Source: Enterobacter kobei (GTDB lineage Bacteria > Pseudomonadota > Gammaproteobacteria > Enterobacterales > Enterobacteriaceae). From it: a DNA stretch of 64,000 nt. Under the pieces are notes generated by a model. That model ran no database searches and was not told where the DNA came from. It saw only the letters and a program-made list of their open reading frames with translations. Position numbers and translations under genes: made by a program. Positions 1-64,000 of this stretch are shown here, piece by piece. Location: the NCBI RefSeq assembly GCF_001729765.1, contig NZ_CP017181.1:3720001-3784000 (forward strand), written 5' to 3'. Numbering within the stretch: position 1 is the first letter of the stretch; each line of letters opens with the position of its first letter.

Positions 1-492
1 GTGGATATCACCTCGCAGGAGAGCGTGCAGGCGCTGTTCGAGAAAATTGGCCGGGTGGATGCCATTGTCTCCGCCAGCGGTGGCCTCTACTTTGGCCCGC
101 TTGCGACCATGAAAGACAGCGACTTTAATCAGGGCCTGCAGGATAAACTTCTGGGGCAGGTGCGCCTTGCGCTAACCGGCCAGCACTATCCGAACGAAGG
201 TGGCTCTATCACCCTGATTAGCGGCATTGTGGCGCACGAACCGATTGCCCAGGGAGTAAACGCCACCACCGTGAATGCCGCACTGGAAGGGTTTGTTCGC
301 GCCGCAGCCTGTGAGCTGCCGCGCGGGATCCGCATTAACCTGATTAGCCCGACGGTCCTGACGGAATCCGCTGAAGCGTACGACGGTTTCTTCCCCGGCT
401 TTGAGAGCGTCCCCGCTGCAACCGTGGCGCAGGCCTATCGCCGCAGCGTGGAAGGGGTACAGAGCGGTCGGGTGTATAAGGTTGGTTACTGA
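1..492 (+). CDS. SDR-like short-chain dehydrogenase, 5' end cut by window edge
   Basis: The frame is open from the first base, so the N-terminus with the nucleotide-binding glycine motif probably lies outside the window. What remains shows the later Rossmann strands of the short-chain dehydrogenase/reductase fold: VDAIVSASGG, then SITLISGI with the usual serine region, then RINLISPTVL. At the position of the catalytic YxxxK the protein reads ATTVN before AALEGF, so both the tyrosine and the lysine seem to be replaced. It may therefore be a non-catalytic or divergent SDR. The gene ends convergently against the methyltransferase, with a 7-base overlap. No substrate can be proposed. Confidence 0.75.
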   Translation: MDITSQESVQALFEKIGRVDAIVSASGGLYFGPLATMKDSDFNQGLQDKLLGQVRLALTGQHYPNEGGSITLISGIVAHEPIAQGVNATTVNAALEGFVRAAACELPRGIRINLISPTVLTESAEAYDGFFPGFESVPAATVAQAYRRSVEGVQSGRVYKVGY

Positions 493-1220
493 GCCTTACG
501 GGCGGCGATCAGCACCAGCATCGGGCGCTCTGCCTCTTCGGCCAACGCGGGCCAGGCCGCAATTTGCCCCTGCGTTGGCCCCCATTCGTTGACTTCGCTT
601 ATCGTTAATCCGGCCTTGATCAGCGCGTTGAGCGTGGTGCCAAGCGTACGGTGATACTTGATCACCCCGTCCGCCAGCCAGTTGCTGACGCGCTGGCTCT
701 CGTCCTGATAATGGTTCACGCCCCAGAACCGCTCGCCGTTGTCGTCGGTCAGCCAGCCCTGGCGGGTGGCGCAGGTGTAAATGGGGTGCTCTATCGAGAA
801 GACCAGGCTGCCACCGGGTTTAAGCGCGCGCTGAACGTTGGCGAATAACGTATCCAGTTCCGGCAGGTAGTGCAGTGCCAGCGAGCTGTAGACCAGGTCC
901 AGGCTGTTATCTTTGAGCGCCAGCGACTCCAGATCGCTACGCTGATAATGAATCTGTGGGTCAGCGGTAAGCTCCGCAGCCCGGGCGAGCATCTTTTCTG
1001 AGATATCAACACCCGTGATGTCAGATGCACCCAGGTCGCGCGCAGCGCGACAAAACCAGCCGTAGCCGCAGCCGAGATCGATAACCGATTTCCCGGTTAA
1101 ATCCGGCAGCATGCTTTTCAGCGAAGGCCACTCCGGCGCACCGTCCAGCCCCTGCACCGAGCGCGGAAGCTGGGCGTAGCCTTCGAAAAACGCCGGGTTG
1201 TCGTAGATATTTTGTGCCAT
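486..1220 (-). CDS. class I SAM-dependent methyltransferase
   Basis: A 244-residue protein with the SAM-binding fold. Motif I is VIDLGCGYGWFCRAA (near residue 50), followed by an acidic residue at the end of strand 2 (GVDIS) and the later motif LDLVYSSLALHYLPEL, typical of the Methyltransf_11 group related to UbiE/BioC. The start chosen is the ATG at 1220, because GAGGGA lies six bases upstream; an upstream in-frame ATG at 1262 lacks a ribosome site. The substrate is unknown, though small-molecule rather than DNA methylation fits the fold. It is transcribed toward the SDR-like gene and separated from the amidohydrolase operon by a REP element. Confidence 0.85.
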   Translation of the reverse strand: MAQNIYDNPAFFEGYAQLPRSVQGLDGAPEWPSLKSMLPDLTGKSVIDLGCGYGWFCRAARDLGASDITGVDISEKMLARAAELTADPQIHYQRSDLESLALKDNSLDLVYSSLALHYLPELDTLFANVQRALKPGGSLVFSIEHPIYTCATRQGWLTDDNGERFWGVNHYQDESQRVSNWLADGVIKYHRTLGTTLNALIKAGLTISEVNEWGPTQGQIAAWPALAEEAERPMLVLIAARKAQ

Positions 1221-1263
1221 GGCAGATCCCTCTTTAAGAATGTGACTCCCAGTATAAAACATT

Positions 1264-1340
1264 GCCGGGTGGCGCTGCGCTTACCCGGCCTACGATTTGA
1301 GGGTTTCAGTAGGCCGGGTAAGGCGAAGCCGTCACCCGGC
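1264..1340. repeat. REP/BIME-type intergenic repeat pair
   Basis: Two inverted copies face each other: GCCGGGTGGCGCTGCGCTTA with CCCGGCCTAC, then GTAGGCCGGGTAAGGCGAAG with CCGTCACCCGGC. The same element recurs near 26497, 45776, 52311 and 60471. Here it sits between the end of the amidohydrolase gene and the start of the methyltransferase gene. Confidence 0.85.
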
Positions 1341-1346
1341 TCGCCT

Positions 1347-2726
1347 CTAGCCCACAGTACCCCAGACCAGATTTCCCTTATGGAACGTCGCGGTACGCGG
1401 TGAAATCCGCGCCACGGCTTCGGCGGAGCACGAGGCATCCACCAGCACAAAGCTGGCATCGTCCTGCGCTTTCGGCCACACCCGTTCGCCTTTGTCGTTC
1501 AGCGGCAGAACGTCACCGGTCGCGATACCGAGCGCCCGGGAAAGCGTCTGCTCGTTCGGGCGAATGTACAGCTGCGCGTAAAGATTGGCTTTTTCCAGCA
1601 TATCTCCCAGGCCGTACGGCGACCAGTGGTCGATCACGCTGTCGGTGCCGGTCATGACAAACACGCCCTTATCACGCAGCTGTTTCAGCGGCATATGGAG
1701 GGTACCAATCGGCACGGTAGAGGCGATGGTCACCTGCTGCGCCGCCATACGGGTCGCAATCGCATCCACCTCCTGCTCGTTAAGCGTCGCCAGCGCGAAG
1801 GCGTGGCTGATAGTCAGCTTGCCCTTCAGCTCCGGCGTTTTCTCCACCGTTTCCACCATGTAATTCACCGCCGCCACGCCCGCCGGGCTGGTTTCATGCA
1901 GGTGAATATCCACCCCTTTGTCGTAATCCAGCGCAATCTGGAACATCAGATCGAGGGATTTCTCCATCGCGCCGTCGACGTTCGTCGGGTCCAGCCCGCC
2001 CACGTAGTGCGCACCGGCCTGCATCGCGTCGCGCATCAGTTTTTCAGAATGGGAAAGCAGCAGTCCGTGCTGTGGAAACGCGACAATTTCACAGTCAAAG
2101 CCAGGCTGGCGGCGCGATAACACCGCCTGCAGATTTTCCAGGTTTTTCAGGCCGGAAACCGGCTCAATGTTGCAGTGGCTGCGGGCGATGGTGGAACCTT
2201 TCGACTGGATCAGGTCGATAAGTGCCTCCGCGCGTTCCTGGGTGTAGGGCTGCAGTTCCGGCAGCAGCTTCTGCTCAAGGCGGATCATGTCCTGAATCGT
2301 GGTCCCCGCCGGGCGGTTCAGGGAGCGCCACGGACCGCCGTAGAAGGTTTTATCCAGATGGATGTGCATGTCGCGCATCGCCGGGAGCATCAGTTTTTTA
2401 CCCGCGTCATAGTGAGGCAGAGACGCGTCGGCGTGGCTAATGTTATCGCGCAGGGCGACGATCTTGCCGTCTTTAATCTCCAGCGTTTTCAGCTCGGTGC
2501 GAGTGCTCGTCGCCACGCTGCCGTCGAAAGTAAACCCGGCTTCGAGCAGCACGTTGTCCAGATAGTAATGCTTCGCGGTGATGTTCATCGGTTTACCGGT
2601 CTCGCAGGCGGGCGCAGCGGTATCCGCAGCATACGCGACGGAGCCGGTGGCACCAAACAGCGCGCAGGCGGTGACCATTTTGCCGCTCTGGCTGATAAAT
2701 TCGCGGCGGCTTTTATTATCATTCAT
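1347..2726 (-). CDS. Tat-exported amidohydrolase of the cytosine deaminase (CodA) type
   Basis: A 459-residue metal-dependent hydrolase. The start at 2726 follows GAAGGA at the end of the carbamate kinase gene; a second possible start lies five codons upstream. The N-terminus reads SRREFISQSG followed by a hydrophobic stretch ending AYA-AD, a twin-arginine export signal with cleavage near residue 34. The mature part carries the metal ligands HIH in DMHIHLDKTF (about residues 121-123), then SHCN, DIHLHE, ISHA and a GTDSVIDHW motif, the pattern of CodA-like deaminases and cyclic amidohydrolases. It is the last gene of the ankyrin-fdrA-ylbE-permease-carbamate kinase operon. I infer periplasmic ring opening or deamination of a nitrogen heterocycle or ureide, whose product the permease imports. 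The substrate is not deducible. Confidence 0.85.
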   Translation of the reverse strand: MNDNKSRREFISQSGKMVTACALFGATGSVAYAADTAAPACETGKPMNITAKHYYLDNVLLEAGFTFDGSVATSTRTELKTLEIKDGKIVALRDNISHADASLPHYDAGKKLMLPAMRDMHIHLDKTFYGGPWRSLNRPAGTTIQDMIRLEQKLLPELQPYTQERAEALIDLIQSKGSTIARSHCNIEPVSGLKNLENLQAVLSRRQPGFDCEIVAFPQHGLLLSHSEKLMRDAMQAGAHYVGGLDPTNVDGAMEKSLDLMFQIALDYDKGVDIHLHETSPAGVAAVNYMVETVEKTPELKGKLTISHAFALATLNEQEVDAIATRMAAQQVTIASTVPIGTLHMPLKQLRDKGVFVMTGTDSVIDHWSPYGLGDMLEKANLYAQLYIRPNEQTLSRALGIATGDVLPLNDKGERVWPKAQDDASFVLVDASCSAEAVARISPRTATFHKGNLVWGTVG

Positions 2727-2727
2727 C

Positions 2728-3684
2728 TTATTTTCCTTCATTCACAATATGGGTACCGGTTTCCCCGCGCAGTGCCGCGGGCAGACAGTCCGGGGAGGTG
2801 ATAATCACTCGCCTGCCGCCGTGGTGTAAAAATTCCAGCGAGGCCACGATTTTGGGCAACATGCTCCCTGCCGGGAAATGGCCTTCCTCCATGTAGCGCG
2901 TCATCTGCGCCACGTTGACGGTATCCAGCGCCTGCTGGTTCGGCTTGCCGAAGTGAATGCACACCTTCTCCACGCCGGTGGTGATGACCAGCACGTCGGC
3001 GCGGATCTCCCGTGCCAGCAGCGCGGTGGAGAGATCTTTATCTATTACCGCGTCGACGCTGCGGTAGTCGCCCTGCTCCGAGCGCACGACGGGAATTCCT
3101 CCACCGCCCGCGCCGATCACCACAAAACCTTTTTGCGTCAGCGCCTTGATGGCATCTGCCTCTACGATGCGCAGCGGCTGCGGCGAGGCCACGACGCGGC
3201 GATAGCCGCGGCCTGAATCCTCGACAAAATGCCAGTCCGGGTGCGCCTGCTGCAGATTATTGCGCTGCGCCTCGCTGAAGAAAGCGCCAATCGGTTTCGT
3301 CGGGTGCGTAAAGCCGGGATCGTCTTTATCCACTTCGACCTGGGTGACGATCGTGACCGCTTTTTGCTCCCCGCGCCCCGCCAGGCGGTTATTAAGTGCC
3401 TGCTGGATCAGGTAGCCGATTCCGCCCTGGGTATCCGCGACGCAGTTTGCCAGCGGCGTCAGAGGGAGCCCTTCCCGTTCGTGAGCGATTTCGGCCCGGC
3501 GCAGATCCAGCCCCACCTGGGGACCGTTGCCGTGGGTGAGTACGATGTCATAGTCGGAGGCCAGCATCTCGAGCACGGACTCTGCCACCGCTTTGACCGC
3601 CTGCGCCTGATGCTCAACCGACTGGCTGGCGTTGTCTTTGATAATGCTGTTGCCGCCGATGGCGACGACCATAAGCTCTTTCAT
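2728..3684 (-). CDS. arcC: carbamate kinase
   Basis: A 318-residue amino-acid-kinase-fold enzyme, the normal ArcC size. It opens with VVAIGGNSI, has LTHGNGPQVG near residue 48 and GAGGGGIPVV near residue 195, all hallmarks of carbamate kinases. In catabolic settings the enzyme turns carbamoyl phosphate and ADP into ATP, CO2 and ammonia. Its ATG overlaps the permease stop as ATGA, and the amidohydrolase ribosome site lies inside its last codons, so the three genes are translationally linked. By context it corresponds to the allantoin-pathway carbamate kinase (AllK/YbcF) rather than that of the arginine deiminase pathway, since no arcA or arcB is nearby. The symbol names the family; the exact paralogue is uncertain. 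Confidence 0.92.
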   Translation of the reverse strand: MKELMVVAIGGNSIIKDNASQSVEHQAQAVKAVAESVLEMLASDYDIVLTHGNGPQVGLDLRRAEIAHEREGLPLTPLANCVADTQGGIGYLIQQALNNRLAGRGEQKAVTIVTQVEVDKDDPGFTHPTKPIGAFFSEAQRNNLQQAHPDWHFVEDSGRGYRRVVASPQPLRIVEADAIKALTQKGFVVIGAGGGGIPVVRSEQGDYRSVDAVIDKDLSTALLAREIRADVLVITTGVEKVCIHFGKPNQQALDTVNVAQMTRYMEEGHFPAGSMLPKIVASLEFLHHGGRRVIITSPDCLPAALRGETGTHIVNEGK

Positions 3685-5234
3685 ACGTTTTCCTTCGCAA
3701 CGGTACCAGTCGCAGCGCTCGCCGCTTCGCGGCTATCCAGCACATGCTTCACCACAAACATGCCGCCCATCATCAGGTAGGCCGTAACGAACATCAGCGA
3801 ACTGCCTTCGGCAAAGCCCACCACCGGGGCGTGGATCACCCCAAACAGTGCCAGCAGCGCCCCACCCGCGGCCGCAACGGCCCCGCGCAGCGGCTTGTTG
3901 ATGATGGCGAAGATAGCGATACAGCCCCACAGCATGCTGGCAAGCGGCGCGCCGTTGCCGAGATGCATCAACCCTTCATAGTAAATCCCTTTGCTGTGCA
4001 GCACGTCGGTGCCGATTTTCGCTGCGCTGGTCCCTGCCGCATTCATCACGCTGTTCATCATGGTGAGCGCCCAGTTGGCGATCCACGGGAACAGGCAGAT
4101 GAAGATGACGGGCACCTCCACTTTCGGCGTTTCCCGCACCACCTGGTTAGCGGTAACGACGCCGATAAACACCAGAATGGGCACGATGGCAGTCATCGGA
4201 ATGATGGCGAGCATAAACGCCCCCAGCCCGAACAGCGGCACGATGAACATGGTCACCCCGGAAGCCAGCGTGTAGCCAATGCTGGCCCCCATCGCTTTCC
4301 AGCCCGGGTGGCCGACGTAGACCGTGACCGGGAACGGGTTACCCATCAGGCAGCCCAGCATCGACGCCAGACCGTTCGCCAGCATCACCTTACGGGTCGG
4401 GTACTCATCCCCCGCCGCGTGGGCGCTTTCGATGTTCTCCAGGTCAAAGATATAGTTCGCCAGCCCCAGCGGCACGGCGGATGCCAGATACGGCAGCGCG
4501 TGCGGCAGCCCCTGCATAAAGCTGTCGACGTGCACTTCCGGCGGGTTAAAGCCGAAGGATGACATAGACGCCTTAATGGCTTCCGGGCTTTGCAGCCCCG
4601 AGATCCACGCTAATGCCGTACCGGCAATCAGCAACAGCAGACCGGTCGGGATTTTGGCGAAAATCGGCTTTTTGCCGAACCAGTTGATAAAAATCAGCAG
4701 CAGTACGATGAATGACACGGTCGGCGCTTCAAACGCCTGCAGCATCGGGTTCATCGCCAGCAGCAGCAGGCCTAAACCGGAGAGACACGACAGCAGCACG
4801 GTGCGCGGGATCATCTTGCGGATGGTCTCCCCGAGGAACGAACCGCCCGCGAGGATCATTGCTTCCACAAAGCACCACACCAGACCGATCTGAATCGCGA
4901 AATCCGCATCCCCGGTCTGCTGGTAGACTGGCATGAGGACCAGGAAGGTCACGGTAAAAATCGACGGCGCGCTCGGGCCGGACGGCAGCGCCGTCACGTC
5001 CGTGCGCCCGGTGGCACGGGCCATCTGCAGGCCAAACCAGGCATAACAGATGCTCGCCACCAGCACCGCCAGCCCGAAGGCTGGCGCGATGCGTCCATAA
5101 ACAATCTCCTTCGGGATGCCGACGACAAAAATGAGCAGCCCCATCATGGTCAGCAAATTGGTCAGGTTGTTGGTCATCAACCCGAAATAAGCCGCCCAGT
5201 CACCTCTTTTCCACTCCAGTTTCATGTTTTTCAT
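3681..5234 (-). CDS. NCS2/AzgA-type permease
   Basis: A 517-residue integral membrane protein with about twelve to fourteen hydrophobic segments. The family is suggested by the N-terminal WKRGDWAAYFGLMTNNLTNLL, the TALPSGPSAPS loop, and a central segment with GNPFPVTVYVGHPGWKAMGA, which resembles the motif region of nucleobase-cation symporters. The start at 5234 has AAGG nine bases upstream; a second ATG three codons later is possible. It is preceded by a 12-base gap from the YlbE-like gene and overlaps carbamate kinase by four bases. It probably imports the purine, pyrimidine or ureide made or modified by the exported amidohydrolase. Direction and substrate are inference. Confidence 0.82.
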   Translation of the reverse strand: MKNMKLEWKRGDWAAYFGLMTNNLTNLLTMMGLLIFVVGIPKEIVYGRIAPAFGLAVLVASICYAWFGLQMARATGRTDVTALPSGPSAPSIFTVTFLVLMPVYQQTGDADFAIQIGLVWCFVEAMILAGGSFLGETIRKMIPRTVLLSCLSGLGLLLLAMNPMLQAFEAPTVSFIVLLLIFINWFGKKPIFAKIPTGLLLLIAGTALAWISGLQSPEAIKASMSSFGFNPPEVHVDSFMQGLPHALPYLASAVPLGLANYIFDLENIESAHAAGDEYPTRKVMLANGLASMLGCLMGNPFPVTVYVGHPGWKAMGASIGYTLASGVTMFIVPLFGLGAFMLAIIPMTAIVPILVFIGVVTANQVVRETPKVEVPVIFICLFPWIANWALTMMNSVMNAAGTSAAKIGTDVLHSKGIYYEGLMHLGNGAPLASMLWGCIAIFAIINKPLRGAVAAAGGALLALFGVIHAPVVGFAEGSSLMFVTAYLMMGGMFVVKHVLDSREAASAATGTVAKENV

Positions 5235-5245
5235 GGATACATGCC

Positions 5246-6661
5246 TTATAAAACGTAGCGATCGCGGAAGGTCAACAGCGCCTTTTCAAAACAGCTGAAC
5301 GGCGGGTGAACGATGCCCGCCCCAATCATGCCGATACCGGCGTCCTTGTGGGCAATGGCGGTATTAATGACCGGCAAAATGCCGCTGCCTGCCACTTTGG
5401 TGATGTCGATGGCAGTCGGGATGCCCATAAAAGAGAGCAGCGGAATGGTGACGTTCGGGTTTTCGCCGAGGGTGATTTCGCGCATCTGGCGGGAGAAGTC
5501 GATGGCTTCTTCCACCGTGCCGCCCACCAGCGCCACAATCGCCGGCGCCGTCGCCATGGCAAAACCGCCGATGCCGTAGGTTTCCGTAATTGCGCTGTCG
5601 CCGATATCCAGCCCGGAGTCTTCCGGCTTATAGCCCGCAAACATCGGGCCAATGACCTGCTGCGCCGGGCCGGTGAACCATTGCCTCGGCAGGCCGGAGA
5701 CGCGCAGACCGAACTCGTAGCCGTTGCGCGCCATGGTGGTGACAACGGTGCTGTACTCAATGCCGTGGGCGGCGTCCAGCGCGGCTTTGCACATTGCCAT
5801 CCACGTCGGGCCGGAGAAGTAGTCGCTGCTGGCGACAAACTCGAACACCTCACGCTGCTGCTCAACAGGATAACCCGCCTGGATCAGACCCGGCGTCAGG
5901 GCCTGGATCAGCAGCGTAGTGCCCGCGTTGTTGCGGTTGTGGCACTCGTCGCCCATGTGCAGCGCCTGGGCCAGCATCAGACGAAGATCGATTTCACCGA
6001 CGATCTTCATCGCGTCGCGCAGCATCGGGCCGAGCACGTCGCGCATCCAGTTCAGGCGGTCAATCACGCTCTGGTCGTTGGCGCCCATGCGCAGGATCTT
6101 CGCCATCTGCTCGCTGAGGTTGGTGAACGCGCGGTTGCCGTAGGTTTTGTTCTCAACGATGTGCATAAACATCGACGCGGAGGTGACGCCCGCCATCGAG
6201 CCCACGCAGTCGTGCTCGTGGCACGGCGAGAAGGTAATTTCCCCTGAAGCGGCGAGCCTTGCAGCCTCCTCGAGATCCGCCGCCAGCCCCTCGAACACCA
6301 GCGCGCCGGTGACCGCCCCTTTCATCGCCCCGCACATGTTTTCCCACGAGACAGGCGGACCGGCGTGCAGGATGGTGGTGCGGGTCATGCGCGGCACGAC
6401 GTTAATCGCCTGGTCATAGCCCACCAGCACCGGGTGGGACTGAATAATGCGCTCAAGCGCGATGTGGTTAGCGGCGGCAATTTTCTCCGCCAGCGATTTT
6501 TCGGCCAGTTGATCGAGCGCCTCAACGATCTGCATGTTGCCCTGCCCTGGCGGCGTCCAGTCGAGCTGGGTCACGGGAACGTGCTGTTTTTTGAGGTCGT
6601 CGCTGAACATCGCGATACCGACGTTAATCACGTTCAGCGGCTGGTTAAATAAGGTGGTCAT
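5246..6661 (-). CDS. YlbE/AllG-like DUF1116 protein, candidate carbamoyltransferase subunit
   Basis: A 471-residue protein of the DUF1116 family, recognisable from the N-terminal LNVINVGIAMFSDDL, the CHEHDCVGSMAGV motif near residue 149, and HNRNNAGTTLLIQ. In E. coli the homologue YlbE (AllG), with FdrA (AllF) and YlbF (AllH), has been linked to oxamate carbamoyltransferase, which splits oxalurate into oxamate and carbamoyl phosphate. The ATG at 6661 overlaps the fdrA stop by one base (TAATG), so the two are translationally coupled. No YlbF/DUF2877 gene lies in the window. The Cys-His-Glu-His-Asp cluster looks like an active or metal site, but that is inference. Confidence 0.82.
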   Translation of the reverse strand: MTTLFNQPLNVINVGIAMFSDDLKKQHVPVTQLDWTPPGQGNMQIVEALDQLAEKSLAEKIAAANHIALERIIQSHPVLVGYDQAINVVPRMTRTTILHAGPPVSWENMCGAMKGAVTGALVFEGLAADLEEAARLAASGEITFSPCHEHDCVGSMAGVTSASMFMHIVENKTYGNRAFTNLSEQMAKILRMGANDQSVIDRLNWMRDVLGPMLRDAMKIVGEIDLRLMLAQALHMGDECHNRNNAGTTLLIQALTPGLIQAGYPVEQQREVFEFVASSDYFSGPTWMAMCKAALDAAHGIEYSTVVTTMARNGYEFGLRVSGLPRQWFTGPAQQVIGPMFAGYKPEDSGLDIGDSAITETYGIGGFAMATAPAIVALVGGTVEEAIDFSRQMREITLGENPNVTIPLLSFMGIPTAIDITKVAGSGILPVINTAIAHKDAGIGMIGAGIVHPPFSCFEKALLTFRDRYVL

Positions 6662-8202
6662 TATGCGTTCTCCCCTTTGCAGACAAATTCGCGAGCCAGT
6701 AATCCGGTATTGGTGCTGCTGCTGGCCCAGATGACGCCCGCATCGGTCAGGAGCTGGCACTGCTGAGCAAGCTTCTGCGGATCCTGGTCGGTACCAAGCA
6801 CATAGCCTAAGAACGCCAGCGGACGGCTGTCGGCCTTCGCGATCGCCTGCGCCTCTTTGATCGCGTCGAGCATCACGCCAACCGGATCCTCATGCGCGCC
6901 AAACCCGAGCACAAAATCCATCACGATGACCCCCACCTGCGGATCGCGCGCCTCCTGCAGCAGGCGGCTGATGCGGTTGGTCGGGTCGATCATCGGGTGC
7001 GGTTTGCCGTTGGTGAAATCATCATCGCCAAAGTCGAGGAAGGTATGGGCCTGGCTGACGTTGATGTCGCTCAGACGCTTCGCCGGATCCGGCTGGATGT
7101 TGCTGTAGACGTCGTCGTACTTCTCCAGCGCCGCAAACATCGCTTCGTCGCACAGGGTCCCACCGCAGAAGAGCCCACGAATGTATTTTTGCTGCGGGGT
7201 CAGGCGGGCGCGCACCTCTTCAATCAGCGGCCAGTTGAGCGGGTGCAAATCCAGAGACGCTTTGTCGATGCCGGTAAGGAGTACCGCTTTCAGGGCTGCC
7301 TCTTTGGTGGCTCGGGCAAACTGCAGGCCGTCTTCATCAGCGGGCGGTACGTTGCGGCCGAGGAAACACACGACGACGGGCTTGCGGCAGGCGCGGGCGC
7401 GGGCGAGGACTTTTTCAGCCACCGCGGGTGCGGGTGGCTTGGAGATGAGGGCAATCACCTGGGTGCCTTCATCGGCCTCCAGCATGTCGATGGCGTCGAG
7501 CATCATCAGGCCGCCGATTTTCTCGCTGAGATCGCGCCCGCCGGTGCCAATCAGCTGCGACACACCGCCGCCGAATTCATGAATGCGCACGCTGAGTTCC
7601 TGGCTGCCGGTCCCGGATGCGCCGACAATCCCAATCGTCCCGCGACGTACCGCGTTAGCGAAGCACAGCCCCGCGCCGTTGATAATGGCGGTGCCGCAGT
7701 CCGGCCCCATCATCAGCAGCCCTTTCTGGTGGGCCAGCTGCTTCAGCGCCAGCTCGTCATCGAGCGACACGTTATCGGAAAAGAGCATGACGTTAAGATC
7801 GTTTTCCAGCGCCTGACGTGCTTCGCGGGCGGCGAAGGTGCCGTTGACGGAGATCACCGCAAGGTTGCTGTCCGGGCGATGGGTTTTGGCGCTGGCAATC
7901 GTGGCGTAGCGCGCTTCGTGGGAGCCGGCACGCTCTTTGCGCGTGAATAACGCTTCGATGGCCGCCAGCGTTTCATCATTCGCCGCATCGCCTTTAATAA
8001 CGATCATCAGATCGCCGTTTTTCGCGTTTTCTAATTCCGGCGTCAGCAGTCCAAGGTTTTTTAATACGCCTTTATTCATCTCCGTCGCCATCGCCACAAA
8101 GGCCTGTTCAACCCCCGGCAATTTATTGGCTTTAGTGGAAACGGACATTAATGAGACGGAGTCAAAATAAGTGTTCTTTTTAATCACGATTTTCGTTGGC
8201 AT
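6661..8202 (-). CDS. fdrA: FdrA-like protein (succinyl-CoA synthetase alpha-like fold)
   Basis: A 513-residue FdrA family protein. The start MPTKIVIKKN at 8202 follows AGGTG eight bases upstream. The N-terminal 170 residues resemble a ligase domain; from about residue 187, GIVGASGTGSQEL and IGTGGRDLSEKIGG match the CoA-binding and ligase fold of succinyl-CoA synthetase alpha. The usual catalytic histidine motif of SucD is not apparent, in keeping with FdrA not being a CoA ligase. With the YlbE-like protein it probably forms an oxamate-type carbamoyltransferase that yields carbamoyl phosphate for the carbamate kinase. It is the second gene of the operon, about 107 bases after the ankyrin gene. 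Confidence 0.85.
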   Translation of the reverse strand: MPTKIVIKKNTYFDSVSLMSVSTKANKLPGVEQAFVAMATEMNKGVLKNLGLLTPELENAKNGDLMIVIKGDAANDETLAAIEALFTRKERAGSHEARYATIASAKTHRPDSNLAVISVNGTFAAREARQALENDLNVMLFSDNVSLDDELALKQLAHQKGLLMMGPDCGTAIINGAGLCFANAVRRGTIGIVGASGTGSQELSVRIHEFGGGVSQLIGTGGRDLSEKIGGLMMLDAIDMLEADEGTQVIALISKPPAPAVAEKVLARARACRKPVVVCFLGRNVPPADEDGLQFARATKEAALKAVLLTGIDKASLDLHPLNWPLIEEVRARLTPQQKYIRGLFCGGTLCDEAMFAALEKYDDVYSNIQPDPAKRLSDINVSQAHTFLDFGDDDFTNGKPHPMIDPTNRISRLLQEARDPQVGVIVMDFVLGFGAHEDPVGVMLDAIKEAQAIAKADSRPLAFLGYVLGTDQDPQKLAQQCQLLTDAGVIWASSSTNTGLLAREFVCKGENA

Positions 8203-8309
8203 TATTTGCACCTGTTTTCGGATAAAAGGGGGCCGCCGTCGTGCAAAATGCACGTCGGTAAAAATGCTTTTTTATTAAGCGGCCAGCCGGAACAGGCTGA
8301 CCGTCGTCT

Positions 8310-8915
8310 TTACGCGCCGGCCGCCAGCAGCAGGTCGGCGATCGCGTGGTAGCCTTTTTCCCGCGCCAGCTCGAGCGGGGTTTTACCGTATTTATCGGTC
8401 ATGTGCGGGTTAGCGCCGTTATCCAGTAACAGCTTCACAATTTCCTGCTGTTTCTCGCCGCCGTCATTCAACACGATGGCCTCCAGCAGCGGCGTCCAGC
8501 CGACAAAGTTGGTGTGGTTGACGTTAATATCGGTTTTTGCCAACAGCTCGCGCACAATTTCAACGTGGCCTTTCTCACTGGCCGGGGTAATCCCCACGCC
8601 ACCGAAGCGCGTCAGGCGATCCAGGTCCGGATTTGCCGGAAGAACGATGCGCAGTAACGTTAAATCATTGGTCAGGCAGCTAATCAGGAAGGGGTTAAAA
8701 CAGGTCTGGTCCTGTTTATCAATATCCGCACCGGCTGCAATTAAAAATTCCACACAGGCATAATGCTTTTTCAGGCTGGCAATAATAATGGCGGTTCTTT
8801 TCTGGCGGTTGGTGGCGTTAATATCCACGCCTTTCTCCAGACAGGCTTTTAGCGCGTCGACGTTCCCCTCTTCTGCCGCCAGCAGAAATTCCGTCACCAG
8901 TGCAGTTGCAGACAT
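8310..8915 (-). CDS. ankyrin-repeat protein heading the fdrA operon
   Basis: A 201-residue soluble protein made almost wholly of ankyrin repeats (about five). Repeat cores include VDALKACLEKGVDINA, KRTAIIIASLKKHYACVEFL, GHVEIVRELLAKTDIN, GWTPLLEAIVLNDG and GKTPLELAREKGYHAIADLL. There is no signal peptide or membrane segment. It is the first gene of the minus-strand operon and diverges from the LysR gene across a 320-base spacer. Ankyrin repeats bind proteins, so a scaffold or adaptor role for the FdrA/YlbE enzyme is possible, but nothing in the sequence shows it. It may instead be an unrelated passenger. Confidence 0.85.
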   Translation of the reverse strand: MSATALVTEFLLAAEEGNVDALKACLEKGVDINATNRQKRTAIIIASLKKHYACVEFLIAAGADIDKQDQTCFNPFLISCLTNDLTLLRIVLPANPDLDRLTRFGGVGITPASEKGHVEIVRELLAKTDINVNHTNFVGWTPLLEAIVLNDGGEKQQEIVKLLLDNGANPHMTDKYGKTPLELAREKGYHAIADLLLAAGA

Positions 8916-9235
8916 ATTCAGACTCCCTATGTTTCATTTCTGATGACCTGAGAATAGCAACAGCCTGGTGATAAAAGAATCCGCTTAAAATTCATTCATC
9001 GACAGGCAATTCATTGTTGAGTTAAATTCAACGGTTCAGCTAAAACGTGCGTCTGTGCAACCTTTTTCTTATGTTTTACCGCTTTTTAGCGCCTCAGGCT
9101 GCATTATCCTTATGGCTGAAAAAGCCTTGTACCGCGCGGCCCTGAGCAAATAGTCAGAACTGTGACCGGCTTCAAATGTGATGTAACAGCGCTGTTAAAA
9201 TATGTTCAAAACTGATGGCAACCAGGAGCCGTAAT
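8916..9235. other. divergent control region between the ankyrin-fdrA operon and the LysR gene
   Basis: A 320-base gene-free spacer that must carry promoters in both directions. The clearest structure is the palindrome at 9016-9032. The rest is moderately AT-rich, and I could not assign sigma-70 promoters with confidence. Confidence 0.6.
9016..9032. promoter_or_regulatory. candidate LysR-type operator
   Basis: GTTGAGTTAAATTCAAC is a 17-base dyad in which seven of eight base pairs match (arms GTTGA and TCAAC). It has the T-rich/A-rich arm design of LysR-family sites and lies midway in the divergent spacer, about 100 bases from the ankyrin start and about 200 from the LysR start. Binding is inferred. 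Confidence 0.5.
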
Positions 9236-10165
9236 ATGAATTCCATCTTTACCGAAGAGAACCTGCTGGCCTTCACCACTGCGGCACGTTTTAGCAGTTT
9301 CAGCAAAGCCGCCGCCGAGCTGGGCGTGACCACCTCGGCCATCAGTTACACCATTAAACGCATGGAGACCGGGCTGGACGTGGTGCTGTTTGTGCGTAAC
9401 ACGCGCAGCATTGAGCTGACCGAATCTGGCTTTTACTTTTACCGCAAGGCAACCGACCTGCTGAACGACTTTCACGCCATCAAGCGCGGAATTGATACCA
9501 TTTCGCAGGGCATTGAGGCGCGGGTGCGTATCTGTATCAATCAGCTTTTGTATACTCCACGCCATACTGCACGCCTGCTGCAGGTGCTGAAAAAGCAGTT
9601 TCCCACCTGCCAGATCACAGTGACCACCGAGGTGTATAACGGCGTATGGGATTCCATCATCAACAACCAGGCCAATATCGCGATTGGTGCGCCGGACACC
9701 CTGCTCGACGGCGGCGGCATTGATTACACCGAGATTGGCGCCATCCGCTGGGTATTTGCTATCGCACCGGAACATCCGCTGGCCTTTGTCCCCGAGCCGA
9801 TTGCGGAGAGCCAGCTGCGGCTATATCCCAACATCATGGTGGAAGATACCGCGCACACCATTAATAAGAAGGTCGGCTGGCTGCTGCACGGGCAGGAGGC
9901 GATTCTGGTGCCGGATTTCAACACTAAGTGCCAGTGTCAGATTCTGGGAGAAGGGATTGGCTTTTTGCCGGAATACATGGCCCGCGAGGCGGTAGAAGAC
10001 GGGCTACTGGTCACCCGACGCATCAACAATCCGCGTCAGGATTCCCGCATGCTGCTTGCCACACAACATGCGGCGACCGGCCAGGTCACTCGCTGGATCA
10101 AACAACAGTTTGGTCCAGCGGGCGTGCTGACGAACATCTATAGCGATTTACTCTGGCGGGCTTAG
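9236..10165 (+). CDS. LysR-family transcriptional regulator of the fdrA-like operon
   Basis: A 309-residue regulator with an N-terminal winged helix-turn-helix (FTTAARFSSFSKAAAELGVTTSAISYTIKRME, about residues 12-43) and a C-terminal periplasmic-binding-protein-like effector domain. The ATG at 9236 is chosen because AGGAG lies just upstream; an ATG seven codons earlier lacks one. It diverges from the ankyrin-fdrA-ylbE-permease-carbamate kinase-amidohydrolase operon, the normal arrangement for a LysR activator of a catabolic operon. The inducer is probably the pathway substrate or an intermediate. The 3' end overlaps yqaE by four bases, convergently, marking the right border of the accessory region. 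Confidence 0.9.
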   Translation: MNSIFTEENLLAFTTAARFSSFSKAAAELGVTTSAISYTIKRMETGLDVVLFVRNTRSIELTESGFYFYRKATDLLNDFHAIKRGIDTISQGIEARVRICINQLLYTPRHTARLLQVLKKQFPTCQITVTTEVYNGVWDSIINNQANIAIGAPDTLLDGGGIDYTEIGAIRWVFAIAPEHPLAFVPEPIAESQLRLYPNIMVEDTAHTINKKVGWLLHGQEAILVPDFNTKCQCQILGEGIGFLPEYMAREAVEDGLLVTRRINNPRQDSRMLLATQHAATGQVTRWIKQQFGPAGVLTNIYSDLLWRA

Positions 10166-10320
10166 CTTTTGGTTTGAACCCAAAACGCGTGGATAAGACC
10201 GGGAATGTAACCCAGCAAGGTCAAAAGAATATTCAGGATAAACGCCCAGCCAAACCCCTTACCGAGCAGCACGCCCAGCGGAGGAAGAATAATCGTAAAG
10301 ACAATACGCCAAAAACCCAT
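10162..10320 (-). CDS. yqaE: YqaE, Pmp3-family small membrane protein
   Basis: A 52-residue protein that starts MGFWRIVFTIILPPLGVLLG and ends IPGLIHAFWVQTKS. It has two membrane segments joined by a short loop with GKGFGWAFILN, the signature of the Pmp3/UPF0057 proteolipid family. In yeast and bacteria these affect membrane potential and stress tolerance; the E. coli homologue is stress-induced. It lies next to ygaV as in E. coli and converges with the LysR gene. The start at 10320 gives the family's usual length. Confidence 0.9.
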   Translation of the reverse strand: MGFWRIVFTIILPPLGVLLGKGFGWAFILNILLTLLGYIPGLIHAFWVQTKS

Positions 10321-10498
10321 AAGCACTCCGTACAAGCTAACCAGTTGAAAATAAATAAGAGTATGACTCTAAGCGTAGCCAGTTTATCGGCTTCTGCCAT
10401 CCAGACCCGTCCCATTTACCCTCTTTTACGCTTTTGGCAGTGGTGTAACGCACCGGAATAGTTTAGTATTTACTTAATTAAGGAAACACTAAACTAAT

Positions 10499-10798
10499 AT
10501 GACTGAACTTGAACAACTCCAGGCCAGCGCTGAGCAGGCCGCCGCCCTGTTGAAAGCGATGAGTAATCCACGTCGGCTGCTGATCCTCTGCACATTATGC
10601 GGAGCTCCCGGCACCCGTGCGGGCGACCTGGCGCGTGCCACCGGGCTGAGTCCTTCCGCCACGTCGCAGCATCTGGCGCGTATGCGTGAGGAAGGGCTTA
10701 TCGACAGCACCCGTGAGGCGCAGCGCATTCTTTATTTCATTAAAAACGATGCGGTGCTTCAGCTCATCAGCACCCTGAAAACCCTTTATTGTCCGTAA
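10499..10798 (+). CDS. ygaV: YgaV, ArsR-type repressor
   Basis: A 99-residue winged-helix protein of the ArsR/SmtB class, the same length as E. coli YgaV. The DNA-reading helix is around LSPSATSQHLARMREEGLI (residues 50-68). YgaV represses its own operon with ygaP and has been linked to sulfide and tributyltin responses. The downstream ygaP start is nine bases away, behind TAAGGAG, so the two are co-transcribed. Cysteines lie in LCTLCGAPG and at the C-terminus (LYCP), the kind of positions used for sulfur or thiol sensing. Confidence 0.93.
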   Translation: MTELEQLQASAEQAAALLKAMSNPRRLLILCTLCGAPGTRAGDLARATGLSPSATSQHLARMREEGLIDSTREAQRILYFIKNDAVLQLISTLKTLYCP

Positions 10799-10807
10799 GG
10801 AGTCGCC

Positions 10808-11329
10808 ATGTCACTTCCGCTGATTACACCGCAACAGGCCAAAGCCCGCGTAGCCGAGGGCGCCAGACTCATAGATATTCGTGATACCGACGAATATGCC
10901 CGCGAGCATATTTCCGGGGCAGAGTCAGTACCGCTAGCCACCTTACCCGGCGGACTTAACGCTCGGGCGGGTGAAATAGTGCTTTTTCACTGTCAGTCCG
11001 GTGCCAGGACGTCCGGGAATGCTGACCGCCTGGCCCAGGCGGCGTCACCCGCTCAGGCATTTGTGGTCGAGGGGGGCATTCAGGGCTGGAAGCAGGCCGG
11101 GCTGCTGACCGTTGAAGATAAATCCCAGCCTCTCCCGCTGATGCGTCAGGTGCAAATCGCGGCCGGGCTGTTGATTCTCTGCGGCGTGGTGCTGGGCTAT
11201 AGCGTCTCCAGCGGCTTTTTCCTGCTCAGCGGTTTTGTGGGCGCCGGGCTGCTGTTCGCTGGTGTAACGGGATTTTGCGGTATGGCGAGACTGCTCAAGG
11301 TGATGCCATGGAACCGGCGTACCTCATAA
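10808..11329 (+). CDS. ygaP: YgaP, membrane-anchored rhodanese
   Basis: A 173-residue sulfurtransferase. Residues 1-105 form a single rhodanese domain with the active-site loop [10 protein letters not shown] (catalytic cysteine near residue 62). From about residue 115, two hydrophobic segments ([17 protein letters not shown] and a second around [17 protein letters not shown]) anchor it to the inner membrane with the catalytic domain in the cytoplasm. Family members move sulfane sulfur from thiosulfate to acceptors. It follows ygaV with an AAGGAG ribosome site, as in E. coli. Confidence 0.94.
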
Positions 11330-11408
11330 GCAGTAATCTGTGAAAGTCACTGTACCCGGCGTCATACGTGGGCTAAGGTGAAGATCGCTTAAACGATGAG
11401 GAGGTAAT

Positions 11409-11588
11409 ATGTTTTCTGTCGGTGATTATGTGCAACCGCGTAAAGGCGGCCCGAAGCTGAAAGTGCTCGAAGTGAATGGTGAAAGCGTTGTGGCGGTTCA
11501 GGCCAGTAATGAACAAGGCGAAAAATATACCCTGAAAGCGGCCGATCTGGCGCCGTATAGTGAAGAAGGTGATTTTGGCGTCTGCTGA
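11409..11588 (+). CDS. small YodC-like (DUF2158) protein
   Basis: A 59-residue ORF starting MFSVGDYVQPRKGGPKLKVL and ending EEGDFGVC. An excellent AGGAGG ribosome site lies four bases before the ATG. The opening VGDYVxxRKGGPKLxV pattern resembles YodC/DUF2158 small proteins, which have a compact beta fold of unknown role. It stands alone between ygaP and stpA, where E. coli K-12 has no gene. The 79-base gap after ygaP leaves room for its own promoter. Confidence 0.8.
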   Translation: MFSVGDYVQPRKGGPKLKVLEVNGESVVAVQASNEQGEKYTLKAADLAPYSEEGDFGVC

Positions 11589-11626
11589 ACAGACAACCGG
11601 GCGGCGATTACCGCCCGGCTCACGCA

Positions 11627-12031
11627 TTAGATCAGAAAATCATCCAGCGATTTACCCTCTGCCAGCGCGCTGGCAATAGGCTTCGGCGTGCGGCCCTGGC
11701 CGGTCCACGTTTTCTCTTCACCGTTCTGATCAATAAAGCGATATTTCGCTTCACGCGGTTTACGCTTTTTAGTCGGTTTACCCGTCTGCGCCAGCTCGGA
11801 ACCCAGCAGATCGGTCGGTGAAATACCATCGGCTTTCATCAGCTCCAGCAGGGCATTAATTTTCTCCTGCTGCTCAGCACGCTGCTGCTCTAATTCCGCC
11901 AGCTCACTGCGTTTCTCTTCAGTAACGACCCTGACCTTTTCCAGCATTTCCTCAAGAACGTCCAGGGATAATTCACGCGCCATCGCACGCAGGGTTCGGA
12001 TATTATTAAGATTCTGTAACGTCAAAGACAT
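11627..12031 (-). CDS. stpA: StpA, H-NS paralogue nucleoid protein
   Basis: A 134-residue protein, the exact E. coli StpA length. The N-terminal coiled coil that drives dimerisation and hetero-oligomer formation with H-NS runs from about residue 10 to 65. The DNA-binding domain ends TWTGQGRTPKPIASALAEGK, with the QGR hook that enters AT-rich minor grooves. The start MSLTLQNLNNIRTLRAM at 12031 matches the family start; an upstream in-frame ATG would add fourteen unlikely residues. StpA also acts as an RNA chaperone. It is a single gene, divergent from alaE across a long AT-rich spacer. Confidence 0.93.
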   Translation of the reverse strand: MSLTLQNLNNIRTLRAMARELSLDVLEEMLEKVRVVTEEKRSELAELEQQRAEQQEKINALLELMKADGISPTDLLGSELAQTGKPTKKRKPREAKYRFIDQNGEEKTWTGQGRTPKPIASALAEGKSLDDFLI

Positions 12032-12526
12032 ATTATTTGAAAACCTTTTCTTTGGGGTAAATAGATAAATCACCCACAGAATAATTCATTTTGGCCAGAA
12101 TATCTACCCAAGGGTCCGCAGGGGCATCAGTGTAAATATATTTAAATATTAACGTTAATAATAATGCAGGATGCCGGCGAGCCTGGTGCGAATCTAATCA
12201 CCACATCAATATAAACGGTCAACTTTAATTCAAATTACAGCATACTGCGCCGCCATCCAGACAAGGATGACTCACCCTGGCCACCTAGAAAATCAAGTCT
12301 TTGTTTTTTATGAAAAAGCACCTTAGCAAGACAGATTATAACGAGCAGAACAAAAAACACTCAATTTTAGAGAATTTTGTGGACAAAAGGCGATTAAATA
12401 AAAATTAATCACTAGTTGTTAGTTCAAACACAGAGAGATACGCTATACACGCCAAACAAAGCAACCTAAAGCACTAATCGCCGAAGGGAAATCGTTTCCA
12501 CTGTGTTTTTCTCAAGGAGTTCAGAC
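12032..12526. other. AT-rich spacer between stpA and alaE
   Basis: About 495 bases without a convincing gene. It is clearly richer in A and T than the flanking genes and full of A and T runs (for example around 12130-12165 and 12390-12420), as expected of a region bound by H-NS and StpA. It must contain the stpA and alaE promoters. I saw no RNA gene or strong hairpin. Confidence 0.6.
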
Positions 12527-12976
12527 ATGTTCTCGCCGCAATCTCGCCTGCGCCATGCTGTGGCGGATACTTTTGCGATGGTTGTTTACTGTTCCGTCGT
12601 GAACATGCTGATTGAAATATTCCTCTCAGGAATGACCTTTGAGCAGTCACTTTCTTCGCGTCTGGTGGCTATCCCGGTCAACATTATTATCGCATGGCCA
12701 TACGGGTTATACCGCGATGCGGTCATGCGTTTCGCTCGTCGTATCAGCCCCGCAGGCTGGGTAAAAAACCTGGCGGACGTGCTGGCTTATGTGACGTTCC
12801 AGTCTCCGGTATATGTGGCTATTCTGTTAACCGTGGGCGCAGACTGGCACCAGATCGTCGCGGCGGTCAGTTCGAATATCGTTATTTCGATGTTGATGGG
12901 CGCCGTATACGGCTATTTCCTCGACTACTGCCGCCGTCTGTTCAAAGTCAGTCAGTACAGCCAGGCGAAAGCGTGA
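12527..12976 (+). CDS. alaE: AlaE, L-alanine exporter
   Basis: A 149-residue inner-membrane protein, identical in length to E. coli AlaE (YgaW), with four hydrophobic segments. It keeps the family core [32 protein letters not shown] and [16 protein letters not shown]. AlaE exports L-alanine and protects against toxic build-up from alanyl peptides; in E. coli it is induced through Lrp. The ATG at 12527 has AAGGAG nine bases upstream, favoured over an in-frame start eight codons earlier. It is a single gene in the E. coli location. Confidence 0.94.
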
Positions 12977-13008
12977 TGTGAAGCGACTGGCGAATGCCAG
13001 TCGCCAGT

Positions 13009-13353
13009 TTACTGTACGTCGCCAAACAGTCCCTTCAGAAACCGCTCCAGCGCCGTGCGCGAACTGAAGCCATGCGGAATACCATAATGCTCATGCGTTT
13101 CTCCGCCTAAATAGAGCGGGAATTGCTGATAATGATCGCAGGTTTTAATATCCGAGGCAGGCTCAGCAAATGACAGACTTCTGTCTTTCAGCGTCGGGTG
13201 AATAATGAGAGCAGTACGTCCCATTCTGGCTTCACGATTAACATACACATAATTCTCACCGCGGCGATATCCATACGCTTTTGACGTCACCTCATCCATG
13301 GTGAATCCCTCTTTTTCAAGAACGCGTGCCACCTCGTCAGGTCGTAAATACAT
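13009..13353 (-). CDS. ygaC: YgaC, DUF2002 protein
   Basis: A 114-residue soluble protein matching E. coli YgaC (117 residues). Conserved blocks include [42 protein letters not shown] and the [11 protein letters not shown] end. Its E. coli homologue is Fur-controlled and of unknown function. It is transcribed convergently with alaE, 32 bases apart, and divergently from ygaM. No catalytic motif is visible. Confidence 0.92.
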
Positions 13354-13513
13354 ATCTTTTCCTCGTTATCTTTTCCTGCCCGGCAACCTTACAGTATTCA
13401 GCATTAGCAGGGCTTTCAGAATAGTCCATAAACTGCCGGATAACGCGTGACGCGCTTCAGATATTAAATTTCTGAACTAAACTGATCGGGAACGCAAATT
13501 TACGGAGGATCGT

Positions 13514-13840
13514 ATGTTTAACAGACCGAACCGAAACGATATTAACGACGACGCGCAGGATATTCGTAATGATGTCAGCCAATTAGCAGACACGCTGGAA
13601 GAGGTGCTGAAGTCCTGGGGATCAGACGCGAAGGACGAAGCGGATGCCGCAAAACGTAAGGCTCAGTCTCTGCTCCGTGAAACCCGCGCCAGAATGAACG
13701 GACGTTCACGCGCCACGCAGGCTGCCTGCGACATGGCAAGCTGTGCAACGACCTTCGTACGTGAAAAGCCACTGTGTACGCTGGGAACGGTCGCAGCGGT
13801 CGGCATCTTTGTCGGCGCCCTGCTCAGCCTGCGAAAATAA
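13514..13840 (+). CDS. ygaM: YgaM, DUF883 (ElaB/YqjD) membrane-anchored protein
   Basis: A 108-residue protein of the ElaB/YqjD/YgaM family. The N-terminal 75 residues are charged and helical, likely a coiled coil; the C-terminal GTVAAVGIFVGALLSLRK is a single membrane helix that anchors it. Members of this family bind stationary-phase ribosomes and tether them to the membrane. The ribosome site GGAGG lies close upstream. A rho-independent terminator follows at 13856. Confidence 0.93.
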   Translation: MFNRPNRNDINDDAQDIRNDVSQLADTLEEVLKSWGSDAKDEADAAKRKAQSLLRETRARMNGRSRATQAACDMASCATTFVREKPLCTLGTVAAVGIFVGALLSLRK

Positions 13841-13855
13841 GTGCGGCTTCTCATC

Positions 13856-13890
13856 AGCCCCGGTGGCCTCAGGCGCCGGGGCTTTTCTTT
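13856..13890 (+). terminator. ygaM terminator
   Basis: AGCCCCGG and CCGGGGCT form an eight-pair GC-rich stem followed at once by a T-rich run (TTTCTTT), a standard intrinsic terminator 16 bases after the ygaM stop. Confidence 0.85.
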
Positions 13891-13966
13891 GCCTTATCCT
13901 TTGAAAAACCCGTGCAGCCCGCACTGCCCCGCTGAGCTCATCACCAGGGCAACATCAATCTGATTT

Positions 13967-14012
13967 TCCCATATCTTGTATGGTTGAAACTTAAGATAAC
14001 TACATCTAGTAT
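13967..14012 (+). promoter_or_regulatory. tandem NrdR-like boxes before nrdHIEF
   Basis: Two similar sites, CCATATCTTGTATG (about 13969-13982) and ACTACATCTAGT (13999-14010), are spaced 31 bases apart (start to start of ATCTTGT and ATCTAGT), three helix turns. That is the standard layout for the repressor NrdR upstream of class Ib reductase operons. The nrdH start follows about 75 bases later. Binding is inferred from spacing and sequence. Confidence 0.7.
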
Positions 14013-14086
14013 TCCCTTTAGCAAGACACACACAACCTGACGCGATGACTCGCGCCGCTCTCTCATTTTAAATGGAAATACGAATC

Positions 14087-14326
14087 ATGAGCATTATTAT
14101 TTACACTCGTAACAATTGTGTTCAGTGCCATGCCACCAAACGGGCGATGGAAAGCCGTGGAATGGTTTTTGAGATGGTGAATATCGACCAGCAGCCTGAG
14201 GCCGCTGAGACCCTGCGGGCGCAGGGATTCCGTCAGCTCCCGGTGGTCATTGCCGGTGAAACCCGGTGGTCCGGCTTTCGCCCGGACATGATTAACCGTC
14301 TGAGCGCCCAGGCCGCCAGCGCATGA
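14087..14326 (+). CDS. nrdH: NrdH glutaredoxin-like electron donor
   Basis: A 79-residue thioredoxin-fold protein that supplies electrons to the NrdEF class Ib ribonucleotide reductase. The active site is CVQC (residues 10-13 from this start), and the conserved [12 protein letters not shown] lies near the C-terminus. It has a glutaredoxin-like sequence but behaves like thioredoxin, being reduced by thioredoxin reductase. The start MSIIIYTR at 14087 fits E. coli NrdH (81 residues); an in-frame ATG five codons earlier is also possible. The stop overlaps nrdI as ATGA. Confidence 0.94.
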
Positions 14327-14733
14327 GTGGGCTGGTCTACTTCTCCAGCAGCTCGGAAAACACGCTTCGCTTTATCGAGCGCGTCGGGCTGCCTGCGGTG
14401 CGTATTCCGCTTAATGAGCGGGAACGTATTCAGGTAGACGAACCTTACATTCTGGTGGTGCCCAGCTATGGCGGTGGCGGTACGGCAGGCGCCGTGCCTC
14501 GCCAGGTGATCCGCTTTCTTAACGATCCGCATAACCGCAGGCTTATCCGTGGCGTGATCGCGGCAGGCAATCGTAATTTCGGCGATGCCTTTGGCCGCGC
14601 CGGGGATGTCATCTCTCAAAAATGCGGCGTGCCGTATCTCTATCGCTTCGAACTGATGGGGACACAGCAGGACGTAGAAAATGTGCGAAAAGGAGTGAAC
14701 GAATTTTGGCAACGACAACCGCAGAACGGATAA
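14323..14733 (+). CDS. nrdI: NrdI flavodoxin-like activator
   Basis: A 136-residue flavodoxin-like protein that supplies the oxidant needed to build the Mn(III)2-tyrosyl radical cofactor of NrdF. It opens [19 protein letters not shown], the FMN phosphate loop, and has the glycine-rich loop [11 protein letters not shown] near residue 50. The length equals E. coli NrdI. It overlaps nrdH by four bases and nrdE by 28, so the operon is tightly coupled. Confidence 0.95.
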
Positions 14734-16850
14734 TCCAGGCAACACCTGATTACCACGCATTAAACGCAATGCTTAACCTCTATGATCGGGAGGAGCGCAT
14801 TCAGTTTGGCAAAGATCATGAGGCGGTGGAGGCCTTTTTCGCCGCCCACGTCCGTCCAAACAGCGTCGTTTTTGGCAGCCAGCAGGAACGCCTCGACTTT
14901 CTGGTTAAAGAGGGCTATTACGAGGAGCGCGTGTTGACCCGCTACGACCGCGCCTTCGTGGCGAAGCTTTTCGAGCGCGCGCATGCGAGCGGTTTTCGTT
15001 TCCAGACCTTCCTCGGCGCGTGGAAGTATTACACCAGCTACACCCTGAAAACCTTCGACGGTAAACGCTACCTGGAGCATTTTGAAGATCGCGTCGTGAT
15101 GGTGGCGCTGACCCTTGCCCAGGGCGATGAAGCGTTGGCTGAACGGCTGATGGAGGAGATCCTCGCCGGGCGCTTCCAGCCCGCCACGCCAACGTTTCTC
15201 AACTGCGGTAAGGCCCAGCGCGGCGAGCTGGTCTCCTGCTTCCTGCTGCGCATCGAAGACAATATGGAGTCGATTGGCCGTGCGGTAAACTCGGCGCTTC
15301 AGCTTTCCAAACGCGGCGGCGGCGTGGCGTTTCTGCTCTCGAACCTGCGTGAAGCGGGCGCGCCGATCAAGCGCATTGAAAACCAGTCTTCCGGCGTGAT
15401 CCCGGTGATGAAGATGCTAGAAGATGCATTCTCCTACGCCAACCAGCTTGGCGCACGCCAGGGCGCCGGGGCGGTTTACCTGCACGCGCATCATCCCGAT
15501 ATTCTGCGTTTTCTGGATACCAAACGCGAAAATGCCGACGAAAAAATCCGTATCAAAACCCTGTCGCTGGGGGTGGTGATCCCGGATATCACCTTTAAAC
15601 TGGCAAAAGAGAATGCCGAGATGGCGCTCTTTTCGCCGTATGACGTTGAGCGTATTTACGGCAAACCCTTTGGCGACGTAGCCATCAGCGAGCGCTACGA
15701 GGAGCTGGTAGCCGACGAGCGCATCCGCAAAAAAACCATCAACGCCCGCGATTTCTTCCAGACGCTGGCAGAAATCCAGTTTGAGTCTGGCTATCCGTAC
15801 ATCATGTACGAGGATACGGTAAACCGCGCGAACCCGATTGCCGGACGCATCAACATGAGCAACCTGTGCTCGGAGATTTTGCAGGTCAACAGCGCGTCAA
15901 CATACGACGAGAACCTGGACTACGCGGCTATCGGCAAGGATATCTCCTGTAACCTCGGGTCGCTGAATATCGCCCACACCATGGATTCCCCTGACGTCGG
16001 CCGCACGGTGGAGACGGCCATTCGCGGACTGACGGCGGTATCGGACATGAGCCACATCCGCAGCGTGCCCTCCATTGAAGCGGGTAACGCCGCATCGCAC
16101 GCTATCGGCCTGGGGCAGATGAACCTTCACGGCTACCTGGCACGCGAAGGCATCGCCTACGGCAGTCCGGAAGGGCTGGATTTTACTAACCTCTATTTCT
16201 ATACCATCACCTGGCATGCGCTTCACACCTCAATGATGCTGGCGCGCGAGCGCAACCAGCGGTTCGCGGGATTTGAACAGTCGCGCTACGCCAGCGGGGA
16301 ATATTTTAACCAGTATCTTGAAGGCGAGTGGCAGCCGAAAACTGCAAAAGTGCGCGATCTCTTTGCCCGCGCGGGGATAACCCTGCCGACGCGCGAAATG
16401 TGGCAGCAGCTGCGTGATGAGGTGATGCGCCACGGTATCTATAACCAGAACCTCCAGGCCGTGCCGCCGACCGGGTCTATCTCGTATATCAACCATGCCA
16501 CGTCGAGCATTCATCCGATTGTGTCGAAAATTGAAATTCGCAAGGAAGGCAAGACCGGACGCGTTTACTACCCTGCCCCGTTTATGACCAACGACAACCT
16601 GGCGCTGTATCAGGATGCGTATGAAATCGGCCCGGAAAAAATCATCGATACCTACGCCGAAGCGACAAAACACGTGGATCAGGGGCTGTCGCTGACGCTC
16701 TTCTTCCCGGATACCGCCACCACGCGGGATATCAACAAAGCGCAGATCTACGCCTGGAAGAAAGGCATCAAAACGCTTTACTACATTCGCCTGCGCCAGC
16801 TTGCGCTGGAAGGCACCGAAATCGAAGGCTGCGTGTCCTGCGCGCTGTAA
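14706..16850 (+). CDS. nrdE: NrdE, class Ib ribonucleotide reductase large subunit
   Basis: 714 residues, the same as E. coli NrdE when started at TTG 14706 (MATTTAER). That start lies inside the end of nrdI, with AAAGGAG about ten bases upstream. NrdE reduces ribonucleoside diphosphates to deoxyribonucleotides using the radical carried by NrdF. Visible motifs are [14 protein letters not shown] with one active-site cysteine, the NLCSEI region, and the C-terminal EGCVSCAL with the swinging CxxC pair re-reduced by NrdH. As in other class Ib enzymes it lacks the N-terminal ATP cone of class Ia. Confidence 0.95.
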
Positions 16851-17819
<969 letters not shown>

Positions 17820-17910
17820 TGAGTGAATTAACGTTCATTAATTAAATATAAATCCCTTTATTTCTACCAAAATATTTCCCTGGGAACTACACTGTAATTC
17901 CTCTGTCATA

Positions 17911-17939
17911 TTCGCCTGAATCACACCGATTCAGGCGAA
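17911..17939. terminator. 12-pair hairpin after nrdF
   Basis: TTCGCCTGAATC and GATTCAGGCGAA pair perfectly around ACACC. It lies 92 bases after the nrdF stop. No T run follows, so it is either a weak terminator or an RNA-stabilising end of the nrdHIEF transcript. Confidence 0.55.
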
Positions 17940-18056
17940 ATTCCCCGATGCAGCAGCAAAAATTTAAGAAAAACTCAAATGACGCTCAGCCCTTTACTCA
18001 TGGGAAATTCAGCCGTTTCGCTTACCTGAAAATCCCCACCATAAGCAAACGCAGGG

Positions 18057-18084
18057 TTGTCTCAGATTCTCAGTATGTTAGGGT
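18057..18084 (+). promoter_or_regulatory. proU (proVWX) main promoter
   Basis: A -35 TTGTCT (18057-18062) and a -10 TAGGGT (18079-18084) are separated by 16 bases. The unusual TAGGGT preceded by AGTATGT is the same as in the osmotically induced E. coli proU promoter, and the predicted start lies about 60 bases before proV, as in E. coli. Confidence 0.75.
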
Positions 18085-18152
18085 TATGCCCGTTAACAAT
18101 TTACCATGGTAATCATATTGGCATAAACAAATAACAGGACACTCTCTATTGC

Positions 18153-19364
18153 ATGGCAATTAAATTAGAAGTGAAAAATCTTTATAAAGTATTTGGCGAG
18201 CATCCACAGCGCGCATTCAAATATATTGAAAAAGGCCTTACGAAAGAGCAAATTCTGGAAAAAACCGGGCTATCGCTTGGCGTTAAAGACGCCAGTCTGG
18301 CCATTGAAGAAGGCGAGATTTTTGTCATCATGGGGTTATCCGGTTCGGGTAAATCCACTATGGTTCGCCTTCTCAATCGCCTGATTGAACCCACCCGCGG
18401 ACAGGTGCTGATTGACGGCGTGGATATCGCCAGAATATCAGACGCAGAGCTCCGCGAGGTGCGCAGAAAGAAGATTGCAATGGTGTTCCAGTCATTCGCG
18501 CTAATGCCGCATATGACGGTGCTGGATAATGCCGCTTTCGGTATGGAATTAGCGGGCGTTGCTGCGCAAGAACGTCAGGAAAAAGCGCTTGATGCGCTGC
18601 GTCAGGTTGGGCTCGAAAATTATGCTCACGCCTACCCGGATGAACTTTCCGGCGGGATGCGTCAGCGTGTGGGTTTAGCCCGCGCATTAGCCATTAATCC
18701 AGACATATTATTAATGGATGAAGCCTTCTCCGCACTCGACCCGTTAATTCGCACCGAGATGCAGGATGAGCTGGTAAAATTACAGGCAAAACATCAGCGA
18801 ACCATTGTCTTTATTTCCCATGATTTAGATGAAGCCATGCGTATTGGCGACCGAATTGCCATTATGCAAAATGGTGAGGTGGTGCAGGTCGGCACGCCGG
18901 ATGAAATACTGAATAATCCGGCAAATGATTACGTGCGTACCTTCTTCCGCGGCGTGGATATTAGCCATGTGTTTAGCGCGAAAGATATTGCCCGTCGAAC
19001 GCCAAACGGCATTATCCGTAAAACGCCAGGTTTCGGTCCACGCTCCGCGCTTAAGCTTCTGCAGGACGAAGACCGTGAATACGGTTATCTGGTTGAACGC
19101 GGCAATAAATTTGTCGGCATTGTCTCCATCGACTCCCTGAAAACCGCCCTTAGAGAAAATCAGGGAATCGATGCGGCGTTAATTGACGCTCCCCTTGCCG
19201 TGGACGCCGAAACGCCGCTCAGCGAGTTGCTCTCCCACGTCGGCCAGGCACCGTGTGCCGTTCCGGTCGTCGGGGAAGAACAACAGTACGTCGGCATCAT
19301 CTCAAAACGCATGTTGCTGCAGGCTTTAGATCGCGAGGGAGCAAACAATGACCGATCAATCTAA
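18153..19364 (+). CDS. proV: ProV, glycine betaine/proline ABC transporter ATPase
   Basis: A 403-residue ATPase (400 in E. coli). It has Walker [10 protein letters not shown] (near residue 61), signature [10 protein letters not shown] (near 165) and Walker [14 protein letters not shown] (near 185). A C-terminal pair of CBS domains, from about residue 280, senses ionic strength in this OTCN family. It energises uptake of glycine betaine and proline betaine through ProW with ProX. The first part of the gene is AT-rich compared with the rest, like the downstream regulatory element that H-NS uses in E. coli proV. Its 3' end overlaps proW by 17 bases. Confidence 0.95.
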
Positions 19365-20418
19365 CCCGTGGGGCACCACTGAAGCAGCGGACAGCGCTGC
19401 GCAATCTGCCGATGCGTGGGGCTCCACGCCAGCACCTGCCGATGGCGGTGGCGCGGCGGACTGGCTCAACAGCGCACCTGCGCCTGCGCCAGAACACTTC
19501 AACATTATGGATCCGTTCCATAAAACGCTGATCCCACTCGATAGCTGGGTCACGGAGGGGATCGACTGGGTAGTAACGCATTTTCGTCCGCTCTTTCAGG
19601 GGATCCGCGTCCCGGTGGATTACATCCTCAACGGCTTCCAGCAGCTGATGCTCGGTATGCCAGCGCCGGTCGCGATCGTTTTGTTCTCGCTGATCGCCTG
19701 GCAGTTCGGTAGCGCAGGAATGGGGATCGCCACGCTGATTTCGCTGATTGCCATTGGCGCCATTGGCGCCTGGTCGCAGGCGATGATCACCCTGGCACTG
19801 GTGCTGACCGCCCTGCTCTTCTGTATTGTCATCGGCCTGCCGATGGGGATCTGGCTGGCACGTAGCCCGCGGGCGGCGAAGATCATTCGTCCGCTGCTGG
19901 ATGCGATGCAGACCACACCGGCATTCGTCTATCTGGTGCCTATCGTAATGCTGTTCGGTATCGGTAACGTGCCGGGCGTGGTGGTAACCATTATCTTCGC
20001 CCTGCCGCCGATTATTCGTCTGACCATCCTGGGCATTAACCAGGTGCCGGCCGATCTGATCGAAGCGTCACGCTCGTTTGGTGCCAGCCCGCGTCAGATG
20101 CTGTTTAAGGTTCAGCTCCCGCTGGCGATGCCGACCATCATGGCAGGCGTTAACCAGACGCTGATGCTGGCGCTGTCGATGGTGGTCATTGCCTCAATGA
20201 TCGCCGTGGGCGGTCTGGGCCAGATGGTGCTGCGCGGTATTGGCCGTCTCGACATGGGGCTGGCTACCGTCGGCGGCGTGGGCATTGTGATCCTCGCCAT
20301 TATTCTTGACCGCCTGACACAGGCTGTCGGTCGTGATTCACGCAGTCGCGGCAACCGTCGCTGGTATACCACCGGCCCTGTCGGGTTATTCACCCGCCCT
20401 TTCACGAAATCAAAATAA
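19348..20418 (+). CDS. proW: ProW, glycine betaine/proline ABC permease
   Basis: A 356-residue membrane component. It has the long hydrophilic N-terminal extension seen in ProW (about residues 1-95, rich in Ala, Gly and Pro), then about seven membrane segments. The EAA-type coupling loop [20 protein letters not shown] is near residue 235. It forms the channel of the ProVWX importer. The ATG is preceded by GGGAGCAAACA within proV, giving a 17-base overlap and translational coupling. Confidence 0.95.
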
Positions 20419-20427
20419 GGAACAACG

Positions 20428-21423
20428 ATGCGACATAACGTACTTTTTGCCACAGCGTTTGCCACCCTTGTCTCCACCAGCACGTTTGCAGCTGACCTGC
20501 CGGGTAAAGGCATCACCGTGCAGCCGGTGCAGAGCACCATTTCGGAAGAGAGCTTCCAGACGCTCATCGTCAGCCGAGCCCTGGAAAAACTGGGCTACAC
20601 GGTCAACACGCCGAGCGAAGTGGATTACAACGTGGGCTACACCTCGATTGCCTCCGGTGATGCCACCTTTACCGCGGTGAACTGGCAGCCGCTGCACGAC
20701 GATATGTATGCCGCCGCCGGTGGCGACAAGAAATTCTATCGTGAAGGCACCTTCGTAACCGGTGCAGCGCAGGGTTATCTGATCGACAAGAAAACCGCCG
20801 ATAAGTACCACATCACCAATATTGAACAGCTGAAAGATCCGAAGATCGCCAAACTGTTCGACACCAACGGTGACGGTAAAGCAGACATGATGGGTTGCTC
20901 ACCGGGCTGGGGCTGTGAAGCGGTGATTAATCACCAGAACAAAGCCTATGACCTGGCGAAGACGGTTGATGTCAGCCACGGCAACTATTCGGCGATGATG
21001 GCCGACACCATTGCCCGGTTCAAAGAGGGTAAACCGGTGATCTACTACACCTGGACGCCGTACTGGGTGAGCGACGTGCTGAAGCCGGGTAAAGACGTGG
21101 TGTGGCTGCAGGTGCCATTCTCCTCCCTGCCGGGCGAGCAGAAAGATATCGACACCAAACTGCCGAACGGCATGAACTATGGCTTCCCGGTGAATACCAT
21201 GCACATTGTGGCGAACAAAGCCTGGGCCGAGAAAAACCCGGCGGCAGCAAAATTGTTCTCGGTAATGAAATTGCCGCTGGCGGATATCAATGCTCAGAAC
21301 GCCATGATGCATGCGGGCAAATCGTCTGAAGCGGATGTCAAAGGTCACGTCGACGGCTGGATCAAAGCCCACCAGCAGCAGTTTGACGGCTGGGTGAAAG
21401 AGGCGCTTGCGGCGCAGAAGTAA
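20428..21423 (+). CDS. proX: ProX, glycine betaine-binding periplasmic protein
   Basis: A 331-residue substrate-binding protein with a Sec signal peptide ([21 protein letters not shown], cleavage near residue 21). The mature part has tryptophans that form the aromatic box for the quaternary ammonium ligand, including those in [18 protein letters not shown] and [10 protein letters not shown]. The two cysteines of CSPGWGC are the conserved disulfide pair. It delivers ligand to ProW. It starts nine bases after proW and ends just before a dispersed palindrome. Confidence 0.96.
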
Positions 21424-21431
21424 AGTCCTTA

Positions 21432-21466
21432 GCCCTCTCCCTGTGGGAGAGGGCCAGGGTGAGGGC
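21432..21466. repeat. CCCTCTCCC/GGGAGAGGG dispersed palindrome, copy A
   Basis: GCCCTCTCCC and GGGAGAGGGC form a perfect ten-pair stem with loop TGT, followed by CAGGGTGAGGGCA. Copies also lie near 29065, 41663 and 60429. It is just after the proX stop and may serve as its terminator. Confidence 0.85.
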
Positions 21467-21588
21467 ACCAGACCGCACGCTCCCCCTAAACCGCACAATC
21501 CATCACCCAACAATCCCCCCACCTTAACAATCATTCGCTATTATGGTTTCCGGAAAAATAATCACTTAACGAACGATTCCTGAAACTC

Positions 21589-22773
21589 ATGACAAAAACA
21601 ACTCCAGGGCTTAGCCCCGCACTTATCCTTTTAATGTCCGTGGCAACGGGTCTGGCCGTCGCCAGCAACTATTACGCGCAACCCCTTCTCGACACTATCG
21701 CCCGCGCGTTCAACCTTTCTGCCAGTTCCGCTGGCTTCATCGTGACGGCGGCACAGCTCGGCTACGCCGCCGGGTTGCTGTTCCTGGTACCGCTTGGCGA
21801 TATGTTTGAACGCCGGATGCTGATTGTTTCGATGACGCTGCTGGCGGCAGGTGGCATGCTGATCACCGCCAGCAGCCAGTCGCTGACGATGATGATCGTC
21901 GGTACCGCGCTGACAGGGCTGTTCTCCGTCGTCGCGCAAATCCTGGTACCCCTCGCCGCGACGCTGGCCTCCCCGGACAAACGTGGCAAGGTAGTGGGCA
22001 CCATCATGAGCGGCCTGCTGCTGGGGATTTTGCTGGCGCGTACCGTGGCAGGACTACTGGCAAGCCTCGGCGGCTGGCGCACCGTTTACTGGGTGGCGAG
22101 CGTGTTAATGGTGGTGATGGCGCTGGCGCTGTGGCGCGGCCTGCCGAAGGTGAAGCAAGAGAACCATCTTAACTATCCGCAGCTTCTGGCCTCCGTGTTC
22201 AGCCTGTTCACTCAGGATAAACTCCTGCGCACCCGCGCCCTGCTGGGATGTTTGACCTTCGCCAACTTCAGTATTCTCTGGACCTCAATGGCGTTTCTGC
22301 TCGCGGCACCGCCGTTTAACTATTCTGAAGGCGTCATTGGTCTGTTCGGCCTGGCCGGTGCTGCGGGCGCGCTGGGCGCGCGTCCGGCGGGTGGGCTGGC
22401 CGACAAAGGCAAATCACATTTGACCACCACCGCCGGGCTGGTTTTGCTCCTGCTCTCATGGGCGGCGATCTGGTATGGACACGTCTCGGTGCTGGCGCTG
22501 ATCGTCGGTATTCTGGTACTCGACCTCACCGTACAGGGTGTCCACATTACTAATCAGACCGTGATTTATCGCGTGAAACCCGAAGCGCGTAATCGCCTCA
22601 CCGCCGGATACATGACCAGCTACTTCATTGGTGGTGCTGCCGGTTCATTAATTTCAGCGTCGGCGTGGCAGCATGCTGGCTGGTCGGGCGTGTGTGGGAT
22701 TGGGGCCATCGTTGCCGCGCTCAACCTTCTTGTATGGTGGCGCGGCTACCATCGCCAGGAGGCGATTCACTAA
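21589..22773 (+). CDS. ygaY: YgaY-type MFS transporter, intact
   Basis: A 394-residue major facilitator superfamily protein with about twelve membrane segments. The MFS A-motif region lies between helices 2 and 3 (FLVPLGDMFERR, near residue 65). Drug-efflux-like features include NYYAQPLLDTIARAF at the first periplasmic loop. In E. coli K-12 the ygaY locus at this position is a pseudogene; here the frame is uninterrupted, so this is the functional ancestor-type gene. The substrate is unknown, but a small-molecule exporter is likely. It is monocistronic. Confidence 0.88.
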   Translation: MTKTTPGLSPALILLMSVATGLAVASNYYAQPLLDTIARAFNLSASSAGFIVTAAQLGYAAGLLFLVPLGDMFERRMLIVSMTLLAAGGMLITASSQSLTMMIVGTALTGLFSVVAQILVPLAATLASPDKRGKVVGTIMSGLLLGILLARTVAGLLASLGGWRTVYWVASVLMVVMALALWRGLPKVKQENHLNYPQLLASVFSLFTQDKLLRTRALLGCLTFANFSILWTSMAFLLAAPPFNYSEGVIGLFGLAGAAGALGARPAGGLADKGKSHLTTTAGLVLLLLSWAAIWYGHVSVLALIVGILVLDLTVQGVHITNQTVIYRVKPEARNRLTAGYMTSYFIGGAAGSLISASAWQHAGWSGVCGIGAIVAALNLLVWWRGYHRQEAIH

Positions 22774-23087
22774 GTTTTACATTGCTTTGGGCCTCTTAGG
22801 GTATAAAGGGGCCCTGCAGTCTGTTAATGTAAACGTAATCATTTATCCCAGAAATTTTAATGTGGGTGACATATCTACAATTGGCATGAATAGTTCAGAC
22901 CCCCGTCCTCACATCCTCTCTTCTACGGGTTCACACCCTACTCTTTCTGTGCTCTCCGGGTCACGGACTTACCCGGCGCTTTCTGACGGTGACATTCATT
23001 TGGCGGATATAACCGCACAAATAATTCATTTACATTATTTGTCACTATCGTTACTATATCGGCTGTAATTAATGAGGTTATGCCCAA
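22774..23087. other. ygaY-mprA spacer, ygaZH absent
   Basis: A 314-base region where E. coli has the ygaZH branched-chain amino acid exporter genes. No remnant of them is readable in any frame. The last 60 bases (TTTACATTATTTGTCACTAT and following) resemble the E. coli emrRAB promoter region, where MprA binds. The rest shows no gene. Confidence 0.6.
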
Positions 23088-23618
23088 ATGGATAGTTCGT
23101 TTACGCCCATTGAACAAATGCTTAAATTCCGCGCCAGTCGCCATGAGGACTTCCCGTATCAGGAAATCCTGCTGACTCGCCTGTGCATGCACATGCAGGG
23201 TAAGCTACTGGAAAACCGTAATAAGATGCTGAAAGCTCAAGGGATTAACGAGACGTTGTTTATGGCGTTGATTACGCTGGAGTCTCAGGAAAACCACAGT
23301 ATTCAGCCTTCTGAGCTGAGCTGCGCGCTGGGCTCTTCCCGTACCAACGCAACCCGTATTGCCGATGAGCTGGAAAAGCGCGGCTGGATTGAACGCCGTG
23401 AAAGCGACAACGATCGTCGTTGCCTGCATCTGCAACTGACCGACAAAGGTCACGAATTCCTGCGTGAGGTACTGCCACCTCAGCACAATTGCCTGCACAA
23501 ACTCTGGTCTGCCCTCAGCACCGCCGAGCGCGACCAGCTTGAGCACATCACGCGCAAGCTGCTCACCCGTCTGGATCAGATGGATGAAGATGGCGCCATT
23601 CTTGAGGCGCTGCGCTAA
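23088..23618 (+). CDS. mprA: MprA (EmrR), MarR-type repressor of emrAB
   Basis: A 176-residue MarR-family regulator, the same length as E. coli MprA. The winged helix is around [37 protein letters not shown] (residues 73-109). It represses emrRAB and lets go when it binds uncouplers such as CCCP or 2,4-dinitrophenol, or salicylate and nalidixic acid. It starts at ATG 23088 after the conserved GAGGTTATGCCCAA leader and is followed by emrA 126 bases later. Confidence 0.95.
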
Positions 23619-23744
23619 CGCGACGACACGCTCAACAATCCAGATTCATAAGAAAACCGACAGGCCAGCACGTCACACTGCTGGCCTTTCTGACAACAGG
23701 TCGGCTCAGCCGATGTGAAAATAAGAAGATCGTGGAGAACAACA

Positions 23745-24917
23745 ATGAGCGCAAATGCGGAGAGCACTAACCCGCAGCAACCGGCCAACAAGAAAGGCAA
23801 ACGTAAAAGTGCCCTTCTTCTGTTGACCTTGCTCTTTATTATTATTGCCGTGGCATATGGGATCTATTGGTTTTTAGTATTGCGTCATGCTGAAGAGACA
23901 GACGACGCCTACGTGGCAGGGAACCAGGTACAGATTATGGCGCAGGTGTCGGGCAGCGTGACGAAAGTCTGGGCTGACAATACCGACTTTGTGCAAAAAG
24001 GCGATGTGTTGGTCACCCTCGATCCGACTGACGCGCAGCAGGCATTTGAGAAAGCCCAGACCGCGCTGGCCTCCAGCGTTCGTCAGACCCGCCAGCTGAT
24101 GATCAACAGCAAACAGCTGCAGGCCAATATCGACGTGCAGAAAACTGCACTCGCACAGGCGCAGAGCGACCTCAACCGCCGCGTACCGCTCGGCACCGCC
24201 AACCTGATTGGCCGTGAAGAGCTGCAACACGCCCGCGATGCCGTTGCCAGCGCTCAGGCGCAGCTGGATGTGGCGATTCAACAGTACAATGCCAACCAGG
24301 CAATGGTGCTGGGCACCAGCCTTGAAAACCAGCCCGCCGTGCAGCAGGCGGCGACTGAAGTGCGTAACGCATGGCTAGCCCTGCAGCGTACCAAAATCGT
24401 CAGCCCGATGACCGGCTATGTCTCCCGCCGTTCCGTTCAGCCTGGGGCGCAGATCAGCCCGACCACGCCGCTGATGGCGGTCGTTCCGGCAGACAATCTG
24501 TGGGTAGACGCTAACTTTAAAGAGACGCAACTTGCCCATATGCGTATCGGCCAGACCGCGACGGTTGTCAGCGACATCTACGGCGATGACGTGAAGTACA
24601 CCGGGAAAGTGGTTGGCCTGGACATGGGTACCGGCAGCGCCTTCTCCCTGCTGCCTGCGCAGAACGCCACCGGTAACTGGATCAAAGTGGTTCAGCGTCT
24701 GCCTGTGCGTATTGAACTGGATGCAAAACAGCTGGCGGATCACCCGCTGCGTATCGGCCTCTCAACGCTTGTGACGGTTGACACCGCGAACCGCGACGGT
24801 CAGATCCTGGCAAGCCAGGTGCGTAGCAGCCCGGCTTATGAAAGTAACGCCCGTGAAATTAGCCTCGATCCGGTCAACAAGCTGATCGATGACATCGTGA
24901 AGGCAAACGCCGGTTAA
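23745..24917 (+). CDS. emrA: EmrA, membrane fusion protein of the EmrAB-TolC pump
   Basis: A 390-residue HlyD-family adaptor, identical in length to E. coli EmrA. One membrane helix near residues 25-48 anchors it; a periplasmic coiled-coil hairpin (about residues 95-200) flanked by lipoyl-like halves (DDAYVAGNQVQIMAQVSG and SPMTGYVSRRSVQPG) reaches toward TolC. The start at 23745 follows GGAG; an in-frame ATG ten codons earlier has no good site. Confidence 0.96.
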   Translation: MSANAESTNPQQPANKKGKRKSALLLLTLLFIIIAVAYGIYWFLVLRHAEETDDAYVAGNQVQIMAQVSGSVTKVWADNTDFVQKGDVLVTLDPTDAQQAFEKAQTALASSVRQTRQLMINSKQLQANIDVQKTALAQAQSDLNRRVPLGTANLIGREELQHARDAVASAQAQLDVAIQQYNANQAMVLGTSLENQPAVQQAATEVRNAWLALQRTKIVSPMTGYVSRRSVQPGAQISPTTPLMAVVPADNLWVDANFKETQLAHMRIGQTATVVSDIYGDDVKYTGKVVGLDMGTGSAFSLLPAQNATGNWIKVVQRLPVRIELDAKQLADHPLRIGLSTLVTVDTANRDGQILASQVRSSPAYESNAREISLDPVNKLIDDIVKANAG

Positions 24918-24933
24918 TCCGAAGGTGAGCGTT

Positions 24934-26481
24934 ATGCAACAGCAAAAGCCGCAAAAACCGCTGGAAGGCGCGCAGCTGGTCATTATGACCATTGCGCTGT
25001 CGCTGGCGACATTCATGCAGGTGCTGGACTCCACCATCGCAAACGTGGCGATCCCGACCATCGCCGGTAACCTTGGCTCGTCGCTGAGCCAGGGGACCTG
25101 GGTCATTACCTCATTCGGGGTGGCAAACGCCATCTCCATTCCGATCACCGGCTGGCTGGCAAAGCGCGTCGGTGAGGTGAAGCTGTTCCTGTGGTCTACG
25201 GTGGCGTTTGTGCTGGCCTCCTGGGCATGCGGCATGTCAAACAGCCTGACGATGTTGATTTTCTTCCGCGTCATTCAGGGGATTGTCGCCGGGCCGCTGA
25301 TCCCGCTTTCCCAGAGTTTGCTGCTGAGCAACTATCCCCCTGCGAAACGCTCCGTCGCGCTGGCGCTCTGGTCAATGACCGTGATCGTCGCGCCTATCTG
25401 CGGACCCATTCTCGGCGGATACATCAGCGATAACTATCACTGGGGCTGGATCTTCTTCATCAACGTACCGATTGGCGCCGTCGTGGTATTAATGACGCTG
25501 CAATCGCTGCGGGGACGAGAGACGCGCACCGAACAGCGGCGTATCGACAGCATCGGGCTGGCGCTGCTGATCCTGGGTATCGGTAGCCTGCAGATCATGC
25601 TCGACCGGGGTAAAGAGCTCGACTGGTTCAACTCGCAGGAGATCGTCATCCTGACCATTGTCGCGGTGGTGTCGCTCAGCTTCCTGATTGTCTGGGAGCT
25701 GACGGACGACAACCCGATAGTCGATCTCTCGCTGTTTAAGTCGCGAAACTTCACCATCGGCTGTCTGTGTATCAGCCTCGCCTATATGCTCTACTTCGGC
25801 GCGATTGTTCTGCTGCCACAGCTGTTGCAGGAGGTGTATGGCTATACCGCAACCTGGGCGGGGCTGGCGTCTGCACCTGTTGGGGTGATCCCGGTTCTGC
25901 TGTCGCCGATCATTGGGCGCTTCGCCCATAAGCTCGACATGCGTCGTCTGGTGACGTTCAGTTTCATCATGTACGCGGTGTGCTTCTACTGGCGTGCGTA
26001 TACCTTCGAGCCGGGAATGGACTTTGGCGCCTCGGCGTGGCCGCAGTTTATTCAGGGCTTCGCGGTCGCGTGCTTCTTTATGCCGCTAACCACCATCACG
26101 CTCTCCGGCTTACCCCCTGAGCGTCTGGCGGCGGCGTCGAGCCTGTCGAACTTCACCCGAACGCTGGCGGGCTCCATCGGGACGTCGATCACCACCACCC
26201 TGTGGACGAACCGTGAATCGATGCACCATGCCCAGCTGACCGAAGCGGTGAATCCGTACAACCCGAATGCCCAGCAGATGTACAGCCAGCTGCAGGGCAT
26301 GGGGATGACGGAGCAGCAGGCATCCGGCTGGATTGCCCAGCAGATCACCAGCCAGGGACTGATTATCTCGGCCAACGAGATTTTCTGGATTTCGGCAGGG
26401 ATCTTCATCGTCCTGCTGGGGCTGGTGTGGTTTGCCAGACCACCGTTTGGTGCCGGTGGCGGGGGCGGTGGCGCGCACTAG
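24934..26481 (+). CDS. emrB: EmrB, MFS drug/H+ antiporter
   Basis: A 515-residue DHA2-family transporter with fourteen membrane segments. Typical motifs are DSTIANVAIPTIAGNLG in helix 1 (motif D1), the Gly-rich antiporter motif in helix 5 (WSMTVIVAPICGPILGG) and the glycine-rich tail FGAGGGGGGAH. It expels hydrophobic toxins such as CCCP and nalidixic acid with EmrA and TolC. The ATG at 24934 is preceded by GAAGGTGAG; a GTG three codons earlier is less likely. Confidence 0.95.
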   Translation: MQQQKPQKPLEGAQLVIMTIALSLATFMQVLDSTIANVAIPTIAGNLGSSLSQGTWVITSFGVANAISIPITGWLAKRVGEVKLFLWSTVAFVLASWACGMSNSLTMLIFFRVIQGIVAGPLIPLSQSLLLSNYPPAKRSVALALWSMTVIVAPICGPILGGYISDNYHWGWIFFINVPIGAVVVLMTLQSLRGRETRTEQRRIDSIGLALLILGIGSLQIMLDRGKELDWFNSQEIVILTIVAVVSLSFLIVWELTDDNPIVDLSLFKSRNFTIGCLCISLAYMLYFGAIVLLPQLLQEVYGYTATWAGLASAPVGVIPVLLSPIIGRFAHKLDMRRLVTFSFIMYAVCFYWRAYTFEPGMDFGASAWPQFIQGFAVACFFMPLTTITLSGLPPERLAAASSLSNFTRTLAGSIGTSITTTLWTNRESMHHAQLTEAVNPYNPNAQQMYSQLQGMGMTEQQASGWIAQQITSQGLIISANEIFWISAGIFIVLLGLVWFARPPFGAGGGGGGAH

Positions 26482-26496
26482 TCCTCTGCGGCGGTT

Positions 26497-26528
26497 GCCG
26501 GGTGGCGGCTACGCCTTACCCGGCCTAC
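26497..26528. repeat. REP-type element after emrB
   Basis: GCCGGGTGGCGGCTACGCCT followed by TACCCGGCCTAC matches the REP copies at 1264 and 52311. It lies 15 bases after the emrB stop. Confidence 0.8.
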
Positions 26529-26531
26529 GAT

Positions 26532-26559
26532 AACCGGGCCGCCATCCGCAGGCCCGGTT
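26532..26559. terminator. GC-rich hairpin after emrB
   Basis: AACCGGGCC and GGCCCGGTT form a nine-pair stem with a ten-base loop. There is no T run, but its place makes it the likely end of the emrRAB transcript. Confidence 0.5.
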
Positions 26560-26647
26560 GTCCAAAACGCGATAGCAATTGTCATTTCCGATAAAGCAGC
26601 GCGCCTGAAATCTCGTCACGATAGTGAAAAGACAACAGGAGCGCACC

Positions 26648-28302
26648 ATGCTGAACACACCCGCAGACAAATACACGCCTTACCCTACTCTCTCTCTGCC
26701 CGATCGCCGCTGGCCGGAGAAGCGCATCACCCGCGCGCCGCGCTGGCTCTCAACCGACTTACGAGACGGCAACCAGGCGCTGGCCGAGCCGATGGACAGC
26801 GCCCGCAAGCTGCAGTTTTGGGATCTTCTGCTGAGCTGCGGCTTTAAGGAGATTGAGGTCGCCTTTCCTTCCGCCTCACAGACGGACTTCAACTTTGTTC
26901 GCCAGCTGATTGAAGAGAACCGCATCCCGGATGATGTCACCATTCAGGTGCTCACGCAGGCGCGGGAAGATCTGATCGTCCGCACCTTTGAGTCCCTGCG
27001 CGGCGCAAAGCAGGCCACGGTACATCTTTATAACGCCACCGCCCCGCTGTTCCGTCGTCTGGTGTTTGGCATGGAGAAGGCGCAAATCGTCGAGCTGGCT
27101 ACGCGCTCCACCCGCCTTATTCGTCAGCTGTGTGAAGAGAACCCGGATACCCACTGGCAGTATGAATATTCACCGGAAACCTTCTGTTTTACCGAGCCGG
27201 AGTTTGCGCTGGAAATTTGTGAGGCCGTGGCAGAGATCTGGCAGCCGTGCGATGCGCGTCCGATGATCATCAACTTACCGGCCACCGTTGAAGTCAGTAC
27301 GCCAAACGTCTATGCCGATCAGATTGAATATTTCTGCCGTCACTTCAGCCGCCGCGCCGACGTCTGCATCAGCGTGCATCCGCATAACGACCGCGGCACC
27401 GGCGTCGCCAGCGCGGAGCTGGCCGTCATGGCCGGGGCTGACCGCGTCGAGGGCTGTCTGTTTGGTAACGGCGAGCGGACGGGCAACGTCTGCCTGGTGA
27501 CGCTGGCGATGAACCTCTACAGCTAGGGCGTTAGCCCCGGCCTGGACTTTAGCGATATGAACCGGGTGGTGGAAGTGGTGGAAACCTGCAACCAGCTGCC
27601 GGTACACCCGCGCCATCCGTGGGCAGGACGGCTGGCCTATACCGCCTTCTCCGGTTCGCACCAGGACGCGATCAAAAAAGGCTTTGATGCCCGCAAGCCT
27701 GGCGAGCGCTGGGAGATGCCCTACCTGCCTGTTGACCCTCAGGATATCGGCTGCACCTATGAAGCGGTGATCCGAGTGAACAGCCAGTCAGGGAAAAGCG
27801 GTAGCGCGTGGCTTATCGAGCAAAATCATGGGCTGAAACTGCCCCGCGCCCTGCAGCAGGATTTCAGCCAGCACGTGCAGCAGGAAACCGACCGCCACGG
27901 AAAAGAGATGACGCAAAATGCACTGTGGCAGCTGTTCCGCACCCGCTACGGTCTGGTGGAAACACCGCAGTTTGCGCTGCAATCGTACCGCAGCGACAGT
28001 CAGCAGGATGGCCAGTTGCGTTTAACGGCAAGCGTCACAACGCAGGGGGGACGCGTCAGCTTGAGGGACACGGGAATGGCTTGCTGTCCGCTGCCGCTCA
28101 TGGCCTGAGCCGCTGGATCAACGCGCCGTTTGTAATTAAGGATTATCACGAACACACGCTGGGTGAACGCAGCGACAGCCGCTCGGTGGCATACATTCGC
28201 TGTCTGTTCCAGGACGGTACCAGCCGCTGGGGCGTAGGCATTGATAGCGACGTTGCACGCGCATCGCTTCAGGCGCTCTTTAATGCGGTCAGTCGTTCTT
28301 AA
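26648..28302 (+). pseudogene. leuA: 2-isopropylmalate synthase (leuA2) pseudogene
   Basis: Read through, this is about 550 residues of the Pseudomonas-type LeuA, which condenses acetyl-CoA with 2-oxoisovalerate in leucine synthesis. The start [13 protein letters not shown] has AGGAG upstream, and the catalytic domain is complete, with [20 protein letters not shown] and FGNGERTGN. Two lesions break it. An in-frame TAG at 27524-27526 stands where relatives have glutamine (LYTQGV; here LYS-stop-GVSPGLDF). A frameshift lies at the six-G run near 28045-28050, where one missing G would restore TRQLEGHGNGLL. The C-terminal regulatory domain then continues in another frame to 28302. The E. coli locus has no leuA here, so it was probably acquired and is decaying. 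Sequencing error could explain one lesion but hardly both. Confidence 0.88.
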
Positions 28303-29053
28303 AATAATCGCTGGGTGAGATACCCATCACCCGGCGGAACATGGCCGTAAAGGCGCTGTGGCTGCCGTACCCCAGATCCAGCGCCACACCTAATACCGGC
28401 TGGCCCTGCGCCAGCCGCACTAAGGCTTCCAGCAGCCGCGCCCTTCTCACCCACTCGCTGTAGCGTAATCCCGTCTGCTGCTGAAAATGACGGTTCAGCG
28501 TGCGCTCGCTCATGCCAAGCGCGCTCGCGCTCTGTTGACTGTTCCAGCTCTCTCCTGGCGACTGACGGATCTGTCGGCACAGCTGTCGTAACGGTTCACT
28601 TTCCGGCTCCGGCAGATGAAACGGCAGCACCGGCATGATGCGAAGTTCATCCAGAATGAGTTCATACACGCGCTCGTCACGGCTTCCCGGTGAGTACGAT
28701 TCAGGCAGTGAGAGGGCGGCGAGGATCAGCTCGCGCAACAGGGGCGAGATCTGCACGATCTGGCACGTGGCCGGGAGATCGGCTCGCGCCAGTGGATCGA
28801 TAAACAGCGCTCGCGCCGCAACGCTACCGGTGATGCGCAGGGCGTGTTGTGTCCCCGCAGGAAGCCAGACGCCGCGTCCGGGGGGTACCACCCAACAGCC
28901 AGATGCCGTTTCGACCCGCACGACGCCCGTCAGGCTGTGCAGCAGCTGCGCGCATTCGTGCTGGTGCCATGGCTCACTGTCGCCATGAACGTAATCATGG
29001 GCAAACGGAACAAGGGGACGATGGGTAAAGGAGAACGTTGAGGTTGTGGTCAT
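28289..29053 (-). CDS. AraC-family transcriptional regulator with cupin domain
   Basis: A 254-residue regulator. The N-terminal 100 residues form a cupin-like effector domain (HQHECAQLLHSLTGVVRVET and VPPGRGVWLPAGTQHAL). The C-terminal 100 residues hold two helix-turn-helix units (SASALGMSERTLNRHFQQQTG and LDLGYGSHSAFTAMFRRVMGISPSDY), the AraC signature. It converges with the leuA2 pseudogene, overlapping its last 14 bases, so it arrived with it or marks the insertion border. The effector and targets are unknown. Confidence 0.9.
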   Translation of the reverse strand: MTTTSTFSFTHRPLVPFAHDYVHGDSEPWHQHECAQLLHSLTGVVRVETASGCWVVPPGRGVWLPAGTQHALRITGSVAARALFIDPLARADLPATCQIVQISPLLRELILAALSLPESYSPGSRDERVYELILDELRIMPVLPFHLPEPESEPLRQLCRQIRQSPGESWNSQQSASALGMSERTLNRHFQQQTGLRYSEWVRRARLLEALVRLAQGQPVLGVALDLGYGSHSAFTAMFRRVMGISPSDYFKND

Positions 29054-29064
29054 GGGCTAAACAA

Positions 29065-29096
29065 CCCTCACCCTACCCTCTCCCGGAGGGAGAGGG
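29065..29096. repeat. CCCTCTCCC/GGGAGAGGG dispersed palindrome, copy B
   Basis: CCCTCTCCC and GGGAGAGGG pair around GGA, preceded by CCCTCACCCTA, the reverse orientation of copy A. It lies between the luxS stop and the AraC gene start. Confidence 0.85.
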
Positions 29097-29106
29097 AAAA
29101 GATGCA

Positions 29107-29622
29107 CTAGATGTGCAGTTCCTGCAGTTTTTCTTTCGGCAGGGCCAGCTCTTCGTTGCTGTTCACGCGAACATCACGCTCGATGATGTGACGAGCGATG
29201 TCCTGCGCTTCTTCCAGAGAGTGCATCTGGTAAGTCCCGCACTGGTAAACGTTCAGCTCTGGGATCTGGTTCTGCTCTTTCACCTTCAGCACGTCTTCCA
29301 TGGCTGCTTTCCACGCGTCTGCAACGCGTTTCTCTTCCGGCTGACCGATCAGGCTCATGTAGAAACCGGTACGGCAGCCCATCGGAGAGATATCGATAAT
29401 CTCAACGCCGTTACCGTTCAGGTGGTCGCGCATAAATCCGGCGAACAGGTGCTCCAGCGTGTGAATGCCTTTCTCTGGCATCACTTCTTTGTTCGGCACG
29501 CAGAAGCGCAGATCGAAGACGGTGATTGTGTCGCCGTGCGGGGTGTGCATGGTCTTTGCCACGCGGACTGCAGGTGCTTCCATACGGGTATGGTCGACAG
29601 TAAAGCTATCTAATAACGGCAT
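29107..29622 (-). CDS. luxS: LuxS, S-ribosylhomocysteine lyase
   Basis: A 171-residue enzyme, the E. coli length. It cleaves S-ribosylhomocysteine to homocysteine and DPD, the precursor of autoinducer-2, and so serves the activated methyl cycle. The metal-binding HTLEHLF (His54 and His58 region) is present, as are the catalytic cysteine in GCRTGFYMS and the second metal-site cysteine in [24 protein letters not shown] leader precedes the ATG. It stands alone, with MicA on the other strand just upstream. Confidence 0.97.
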
Positions 29623-29659
29623 ACGTCACCTCCGATAGTGATTTTTTTTAAAATAAACT

Positions 29660-29686
29660 GAACTCTTCTACACAATGCGCGTCTGA
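29660..29686 (+). promoter_or_regulatory. sigma-E promoter of micA
   Basis: GAACTC (29660-29665) and TCTGA (29682-29686) with 16 bases between match the extracytoplasmic-stress sigma-E consensus. The predicted start seven bases later is exactly the first base of MicA. Confidence 0.8.
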
Positions 29687-29692
29687 GTATAT

Positions 29693-29766
29693 GAAAGACG
29701 CGCATTTGTTATCATCATCCCTGAATTCAGAGATGTATATTTTGGCCACAGCGATGTGGCCTTTTT
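29693..29766 (+). ncRNA. micA: MicA small RNA
   Basis: The sequence begins GAAAGACGCGCATTTGTTAT, the seed that pairs with ompA mRNA, then has the internal hairpin CTGAATTCAG and an intrinsic terminator GGCCACA-GCGA-TGTGGCC with a T run. It agrees almost base for base with E. coli MicA and sits in the same place between luxS and gshA on the opposite strand. MicA is a sigma-E-induced, Hfq-dependent repressor of ompA and other porin and phoP messages. Confidence 0.93.
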
Positions 29767-29774
29767 CTTTTGGT

Positions 29775-31319
29775 TCAAGCCTGTTTCGCCAGAAACGCTT
29801 CAAACGACTCCGTATCCGCCGCTTCAACTTCTTTCTGACGCACCACGGACGCATCGCGTTCTGCTTCAAAATCCGCTTCGCGCAGGATCTGTAATGGCTC
29901 CTGCATCAGCATCTCACGGTACTCCGCGGAGAGTGCACGCCCGGTACCACCAATGCCCTGATCAATCATAGAACGCAGAATGCGTGCTGAGAATGTTAGT
30001 TCCGGGTTATCGAAGCACTCTACCAACTGGTCGCAGATCTGTTGGTAGGCGTCGCCGCCGTCAATGCTGTCCAGAGTCCGGGCAACACGCTTCAGGTCAC
30101 GGAACAGATCTTTACCCACTTTGGTCAGCGGGAACTGTGCCGTTTCGCAGCCAATACCCAGCGTCAGACCAGGCTTACGCCCTTCCAGAATCACGCGATT
30201 CCAGTTTGTACGGGTGCAAAGCAGTTCGTCTGCACTCATTTCCGGCGCATCCGCCAGCGCACACCAGACCATAAACAGATCCAGGAAGCGAACCTGCTGC
30301 TCATCAACGCCAATCGGTGAGAACGGGTTGATATCCAGCGAACGTACTTCAATGTATTCAATGCCGCCGCGCTGTAGCGCATCCGACGGGGTTTCACCGC
30401 TGCGCGTCACGCGCTTAGGACGAATTGGCGCATACAGTTCGTTTTCAATCTGCAACACGTTGCTGTTGATTTGCAGGCGTTTGCCGTCTTTTTCGAGGCC
30501 GATTTTCGCGTACTCTTCCGACGGGGTTTTGATCGCCCGCTTCAATCCTGCCACATATTCGTGCAATTCGTTAAACGTAATACCGAGATTGCTTTGCGAT
30601 TTATTGGTATAGCCCAGATCGCTCATGCGAAGAGACGTCGCGTACGGGAGATAGTACATGCCGCACTCGGTCTTTTCGAACGGCAGCGTGGTGGGTTTCC
30701 CCTGCAGGAACGAAGAGCAAATGGCAGGTGACGCGCCAAAGAGATACGGGATCACCCAGCCGAAACGGTAATAGTTGCGGATCAGACGGAAATACCCGGC
30801 TGAGATCGCTTCTTTGTCCGTTTCTCCCCCTTTCGCCTGCCAGAACGCCATCGGCAGCGAGAAATTGTAGTGCACGCCAGAGATGGTCTGCATCAATGCG
30901 CCGTAGCGATTTTTCAGACCTTCACGATAGAGCGTTTTCAGCCGACCGATATTTGACGTGCCGTACTGCGCCAGCTCAATCTCCTGGCCCTGTTCGATAT
31001 AGCACGGCATGCTGAGCGGCCACATACGCTCGTCACCAAGATTGCGCGCCGTATAGCGATGAATATCGCGCAGGATTGTCAGCATGTGATCAATATCGCC
31101 GTCCACCGGCGTGATGAACTCCAGCAGCGCTTCAGCGAAATCGGTTGTGATCCATTTATGTGTCAGCGCCGAGCCTAACGCCTTCGGGTGACCCGTCGTC
31201 GCTAAGCTACCGTCCGCGTTAACGCGCAGCGTTTCACGCTCAAGACCACGCTGAATACCCTTCAGAGCCTGAGGGTGGTTTTCCAGCCAGGCCAGCGCCT
31301 GAGATACGTCCGGGATCAA
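29775..31319 (-). CDS. gshA: GshA, glutamate-cysteine ligase
   Basis: A 514-residue proteobacterial gamma-glutamylcysteine synthetase (518 in E. coli), the first step of glutathione synthesis. It opens [20 protein letters not shown] with a TTG start at 31317-31319 (as in E. coli), behind GGGAGG. Conserved blocks include [27 protein letters not shown] and [14 protein letters not shown], which form the ATP and glutamate site. The four-residue shortening lies in the loop before EAISAGYFR. Confidence 0.97.
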
Positions 31320-31402
31320 ATTGACCTCCCGCCTGTCAAAGTAATGTTACTCAGCATAATTGTAATGGTTGACGATTGAAGGTCGCGTATTCATTCCACC
31401 AA

Positions 31403-31831
31403 TTAGTGCCACCACGTCATACCCTGTAGTGTTGCCCACGCCACGAGAACATAGCGCAACGCCTTGCCAAGGCACAAAAAAAAGAGCACCGGTCCCCAGG
31501 AGATGCGCATCCATCCCGCCAGCAGACACAGTAAATCGCCTATTACAGGCATCCAGCTTAATAACAGCGTGGCAGCGCCATAGCGTTTTAGCCAGCCAAC
31601 TGCCTTTTCCTGCCAGCGCGACGTTTTGCGCAGCGGAAAGAAACGCCCAAGAATAACGTTAGTCAGTCCTCCAAGGCTATTACCCATTGTTGCTATTAAT
31701 ACAAGTAGCCAGGGCTGACTGACGCCGGACAACAACATCGCCACCAGCACCACTTCCGAATTTCCCGGTAACAGCGTGGCGCTTAAAAAACTGCTGGCGA
31801 ATAATGAGGCAAGTGACAATGCGTCACTCAC
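31403..31831 (-). CDS. yqaA: YqaA, DedA/SNARE-associated-like membrane protein
   Basis: A 142-residue inner-membrane protein of the YqaA/VTT group with about four membrane segments. It has the family motif LPGNSEVVLVAML near residue 21 and GNSLGGLTNVILGRF near residue 50. DedA relatives move lipids or help keep the proton gradient, but YqaA's role is not fixed. It overlaps yqaB by four bases, as in E. coli. Confidence 0.92.
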   Translation of the reverse strand: MSDALSLASLFASSFLSATLLPGNSEVVLVAMLLSGVSQPWLLVLIATMGNSLGGLTNVILGRFFPLRKTSRWQEKAVGWLKRYGAATLLLSWMPVIGDLLCLLAGWMRISWGPVLFFLCLGKALRYVLVAWATLQGMTWWH

Positions 31832-32394
31832 AGTAAGCGCACATCCACCGCATCCATTCCGGCATCACGTGCGGCCTGGATACCAAAATCGGCATCCTCA
31901 AACACGACGCATTTTGCCGCCGGTACGCCCATTAATTCTGCGCAGAGCAGGAAGGTGTCCGGTGCTGGCTTGTGACGCTTAACATGATCGGCAGCGACGA
32001 CAGCTGAAAAATAGTGGCGCAGGCCAAGATGGTTGAGCAAGGCTTCTGCAATCGCGCTCTCGCTGCCCGTGCCGACAGACATAGGGCGACGTCCGTGCCA
32101 CGCTTTAACCACGTCGATAAGGGGTAAAGGTTGTACGGTGTCTAACAGTATGGCTTTAACCGCATCGGTTTTTTCGCGCGCGAGCAGGTAGGGGTCGAGA
32201 TCGGCCTGATTCAGTTCAATCACGGCCTGCGCAATACGCCAGGTTGGGGATCCGTTGAGGGCTATCATCGCCTGCAGGTCGAAACGCATACCGTAGCGGC
32301 CCAGGACCTCGGTCCAGGCTTGACGATGCGTGGGTTCGGTATCCAGCAGGGTGCCATCCATATCGAAGATCAAACCGTCATACTGTGCGTACAT
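31828..32394 (-). CDS. yqaB: YqaB, HAD-superfamily sugar phosphatase
   Basis: A 188-residue HAD hydrolase. Motif I is FDMDGTLLDTEPTH, with the nucleophile aspartate near residue 11; motif II is SVGTGSESAIA and motif IV CVVFEDADFGIQAA. The E. coli homologue dephosphorylates fructose 1-phosphate and 6-phosphogluconate. It is the first gene of the yqaBA pair, downstream of the tRNA array on the same strand. Confidence 0.94.
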   Translation of the reverse strand: MYAQYDGLIFDMDGTLLDTEPTHRQAWTEVLGRYGMRFDLQAMIALNGSPTWRIAQAVIELNQADLDPYLLAREKTDAVKAILLDTVQPLPLIDVVKAWHGRRPMSVGTGSESAIAEALLNHLGLRHYFSAVVAADHVKRHKPAPDTFLLCAELMGVPAAKCVVFEDADFGIQAARDAGMDAVDVRLL

Positions 32395-32520
32395 CGTGCT
32401 CTCGCTAAACGATTAACAAAGCATTACTTTATCGTAAATGGTGGTTTTTGTCGCTGATTGCGAAGTGATAACAATGAGAGTGATTAAGAACTAAACATCG
32501 AAGGGGACGATAAGAAGAGA

Positions 32521-32539
32521 TGGTGCATCCGGGAGGATT
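32521..32539 (-). repeat. 19-base remnant of a tRNA-Arg 3' end
   Basis: The 19 bases equal the CCA end of the tRNA-Arg genes (TGGTGCATCCGGGAGGATT as read on the plus strand), then diverge. It lies 113 bases beyond the last tRNA of the array. It may be an attachment-site leftover or a relic of unequal recombination. Confidence 0.7.
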
Positions 32540-32652
32540 ACTCGGCTACGCCTCGCCCTACGGGCCGTTGCTGAAGCAACGTTATCCTCCCTGGTGCTTG
32601 CGTTTAACTCGCAGACCTTGAAACAACAGTATGGCTGTTATCTCGGAGAATA

Positions 32653-32729
32653 TGGTGCATCCGGGAGGATTCGAACCTCCGACCGCTCGGTTCGTAGCCG
32701 AGTACTCTATCCAGCTGAGCTACGGATGC
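32653..32729 (-). tRNA. tRNA-Arg (anticodon ACG), copy 4 of transcript
   Basis: A 77-base cloverleaf beginning GCATCCGTAGCTCAGCTGGA with anticodon loop CTACGAA and an encoded CCA. It corresponds to the E. coli argQ/Z/Y/V set, which decodes CGU, CGC and CGA after A34 becomes inosine. It is the last tRNA of the minus-strand array. Confidence 0.97.
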
Positions 32730-32758
32730 ATCAGGGAAATGCTTTAAGAAACAGTAAA

Positions 32759-32835
32759 TGGTGCATCCGGGAGGATTCGAACCTCCGACCGCTCGGTTCG
32801 TAGCCGAGTACTCTATCCAGCTGAGCTACGGATGC
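32759..32835 (-). tRNA. tRNA-Arg (anticodon ACG), copy 3 of transcript
   Basis: Identical in sequence to its neighbours, 77 bases with CCA. The 29-base spacer on each side is nearly the same (ATCAGGGAA.TGCTTT.AGAAA.AGTAAA), pointing to tandem duplication of a tRNA-plus-spacer unit. Confidence 0.97.
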
Positions 32836-32864
32836 ATCAGGGAACTGCTTTCAGAAATAGTAAA

Positions 32865-32941
32865 TGGTGCATCCGGGAGGATTCGAACCTCCGACCGCTC
32901 GGTTCGTAGCCGAGTACTCTATCCAGCTGAGCTACGGATGC
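32865..32941 (-). tRNA. tRNA-Arg (anticodon ACG), copy 2 of transcript
   Basis: A 77-base cloverleaf identical to the other three copies, with an encoded CCA. The spacer upstream of it is 64 bases and unlike the others. Confidence 0.97.
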
Positions 32942-33005
32942 ATCGGGATTTACTACTGTACTGCTCGATATTCATATCACTTCGAAAGCAATATGAAGTA
33001 ATAGA

Positions 33006-33082
33006 TGGTGCATCCGGGAGGATTCGAACCTCCGACCGCTCGGTTCGTAGCCGAGTACTCTATCCAGCTGAGCTACGGATGC
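33006..33082 (-). tRNA. tRNA-Arg (anticodon ACG), copy 1 of transcript
   Basis: A 77-base cloverleaf with an encoded CCA. It is the first arginine tRNA after serV, separated from it by four bases, so both come from one precursor. Confidence 0.97.
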
Positions 33083-33086
33083 AAAA

Positions 33087-33179
33087 TGGCGGTGAGGCGG
33101 GGATTCGAACCCCGGATGCAGCTTTTGACCGCATACTCCCTTAGCAGGGGAGCGCCTTCAGCCTCTCGGCCACCTCACC
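33087..33179 (-). tRNA. serV: tRNA-Ser (anticodon GCU)
   Basis: A 93-base class II tRNA beginning GGTGAGGTGGCCGAGAGGCT with anticodon GCT, a long variable arm and an encoded CCA. It decodes AGC and AGU. It heads the serV-arg tRNA operon, as in E. coli. Confidence 0.97.
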
Positions 33180-33521
33180 ACACAACGCCTCTTTCGAGTG
33201 CTTCGAGTAACTCGTTAAGAGCTTCTCGTCGCTGCGTGGCGCATATATTACTTTCTGGGACTTATAAGTCAAACAATTTTCCAAAAGCTTTTATCGTTTG
33301 CACAAATCACACGCAATTCGCATGTAAAACCCGCAAAGAGGGTGTTTTATAAGCGGATTTTGCATCGAACTTCTCAAAAAACGTTTGTAGAAAGGCTGGG
33401 GTTGGGGCGCGTTAAGAATATTAGAGTGGTTAAAAAGAGAGCGGTTGAAATGAAACGGTAACGTTGAGCAGGAAAAATGACAGGAGGGTTGCGTCTCGCC
33501 CGACAGCGAGACGCGACAATA
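33180..33521. other. serV-csrA spacer
   Basis: A 342-base gene-free stretch that must contain the serV-arg tRNA promoter (the AT-rich part around 33240-33360) and the end of the csrA transcript (hairpin at 33491). No further gene is readable. Confidence 0.6.
33491..33514 (-). terminator. hairpin after csrA
   Basis: GCGTCTCGC and GCGAGACGC form a nine-pair stem with a six-base loop, seven bases past the csrA stop. No long T run follows directly, so it may act partly as a 3'-end stabiliser. Confidence 0.6.
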
Positions 33522-33707
33522 TCAGTAACTGGACTGCTGGGATTTTTCAGCCTGGATACGCTGGTAGATCTCTTCACGGTGGACAGATACTTCTTTAGGA
33601 GCGTTAACACCAATACGTACCTGGTTACCCTTTACCCCTAAAACTGTCACGGTGACCTCATCCCCAATCATGAGGGTCTCACCAACTCGACGAGTCAGAA
33701 TCAGCAT
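33522..33707 (-). CDS. csrA: CsrA, RNA-binding global regulator
   Basis: 61 residues and, as far as I recall the E. coli sequence, identical to it. It starts [20 protein letters not shown] and ends EKSQQSSY. The RNA contacts Leu4 and Arg44 (VHREEI) are kept. The dimer binds GGA motifs in leaders to control glycogen, glycolysis, motility and biofilm genes, and is titrated by CsrB and CsrC. It lies between alaS and serV as in E. coli. Confidence 0.98.
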
Positions 33708-33900
33708 TCTTTGCTCCTTGAAAGATTAAAAGAGTCGGGTCTCTTGTATCCCGGCATTATCCATCATATAACGCCAAAAAGTAAGCGATGACAAACACGT
33801 AAAGTGTAAGCAGTCACGGCATCACATTCTGTTAAACGTAAGTTTAGCCGATATACACAAACTCAACCTGACTTTATCGTTATCGATAGCACAGTGAACA

Positions 33901-33930
33901 AGACGCCATAACGTTGCCGCTATGGCGTCT
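33901..33930 (-). terminator. alaS terminator hairpin
   Basis: AGACGCCATA and TATGGCGTCT pair perfectly over ten bases with a ten-base loop, 18 bases after the alaS stop on the minus strand. Confidence 0.65.
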
Positions 33931-33948
33931 GATTGTGCTTTGTAGTTA

Positions 33949-36576
33949 TTACAGTTTCGCGCTCACCCAGCTTTCTACGCTGGCCAAAGCTTGCGGAAGT
34001 GCCGCCGCATCCGTACCACCGGCTTGCGCCATGTCCGGACGACCGCCTCCCTTGCCACCCACCTGCTGGGCGACCATACCAATCAGTTCCCCTGCTTTTA
34101 CGCGGTCGGTCACATCCTTAGAGACGCCCGCAATCAGAGAAACCTTACCTTCTGCCACTGTCGCCAGCACGATAACGGTAGAACCAAGCTGGTTCTTGAG
34201 ATCGTCGACCATAGTACGCAGCATCTTAGGCTCAACGCCCGCCAGATCGCTGACCAGCAGTTTGACGCCCTTAATGTCTACCGCTTTGCTGGAGAGGTTT
34301 GCACTCTCCTGCGCCACAGCCTGTTCTTTCAGCTGCTGGAGCTCTTTTTCCAGCTGACGGGTTCGCTCCAGCGCAACACGCACTTTCTCGCCCAGATTCT
34401 GGCTATCGCCTTTCAGCAGCTGCGCGATGTCGTGCAGCTGATCGCTCTGCGCATGCAGGCTGGCAATTGCGCCTTCACCGGTTACCGCTTCAATACGACG
34501 CACGCCAGCCGCCGTACCCGACTCGGAAACGATGCGGAACAGGCCGATGTCACCGGTGCGCGATGCGTGAGTACCACCGCACAGTTCGGTCGAGAAGTCG
34601 CCCATGCTCAGTACGCGAACACGTTCGTCATATTTCTCACCAAACAGCGCCATCGCACCTTTTTTCTTCGCGTCCTCGAGGTCCATGATATGGGTCTCGA
34701 TCGGCAGGTTACGACGGATCTGAGCGTTCACCAGATCCTCCACCGCACGGATTTCCGACGGTTTCATCGCTTCAAAGTGCGAGAAGTCGAAACGCAGCAC
34801 TTTGTCATTAACCAGAGAACCTTTCTGTGCAACATGGGTGCCCAGCACGTCGCGCAGGGCAGCGTGCATCAGGTGGGTTGCAGAGTGGTTCAGACGAATA
34901 CGCGCACGGCGTGCTTCATCAACATTCGCCTGCACGCCCTCGCCCACTTTCAGCGAACCGGAAACCAGTTTGCCCTGGTGACCAATCGCCTGACCAAATT
35001 TCTGGGTGTCGCTTACGCTGAAGCTGAAACCATTGCCTTTCAGTTCGCCCTTATCGCCAACCTGGCCGCCGGACTCAGCGTAGAACGGCGTTTTGTCCAG
35101 AATGACAACCGCATCCTGACCTGCACTGATGCTGTCTACGGCTTTACCGTCAACAAACAGGGCGGTCACTTTACCGGTCAGCTCCAGTGCGTCGTAGCCT
35201 TTGAATTCAGACGCGCTATCAACGCGGATCATCGCGTTGTAGTCTGCGCCGAAACCGCTGGATTCACGCGCACGACGACGCTGTTCTTCCATCGCGGCTT
35301 CGAAGCCCGCTTCGTCAACTTTGATGTTACGCTCACGGCAAACGTCCGCCGTCAGGTCAACCGGGAAGCCGTAGGTGTCGTACAGGCGGAAAGCGGTTTC
35401 GCCATCCAGCGTGTCGCCCTTCAGTTTTGCCAGTTCTTCATCCAGCAGCGCCAGACCGCGCTCCAGCGTACGGGCAAACTGCTCTTCTTCGGTTTTCAGA
35501 ACCTGCTCGACCTGCGCCTGCTGGCGTTTCAGCTCGTCACCGGCTGCACCCATCACGCCAATCAGTGGCCCAACGAGTTTGTAGAAGAAGGTGTCCTTCG
35601 CGCCCAGCATGTTGCCATGACGGATCGCACGACGAATGATACGACGCAGCACATAGCCACGGTTTTCATTCGACGGGATTACGCCGTCGGCAATCAGGAA
35701 CGCACAGGAACGAATGTGGTCTGCAATCACGCGCAGCGATTTGTTGTTCAGATCGGTCGCACCGGTCACTTCCGCAACGGCTTTGATCAGGGTGCTGAAC
35801 AGGTCAATTTCGTAGTTGGAGTTAACGTGTTGCAGCACGGCGGCAATACGCTCCAGGCCCATACCGGTATCAACGGACGGTTTCGGCAGCGGCTCCATGG
35901 TACCGTCTGCCTGACGGTTGAACTGCATGAAGACGATGTTCCAGATCTCAATATAGCGATCGCCGTCTTCTTCCGGGCTGCCAGGAGGTCCACCCCAGAT
36001 GTGGTCGCCGTGATCGTAGAAGATCTCGGTGCACGGACCGCAAGGACCGGTATCACCCATCTGCCAGAAGTTGTCAGACGCGTATGGCGCGCCTTTGTTA
36101 TCACCGATGCGAATAATGCGCTCGCGCGGGATACCGACCTCTTTTTCCCAGATTTCGTAGGCTTCGTCATCGGTTTCATAGACGGTAACCCACAGACGCT
36201 CTTTCGGCAGGTTGAACCAGTTTTCACCGGTCAGCAGTTCCCACGCATATTGAATGGCATCGTGTTTGAAATAGTCGCCGAAGCTGAAGTTACCCAGCAT
36301 TTCGAAGAACGTGTGGTGACGCGCGGTGTAACCGACGTTTTCCAGGTCGTTGTGTTTACCGCCCGCACGCACGCAACGCTGTGAGGTTGTGGCGCGGGAA
36401 TAATTACGCTTGTCGAGACCAAGGAACACATCCTTGAACTGGTTCATCCCGGCGTTGGTAAACAGTAAAGTCGGGTCGTTGTTCGGTACCAGGGAGCTGC
36501 TGGCAACAACCTGGTGTCCCTTACTATGGAAAAAATCGAGAAACGCCTGACGGATCTCAGCGGTGCTCTTGCTCAT
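33949..36576 (-). CDS. alaS: AlaS, alanyl-tRNA synthetase
   Basis: An 875-residue class II synthetase (876 in E. coli). The catalytic core opens [18 protein letters not shown] with motif 1 to 3 regions in the first 460 residues. The editing domain carries the zinc ligands [12 protein letters not shown] (near residue 565) and CGGTH (near 665), and the C-terminal C-Ala domain includes [15 protein letters not shown]. It charges tRNA-Ala and clears mischarged Ser and Gly. It is a single gene downstream of recX. Confidence 0.97.
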
Positions 36577-36707
36577 AATTATCCTGAAATCAAGCTAACG
36601 AAATGTCGCAGCCAGCCTGTATCGATAAACCGTTGGACAGACCAGCTACTGGAAAAAGTGGGAATAAGATAAGTTTTCTTTGGTGGGAAGTAAAATCCCG
36701 CATGCGT

Positions 36708-37208
36708 TCAATCCACAAAATTGCGCCAGATATCCTGAATATCTTCCATCAGAAAGCCGCGGTAGAGCAAAAAGCGCTGGATTTTGACTTTATCTGAAAA
36801 ATCACGCGGCAGCGGTTCGCCGTACTTTCGAATCGCCTGCTCTTTCGCCAGTTCACACCAGTCTGTGTCGCATTCACGCATCGCTTTTTCAATCGATTCC
36901 CGGGCTACCCCTTTCTGATTCAGTTCCTGGCGGATGCGTGCAGGACCGTAGCCTTTACGTCCGCGGCTGGCGAGAAAGCGGGCGGCAAAGCGTTCGTCAT
37001 CGAGGTAATGATGTTCATAGCACCAGGCAACCACGCGGTCATAATCTTCGGCAGTGGCATCAATCTCTTCCGGCCCGTTTTTGCTCATGACAGGCGCTGA
37101 CAGTTTTCGTCTTAGCTCCTGTTCGCTGTGGTCACGCACGGCAAGAATACGTACGGCACGGTCCAGCAAGCGCGAGTAGGCGGGTCGGCGTGTGGTCGGT
37201 TCACTCAT
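36708..37208 (-). CDS. recX: RecX, RecA modulator
   Basis: A 166-residue all-helical protein (E. coli 166) made of tandem three-helix repeats. It opens with [30 protein letters not shown] and has [16 protein letters not shown] in the middle. RecX caps RecA filaments and inhibits their growth. It lies 68 bases after recA, behind the partial recA terminator, and is expressed by read-through. Confidence 0.95.
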
Positions 37209-37233
37209 ATAAAACCTGCAGATTCAGAAATGC

Positions 37234-37258
37234 AAAAAGGGCCGCATCAGCAGCCCTT
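37234..37258 (-). terminator. recA terminator, leaky into recX
   Basis: AAGGGCTGC and GCGGCCCTT form a stem with one mismatch around TGAT, followed by TTTTT on the minus strand. It sits between recA and recX. Confidence 0.8.
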
Positions 37259-37276
37259 CATCTTTACACGAGAGAC

Positions 37277-38371
<1,095 letters not shown>

Positions 38372-38404
38372 TCACCGTGGATTTCTGTTCTGTTGGTGCA
38401 ATTA

Positions 38405-38424
38405 TACTGTATGGTCATACAGTA
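38405..38424 (-). promoter_or_regulatory. LexA (SOS) box of recA
   Basis: TACTGTATGGTCATACAGTA is an almost perfect palindrome around CTGT-N8-ACAG, matching the E. coli recA operator. It lies 70 bases before the recA start. Confidence 0.95.
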
Positions 38425-38922
38425 TCAAGTGTTTTGTAGAAATTGTTGCCAGAGCGTTTTTAACGCATATTCCGTTGCCTGACGACGCACGCTTTCACGG
38501 TCGCCGCTAAAGCACTCCCGGCGAGTGATCCCTTCACCTTTTGAGGTCGCAAAACCAAACCAGACGGTGCCTACGGGCTTCACGTCACTGCCGCCGTCCG
38601 GGCCCGCGATGCCGCTGATTGAAATCGCGTAATCTGCCCGCGCCTCTTTTAGCGCGCCAATGGCCATCTCGATCACCACCGGCTCGCTGACCGCGCCGTG
38701 CTGTTCCAGCGTGGATTCACGCACGCCAATCATCTGTGCTTTAGCTTCGTTACTGTAGGTCACAAAGCCGCGTTCAAACCAGGCGGAACTGCCGGCAATA
38801 TCGGTAATCGCTTTCGCCACCCAGCCGCCGGTGCAGGATTCCGCGGTGGTAAGGGTCGCCCCGCGTTGCTTAAGCGCCAGTCCGACTATCTCGCTAAGCT
38901 GCATCAATTCATGGTCAGTCAT
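38425..38922 (-). CDS. pncC: PncC, nicotinamide-nucleotide amidase
   Basis: 165 residues, the E. coli PncC (YgaD) length. The start MTDHELMQLSEIVG at 38922 is chosen for the GGAG nine bases upstream. The CinA C-terminal domain motifs AESCTGGW (near residue 31) and GIAGPDGGS carry the catalytic serine region. PncC deamidates NMN to nicotinate mononucleotide in NAD salvage. It runs into the recA promoter, as in E. coli. Confidence 0.95.
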   Translation of the reverse strand: MTDHELMQLSEIVGLALKQRGATLTTAESCTGGWVAKAITDIAGSSAWFERGFVTYSNEAKAQMIGVRESTLEQHGAVSEPVVIEMAIGALKEARADYAISISGIAGPDGGSDVKPVGTVWFGFATSKGEGITRRECFSGDRESVRRQATEYALKTLWQQFLQNT

Positions 38923-39015
38923 TCTCGCTCCAGGCTTCAGAAAAACGTGCAGCACAAGATAGCACTTTCTCGTCAAATATGGGGATGCGCTTCGGGTTTT
39001 ACGAGGGGGCTTCAG

Positions 39016-39042
39016 AAAAAAGCCGATGCGGGCGCACCGGCT
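39016..39042 (-). terminator. intrinsic terminator of the metal ABC operon
   Basis: On the minus strand GCCGGTGC and GCATCGGC pair (one G-T wobble) around GCCC and run straight into TTTTTT. It lies ten bases after the substrate-binding protein stop. Confidence 0.88.
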
Positions 39043-39052
39043 ATGGGGGAGG

Positions 39053-39931
39053 TTATTTCATACTGTCAGCGAGGGTGTTCACGTTGTGGCGAAATGCCTT
39101 AACGTAGGTATCAGCAACCCCACCTTTTGCCGACAGGGCTTCCGGGTAAAGTTCGCCTCCCGGCTGCGCGCCTGTCGCCGTCGCAATTTGCTTCACCAGA
39201 CGCGGATCGAGCTGGTTTTCCATAAACCAGGTTTTCACGCCATCGGCTTTGATCTGATTGATAATCTCAGCGACCTGCGCTGCGCTGGCCTCGCTCTCTG
39301 AAGAGAGCCCTTGCGGTGCCATGAAGGTGACGCCATACGCGCGGCTAAAATAGCCGAATGCGTCATGGCTGGTCAGCACGTTACGTTTTTCCTGTGGGAT
39401 CTGGCTAAAGCGGGTTTTGGCCCAGCCGTCCAGTTGCGTCAGTTGCGCGATATACGGCTGGCCTGAAGCCTCCAGTGCCGCTTTATCCTCTGGATCTGCT
39501 TTCACCAGCCCGTTCAGAATATTTTGTGCATACAGCGCACCGTTCGCCGCGCTATTCCAGGCATGCGGGTCGGTCACGGTCTTTCCATCTTCCTCGAGCG
39601 TGTGCGTTTTTACCCCGGTTGAGGCCACAACCAGCTGCCCTTTGAAACCGGAGGCTTTCACAAGACGGTCGAGCCACCCTTCCAGCCCCAGGCCGTTGAC
39701 CACCACCACGTCAGCCTTGCTCAGCGCCGCGCTGTCTTTAGGTGACGGTTCGAAGGTATGCGGATCGCCGTCCGGCCCGACCAGCGTCGTCACGTTCACA
39801 TGGTCGCCGCCCACTTCCTGCGTAATATCTCCCAGTATCGAAAAGCTGGTCACCACATTCAGCGTTTTCGCCATCACGCCGTTCGACAGCATACCCAGCG
39901 CAAGCGCCATCACTAATCCTGTATGTTTCAT
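39053..39931 (-). CDS. metal (zinc/manganese) ABC transporter substrate-binding protein
   Basis: A 292-residue cluster A-I binding protein. The start MKHTGLVMALALGML at 39931 has AAGGGGAAACG upstream and gives a proper Sec signal peptide ending VMA-KT near residue 22. Metal-ligand histidines are plausible in GDPHTFEPSP (near residue 63), DPHAWNS (near 125) and SHDAFGYFSRAYG (near 190); the final acidic ligand is probably in the C-terminal MENQLDPR region. The long His-rich loop typical of ZnuA is absent, so it is more like the SitA/YfeA/AztC side of the family. Zinc versus manganese cannot be settled from sequence alone. This operon is inserted between pncC and mltB. Confidence 0.88.
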   Translation of the reverse strand: MKHTGLVMALALGMLSNGVMAKTLNVVTSFSILGDITQEVGGDHVNVTTLVGPDGDPHTFEPSPKDSAALSKADVVVVNGLGLEGWLDRLVKASGFKGQLVVASTGVKTHTLEEDGKTVTDPHAWNSAANGALYAQNILNGLVKADPEDKAALEASGQPYIAQLTQLDGWAKTRFSQIPQEKRNVLTSHDAFGYFSRAYGVTFMAPQGLSSESEASAAQVAEIINQIKADGVKTWFMENQLDPRLVKQIATATGAQPGGELYPEALSAKGGVADTYVKAFRHNVNTLADSMK

Positions 39932-39945
39932 CGTTTCCCCTTGCC

Positions 39946-40806
39946 TTAAAAAAGCGCGCGCAGACTGCCAGCCAGCCTGCTTCGCGTGCCAAATAAAACA
40001 GAAATAAAGAACAACGCGCTGGCGGTCAGCACAATGGACGGTCCGGCGGGCAGACTGATTGCCCAGGACAAACTTAAGCCCAGCCACGCGCAGAAAATTC
40101 CGCTGATGCCGGCCATCAAAAGCAAACCTGGCAATGTGCGCACCCAGCAGCGTGCCGCCACCGCCGGGAGCATCATCAGCCCGACGGCCATCAGCGTGCC
40201 GAGCACCTGAAAACCGGCCACCAGGTTAAGCACCAGCAGCGCCAGAAACAGTCCGTGGAGCAGGCCGGGCAACCCGCGGGCATTGACCTGCAACCAGGCG
40301 GTATCAAAGGCTTCGGTCACCAGCCCACGATAGAAAATCGCCAGCGTTATCAGGGTGAACATGCAAACGCCCGTGACAAACAGCGCCGCATCGTTGTCCA
40401 CCGCAAGAATGGAACCAAACAGCAGATGCAGCAGATCGACATTCGACCCGCGCAGCGACACCAGCGTGACGCCCAGTGCCAGTGAGCCAAGGTAAAATCC
40501 GGCAAAGCTGGCATCCTCTTTAAGCGGCGTGCGTCGGCTGACCAGGCCGGCCACCAGCGCCACGGTAATGCCGGCAATAAAACCACCGATACTCATCGCC
40601 AGCAGCGACATACCGCTGAGCAAATACCCTACGGCGACACCGGGTAAAATGGCGTGAGAAAGGGCATCACCCATCAGGCTCATCCGGCGCAGCTGGAGGA
40701 ATACGCCGAGTGCGGTTGTACTGACAGAAAGGGCCAGGCAGACCACCAGCGCACGACGCATAAAGCCGTACTCAATAAACGGCTGGAAAAAGAGATGCCA
40801 AATCAT
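39946..40806 (-). CDS. metal ABC transporter permease
   Basis: A 286-residue permease of the ZnuB/SitC/MntB family with about eight or nine membrane segments. The core motif SLMGDALSHAILPGVAVGYLL near residue 43 is diagnostic, and FDTAWLQVNARGLPG near residue 170 is the coupling region. It overlaps the ATPase gene by four bases and precedes the binding-protein gene by 14, so the three are one operon. Confidence 0.9.
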   Translation of the reverse strand: MIWHLFFQPFIEYGFMRRALVVCLALSVSTTALGVFLQLRRMSLMGDALSHAILPGVAVGYLLSGMSLLAMSIGGFIAGITVALVAGLVSRRTPLKEDASFAGFYLGSLALGVTLVSLRGSNVDLLHLLFGSILAVDNDAALFVTGVCMFTLITLAIFYRGLVTEAFDTAWLQVNARGLPGLLHGLFLALLVLNLVAGFQVLGTLMAVGLMMLPAVAARCWVRTLPGLLLMAGISGIFCAWLGLSLSWAISLPAGPSIVLTASALFFISVLFGTRSRLAGSLRALF

Positions 40807-41456
40807 GCCACCCTCACCCGCTCGGTTTTCCAGTGGGGAATGTCAGCATCCAGCATTAATGTTTGCGGGAAGTGGCGTGCCACACGCTCGCTGTCATGCA
40901 ATACCGCAAGCAGAGTCTGGCCCTGCATATACATCTCCAGCATTAGATCCATCAGCACGTTGCAGGTCGCTTCGTCGACGCCGGTGAAAGGCTCATCGAG
41001 CATCACAAGCGGTGCCTGCTGCACTAAAACGCGGGCAAATAACATGCGCTGAAACTGCCCACCGGAGAGTTCATCAATGGTGGAAAGCGCCATCGACGCC
41101 AGCCCGACCCGCTCCAGCGCGCTGGCAATGCGTAACCGCGTTTCCCGACGAAACCCGGATAAGAGCGATATGCCCGGCCAGCAGCCCATACTCACCACGT
41201 CCTGAACGGTGAGCGGAAATTGCGCCTCGAGTGCGTGGCGCTGTGCCAGCCAGCCAATCACCGGGCGCTTACCCTGCCAGCGAAAGCTGCCGCCCACGGG
41301 AGGAATAAACCCGGCGAGCGTTTTCAGCAGCGTGGATTTTCCGCAGCCATTGGCGCCGACGATAGCCGTCATACTGCCGCGCTCAATCGTGCCTGAGAGG
41401 GGCCGCGTTACAGGCTGGCGGTCATAGCCCGCGACCAGTTCGTTCATCAGGATCAT
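40803..41456 (-). CDS. metal ABC transporter ATP-binding protein
   Basis: A 217-residue ABC ATPase. Walker A is GANGCGKST (near residue 34), the Q-loop is around LAQRHALEAQFP, the signature is LSGGQFQRMLFARVL, and Walker B is PLVMLDEPFTGVD. It lacks a C-terminal regulatory domain, as is usual for zinc/manganese importers. Its ATG overlaps the stop of a 35-residue membrane peptide as ATGA. Confidence 0.92.
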   Translation of the reverse strand: MILMNELVAGYDRQPVTRPLSGTIERGSMTAIVGANGCGKSTLLKTLAGFIPPVGGSFRWQGKRPVIGWLAQRHALEAQFPLTVQDVVSMGCWPGISLLSGFRRETRLRIASALERVGLASMALSTIDELSGGQFQRMLFARVLVQQAPLVMLDEPFTGVDEATCNVLMDLMLEMYMQGQTLLAVLHDSERVARHFPQTLMLDADIPHWKTERVRVA

Positions 41457-41560
41457 GGCAGCGCCACCGCCCAGCGCACGGCCAGCCCGATAAAAACAAT
41501 AAGCACCAGCGCCAGTAAAAGCCGAACCGGAGCAGACAGAGAGAAAAGGGACGTTGACAT
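41453..41560 (-). CDS. 35-residue single-helix membrane peptide heading the metal operon
   Basis: The ORF begins MSTSLFSLSAPVRLLLALVL and ends AVRWAVALP. It has a short polar N-terminus, one strongly hydrophobic helix (about residues 12-27) and a charged arginine. The stop overlaps the ATPase start as ATGA and a Zur-like palindrome lies just upstream, both supporting a real, co-translated gene. No family is recognised; it might stabilise the permease or tune the transporter. The ribosome site (GGTG) is weak. Confidence 0.6.
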   Translation of the reverse strand: MSTSLFSLSAPVRLLLALVLIVFIGLAVRWAVALP

Positions 41561-41576
41561 CTTGACACCACGTTAA

Positions 41577-41594
41577 ATGTTATAACATAACAAT
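41577..41594 (-). promoter_or_regulatory. Zur-like operator of the metal ABC operon
   Basis: TGTTAT-AAC-ATAACA (41578-41592) is a perfect dyad of six-base arms within AATGTTATAACATAAC, very close to the enterobacterial Zur consensus (TGTTATA...TATAACA). It lies about 20 bases before the small peptide's start, where a repressor would block transcription. A Zur site would favour zinc as substrate. Confidence 0.6.
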
Positions 41595-41662
41595 AATGAA
41601 AGGTGATTGAGATGTAAATGGCGGGTTTGAAAAGGGAGTGTGGCGAAATGTTTCTGTAAAAC

Positions 41663-41697
41663 GACCCTCTCCCGTGGGAGAGGGTCAGGGTGAGGGC
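41663..41697. repeat. CCCTCTCCC/GGGAGAGGG dispersed palindrome, copy C
   Basis: GACCCTCTCCC and GGGAGAGGGTC form an 11-pair stem with loop GT, followed by AGGGTGAGGGCA as in copy A. It lies between mltB and the metal operon. Confidence 0.85.
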
Positions 41698-41721
41698 ATC
41701 AGGCCTGCCCGTCAGAGCGAC

Positions 41722-42822
41722 TTACTGACTAAACGGTGACGCCGCCGGCACGCGGGCCTGCGAGACCGCCAGCCCCAGCTGCCATACGGCCATGGCATAA
41801 TGAGTGCTGTGGTTATAACGGGTGATGGTGTAGAAGTTCGGCATGCCGTACCAGTACTGATAACCGGTTCCCACGTCCAGACGCAGCAGGCTTACCTGGT
41901 CAACATTGCCCAGCGGCTGCGTTGGCGTTAAGCCTGCCGCCGTCAGCTGCGCGACGCTGTATTTGGTTTTAAAGCCGTTTTCCAGACCAAATGCCTCGCC
42001 GTTCGCCTGCACGGCTACCTGACCACCTGGCGTCCAGCCGTGCGCTTTGAAGTAGTTTGCCACGCTGCCGATGGCATCCACCGGATCCCACAGGTTGATA
42101 TGACCATCGCCATTGAAGTCGACGGCATATTGTTTATAGGAGGATGGCATAAACTGGCCGTAGCCCATCGCACCGGCAAACGAACCTTTCAGATCGAGCG
42201 GGTCGTCCTGCTCGTTGCGCGCCATCAGCAGGAAGGTTTCCAGCTCGGAAGAGAAATACTCCGCGCGGCGCGGGTAGTTAAAGGAGAGCGTCGCCAGCGC
42301 ATCGAGGATGCGGGTTTTGCCCATTACGCGGCCCCAGCGGGTTTCCACGCCGATAATCCCGACGATGATCTCCGGCGGCACGCCGTATACCTGCCACGCG
42401 CGATTAAGGGCATCTTCATACTGATTCCAGAACACCACGCCGTTTTGCACGTTGTCCGGGGTAATAAACTGTTTGCGATAGCGCAACCATGCGCCGTTTG
42501 GCCCGGTAGGGACCTGTGCCGTCGGTGCCTGTCTGTCCATCAGGCGCAGCACGTAGTCCAGACGCTTTGCCTGGGACAAAATTTCGTGCAGCTGCTGGCG
42601 GTCAAAGCCGTGTTTGCTCACCATTTTATCAATGAACTGCTCGGCCGCCGGGTTATTCGCGAAGTCGCCACCCATCTGCATCATATTGTGCTGCGGCTCC
42701 AGCAGGAACCCTCCGGAAGGGGCGCCAGCCGTTTGCTGAACAGCTTCGGTCTTAGGTTTGCTACTGCAGGCAGACAGCAGAATAAGCGCTGGCAACAGCG
42801 CTGCATAACGACGCTTGAACAT
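41722..42822 (-). CDS. mltB: MltB, membrane-bound lytic murein transglycosylase B
   Basis: A 366-residue lipoprotein (361 in E. coli). The start MFKRRYAALLPALILLSACSS at 42822 gives a type II signal with lipobox LSAC, cysteine at residue 19. The catalytic glutamate is in IIGVETRWGR, and AGAMGYGQFMPSSYKQYAVDFNGDGHINLWDP carries the EF-hand-like loop that binds calcium or sodium. It cuts peptidoglycan glycosidic bonds to 1,6-anhydro products. It lies in the E. coli location left of srl. Confidence 0.96.
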   Translation of the reverse strand: MFKRRYAALLPALILLSACSSKPKTEAVQQTAGAPSGGFLLEPQHNMMQMGGDFANNPAAEQFIDKMVSKHGFDRQQLHEILSQAKRLDYVLRLMDRQAPTAQVPTGPNGAWLRYRKQFITPDNVQNGVVFWNQYEDALNRAWQVYGVPPEIIVGIIGVETRWGRVMGKTRILDALATLSFNYPRRAEYFSSELETFLLMARNEQDDPLDLKGSFAGAMGYGQFMPSSYKQYAVDFNGDGHINLWDPVDAIGSVANYFKAHGWTPGGQVAVQANGEAFGLENGFKTKYSVAQLTAAGLTPTQPLGNVDQVSLLRLDVGTGYQYWYGMPNFYTITRYNHSTHYAMAVWQLGLAVSQARVPAASPFSQ

Positions 42823-43023
42823 GAGACATCCATTTAACGGGTTCGATAAGAACCCAGTATGGTAAAGCATCCGTAACACCTCAAGGAAGCGGTACGCACC
42901 TCCCCGACGCAAATCCGTGCTTTTTTCCACCGGAAATCATTCATCACATCAATTAACTTTCAAAATAATCCATTTTTCTTTCATTGTGAGATCCAACTAA
43001 CACTTTAAAACCTTTCAAAGTGA

Positions 43024-44594
<1,571 letters not shown>

Positions 44595-44606
44595 GAGGTT
44601 CCTGCG

Positions 44607-44969
44607 ATGACCGTGATTTATCAGACCACCATTACCCGCATCGGCCAGAGCGCAGCGGATGCGCTCAGCGACCAGATGCTGATTACTTTCCGCGAAGGTG
44701 CCCCGGCAGATATCGAAGAGTTTTGCTTTATTCACTGCCACGGCGAGCTTAACGGCGAGCTGAAAGCAGGAAGCCAGCTGGAGCTGGGCGAGACGCGCTA
44801 TGCGGTAACCGCCGTCGGCGATGTCGCCGAGCAAAACCTGCGCGAACTGGGCCATATCACCCTGCGTTTTGACGGACAGCCGCAGGCGGAGTATCCCGGT
44901 ACGGTTCACGTAGCGGGCCCGGTTCCGCAGGCTGTCACCCCAGGCTGCACGTTAAAATTTGTTGCGTAA
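44607..44969 (+). CDS. srlB: SrlB, sorbitol PTS EIIA component
   Basis: A 120-residue cytosolic IIA protein of the glucitol family (123 in E. coli). The phospho-histidine is in FCFIHCHGELNGEL near residue 42. It passes the phosphate from HPr to the IIB domain of SrlE. It follows srlE by 12 bases with GAGG. Confidence 0.95.
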   Translation: MTVIYQTTITRIGQSAADALSDQMLITFREGAPADIEEFCFIHCHGELNGELKAGSQLELGETRYAVTAVGDVAEQNLRELGHITLRFDGQPQAEYPGTVHVAGPVPQAVTPGCTLKFVA

Positions 44970-44983
44970 TTAAGGAGAAACAC

Positions 44984-45763
44984 ATGAGTCAGGTTGCCGT
45001 TGTCATTGGTGGAGGACAAACCTTAGGCGAGTTCCTTTGCCGTGGGCTTGCCGCAGAAGGCTACCGCGTGGCGGTCGTGGATATTCAGAGTGAAAAAGCC
45101 GCCCGCGTGGCGGACACCATCAACACCGAATTTGGTGAAGGGATGGCGTACGGGTTTGGTGCCGACGCCACCAGCGAGCAAAGCGTAATGGCGCTCGCCC
45201 GCGGCGTGGACGAGATTTTTGGACGTACCGACCTGCTGGTCTACAGCGCGGGAATTGCGAAAGCGGCGTTTATCAGCGATTTCGAACTGGGGGATTTTGA
45301 CCGCTCGCTGCAGGTCAATCTGGTGGGTTATTTCCTCTGCGCCCGCGAGTTTTCCCGCCTGATGATCCGCGACGGGATTCAGGGGCGCATTATTCAGATC
45401 AACTCGAAATCCGGGAAAGTGGGCAGCAAGCACAACTCCGGCTACAGCGCGGCCAAGTTTGGCGGCGTGGGGCTGACGCAGTCTCTGGCACTGGATCTGG
45501 CCGAATACGGCATTACCGTTCACTCGCTGATGCTGGGCAACCTGCTGAAATCGCCAATGTTCCAGTCCCTGCTGCCGCAGTACGCCACCAAGCTCGGCAT
45601 CAAGGCTGAGGACGTTGAGCAGTACTACATCGACAAAGTGCCGCTGAAGCGCGGGTGCGATTATCAGGACGTGCTGAACATGCTGCTGTTTTACGCCAGC
45701 CCAAAAGCGTCGTACTGCACCGGCCAGTCGATTAACGTCACCGGCGGGCAGGTGATGTTCTGA
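44984..45763 (+). CDS. srlD: SrlD, sorbitol-6-phosphate dehydrogenase
   Basis: A 259-residue SDR enzyme (E. coli 259) that oxidises sorbitol 6-phosphate to fructose 6-phosphate with NAD. The cofactor motif is VVIGGGQTLGEFL, and the catalytic Ser and YxxxK are in INSKSGKVGSKHNSGYSAAKFGG (near residue 150). It follows srlB with AAGGAG and is followed by a REP pair. Confidence 0.96.
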   Translation: MSQVAVVIGGGQTLGEFLCRGLAAEGYRVAVVDIQSEKAARVADTINTEFGEGMAYGFGADATSEQSVMALARGVDEIFGRTDLLVYSAGIAKAAFISDFELGDFDRSLQVNLVGYFLCAREFSRLMIRDGIQGRIIQINSKSGKVGSKHNSGYSAAKFGGVGLTQSLALDLAEYGITVHSLMLGNLLKSPMFQSLLPQYATKLGIKAEDVEQYYIDKVPLKRGCDYQDVLNMLLFYASPKASYCTGQSINVTGGQVMF

Positions 45764-45775
45764 TCGAGCGGTTTT

Positions 45776-45853
45776 GCCCGGTGGCGCTAACGCTTACCGG
45801 GCCTACAAAAACCTTCAAACCGTAGGCCGGGTAAGGCGCAGCCGCCACCCGGC
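45776..45853. repeat. REP/BIME pair between srlD and srlM
   Basis: GCCCGGTGGCGCTAACGCTT with CCGGGCCTAC, then GTAGGCCGGGTAAGGCGCAG with CCGCCACCCGGC. It splits the structural genes from the regulatory genes inside the srl operon and could lower downstream expression. Confidence 0.85.
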
Positions 45854-45869
45854 AATTAAAGGAGTCAAT

Positions 45870-46229
45870 ATGGTCACCGCACTCATCACCGTCGCCGCCC
45901 TCGCCTGGATCTGCCAGATGGCGTTTGGCGGCTGGCAGATCCATCAGTTCAACCGCGCGTTTGATGCCCTGTGTCAGAAAGGTCGCGTGGGCGTCGGGCG
46001 TTCCGGCGGACGCTTTAAACCGCGCGTGGTGGTCGCCGTTGTGTTGGATGAACACGATCGCGTATGCGATTCCCTGATCATGCGTGGCATGACGGTGTTT
46101 GCTCGTCCGACTAAAATCCAGGCAATCAACGGCATTTCACTGCAGGAATTACGGCCTGATGTGATCTTTCCCCATGATTCAGGCTGTCAGAATGCACTAT
46201 CATTAGCGCTTAATCTGAAACATGGATAA
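45870..46229 (+). CDS. srlM: SrlM (GutM), sorbitol operon activator
   Basis: A 119-residue protein, the E. coli GutM length, with one N-terminal hydrophobic segment (ALITVAALAWICQMAF). The start MVTALITVAAL at 45870 has AAAGGAG upstream. GutM activates srl transcription together with the repressor SrlR. There is no recognisable DNA-binding motif. Confidence 0.94.
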   Translation: MVTALITVAALAWICQMAFGGWQIHQFNRAFDALCQKGRVGVGRSGGRFKPRVVVAVVLDEHDRVCDSLIMRGMTVFARPTKIQAINGISLQELRPDVIFPHDSGCQNALSLALNLKHG

Positions 46230-46292
46230 TTTCGTTGTGAAAGCTATAGACTTGCGAAATTATCATTTCGCAACCTAAGGAACGAAGCGCCT

Positions 46293-47066
46293 ATGAAACC
46301 ACGTCAGCGGCAGGCGGCCATTCTCGAGTATCTGCAAAAGCAGGGGAAATGCTCGGTGGAGGATCTGGCCCACTACTTTGACACCACCGGCACGACAATA
46401 CGCAAGGACCTGGTATTGCTCGAAAACTCTGGCGCCGTCATCCGAACTTACGGCGGGGTGATGCTGAATAAGGACGAAGCTGACCCGCCTATCGATCACA
46501 AAACGCTGATCAATACCCACCAGAAAGCGCTTATTGCCGAGGCCGCCGTTAAATTTATTCACGATGGTGATTCCATCATCCTCGACGCAGGCAGCACCGT
46601 CCTGCAAATGATCCCCCTGCTCAGCCGCTTTAACAACATCACGGTGATGACCAACAGCCTGCATATCGTCAACGCCCTGTCGGAATTTGACAGCGAGCAG
46701 ACTATCCTGATGCCCGGCGGCACCTTTCGCAAAAAATCGGCGTCGTTTCACGGTCAGCTGGCCGAGAACGCTTTCGACCACTTCAGCTTCGATAAGCTGT
46801 TTATGGGCACCGACGGCATCGATCTGAACGCAGGCGTCACGACCTTCAATGAGGTATTCAGCGTCAGTAAAGCGATGTGCAACGCCGCACGGGAAGTGAT
46901 TTTGATGGCAGACTCGTCGAAGTTTGGCCGCAAAAGTCCCAACATTGTCTGTAGCCTTGAAAGCGTTGATAAGCTGATTACCGACGCGGGGATTGATCCG
47001 GCGTTCAAAAAGGCGCTGGAAGAGAAAGGTATCGACGTGATCGTAACCGGAGAGAGAGATGAGTGA
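46293..47066 (+). CDS. srlR: SrlR (GutR), DeoR-type repressor of srl
   Basis: A 257-residue DeoR-family regulator. The N-terminal helix-turn-helix is [25 protein letters not shown] (residues 20-44), and the C-terminal sugar-phosphate-sensing domain has [12 protein letters not shown] and [15 protein letters not shown]. It represses srlAEBDMR until sorbitol phosphate appears. It overlaps gutQ by eight bases. Confidence 0.95.
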
Positions 47067-48024
47067 TTTTCTGTTAGAAACGGGCCGCCAGACGCTGATG
47101 CTGGAGCTGCAGGAAGCCAGCCGCCTGCCAGAACGTCTGGGCGAGGATTTTGTCCGCGCCGCCAACACGATTATCCACTGCGAAGGCAAAGTGATCGTGG
47201 CGGGCATCGGTAAATCCGGTCATATCGGCAAAAAAATTGCCGCGACGCTGGCGAGCACCGGCACCCCGGCCTTCTTCGTGCATCCCGCCGAGGCGCTGCA
47301 TGGCGATCTGGGGATGATTGAAAGCCGCGATGTGATGCTGTTTATCTCCTACTCCGGTTCGGCCAAAGAGCTGGATCTCATTATTCCGCGCCTGCAGGAG
47401 AAATCGGTCGCTCTGCTGGCGATGACCGGCAAATCCCGCTCGCCGCTGGCGCTGGCCGCTAAAGCGACGCTGGATATTTCCGTTGAGCGTGAAGCCTGCC
47501 CGATGCACCTTGCCCCGACCTCCAGCACCGTCAACACCCTCATGATGGGTGACGCGCTGGCGATGGCGGTGATGCAGGCGCGCGGATTTAACGAAGAAGA
47601 TTTTGCCCGTTCGCATCCGGCGGGCGCGCTCGGCGCGCGGCTGCTCAATAAGGTTCATCATCTGATGCGCACTGACGATGCCATTCCGCAGGTCAAGCTC
47701 GATACCAGCGTGATGGACGCGATGCTGGAACTGAGCCGCACCGGGCTGGGGCTGGTCGCGGTGTGTGACGACCACGGTAGCGTCCAGGGCGTATTCACTG
47801 ACGGCGACCTGCGGCGCTGGCTGGTGGGGGGTGGCAAACTGGAAACGAAAGTGTCTGACGCGATGACCAAAGGCGGGCTGACGCTGAATGCCGACAGCCG
47901 CGCGATTGAGGCCAAAGAGGTGCTGATGAAGCGCAAAATCACCGCCGCACCGGTGGTGGATGACGCCGGCAAGCTCTGCGGTGCCATCAACCTGCAGGAT
48001 TTCTACCAGGCGGGGATTATTTAA
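47059..48024 (+). CDS. gutQ: GutQ, D-arabinose 5-phosphate isomerase
   Basis: A 321-residue enzyme (E. coli 321). The N-terminal SIS domain ([20 protein letters not shown] and [16 protein letters not shown]) and two C-terminal CBS domains (from about residue 200) are complete. It isomerises ribulose 5-phosphate to arabinose 5-phosphate, a KDO precursor, as a paralogue of KdsD. It converges with norR, their stops overlapping by four bases. Confidence 0.96.
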
Positions 48025-49535
48025 CCCTTCAGCCCAAGACGCTTCGCCAGCCGGTGCAGGTTGGCGACGTCCATCTCCAGCGCCCGCGCGCACGCCGCCC
48101 AGCTGCGGTTGTTCTGCTCCAGCGCGCGGGTAATCATCTGACGCTGGAACGCTTCCGTCGCCTCGCGCAGGTTTTCATTTGCATTCTCCGGCACACGCTG
48201 AGCCACCGCCTGCACGGCGTCATCGTGCAACGCAAAATGACGCGCGTGGATCACAACCTCATCACCCGCACGCGTCGCCCGCGCCAGCACTACCGCACGG
48301 TGAATCGCATGCTCCAGCTCGCGCACATTGCCCGGCCAGCCGTAGCTCAACAGATGCGCCCTTGCCCCCGGGCTGAGTACCACGCGGGAAAGCCCCATTC
48401 TGAGACGGCATTGCTCGCAGAAATAGCCCGCCAGCAGAACCACATCTTCTCCGCGCTCGCGCAGCGGCGGCACGGTAAGCGGGAACACGCTCAGACGGTG
48501 GAAAAGATCCGCGCGGAAATGCCCGGCCAGCACCGCTTCTCGCAGATCGCGGTTGGTCGCCGCCAGCACGCGCACGTCCACCCGTAAGCTGCGGTCATCC
48601 CCCACCCGCTGGATGTCACCGTACTGCAATACGCGCAGCAGTTTGGCCTGGAGCGAGAGCGAAAGCTCTCCAATCTCATCGAGAAACAGCGTCCCGTTAT
48701 CGGCCATCTCAAACTTACCGCTGCGGTTGCTGATGGTCCCGGTAAATGCCCCTTTGACGTGACCAAACAGCTCGCTTTCCGCCACGCTCTCCGGCAATGC
48801 GGCACAGTTAAGGTATACGAGCGGGTTGGCCGCGCGTGGTGAGGCTTCATGAATTGACTTCGCCACCAGCTCTTTACCGGTGCCGGTTTCACCGAAGATC
48901 AGCACGTTCAGGTCGGACGCGGCGACAATCTCAATCTCTTTTTTAAGCTGCGCTATGCCCGGCGACAGACCGATCATCTCCGTGTGCGCCACCGGCTCAA
49001 ACGCCGACGGGCTGCCGGGAAGAATATTCTGGCTTTCCAGCTGTTCTATCAGCAACGCGTTATTGAGCGCCCCGGAGGCCAGCGCGGCAATCAGCCTTAA
49101 CTCTTCATCACTGAAGGTGTCGAACTGGTCCGGCGACATGCCGTCGAGGGTTAATGCGCCAATCAGGTGTTGTCCGGCAAACAGCGGCAGACCGATACAG
49201 GCGTGCACCTTCAGGCTCTCCTGCCCCGGGATCAGACCGTCGTAGGGATCCTGCAAGTCGCTGTCCGCCGGGAAACGTACCACGTCACCCGCACGGGCAA
49301 TGGTTTCCAGCCGCGGATGCCCTTCAAGAGTAAACCGCCGCCCGAGAACATCTTTCGCGAGCCCGTCGATAGCCAGCGGAATAAATTGTCTCCCCTCGTA
49401 GCGCAACAGCGCCGAGGCATCGCACGCCAGCACGTGACGCAGCGTGGAGATAAGCCGCTGAAAACGGTCCTGATGACCGATACCGGTTTGCAGTTCAATG
49501 GCGATCTTCGCCAGCACATCTACGGAAAAACTCAT
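48021..49535 (-). CDS. norR: NorR, nitric oxide-sensing sigma-54 activator
   Basis: 504 residues, the E. coli length, started at [15 protein letters not shown]. The N-terminal GAF domain (to about 180) binds the NO-sensing non-haem iron. The AAA+ domain has Walker A GETGTGKE (near 215), the sigma-54 loop GAFTGT (near 265) and a full R-finger region. The C-terminal helix-turn-helix is [25 protein letters not shown]. It activates norVW from the shared spacer, where three binding sites lie. Confidence 0.96.
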
Positions 49536-49547
49536 GGCTGCCTCGCT

Positions 49548-49603
49548 GTCATTTTGACAATAAATAGTGTCATATTGACCGTCATCAGGATAGTCATAAT
49601 GAC
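49548..49603 (+). promoter_or_regulatory. three NorR-binding sites
   Basis: GTCATTTTGAC (49548-49558), GTCATATTGAC (49569-49579) and GTCATAATGAC (49593-49603) each have the form GTCA-N3-TGAC. Their spacing (21 and 24 bases) suits a NorR hexamer, as for E. coli norVW. Confidence 0.92.
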
Positions 49604-49656
49604 TACTCATCACGAGGTATAGAAAAAATAATCCATTAAAATCAATAAAATAAAAG

Positions 49657-49675
49657 TTGGCACGCAATGTGATAT
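49657..49675 (+). promoter_or_regulatory. sigma-54 promoter of norVW
   Basis: TTGGCACG (-24) is a strong match; the -12 reads TGTGAT where consensus would have TTGC. It lies about 55 bases after the third NorR site and about 47 before norV, the expected place. The -12 mismatch is noteworthy. Confidence 0.65.
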
Positions 49676-49721
49676 AGGCAAATCATCTTATTCAAAAACG
49701 CTGTATTACGTTGAGGTTGCT

Positions 49722-51170
49722 ATGTCTATTCTGGTTAAAAATAACATTCATTGGGTGGGTCAACGTGACTGGGAGGTGCGTGATTTCCACGGGACGGAAT
49801 ACAAAACGCTGCGCGGCAGCAGCTACAACAGCTATCTTATCCGTGAAGGCAAAAACGTACTGATCGATACCGTCGATCATAAATTCAGCCGCGAGTTCGT
49901 GCAGAACCTGCGCAGCGAAATCGATCTCGACGCAATCGACTACATCATCATCAACCACGCGGAAGAGGATCACGCCGGTGCGTTGACCGAGCTGATGTCG
50001 TACATTCCGAATACACCGATCTACTGCACCACCAACGCCATCGACTCGATCAACGGTCATCACCATCATCCGGAATGGAATTTCCACACCGTGAAAACCG
50101 GCGACTCGCTGGATATCGGCAACGGCAAACAGCTGATCTTCGTTGAAACCCCGATGCTGCACTGGCCGGACAGCATGATGACCTACATGACCGGCGACGC
50201 GGTATTGTTCAGCAACGACGCCTTTGGCCAGCACTACTGTGACGAACGCCTGTTCAATGATGAAGTGGATCAGACCGAACTGTTTGAGCAGTGCCAGCGC
50301 TACTACGCCAACATTCTGACCCCGTTCAGCCGTCTGGTGACGCCAAAAATCACCGAGATCCTCGGCTTTAACCTGCCGGTGGACATGATTGCCACCTCCC
50401 ACGGCGTGGTGTGGCGTGAAAACCCCACCCAGATCGTTGAGCTGTACCTGAAATGGGCGGCGGATTATCAGGAAGACCGCATCACGATTTTCTACGACAC
50501 CATGTCCAATAACACCCGCATGATGGCGGACGCCATTGCCCAGGGCATCAACGAAGTGGATCCGAACGTGGCGGTGAAAATCTTCAACGTGGCGCGCAGC
50601 GATAAAAACGAGATCCTCACCAATGTCTTCCGCTCAAAAGGCGTGCTGGTGGGCACCTCCACGATGAACAACGTGATGATGCCGAAAATTGCTGGCCTGG
50701 TGGAAGAGATGACCGGCCTGCGTTTTCGCAACAAACGCGCCAGCGCGTTTGGCTCTCACGGCTGGAGCGGCGGCGCGGTAGATCGCCTCTCTACCCGTCT
50801 GCAGGATGCAGGTTTTGAGATGTCCCTGAGTCTGAAAGCGAAATGGCGCCCGGATATCGACGCGCTGGAAATTTGCCGTCAGCATGGCCGCGACATTGCC
50901 CGTCAGTGGGCGCTCGCACCGCTTCCTGAGGCGTCTGCAAAACCTACCGAACAGCAGGAAGCCTGTGCCTGTGCAGCTGCCGCTGCTGCACACCTCGGCC
51001 CACGCATGCAGTGCAGCGTTTGCCAGTGGATATATGACCCGGAACGGGGCGAACCCCTTCAGGACGTTGCCCCGGGCACGCCGTTGTGCGACGTGCCGGA
51101 CACCTTCCTCTGCCCGGAATGTTCCCTCGGTAAAGACGTCTTTGACGAACTGGGTACGGAGGCAAAATGA
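49722..51170 (+). CDS. norV: NorV, flavorubredoxin (NO reductase)
   Basis: A 482-residue flavodiiron protein (E. coli 479) that reduces NO to N2O anaerobically. The N-terminal metallo-beta-lactamase domain has the diiron ligands HAEEDHAG (near residue 79) and later histidines in [11 protein letters not shown] and ATSHGVVW. The flavodoxin domain starts near residue 255 ([18 protein letters not shown]). The C-terminal rubredoxin has [13 protein letters not shown] and CPECSLGKD. It overlaps norW by four bases. Confidence 0.97.
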
Positions 51171-52300
51171 ATCACGGCATCGTCATCATCGGTTCGGGCT
51201 TCGCCGCCCGCCAGCTGGTGAAAAATATCCGCAAACAGGACGCTAACGTGCCGGTGACGGTGATCGCCGCCGACAGCATGGATGAGTACAACAAGCCTGA
51301 TTTAAGCCATGTCATCAGCCAGAATCAGCGCGCCGAAGACCTCACCCGCCAGACGGCGGGGGAGTTCGCGGAACAGTTTAACCTGCGCCTGTTTCCCTAC
51401 ACCTGGGTTACCGATATCGACGCCGTCGCGCACGTCGTGAAGGCGAAAGACAAAATCTGGCAGTACGACAAGCTGGTGCTGGCCACGGGGGCCTCTGCCT
51501 TTGTGCCGCCCGTTGAAGGGCGAGAGCTGATGATCACCCTAAACAGCCAACAGGAGTATCAGGCAAGCGAAACGGGGCTTCGCGATGCGCAACGCGTGAT
51601 GATCGTCGGCGGTGGGCTGATTGGTACCGAGCTGGCGATGGATTTCTGCCGCGCGGGTAAAACCGTTACCCTGGTTGACCACGCGGCGAGCATTCTGTCG
51701 GCGCTGATGCCCGCAGAAGTAAGCAGCCGCTTACAGCATCGACTGACCGACATGGGCGTCCATCTGCTGCTCAAATCGCAGTTACAGAGTCTGAGCAAAA
51801 CCGCAGGCGGCATTCGTGGGGCGCTCGACCGCAACCGCAGCGTTGAGGTGGATGCGGTGGTTGCCGCGACGGGTCTGCGCCCGGAAACCGCGCTGGCACA
51901 TCGCGCTGGCGCCGAAACAGACCGCGGCGTAAAGGTCGACAGCTACCTGCAAACCTCACAGCCGGACATTTATGCCCTGGGCGACTGCGCGGAAATTAAC
52001 GGCCGGGTGCTGCCGTTCCTGCAACCGATCCAGTTGAGCGCCATGGTCCTGGCGAAAAACCTGATCGGCGTCAGCGCGCCGCTAAAGCTTTCGCCGATGC
52101 TGGTGAAGGTGAAAACGCCGGACCTGCCGCTGCACCTTGCGGGAGAAACGCAGCGACAGGATCTGAGCTGGCAAATCGCCATTGAATCACAGGGGATGGT
52201 GGCGCGCGGCATCGACGCAGATGACCAACTGCGCGCCTTTGTGGTGAGCGAAGAGAGAATGAAGGAGGCGTTCGCGCTGCTGAAATCGCTACCTGCTTAA
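51167..52300 (+). CDS. norW: NorW, NADH:flavorubredoxin reductase
   Basis: A 377-residue FAD/NAD oxidoreductase (E. coli 377). The FAD motif is [17 protein letters not shown] and the NAD motif [17 protein letters not shown] (near residue 143); [13 protein letters not shown] is the second FAD contact. It feeds electrons to the rubredoxin domain of NorV. A single REP element follows. Confidence 0.96.
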
Positions 52301-52310
52301 CCGTCGTATT

Positions 52311-52340
52311 GCCGGGTGGCGCTGCGCTTACCCGGCCTAC
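52311..52340. repeat. REP-type element after norW
   Basis: GCCGGGTGGCGCTGCGCTTA followed by CCCGGCCTAC, one unit, between the convergent norW and NiCoT genes. Confidence 0.85.
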
Positions 52341-52371
52341 AAAACAACAAAAAGAGAGTTGAGGCAAAAAT

Positions 52372-53394
52372 TCAGGAGCGCACCACCAGCGCATCGTAGC
52401 CGCGCCAGCGGTAGTTGGCCATGGAGATCAGCCAGCAGGCGACAAACAGCCCGACCACCACAAACCCGGCGTTGCCGAGGTTATCGTTCACCGCGCCCAC
52501 CGCATCCCAGATGCCGCCGCTAAGGGCAAATTTATCCATCAGCAGACCCAGCGCTTCCAGCCCACCAATGAACAGGGCCACCACCACGGAGGTACCCGTA
52601 ATGGTCATGTTGTAGTAGAGCTTGCGCTGCGGTTTGTTAAACGCCCAGCCGTAGGCACCGACCATCAGCAAATTGTCGAGGGTATCCACCAGCGCCATAC
52701 CGCTGGCGAAGAGCGCCGGGAAGATCATGATTGACCACACCGACATCCCGCTGGAGGCGCTGGCGGCAGAAATCCCCAGCACGCCAATTTCAGTGGCGGT
52801 ATCAAACCCGAGACCAAACAGGAAGCCTACCAGGTACATCTGCCAGCTTTTATTGACGAGGCGGAAGGTTTTGCCAAACAGCCAGCTCATCACCCCACCC
52901 TGGGCGGGAAGCTCCACGTCGCTGCGGGCCGCATGCCCCTTTTTCAGCGCCTGGAAACTGCACCATACGCCGCGCAAAATCACCATATTCACCAGCGCCA
53001 TCGCCAGCAGGAAGGTGGCGGAAACGGCGGTGCCAATCAGGCTCCCGGTCTCGTGGAACCATGCCATATTTTTCTGAAACGCCGTGGCGGTGGCGGCGAT
53101 AGCGATGGAAGCCAGCACCACGATAGTGGAGTGCCCCAGCGAGAACCATGCCCCCACGCCGGACGGGCGTTTGCCCTGCTGCATCATCTTACGCGTCACG
53201 GTATCAATGGCAGCAATGTGGTCGGCATCCACCGCATGACGCAGCCCGTAACACCAGGCCAGCAGGCTTGCCGCCATCAGCGCCGTACTGCCGCTGAAGG
53301 TGTGCCATGCCCAGCCCCAGGCCAGCAGGTTTGCCATTACCAGTGCCAGCAGCAGAAGCGCGGCGCGAGGTTCATTGCGTAACAGTCGTAACAT
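52372..53394 (-). CDS. nickel/cobalt permease (NiCoT, HoxN/NixA family)
   Basis: A 340-residue membrane protein with about eight segments. The NiCoT signature RHAVDADHIAAIDTVTRKMM (near residue 50) is in helix 2, and LGFDTATEIGVLGIS (near residue 195) is the second family motif. The start at 53394 lies one base after the hypF stop, with AGGAT upstream, so it is the last gene of the hydN-hypF operon. Nickel is needed for the NiFe hydrogenases that HypF matures, so nickel uptake is the natural role. The gene is absent from this place in E. coli K-12. Confidence 0.92.
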   Translation of the reverse strand: MLRLLRNEPRAALLLLALVMANLLAWGWAWHTFSGSTALMAASLLAWCYGLRHAVDADHIAAIDTVTRKMMQQGKRPSGVGAWFSLGHSTIVVLASIAIAATATAFQKNMAWFHETGSLIGTAVSATFLLAMALVNMVILRGVWCSFQALKKGHAARSDVELPAQGGVMSWLFGKTFRLVNKSWQMYLVGFLFGLGFDTATEIGVLGISAASASSGMSVWSIMIFPALFASGMALVDTLDNLLMVGAYGWAFNKPQRKLYYNMTITGTSVVVALFIGGLEALGLLMDKFALSGGIWDAVGAVNDNLGNAGFVVVGLFVACWLISMANYRWRGYDALVVRS

Positions 53395-53395
53395 T

Positions 53396-55612
53396 TTAAA
53401 TCCTTTGTGAACATGACCGGGCAGCGGCGACCACCGCCTGCCCGAAGGAGATCGCTCCGTCACCTGCAGGCAGGCGCGAAGGAAAAAGAAGCGTAAAGTC
53501 AGAAAGATAATGCCGCAGGCGCGCGCGCAGCAGGCGGTTATGTAACACACCGCCACTGAGGCAGATTGTTGAAAGCGATAAGCGTCGGGCATGGGATGCG
53601 GCATGCTCCGACAGCCCTCTGGCCAGCGCATCGTGAAACGCCCACGCGCGCTCGCAGGGCTCCGCCTGCCAGGCAAGCCACTGTTGCCAGAAAAGTGCAA
53701 GGTCGTCCACCGACAGCGTAACCGGGTGTTTCACACCGTTGCACCGTGCCGCCAGCGCCTCCAGCCTGCAGGCCGCTTCGCCTTCGTAGCACTGCGTATC
53801 GATGCCCAGCGCACAGGCAACCGCATCAAACAGGCGTCCACAGGACGAGGCCTGCGGCGCGTTGATGCTACGCTGGATCGCCGTCGCCAGTAGCGGCCAG
53901 TTCTGGCCCTGCACTGCCCGCGTCTCCGGGAACTGCTGCCAGTCAGGCACAAAGTCCAGGCAGTGGGCGAGCAAATTGCGCCACGGCTGCTTCGCTGCCA
54001 GATCGCCCCCCGGCAGCGCAACGGCAGGCAGGCCACCCAAATGTTCGCAGTCGACATAGTTCACCCGCAGGCACTCTCCGCCCCACAGCGCGCCATTCTC
54101 GCCCATGCCGATCCCGTCCAGCGTCAGGGCGATAACGTCCCCACCGCCGAGCGGCCAGCCATTTTCAGCCAGACACGCCGCCGCATGGGCATGATGATGC
54201 AGCACGGTTTCAACGGGCAGCGCCTGCTCCAGCGCCCACTGACGGGCGTGATACGCCGGATGGGCATCGCACACGACACGCGCGGGCTTAAAGGCATAAA
54301 CCTGTTGCATCATTGCCAGCGCCGAACGCCACTGTGCGTCGACCCCCTCGTCACTGAGATCGCCAAAATGCGGGCTCAACACAGCCTGATTTCCGCGCAC
54401 CAGGCAGAAGGTATTTTTCATCTCTGCCCCGGTAGACAATATGGCAGGGATATCGTCAAACCCGGCGGGTAACGTGATGGCATCCGGCACAAAACCGCGC
54501 GCGCGACGCAGCATCGCGCCATCCCGATCCACCACCGAATCATCCATCCGTTGCAGAATATCGCGGTTGTGCAGCAGGAAGCCGTCAGCCATGTCGCGGA
54601 GCGCATCCAGCGCTTCCTGATTCGTCATCGCAGGCGGGCGGCCGCTGAGGTTGCCGGAGGTCATCACCAGCGGACGCTGGCAGTCCATCATCAGTAAATG
54701 CTGAATCGGATTCGCAGGCAGCATCACGCCGACACAATCTAGCCCCGGCGCAATGGCCTCAGGCAGCGCGGGAAGCGAGGCTTTGGGCGTCAACACAATG
54801 GGCGCAGCAGGAGAGCGTAGCAGGGTCTGCATCGCCTCCGGCAGGTCATCCGCATCGGGGATCATCACCGCCAGCGGCTTCGTCGGGCGCTGTTTGCGTG
54901 CCCGTAGCGTCGCCACCGCCTGCGGGTTAAGCGCGTCGCAGGCAAGGTGAAAGCCTCCCAGCCCCTTGATGGCGACAATACCGCCGCTTTTTAGCTTCTC
55001 CACTGCGGCGCGTAATGCCGGTTCGCGCGTGGCAACGCTGTCCCCGGCTCGCCACATCAGCGCTGGCCCGCAGTCCGGGCAGGCCACCGGCTGAGCGTGA
55101 AAACGCCGATCGGCCGGGTTGCGATACTCGGCTTCACACGGTGCGCACAGCGGGAAGTCGGCCATTGACGTGGCCGGGCGATCGTAGGGCATGGCGCGGA
55201 TGATGGTGAAGCGCGGGCCGCAATGGGTACAGTTGATAAACGGGTAACGATAACGGCGCTCGCGGGGATCGCGCATCTCCGCCAGGCACGCCGGACAGGT
55301 GGCGGCATCCGGCACGATTTGCGTGTCCATCGCCCCGCTCTCGCTCTGGCGGATGGTAAAATCCGTCGGCAGAGCGGGCCAGCTAAAGGGCTGCGTGTCT
55401 ACGTCGTCAATCCGCGCCAGCGGTGGGCAGTCCTGGCGCAGCCTCGCGGTAAAGTCCCCCCCATTACCCGCGAGACGCACCAGGACACCCTCTCCGTCGT
55501 TACAGACGTCGCCCGTCAGCATCATCTGGTGCGCCAGCTGCCAGACAAAGGGACGAAACCCTACGCCCTGCACTTTGCCGCGCACCCGAAGCTGTACGCC
55601 GTTAACGCGCAT
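53396..55612 (-). CDS. hypF: HypF, hydrogenase maturation carbamoyltransferase
   Basis: 738 residues (750 in E. coli). It has an acylphosphatase domain at the N-terminus ([17 protein letters not shown]), two zinc-finger pairs (CPACLAEM and CTHC; CAPC and CPDC, residues 105-185), a YrdC-like domain (from about 195), and a Kae1-like domain with the HHHAH-type motif [14 protein letters not shown]. It uses carbamoyl phosphate to make the cyanide ligands of the NiFe centre with HypE. It begins six bases after hydN and is followed by the nickel permease. Confidence 0.96.
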
Positions 55613-55618
55613 TGCGAC

Positions 55619-56164
55619 TTAAAACAGCAGCGATGACGAGGTGTCAAACGCTGCGCGACGGCGTTTTTCTGCGCTCATCTGCTCGAGCTTGTCGCGATCC
55701 ACGCAGACCAGCGCGTGGGTCGGGCAGGCTTCCATACAGGCCGGGCCAGCTTCACGGTGGTAGCAAAGGTCGCATTTGTTGGCCTCGGCTTTCTCCGCCC
55801 GCACGCTCAGGCCCATACCGCTGTTGCGTACTACCGGACGGACAACCACTTCCATCGCGCCATACGGGCAGGCGACCACGCAGGTTTTACAGCCAATGCA
55901 GCGCTCCTGCATCACATGCACAAAGCCCTTCTCGCGTTTAATCGCCCCGTTCGGGCAGACGTTCGCGCACGGTGCGTCTTCGCACTGGCGACAAATAGCG
56001 GCGGTGGAAATATTCACGCCTTTAATGACGTGGATGCGTGGCAAAAACGTGTCGGGGGTAAGTGATGCGCAATCCTGCTCCGCCTGATGGGAAACCACGC
56101 ACGCCACTTCACAGGTACGGCAACCAATGCACTTACTGGCATCGGCCATAATAAAACGGTTCAT
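55619..56164 (-). CDS. hydN: HydN, 4Fe-4S electron carrier
   Basis: A 181-residue iron-sulfur protein (175 in E. coli). It has four CxxCxxC-type clusters: CIGCRTCEVAC, CRQCEDAPCANVCP, CIGCKTCVVACP and the CDLCYHREAGPACMEACP group. The start MNRFIMADASK at 56164 has GGAG seven bases upstream. HydN serves electron transfer tied to formate dehydrogenase H and formate hydrogenlyase. It is the first gene of the hydN-hypF operon. Confidence 0.95.
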   Translation of the reverse strand: MNRFIMADASKCIGCRTCEVACVVSHQAEQDCASLTPDTFLPRIHVIKGVNISTAAICRQCEDAPCANVCPNGAIKREKGFVHVMQERCIGCKTCVVACPYGAMEVVVRPVVRNSGMGLSVRAEKAEANKCDLCYHREAGPACMEACPTHALVCVDRDKLEQMSAEKRRRAAFDTSSSLLF

Positions 56165-56200
56165 CTGCTTCTCCAGCATTACAGTTATGCGCGGAGCTAT

Positions 56201-56217
56201 TCATAAACCGTGCCAAT
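56201..56217 (-). promoter_or_regulatory. sigma-54 promoter of hydN-hypF
   Basis: On the minus strand TTGGCACG (-24) is followed, at the right spacing, by ATGAA instead of TTGCA. The FhlA-controlled hydN-hypF operon of E. coli also uses sigma-54. It lies about 37 bases before hydN. Confidence 0.65.
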
Positions 56218-56260
56218 TATTAACCAATTGATTTTAAACGACTTTAAAAATCACAGTCGC

Positions 56261-56290
56261 GCTGTCATCGTCACTTATGACGATGACAGC
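56261..56290. terminator. 13-pair perfect hairpin between ascG and hydN
   Basis: GCTGTCATCGTCA and TGACGATGACAGC pair perfectly around CTTA. It lies 9 bases past the ascG stop and just upstream of the hydN sigma-54 promoter, so it could be the ascG terminator or an upstream activator site. There is no T run directly after it. Confidence 0.6.
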
Positions 56291-56298
56291 TGTCGACA

Positions 56299-57312
56299 TC
56301 AGCAGTGGGGGCCGTCAGTCACGGAGTCGCGCAGGATAAGCTCGCCGGAGAACGTTTGCTGATATTTGAATTCACCGCCGTCGAGCATGAAAATCAGACG
56401 ACTGATGGTTTCCTGGATCATCTCCGTGACCGGAATACGCACGCTGGAGAGCGAAGGCACAATGTACGGCGCTATCGCCACGTCGTCGAAGCCGATGACT
56501 GACACCGCGTCCGGCGTGGCAACGCCGCTCTCGTGCAGCTGTTTAATGGCGCCAATCGCCATGTCGTCGTTGCTCGCCACCAGCGCCGTAAAGCGTTCGC
56601 CGCGTGCGAGCAGTTCGGATACCGCCGCCGCGCCGCTGGCCGGGTTCCACTTCCCTTCGGCGATAAGCTCGTCGCGCAGGGCAATACCGTGCTGCGTCAG
56701 CGCATCTTTGTAACCAGACAGTCGCTCAACGCCGGTCGGGGAATCCAGCGAACCGGTGATAAACGCAATCTCCCGGTGCCCTTTTGCAATCAGCTGCGAC
56801 ACCGCGTCCTGACAGGAAGCTTTATGATCGGACCAGACGCTGTGGCTGCTGTTTTTCCGCAGGCGGCGGTTGAGCACCATAATCGGCTGCTCACACTTCT
56901 CGACGATCGCATCCAGTTTATCCACGTTCAAAAAGCGCGGGTAGATGATCACCGCGTCGCAGCGCATATCGAGCAGATACTGGATCGCCTCGCGCTCTTC
57001 ATCCGCGCTGTGCTTGCCGTCCGCGAGGATCAACTGTCGCCCTTTCTCTTCCGTCATTCGTGCGGCATGAAACAGCAGTTCGCTAAAGTAGACGCCGTGA
57101 TAAAGGGTGTTCGTCACCACCAGCCCCAGGGTCTGGGTACGTTTGGTCGCCAGGTTTCGCGCCAGTAAATTCGGGCGATAACCGCTCTCTTCAATGGCCT
57201 GAAAAACCCGGTCTTTGGTCTCCTGGCTGACATAGCCATTTCCCGACAGCACGCGGGATACCGTCGCTTTCGAAACGCCTGCCCGCTTCGCCACTTCAAG
57301 CATCGTGGTCAT
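56299..57312 (-). CDS. ascG: AscG, LacI-type repressor of ascFB
   Basis: A 337-residue LacI/GalR regulator. The helix-turn-helix is TMLEVAKRAGVSKATVSRVLSG at the N-terminus, and the rest is a periplasmic-binding-protein fold with GLVVTNTLYHGVYFSEL and VIGFDDVAIAPY. It represses ascFB. It diverges from ascF, and ends beside a long hairpin. Confidence 0.95.
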   Translation of the reverse strand: MTTMLEVAKRAGVSKATVSRVLSGNGYVSQETKDRVFQAIEESGYRPNLLARNLATKRTQTLGLVVTNTLYHGVYFSELLFHAARMTEEKGRQLILADGKHSADEEREAIQYLLDMRCDAVIIYPRFLNVDKLDAIVEKCEQPIMVLNRRLRKNSSHSVWSDHKASCQDAVSQLIAKGHREIAFITGSLDSPTGVERLSGYKDALTQHGIALRDELIAEGKWNPASGAAAVSELLARGERFTALVASNDDMAIGAIKQLHESGVATPDAVSVIGFDDVAIAPYIVPSLSSVRIPVTEMIQETISRLIFMLDGGEFKYQQTFSGELILRDSVTDGPHC

Positions 57313-57399
57313 GTTGTTATTCCATCTGAATCTGATGAAGCGCAGTGTACTGCACTGCAGAAAAATTGTCGCAGCGGCGAAATCACGCTTTCGCTACCG

Positions 57400-57421
57400 A
57401 CTAGTGATCATCATCACGAAT
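57400..57421 (+). promoter_or_regulatory. CRP-cAMP site for ascFB
   Basis: GTGA-TCATCA-TCAC (57404-57417) has a perfect core of the CRP consensus (TGTGA-N6-TCACA), centred between bases 57410 and 57411. It fits catabolite control of a PTS operon. Confidence 0.7.
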
Positions 57422-57478
57422 TGAAAAAATGACCAAAAAGCGATCTTGTTTCACTCAAAGAAACTCATGATGATTATG

Positions 57479-57494
57479 TGGAACCGGTTTCCTA
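57479..57494 (+). promoter_or_regulatory. AscG-type operator
   Basis: TGGAACCGGTTTCCTA has the GAACCGGTTT core of LacI/GalR-family sites and resembles the known AscG box (TGAAACCGGTTTCA). It lies 33 bases before the ascF start, a repression position. Confidence 0.7.
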
Positions 57495-57526
57495 CATTTC
57501 ACACAACGATAACAGGATCACATCCG

Positions 57527-58978
57527 ATGGCCAAAAATTACGCTGCGCTGGCGAACGACGTTATCAGCGCGCTGGGCGGCAAAGAGAACATCGTCGCCGT
57601 CACCCACTGCATGACGCGACTGCGTTTCGTTCTGAAAGACGAAACCCTCACCGACGCCGCGCGCCTGAAAAGCATCAGCGGCGTGCTTGGCGTAGTGCGT
57701 AACGACAACCAGTGCCAGGTGATCATTGGCAACACGGTTTCTCAGGCCTACCGCGAAGTGGTAAGCCTGCTGCCCGTTGACCTGCAGCCCGCGGTGCCGG
57801 AAGGCCCGCAGAAGCTGACGTTACGCCGCATTGGCTCCGGGATCCTCGACGCGCTGATCGGCACCATGTCGCCGCTGATCCCCGCGATCATCGGCGGTTC
57901 GATGGTCAAGCTGCTGGCGATGATCCTTGAGATGACAGGCGTGCTGCCAAAGGGCGCGCCAACGCTTACCATTCTGACGGTGATTGGCGACGGGGCATTC
58001 TTCTTCCTGCCGCTGATGGTGGCCGCCTCGGCGGCAGTGAAATTCAAAACCAATATGTCGCTGGCGATCGCCATTGCGGGCGTGCTGGTGCACCCGAGCT
58101 TTATCGAGTTGATGGCGAAAGCCGCGCAGGGCGAGCATGTTGAGTTCGCCTTTATCCCGGTGACGGCGGTGAAATACACCTACACCGTTATCCCCGCGCT
58201 GGTGATGACCTGGTGCCTGTCTTACATCGAACGCTGGGTCGATCGCATTACCCCGGCGGTAACGAAAAACTTCCTCAAGCCGATGCTGATCGTCCTGATT
58301 GCCGCCCCGCTCGCCATCGTGCTGATTGGGCCGCTCGGGATCTGGATCGGGAGCGCTATCTCCGCACTGGTTTACACCATTCACGGCTATCTGGGCTGGC
58401 TCTCCGTCGCCATCATGGGCGCACTCTGGCCGCTGCTGGTCATGACGGGAATGCACCGCGTCTTTACGCCAACCATTATTCAGACCATTGCCGAAACGGG
58501 TAAAGAAGGGATGGTCATGCCGTCAGAAATCGGCGCCAACCTGTCGCTCGGCGGTTCGTCTTTAGCGGTGGCATGGAAAACCAAAAACCCGGAACTGCGA
58601 CAGACGGCGCTGGCTGCGGCGGCTTCTGCCATCATGGCGGGGATCTCTGAACCGGCACTGTACGGTGTGGCGGTACGTCTCAAGCGTCCGCTGATTGCGA
58701 GCCTGATCAGCGGCTTTATCTGCGGCGCGGTGGCTGGCATCGCGGGTCTTGCCAGCCACTCGATGGCGGCGCCGGGGCTGTTTACCAGCGTGCAATTCTT
58801 CGACCCGGCCAACCCGATGACCATCGTCTGGGTATTCGGCGTGATGGCGCTGGCAGTTGTGCTGTCGTTTGTTCTGACCCTGCTGTTAGGGTTTGAGGAT
58901 ATCCCGGTCGAAGACGAGGCCGAAAAAGCGCGCGCTCTGCAGACCGCGCCGGTACAGAACAACGCAGCAAAAGCATAA
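57527..58978 (+). CDS. ascF: AscF, beta-glucoside (arbutin/salicin/cellobiose) PTS EIIBC
   Basis: A 483-residue protein (485 in E. coli). The start MAKNYAALANDVISALGG at 57527 is the family start. The IIB domain has the phospho-cysteine in AVTHCMTRLRF (near residue 27); the IIC domain follows from about residue 90 with eight to ten membrane segments and the substrate region GISEPALYGVAVRLKRPL. It takes up and phosphorylates beta-glucosides. ascB follows after 18 bases. Confidence 0.95.
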   Translation: MAKNYAALANDVISALGGKENIVAVTHCMTRLRFVLKDETLTDAARLKSISGVLGVVRNDNQCQVIIGNTVSQAYREVVSLLPVDLQPAVPEGPQKLTLRRIGSGILDALIGTMSPLIPAIIGGSMVKLLAMILEMTGVLPKGAPTLTILTVIGDGAFFFLPLMVAASAAVKFKTNMSLAIAIAGVLVHPSFIELMAKAAQGEHVEFAFIPVTAVKYTYTVIPALVMTWCLSYIERWVDRITPAVTKNFLKPMLIVLIAAPLAIVLIGPLGIWIGSAISALVYTIHGYLGWLSVAIMGALWPLLVMTGMHRVFTPTIIQTIAETGKEGMVMPSEIGANLSLGGSSLAVAWKTKNPELRQTALAAAASAIMAGISEPALYGVAVRLKRPLIASLISGFICGAVAGIAGLASHSMAAPGLFTSVQFFDPANPMTIVWVFGVMALAVVLSFVLTLLLGFEDIPVEDEAEKARALQTAPVQNNAAKA

Positions 58979-60421
<1,443 letters not shown>

Positions 60422-60428
60422 CCTGTTG

Positions 60429-60461
60429 CCCTCACCCCGGCTCTCTCCCACAGGGAGAGGG
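60429..60461. repeat. CCCTCTCCC/GGGAGAGGG dispersed palindrome, copy D
   Basis: CCCTCACCCCGG, then CTCTCTCCC and GGGAGAGGG around ACA, similar to copies A-C. It lies eight bases after the ascB stop and directly next to a REP unit. Confidence 0.8.
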
Positions 60462-60470
60462 AACGGGTTT

Positions 60471-60503
60471 GGTAGGCCGGGTAAGGCGAAGCCGCCACCC
60501 GGC
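60471..60503. repeat. REP-type element after ascB
   Basis: GTAGGCCGGGTAAGGCGAAG followed by CCGCCACCCGGC, one unit, lying between the convergent ascB and hycI genes. Confidence 0.85.
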
Positions 60504-60508
60504 ACTGC

Positions 60509-60964
60509 TCAGAGCGGAGAAAACCCCCCGTCCCCAACCCACCCTTCAAGCCGTGAATAAACCACTTCCACCGCCTCTTTTATCGGCGGCGTCATCGGGT
60601 AATAAAACCCAACAATGTCCGGCTGAATCCCCAGGAACAGCACCTCGCCCACGTCGTCCTTGATCTGATCCACGAGGTAATTCAGCGGCATATTGTGGGT
60701 CGTCATCATAAACATCCCGGCAATGTCGTCCGGGTCAATGAGTCGGATCTCACCGGGGTTGAGCCCCATATCGGTAGCATCGACAATCAGCAGCCTCTCC
60801 GGGCGCAGCTCGCGGATGGCGACCACGTCATTTTCTGGCGCGCTACCGCCGTCAATCACCACCCAGTTGCCCTGCGGGTTCGCGGCGCACATCTCTGCCA
60901 GCAGCGGGCCCGCGCCGTCGTCGCCCATCATGCTGTTGCCGACACACAATAAAACGTCAGTCAC
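60509..60964 (-). CDS. hycI: HycI, hydrogenase 3 maturation protease
   Basis: A 151-residue nickel-dependent endopeptidase (156 in E. coli). The nickel-binding acidic residue is in GNSMMGDDGAGP (near residue 16), the second in VDATDMGLNPGE (near 60) and the histidine in TTHNMPLNYL (near 90). It trims the C-terminus of HycE once nickel is inserted. It is the last hyc gene and overlaps hycH by eight bases. Confidence 0.95.
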   Translation of the reverse strand: MTDVLLCVGNSMMGDDGAGPLLAEMCAANPQGNWVVIDGGSAPENDVVAIRELRPERLLIVDATDMGLNPGEIRLIDPDDIAGMFMMTTHNMPLNYLVDQIKDDVGEVLFLGIQPDIVGFYYPMTPPIKEAVEVVYSRLEGWVGDGGFSPL

Positions 60965-61367
60965 GTAATCTCCTCACCATCAGGTAGATGGCACTCTCCT
61001 GATGAATATCATGCAGCATGCCGAGCAACGTTTTGCTCCACGCCTGCTGTTCGGCGGATTGCCTGCTCAGCGCCGCATCAAAGGCGTTGGCGAGCATCGC
61101 AATGTGGTTGGCATCGATGACGATCTCACCGTACTTTGGCACGCCTTCCATTTTACGCCGCGCCGTGCTGCCCTCCTCCAGCGTGGCGATCCACGCCAGA
61201 TACTCAGGCCAGGGGCAGCTCAGCGCGGCCTCCAGACAGTCAATCACCCCGAGGTGATGCCCAATCGCCAGGCTGTAATAGACCACCTGCTGCGCCGCAT
61301 CCGGCGTGGCATCGTTCTCATCAATAAACTTACGGCTCAGTTGACTGAACACCACCGTTTCACTCAT
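60957..61367 (-). CDS. hycH: HycH, formate hydrogenlyase maturation protein
   Basis: 136 residues, the E. coli length. It has no catalytic motif, but conserved blocks include [35 protein letters not shown]. It is needed for HycE maturation. It overlaps hycG by four bases. Confidence 0.94.
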
Positions 61368-62131
61368 CGGATACGCGCCTCGTCCACAATGCTGTTCAGG
61401 TTCGCCACAATCTCATTCAGACGCGGATCGTTTTCCGCCTCCAGCCAGCGGGCTACCTGCTGCTCGCCCTGGCTCAGCAAACGCAGATAATCGTCGGCAA
61501 TCTGACGACCATAACGGTAGCCCGCCAGCCTGCGCGCCGTACGGTCGACCTTCACCCGCAGCGGCTGCACCATATCCGGATGGAGGAGCATCGCGGGCTG
61601 GTTGTCGAGCTCGCCCGGTTCACGGGCGTGGATTTTCTGCTCCAGCAGGCCAAGCGCCATCGCAAAGCCGTACAGCGTGGCGGCAGGCGTCGGCGGGCAG
61701 CCCGGAATGTAAACATCCACCGGTACGATTTTGTCGGTGCCGCCCCAGACGCAGTAGAGATCGTGGAAGATGCCGCCGCTGTTGCCGCAGGCACCGTAGG
61801 AGATGCAGATTTTCGGGTCTGGCGCAGACTGCCAGGCACGCAGCGCGGGCGAACGCATGGCACGGGTGACCGCCCCGGTAAACAGCAGAATATCCGCATG
61901 GCGCGGAGACGGCACCACTTTGATACCGAAGCGTTCAGCGTCAAACAGCGGCGACAGCGTAGCGAAGATCTCGATCTCGCAGCCGTTACAACCGCCGCAG
62001 TCCACGCGGTAGACGTAGGCCGAACGTTTGATTTTTTTCAGCAGCGACGCCTTCATGCTGGCAATGGATTCCTCCACCGTCATTGGCACCGGCATGCCAT
62101 TGTCGTCGCGCGGGCCGAGTAAGTGTTCCAT
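61364..62131 (-). CDS. hycG: HycG, hydrogenase 3 small subunit
   Basis: 255 residues, the E. coli length. The proximal 4Fe-4S ligands are in [16 protein letters not shown] (near residue 43), with [14 protein letters not shown] and [16 protein letters not shown] further on. It belongs to the complex-I-like NiFe hydrogenase group (NuoB relative). It overlaps hycF by one base. Confidence 0.95.
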
Positions 62132-62673
62132 CAGCTGGCCTCTCTCATATGGCGGGTGATATCAATCCGGTCGGACGGCAGCAGGCATTTCTGACGCTTG
62201 CACTCCGGGCAGGTTTCAAAACTTTCACGGTGATGCTCCGCCCGGACGTCACCGTTGTGCTGCAGCAGTGCGATGGCGTAGTCGATCTCTTTTTGCACCG
62301 CGAACGGACGCTTGCAGACGCGGCAGTGACACAGCGCGAAACGCGACTGCTGGAGGAAATCGGCTTTCTTCCACACTGCCAGCTCGTACTCCTGCGACAG
62401 GCGAATGGCGACCGTCGGGCAAACTTCCTCGCAGCGGCCGCAGAAAATGCAGCGTCCGAGGTTAAACTGCCAGGCCAGTTCGCCGGTTTTGAGATCCGTT
62501 TCCACCGTCAGGGCATTCGACGGGCAGGCATTGACGCAGGCCGCGCAGCCGATGCACTGCTGCGGGTTGTGCTCCGGCTTGCCGCGAAAGTTTTTATCGA
62601 CCGGCATCGGCTCCAGCGGATAACGGCTGGTCTGCGTGCCGGTTTTGATCACTTTTTTGATAAAGGTAAACAT
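62131..62673 (-). CDS. hycF: HycF, formate hydrogenlyase ferredoxin-like subunit
   Basis: 180 residues, E. coli length, related to NuoI. Two 4Fe-4S clusters lie in [12 protein letters not shown] (near residue 40) and [12 protein letters not shown] (near 75). A third set of cysteines ([10 protein letters not shown] and CPECKRQKC) near the C-terminus may bind a metal. It passes electrons from HycB to HycG. Confidence 0.95.
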
Positions 62674-62682
62674 GACGAGTCC

Positions 62683-64000
62683 TTATTTCAGCGGCGAGTT
62701 CTTACGCTCGATGCTGTAGCGCTCAAGCTCTTTGTACGGCACCACCTGACTTTTCTTCTTGCGCACGTCCACCACGGTCATGCGGTCGGTGCAGGAGTAG
62801 CACGGGTCGAGGCTACCGATGATCAGCGGCGCATCGGAGACCGTATTGCCGCGCAGCATGTAGCGCAGCGTTGGCCAGTTGGCGTAGGTCGCCGCACGGC
62901 AGCGCCAGCGGTAGAGCTTCTGGTTGTCGCCAGTCATGCTCCAGTGGATATCGTCCCCGCGCGGCGCTTCTGCAAAGCCGAGCGCGAAGCGGTTCGGGAT
63001 GTAGGTGAAGCCCTCTACCATCAGCGGACCGCCCGGCAGGTTATCGAGGCCAAAGTCGATCATGTTCAGGGCAGTGAACACCTCGTTAATGCGGACTTTC
63101 AGACGTGAGATGACGTCGCAGCCCTGCTCGCTGTGCACGGTCATGGGCAGCAGGCCGTAGCCGACGAACGGGTGATCGGCGCGGGTGTCGCGGGCGTGGC
63201 CGCTGGCGCGCACCATCGGGCCGACGTTGCTGAAGTCGCGGGCAATTTCCGGATCAAGACGGCCAATCCCTACGGTGCGCTGCTCGATGTTTGGCGTGCT
63301 GAGCAGCATATCCACCAGCTCCTGCACGTCCCGGCGCATCTGCTGCGCCAGCTGACGGGTCTGGATCATGTCATCTTTCAGCAGGTCGCGGCGGATCCCG
63401 CCGATCAGGTTCAGCCCGTAGGTTTTACGCGCCCCGGTGAGGATCTCCGCCATCTTCATCGAGGCTTCACGCACGCGGAAGAACTGCATAAACCCGGAGT
63501 CAAAACCGACGAAGTGGCAGGCCAGGCCAAGGTTTAGAAGGTGCGAGTGCAGACGTTCCACCTCCAGCAGAATGGCGCGGATCATCTGCGCACGTTCCGG
63601 CACCACGATCCCCATACCGTTTTCTACCGACGTGGTGTACGCGGTGCTGTGGGCAAAGCCGCAGATGCCGCACACGCGGTCAGAAAGGAACGTCACTTCG
63701 TTGTAGCCCATGCGGGTTTCCGCCAGCTTTTCCATGCCGCGATGGACGTAGAACAGGCGGTAGTCGGCGTCGATAATGTTTTCGCCGTCGACGAACAGAC
63801 GAAAGTGGCCCGGTTCGTCGGAGGTGACGTGCAGCGGGCCAATCGGCACCACGTTGTTCTTTTTACTGCCCAGCTCGTTAATGAACTCGTAGGTTTCGCT
63901 GTCGGTGGTCGGCGCCGGGCGCTGGCGGTAGTCCATGCTGTCTTTACGCAGCGGATAGAGTTCATCCGGCCAGTCGTCCGGCAGCACCAGACGGCGCTCG
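62683..64000 (-). CDS. hycE: HycE, hydrogenase 3 large subunit, 5' part outside window
   Basis: The C-terminal 439 residues of the NiFe catalytic subunit (569 in E. coli); the frame stays open to the window edge. The first nickel-binding motif is SDRVCGICGFAHS, the second GSLDPCYSCTDRM, both NiFe ligand sets. After the latter comes a C-terminal tail (MTVVDVRKKKSQVVPYKELERYSIERKNSPLK); HycI cleaves near the arginine after the motif. The N-terminal NuoC-like domain is outside the window. Confidence 0.97.
   Translation of the reverse strand, partial: ERRLVLPDDWPDELYPLRKDSMDYRQRPAPTTDSETYEFINELGSKKNNVVPIGPLHVTSDEPGHFRLFVDGENIIDADYRLFYVHRGMEKLAETRMGYNEVTFLSDRVCGICGFAHSTAYTTSVENGMGIVVPERAQMIRAILLEVERLHSHLLNLGLACHFVGFDSGFMQFFRVREASMKMAEILTGARKTYGLNLIGGIRRDLLKDDMIQTRQLAQQMRRDVQELVDMLLSTPNIEQRTVGIGRLDPEIARDFSNVGPMVRASGHARDTRADHPFVGYGLLPMTVHSEQGCDVISRLKVRINEVFTALNMIDFGLDNLPGGPLMVEGFTYIPNRFALGFAEAPRGDDIHWSMTGDNQKLYRWRCRAATYANWPTLRYMLRGNTVSDAPLIIGSLDPCYSCTDRMTVVDVRKKKSQVVPYKELERYSIERKNSPLK

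Follow-up and report, generated by a model that had tools for sequence, protein, structure and literature searches.

The yah-type operon of Enterobacter kobei as a candidate ureide catabolism module with an AllF-AllG pair lacking AllH

What might an operon do that joins two subunits of a putative carbamoyl-transferring enzyme to a carbamate kinase, a permease and a predicted exported amidohydrolase? The question is raised by a 64,000-nucleotide stretch of the Enterobacter kobei genome (the window), in which we confirmed a run of six minus-strand genes together with a divergent LysR gene. The six genes listed in the sequence-only reading are real. In order of transcription they encode an ankyrin-repeat protein (D; 8310..8915, 70% identical to YahD) and, after a gap of 107 bp (8203..8309, minus strand), an AllF/FdrA subunit (YahF; 6661..8202, 513 residues from MPTK, the longest ORF starting at 8253; NF004760, 502 bits), an AllG/YlbE-type subunit (5246..6661, 90% identical to YahG), a multi-helix permease with a UapA/NCS2-type fold in its predicted model (P; 3681..5234), a carbamate kinase (2728..3684; NF009007, 613 bits; 85% identical to YahI) and an AtzC/CodA-like amidohydrolase orthologous to YahJ (J; 1347..2726, the longest ORF starting at 2741). 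The TAATG stop/start overlap between allF and allG is present as well, at 6659..6663 on the minus strand. The LysR-type regulator is encoded on the plus strand (9236..10165, in an ORF from 9215) and is 90% identical to YahB over 308 residues.

Judged by its sequence, this gene set is orthologous to E. coli yahB-D-(E)-F-G-I-J. The genes and their order (B-D-F-G-K-J) correspond to those of yahB-yahJ (b0316-b0324), in which LysR regulator, ankyrin protein, AllF- and AllG-type proteins, carbamate kinase and Tat-signal amidohydrolase follow one another at 70-90% identity. The K-12 operon differs in containing YahE (AllH), which the window operon lacks, and YahC; moreover, a repeat array annotated as yahH lies at the position of the window's permease gene, whose absence from K-12 had gone unremarked. 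A reading of yahH as a permease remnant was rejected, as the stretch is an array with a 93-bp period. The survey of co-occurrence that had been proposed beforehand came out positively: in 48 enteric loci anchored on AllG, AllF and AllG are each present in all 48, the LysR regulator, the ankyrin protein and carbamate kinase each in 47, J in 44, AllH in 43 and the permease in 37. Of 5426 complete E. coli genomes, 4987 contain J over at least 80% of its length, and many Enterobacterales besides E. coli carry yah genes. The earlier statement that no pathway with this gene set has been described thus holds for the pathway, none being found in the open-access literature searched, but not for the genes, which are known as E. 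coli yahB-yahJ. That genes carried by most E. coli should have no pathway assigned there is in itself a reason to ask what they do.

Family membership supports the earlier view of the operon as one of the carbamoyl-transfer type. The E. coli allFGHK genes encode oxamic transcarbamylase and a carbamate kinase (PMC11326118; see also PMC9843812). The window proteins qualify as AllF and AllG subunits of such an enzyme, their homology to the K-12 proteins spanning the length of both; AllF is 80% identical to YahF and 40% to K-12 AllF, and AllG is 46% identical to K-12 AllG.

The amidohydrolase has AtzC-type enzymes as its nearest solved relatives. Among 121 orthologous J sequences (101 distinct), the residues corresponding to CodA H61, H63, Q156, H214, E217, H246 and D313 are identical throughout; these we take to be the metal ligands (HxH, H and D) and the catalytic E, H and Q. 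The Asp313-Asp314 pair of CodA is not conserved, D314 being replaced by Ser in all 121. Export of J, as claimed in the sequence-only reading, is predicted from an RRxF Tat motif in every one of the 121 sequences, 118 by pattern within the first 75 residues and three further in; in the window the predicted twin-arginine signal peptide is encoded at 2628..2726 (minus strand). YahJ is also listed among predicted Tat substrates in the excerpted source (PMC7549933). For the permease, a first model built on 13 sequences had a pLDDT of 60 and was rejected as poor, and the structure predicted from 62 sequences has the UraA/UapA fold of NCS2/NAT permeases. PF00860 does not match the window permease at E<=0.001, the homolog P0026 reaches 25.9 bits against a cut-off of 27, and a PDB sequence search with P gave only matches at E 0.48 or worse. 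Eleven of the 48 enteric loci keep J but have no P.

From these components we propose, with about an even chance of being right, that the operon encodes a ureide catabolism module resembling in its logic the arginine deiminase system, in which a deaminase would generate a ureide whose phosphorolysis by AllF-AllG would yield carbamoyl phosphate and ultimately ATP. The Tat-exported J would deaminate a small compound of the guanidine or amidine type, probably heterocyclic, in the periplasm, and the resulting ureide would enter the cell through P. AllF-AllG would then cleave it with phosphate, in the way AllFGH cleaves oxalurate, to give carbamoyl phosphate together with an amide or amine, and carbamate kinase, by its family function, would convert carbamoyl phosphate and ADP to ATP, ammonia and CO2. 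The proposed pathway assigns no part to the ankyrin protein. A search of open-access papers for N-carboxycarbamate found nothing.

The entry into the proposed pathway appears to be exchangeable. In nine of eleven Bacilli genomes with yah-type operons J is absent and the operon contains a non-homologous deaminase of the CDA fold; an enteric locus, L252, likewise has such an enzyme directly after the permease gene and no J, its CDA enzyme being 68% identical to that of Brevibacillus. The nearest solved relatives of the CDA enzyme are guanine and guanosine deaminase. Both in this family and among AtzC-type enzymes, the amino group that is attacked lies between two ring nitrogens. J and a CDA enzyme (>150 bits) were found together in none of the 48 enteric loci and none of the 44 loci of a second scan. 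The Bacilli operons contain an NCS1 importer, and their guanine-deaminase-like enzyme has no visible signal peptide; import may thus come first there and CDA-fold deamination second, whereas enterics would deaminate before import. No deaminase was seen in some operons (two Bacilli genomes, L081, L198). The clostridial cluster L214 contains an extra cyclase-family hydrolase, so that the pathway may require a ring-opening reaction that is not visible in the window operon. The use of another deaminase, or of an enzyme of the biuret-hydrolase type, as front end in other lineages had been missed in the first reading. For the search for the substrate the comparison offers a shortcut, as the two unrelated deaminases should have one in common.

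But could the operon simply provide an oxamate carbamoyltransferase like AllFGH, with J making or feeding oxalurate from a product of purine oxidation? The full-length homology of AllF and AllG, the carbamate kinase that comes next as in allFGHK, and the regulator, which among NCBIfam models comes closest to AllS and PunR (each below cut-off), would all fit. We nevertheless consider this unlikely. The 44 loci of the second scan comprise 15 of the yah type and 29 without the ankyrin protein; the former have that protein and a different front end, and AllC, AllD or AllE score above 300 bits in none of the 15 as opposed to eight of the 29. Furthermore, E. coli K-12 carries both the yah and the all operon. 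AllC-like matches of about 200 bits occur in L203 and L204.

Somewhat more improbable still is a biuret or allophanate module, in which AllF-AllG would phosphorolyse allophanate or biuret and J would deaminate a guanylurea- or triazine-like precursor. The AtzC-like nature of J agrees with this, as does the pairing of AllFG with a biuret-hydrolase-family enzyme in 11 of the 29 loci that lack the ankyrin protein, among the supporting cases being L177, where biuret hydrolase is the best solved match (280 bits), and L216, which also encodes a free-standing C-terminal domain of allophanate hydrolase (PF21986, 140 bits) with no amidase seen beside it. However, a biuret-hydrolase-type gene occurs in none of the 15 yah-type loci, and the two types are separated by their AllG scores (462-521 versus 683-1037 bits, best of three queries).

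This leaves the question of how AllF and AllG would work without AllH. The gene (yahE; DUF2877) lies in other genera at the site of the 107-bp gap, and PF11392 has no match in the whole Enterobacter genome, the E. coli control being positive. This absence, not noticed in the sequence-only reading, means that the case of AllFGH in E. coli does not apply here unchanged. AllH is not fused into AllF or AllG, whose lengths match YahF and YahG. It is also missing in four of the 48 enteric loci, besides one contig end, and present in 100 of 108 Enterobacteriaceae genomes with AllG, so that AllG without AllH is rare (8/108). According to the E. coli study, all three subunits are necessary for oxamate formation; in the triple mutant allFG restored 7% of the oxamate (2.9 +/- 3.3 of 38.3 mM) and allGH 16%, and the allH mutant retained 1.2 mM (PMC11326118). 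We rejected this residual oxamate as support for a dispensable AllH, since YahE could stand in and allGH also restores some. Median dN/dS without AllH is 0.058 for AllF and 0.046 for AllG, compared with 0.053 and 0.048 in AllH-bearing enterics, and in Citrobacter alone it is lower still (0.033 and 0.017); full ORFs are found in 26 of 27 AllF and 27 of 27 AllG genes of AllH-less loci. By these sequence measures, purifying selection persists on both subunits. L227, a second line without AllH, lacks J and sits on a long branch, which may reflect decay. At residue 452 of AllF (from MPTK), 96 of 97 yah-type sequences with AllH have Lys, and all 30 sequences without AllH, as well as L227, have Gln; some of the counted sequences share a genome. 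We regard a compensation for AllH loss as a hint only, because L268 combines AllH with Gln and other AllF types have varied residues there (R, Q, N, L, H, E, D, C, K); AllG showed no column of this kind. That the pair is no carbamoyltransferase but has another function, for instance CoA-ligase-like chemistry, or is disappearing, is improbable given the low dN/dS, the intact frames and the retention of carbamate kinase, P and J, even though AllF carries succinyl-CoA synthetase domains and allFG achieved so little in E. coli.

The proposed ureide pathway thus has in its favour the conservation of the operon, the catalytic positions of J, the replacement by a non-homologous deaminase and the low dN/dS of AllF and AllG without AllH. 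Against it stand the low identity of both to the characterised subunits, the reported need for all three subunits in E. coli, the rarity of AllG without AllH, the possible decay in L227, the still lower dN/dS within Citrobacter, the ankyrin protein that the scheme leaves unused, the operons without deaminase, the loci without P and the ring-opening step suggested by L214. If AllF-AllG alone performs the splitting step in Enterobacter, AllH would be accessory, at least in this branch. Extending this tentatively, and with less than even odds, AllF-AllG may be the catalytic centre on which a wide group of ureide phosphorylases is built, with AllH a dispensable accessory, and yah an unrecognised ATP-yielding pathway for guanidine-type heterocycles, in which two unrelated deaminases are swapped at the entry and set deamination before or after import. 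A natural two-subunit form of the recently discovered transcarbamylase could help to locate its active site; its discoverers call the enzyme unlike the classical transcarbamylase family.

Like E. coli allFGHK, the window operon encodes homologs of AllF and AllG with a carbamate kinase after them. It differs in lacking AllH, in carrying the AllF tail segment on AllG, whose N-terminus aligns over 42 residues with the C-terminal end of AllF from E. coli, and in the added ankyrin protein, permease and deaminase; no allantoin catabolism genes lie beside it among the neighbours listed up to 14 kb and the operon and LysR proteins scanned. Comammox nitrifiers contain biuret/triuret gene clusters in which AllFG(H)K adjoins a ureide hydrolase, interpreted as two distinct routes, for oxalurate and for triuret, in a report whose excerpts mention no ankyrin protein or deaminase (PMC12625717). 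With AtzC/CodA amidohydrolases J has in common the sequence family, the metal-ligand and catalytic positions and a Trp, and it is set apart from them by the Ser in place of Asp314 and by its Tat signal. Finally, the arginine deiminase operon arcABCD combines a deiminase, a carbamoyltransferase, a carbamate kinase and a transporter. Judged by its genes, the window operon appears to follow a common logic, yet its catalytic parts other than the kinase come from different families and its deaminase is predicted to be exported.

The six genes lie on the minus strand as one operon, as the sequence-only reading had it, and the stop/start overlaps that it claimed between them are present. In transcription order they encode an ankyrin-repeat protein (D; 8310-8915), AllF/FdrA (F; ending at 6661), AllG (G; 5246-6661), an NCS2-fold permease (P; 3681-5234; 97% match in Enterobacter cloacae), carbamate kinase (K; 2728-3684) and, last, an amidohydrolase bearing a twin-arginine signal (J; ending at 1347), with a LysR gene (9215-10165) divergent from the operon. 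Elsewhere in the window, four tRNA-Arg(acg) genes and one tRNA-Ser(gct) gene are clustered at 32653-33179; a tRNA-Arg(tcg) that ARAGORN also calls, antisense to one of these genes, is probably spurious.

The gene set does co-occur in other genomes, as two samples of loci with some genomes in common demonstrate. Among 80 named loci retrieved with the permease, and so biased towards it, F, G, P and K are found in 80, the ankyrin gene in 79, LysR in 76, J in 75 (it is absent from L064, L068, L081, L084 and L085) and AllH (E) in 52, and the order F-G-P-K is kept in 78. The second sample comprises 48 enteric loci retrieved by AllG alone (49 matches at 296-310 bits, minus the window and the partial match G311, plus the partial 243-bit match G338). 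Here F and G are present in 48, LysR, ankyrin gene and kinase in 47 each, J in 44, AllH in 43 and permease in 37, a 3.7-kb contig (L226) explaining one miss in five of these counts. The orders are D-E-F-G-P-K-J (30), D-E-F-G-K-J (11), D-F-G-P-K-J (3) and, once each, D-F-G-P-K, D-E-F-G-K-P, D-E-F-G-P-K and F-G-P. In the J-less locus of Providencia rustigianii, genes downstream of the kinase (L068:12913-18795) look by eye like those of type III secretion translocators, and one ankyrin protein (L175:11027-12292) is longer, at 421 aa, its second half TPR-like by eye. The allF-allG-permease stretch is matched by 98 of 72,556 plasmid records (in 69 cases over 80% or more of the query), of which 80 are predicted to be conjugative and 81 come from Escherichia. 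The one plasmid locus examined (L002) carries, in this order, LysR, ankyrin, AllH, AllF, AllG, permease and carbamate kinase genes without J, a set that complements the chromosomal operon, where J is present and the permease absent.

J has its best matches among AtzC-type amidohydrolases, at 161 and 107 bits, ahead of cytosine deaminases at 58-70 bits. In an alignment to E. coli CodA, the positions that we take to be metal-binding and catalytic are identical in 121/121 J sequences (101 distinct), whereas Asp314 of CodA is Ser in all of them. An RRxF-type motif occurs in all 121: a pattern match confined to 75 residues finds it in 118, and in the other three (L016, L060, L275) the longest ORF starts upstream and the motif lies at residue 90-97. 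A Brevibacillus operon lacks J and contains instead a CDA-fold deaminase, with guanine and guanosine deaminase as nearest relatives, together with a permease of the NCS1 type. A CDA enzyme is found in 9 of 11 Bacilli genomes with ankyrin-bearing (yah-type) loci, being absent from L085/L196 and L175. The telling case is L252, from the enteric genome G084, in which LysR, ankyrin, YahE, AllF, AllG, carbamate kinase and permease (51% identical) genes are followed by one for a CDA deaminase that shares 68% identity with the Brevibacillus enzyme, without J. J and CDA were not seen in the same locus in a scan that covered the 48 enteric loci and a set of 44 AllG loci (CDA limit 150 bits); L230 and L271 each have an 86-bit CDA match, which falls under this limit and is not in the operon. 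In two Bacilli an AllC-like M20 hydrolase (about 200 bits; L203:4596-5876 and L204:15977) is encoded near a yah-type operon with the CDA deaminase.

Both deaminase families act on an amino group with ring nitrogens on both sides. The exchange of two unrelated deaminases at a single place in a conserved operon suggests that both catalyse one reaction, on one compound or on two very similar ones. The exported J pairs with the NCS2-fold importer in most loci and CDA with an NCS1 importer in Bacilli, except that some Bacilli keep both and L252 combines CDA with an NCS2-type importer. This pairing suggests that enterics would deaminate by the predicted exported J and then import, and that Bacilli would import first and deaminate by CDA afterwards. 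As the operon holds no further hydrolase, deamination should directly yield the ureide attacked by AllF-AllG, which with carbamate kinase would form the ATP-yielding downstream end. Against a direct ureide product counts a further front-end type, a clostridial AllH-AllF-AllG locus (L214:1603-9222) that has a cyclase-family hydrolase beside its CodA-like deaminase and NCS1 permease.

Excerpts of PMC11326118 report that E. coli oxamic transcarbamylase requires AllF, AllG and AllH. The window's genome has a single AllG, and a search of the whole genome, with a positive E. coli control, found no AllH. AllG is present in 108 of 392 Enterobacteriaceae genomes searched, 100 of which have AllH (73/80 plus 27/28). 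Of the eight without it, four belong to the window's genus, in which five genomes bear AllG, and two to genus g110 (one assembly fragmented); the others are G148 and G345, the latter with a weak AllG. The fifth AllG-bearing genome of the window's genus, G366, has a biuret-type cluster with AllH (L220). Among named loci the operon lacks AllH in Enterobacter, Lelliottia, Leclercia, Silvania, Huaxiibacter, strain RIT714 and Aeromonas cavernicola, the last encoding AllH elsewhere. Two separate losses look likely, because in a tree of AllF, AllG and kinase from 37 hand-picked loci and the window L227 (genus g110) branches apart from the Enterobacter group, with uneven support (0.3-0.95 within that group, 0.63-0.80 around the long-branched L227).

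AllF and AllG remain under selection in the absence of AllH. Full ORFs are found in the AllH-less group for AllF in 26/27 loci and for AllG in 27/27, and median pairwise dN/dS (by Nei-Gojobori, for sequences of 0.9-1.12 times the median length and pairs in the dS range 0.1-1.5) is 0.058 and 0.046, respectively, as compared to 0.053 and 0.048 in AllH-bearing enterics and the lower 0.033 and 0.017 in Citrobacter alone. According to the same excerpts, an E. coli allH mutant retained 1.2 of 17.7 mM oxamate and allF and allG mutants made none, while the triple mutant regained 7% (2.9 +/- 3.3 of 38.3 mM) with allFG and 16% with allGH. The oxamate of the allH mutant does not decide whether AllH is dispensable, because allGH also restores some and because YahE and YahF, carried by K-12 as possible stand-ins for AllH and AllF, might substitute. 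By our own reasoning such paralogs could account for the partial activities; the string 'yah' is absent from the text of that paper.

In the wider family, 44 AllG loci hand-picked from several searches were sorted by the ankyrin gene. The 15 with it include CDA in 8, J in 3 and a biuret-hydrolase-type gene in 0; among the 29 without it, which count the truncated yah-type contig L226, a biuret-hydrolase-family enzyme adjoins AllFG in 11 (that of L177 scores 280 bits to biuret hydrolase versus 118 to RutB) and allantoin genes in 8. Excerpts of PMC12625717 describe allFGHK of comammox bacteria adjoining triuret/biuret genes, interpreted there as two pathways. In L216 the genes for AllFGH, carbamate kinase and a biuret-hydrolase-type enzyme are accompanied by an allophanate-hydrolase C-terminal domain (PF21986; 11324-11716); as this domain stands alone, with no amidase seen beside it, AllFG may replace the amidase there.

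The subunits themselves differ from those of E. coli AllFGH. The N-terminus of the window's AllG aligns with the C-terminal tail of E. coli AllF (42 residues, E 4e-7; also as a profile match), and this segment is therefore carried by different subunits, AllF in E. coli and AllG in the window. A 1002-residue AllF-AllG fusion next to allantoin genes in Bacilli (L205:7835-10843) and AllH joined to the AllF N-terminus in P0281 (822 aa) and in a protein of Zophobihabitans entericus (P0282; 817 aa, from precomputed domains only) are consistent with a physical complex of AllH, AllF and AllG.

The sequence-only reading, which is partly supported overall, had known of no described pathway with this gene set. 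The set itself is already known, because K-12 b0316-b0324 matches it in gene order and in pairwise identity (YahD 70%, YahF 80%, YahG 90%, YahI 85%, YahJ 83%, YahB 90%); in the literature searched we found no paper assigning it a pathway. A distant DNA search with the allF-allG stretch matched 5368 of 5426 complete E. coli genomes, 4992 of them over 80% or more of the query, and the chromosomal matches listed are annotated as fdrA, yahG and yahE. The annotated yahH, in the K-12 yahG-yahI gap (L004:9745-10165), sits within a repeat array of 93-bp period, judged REP-like by eye, and probably encodes no protein. Excerpts of PMC7549933 count YahJ, a protein of unknown function, among the Tat substrates and give a competitive index of 0.70 for its deletion. 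The window operon is an ortholog, with a permease and without AllH, of an operon already known but still unexplained, for which it offers a pathway logic open to testing.
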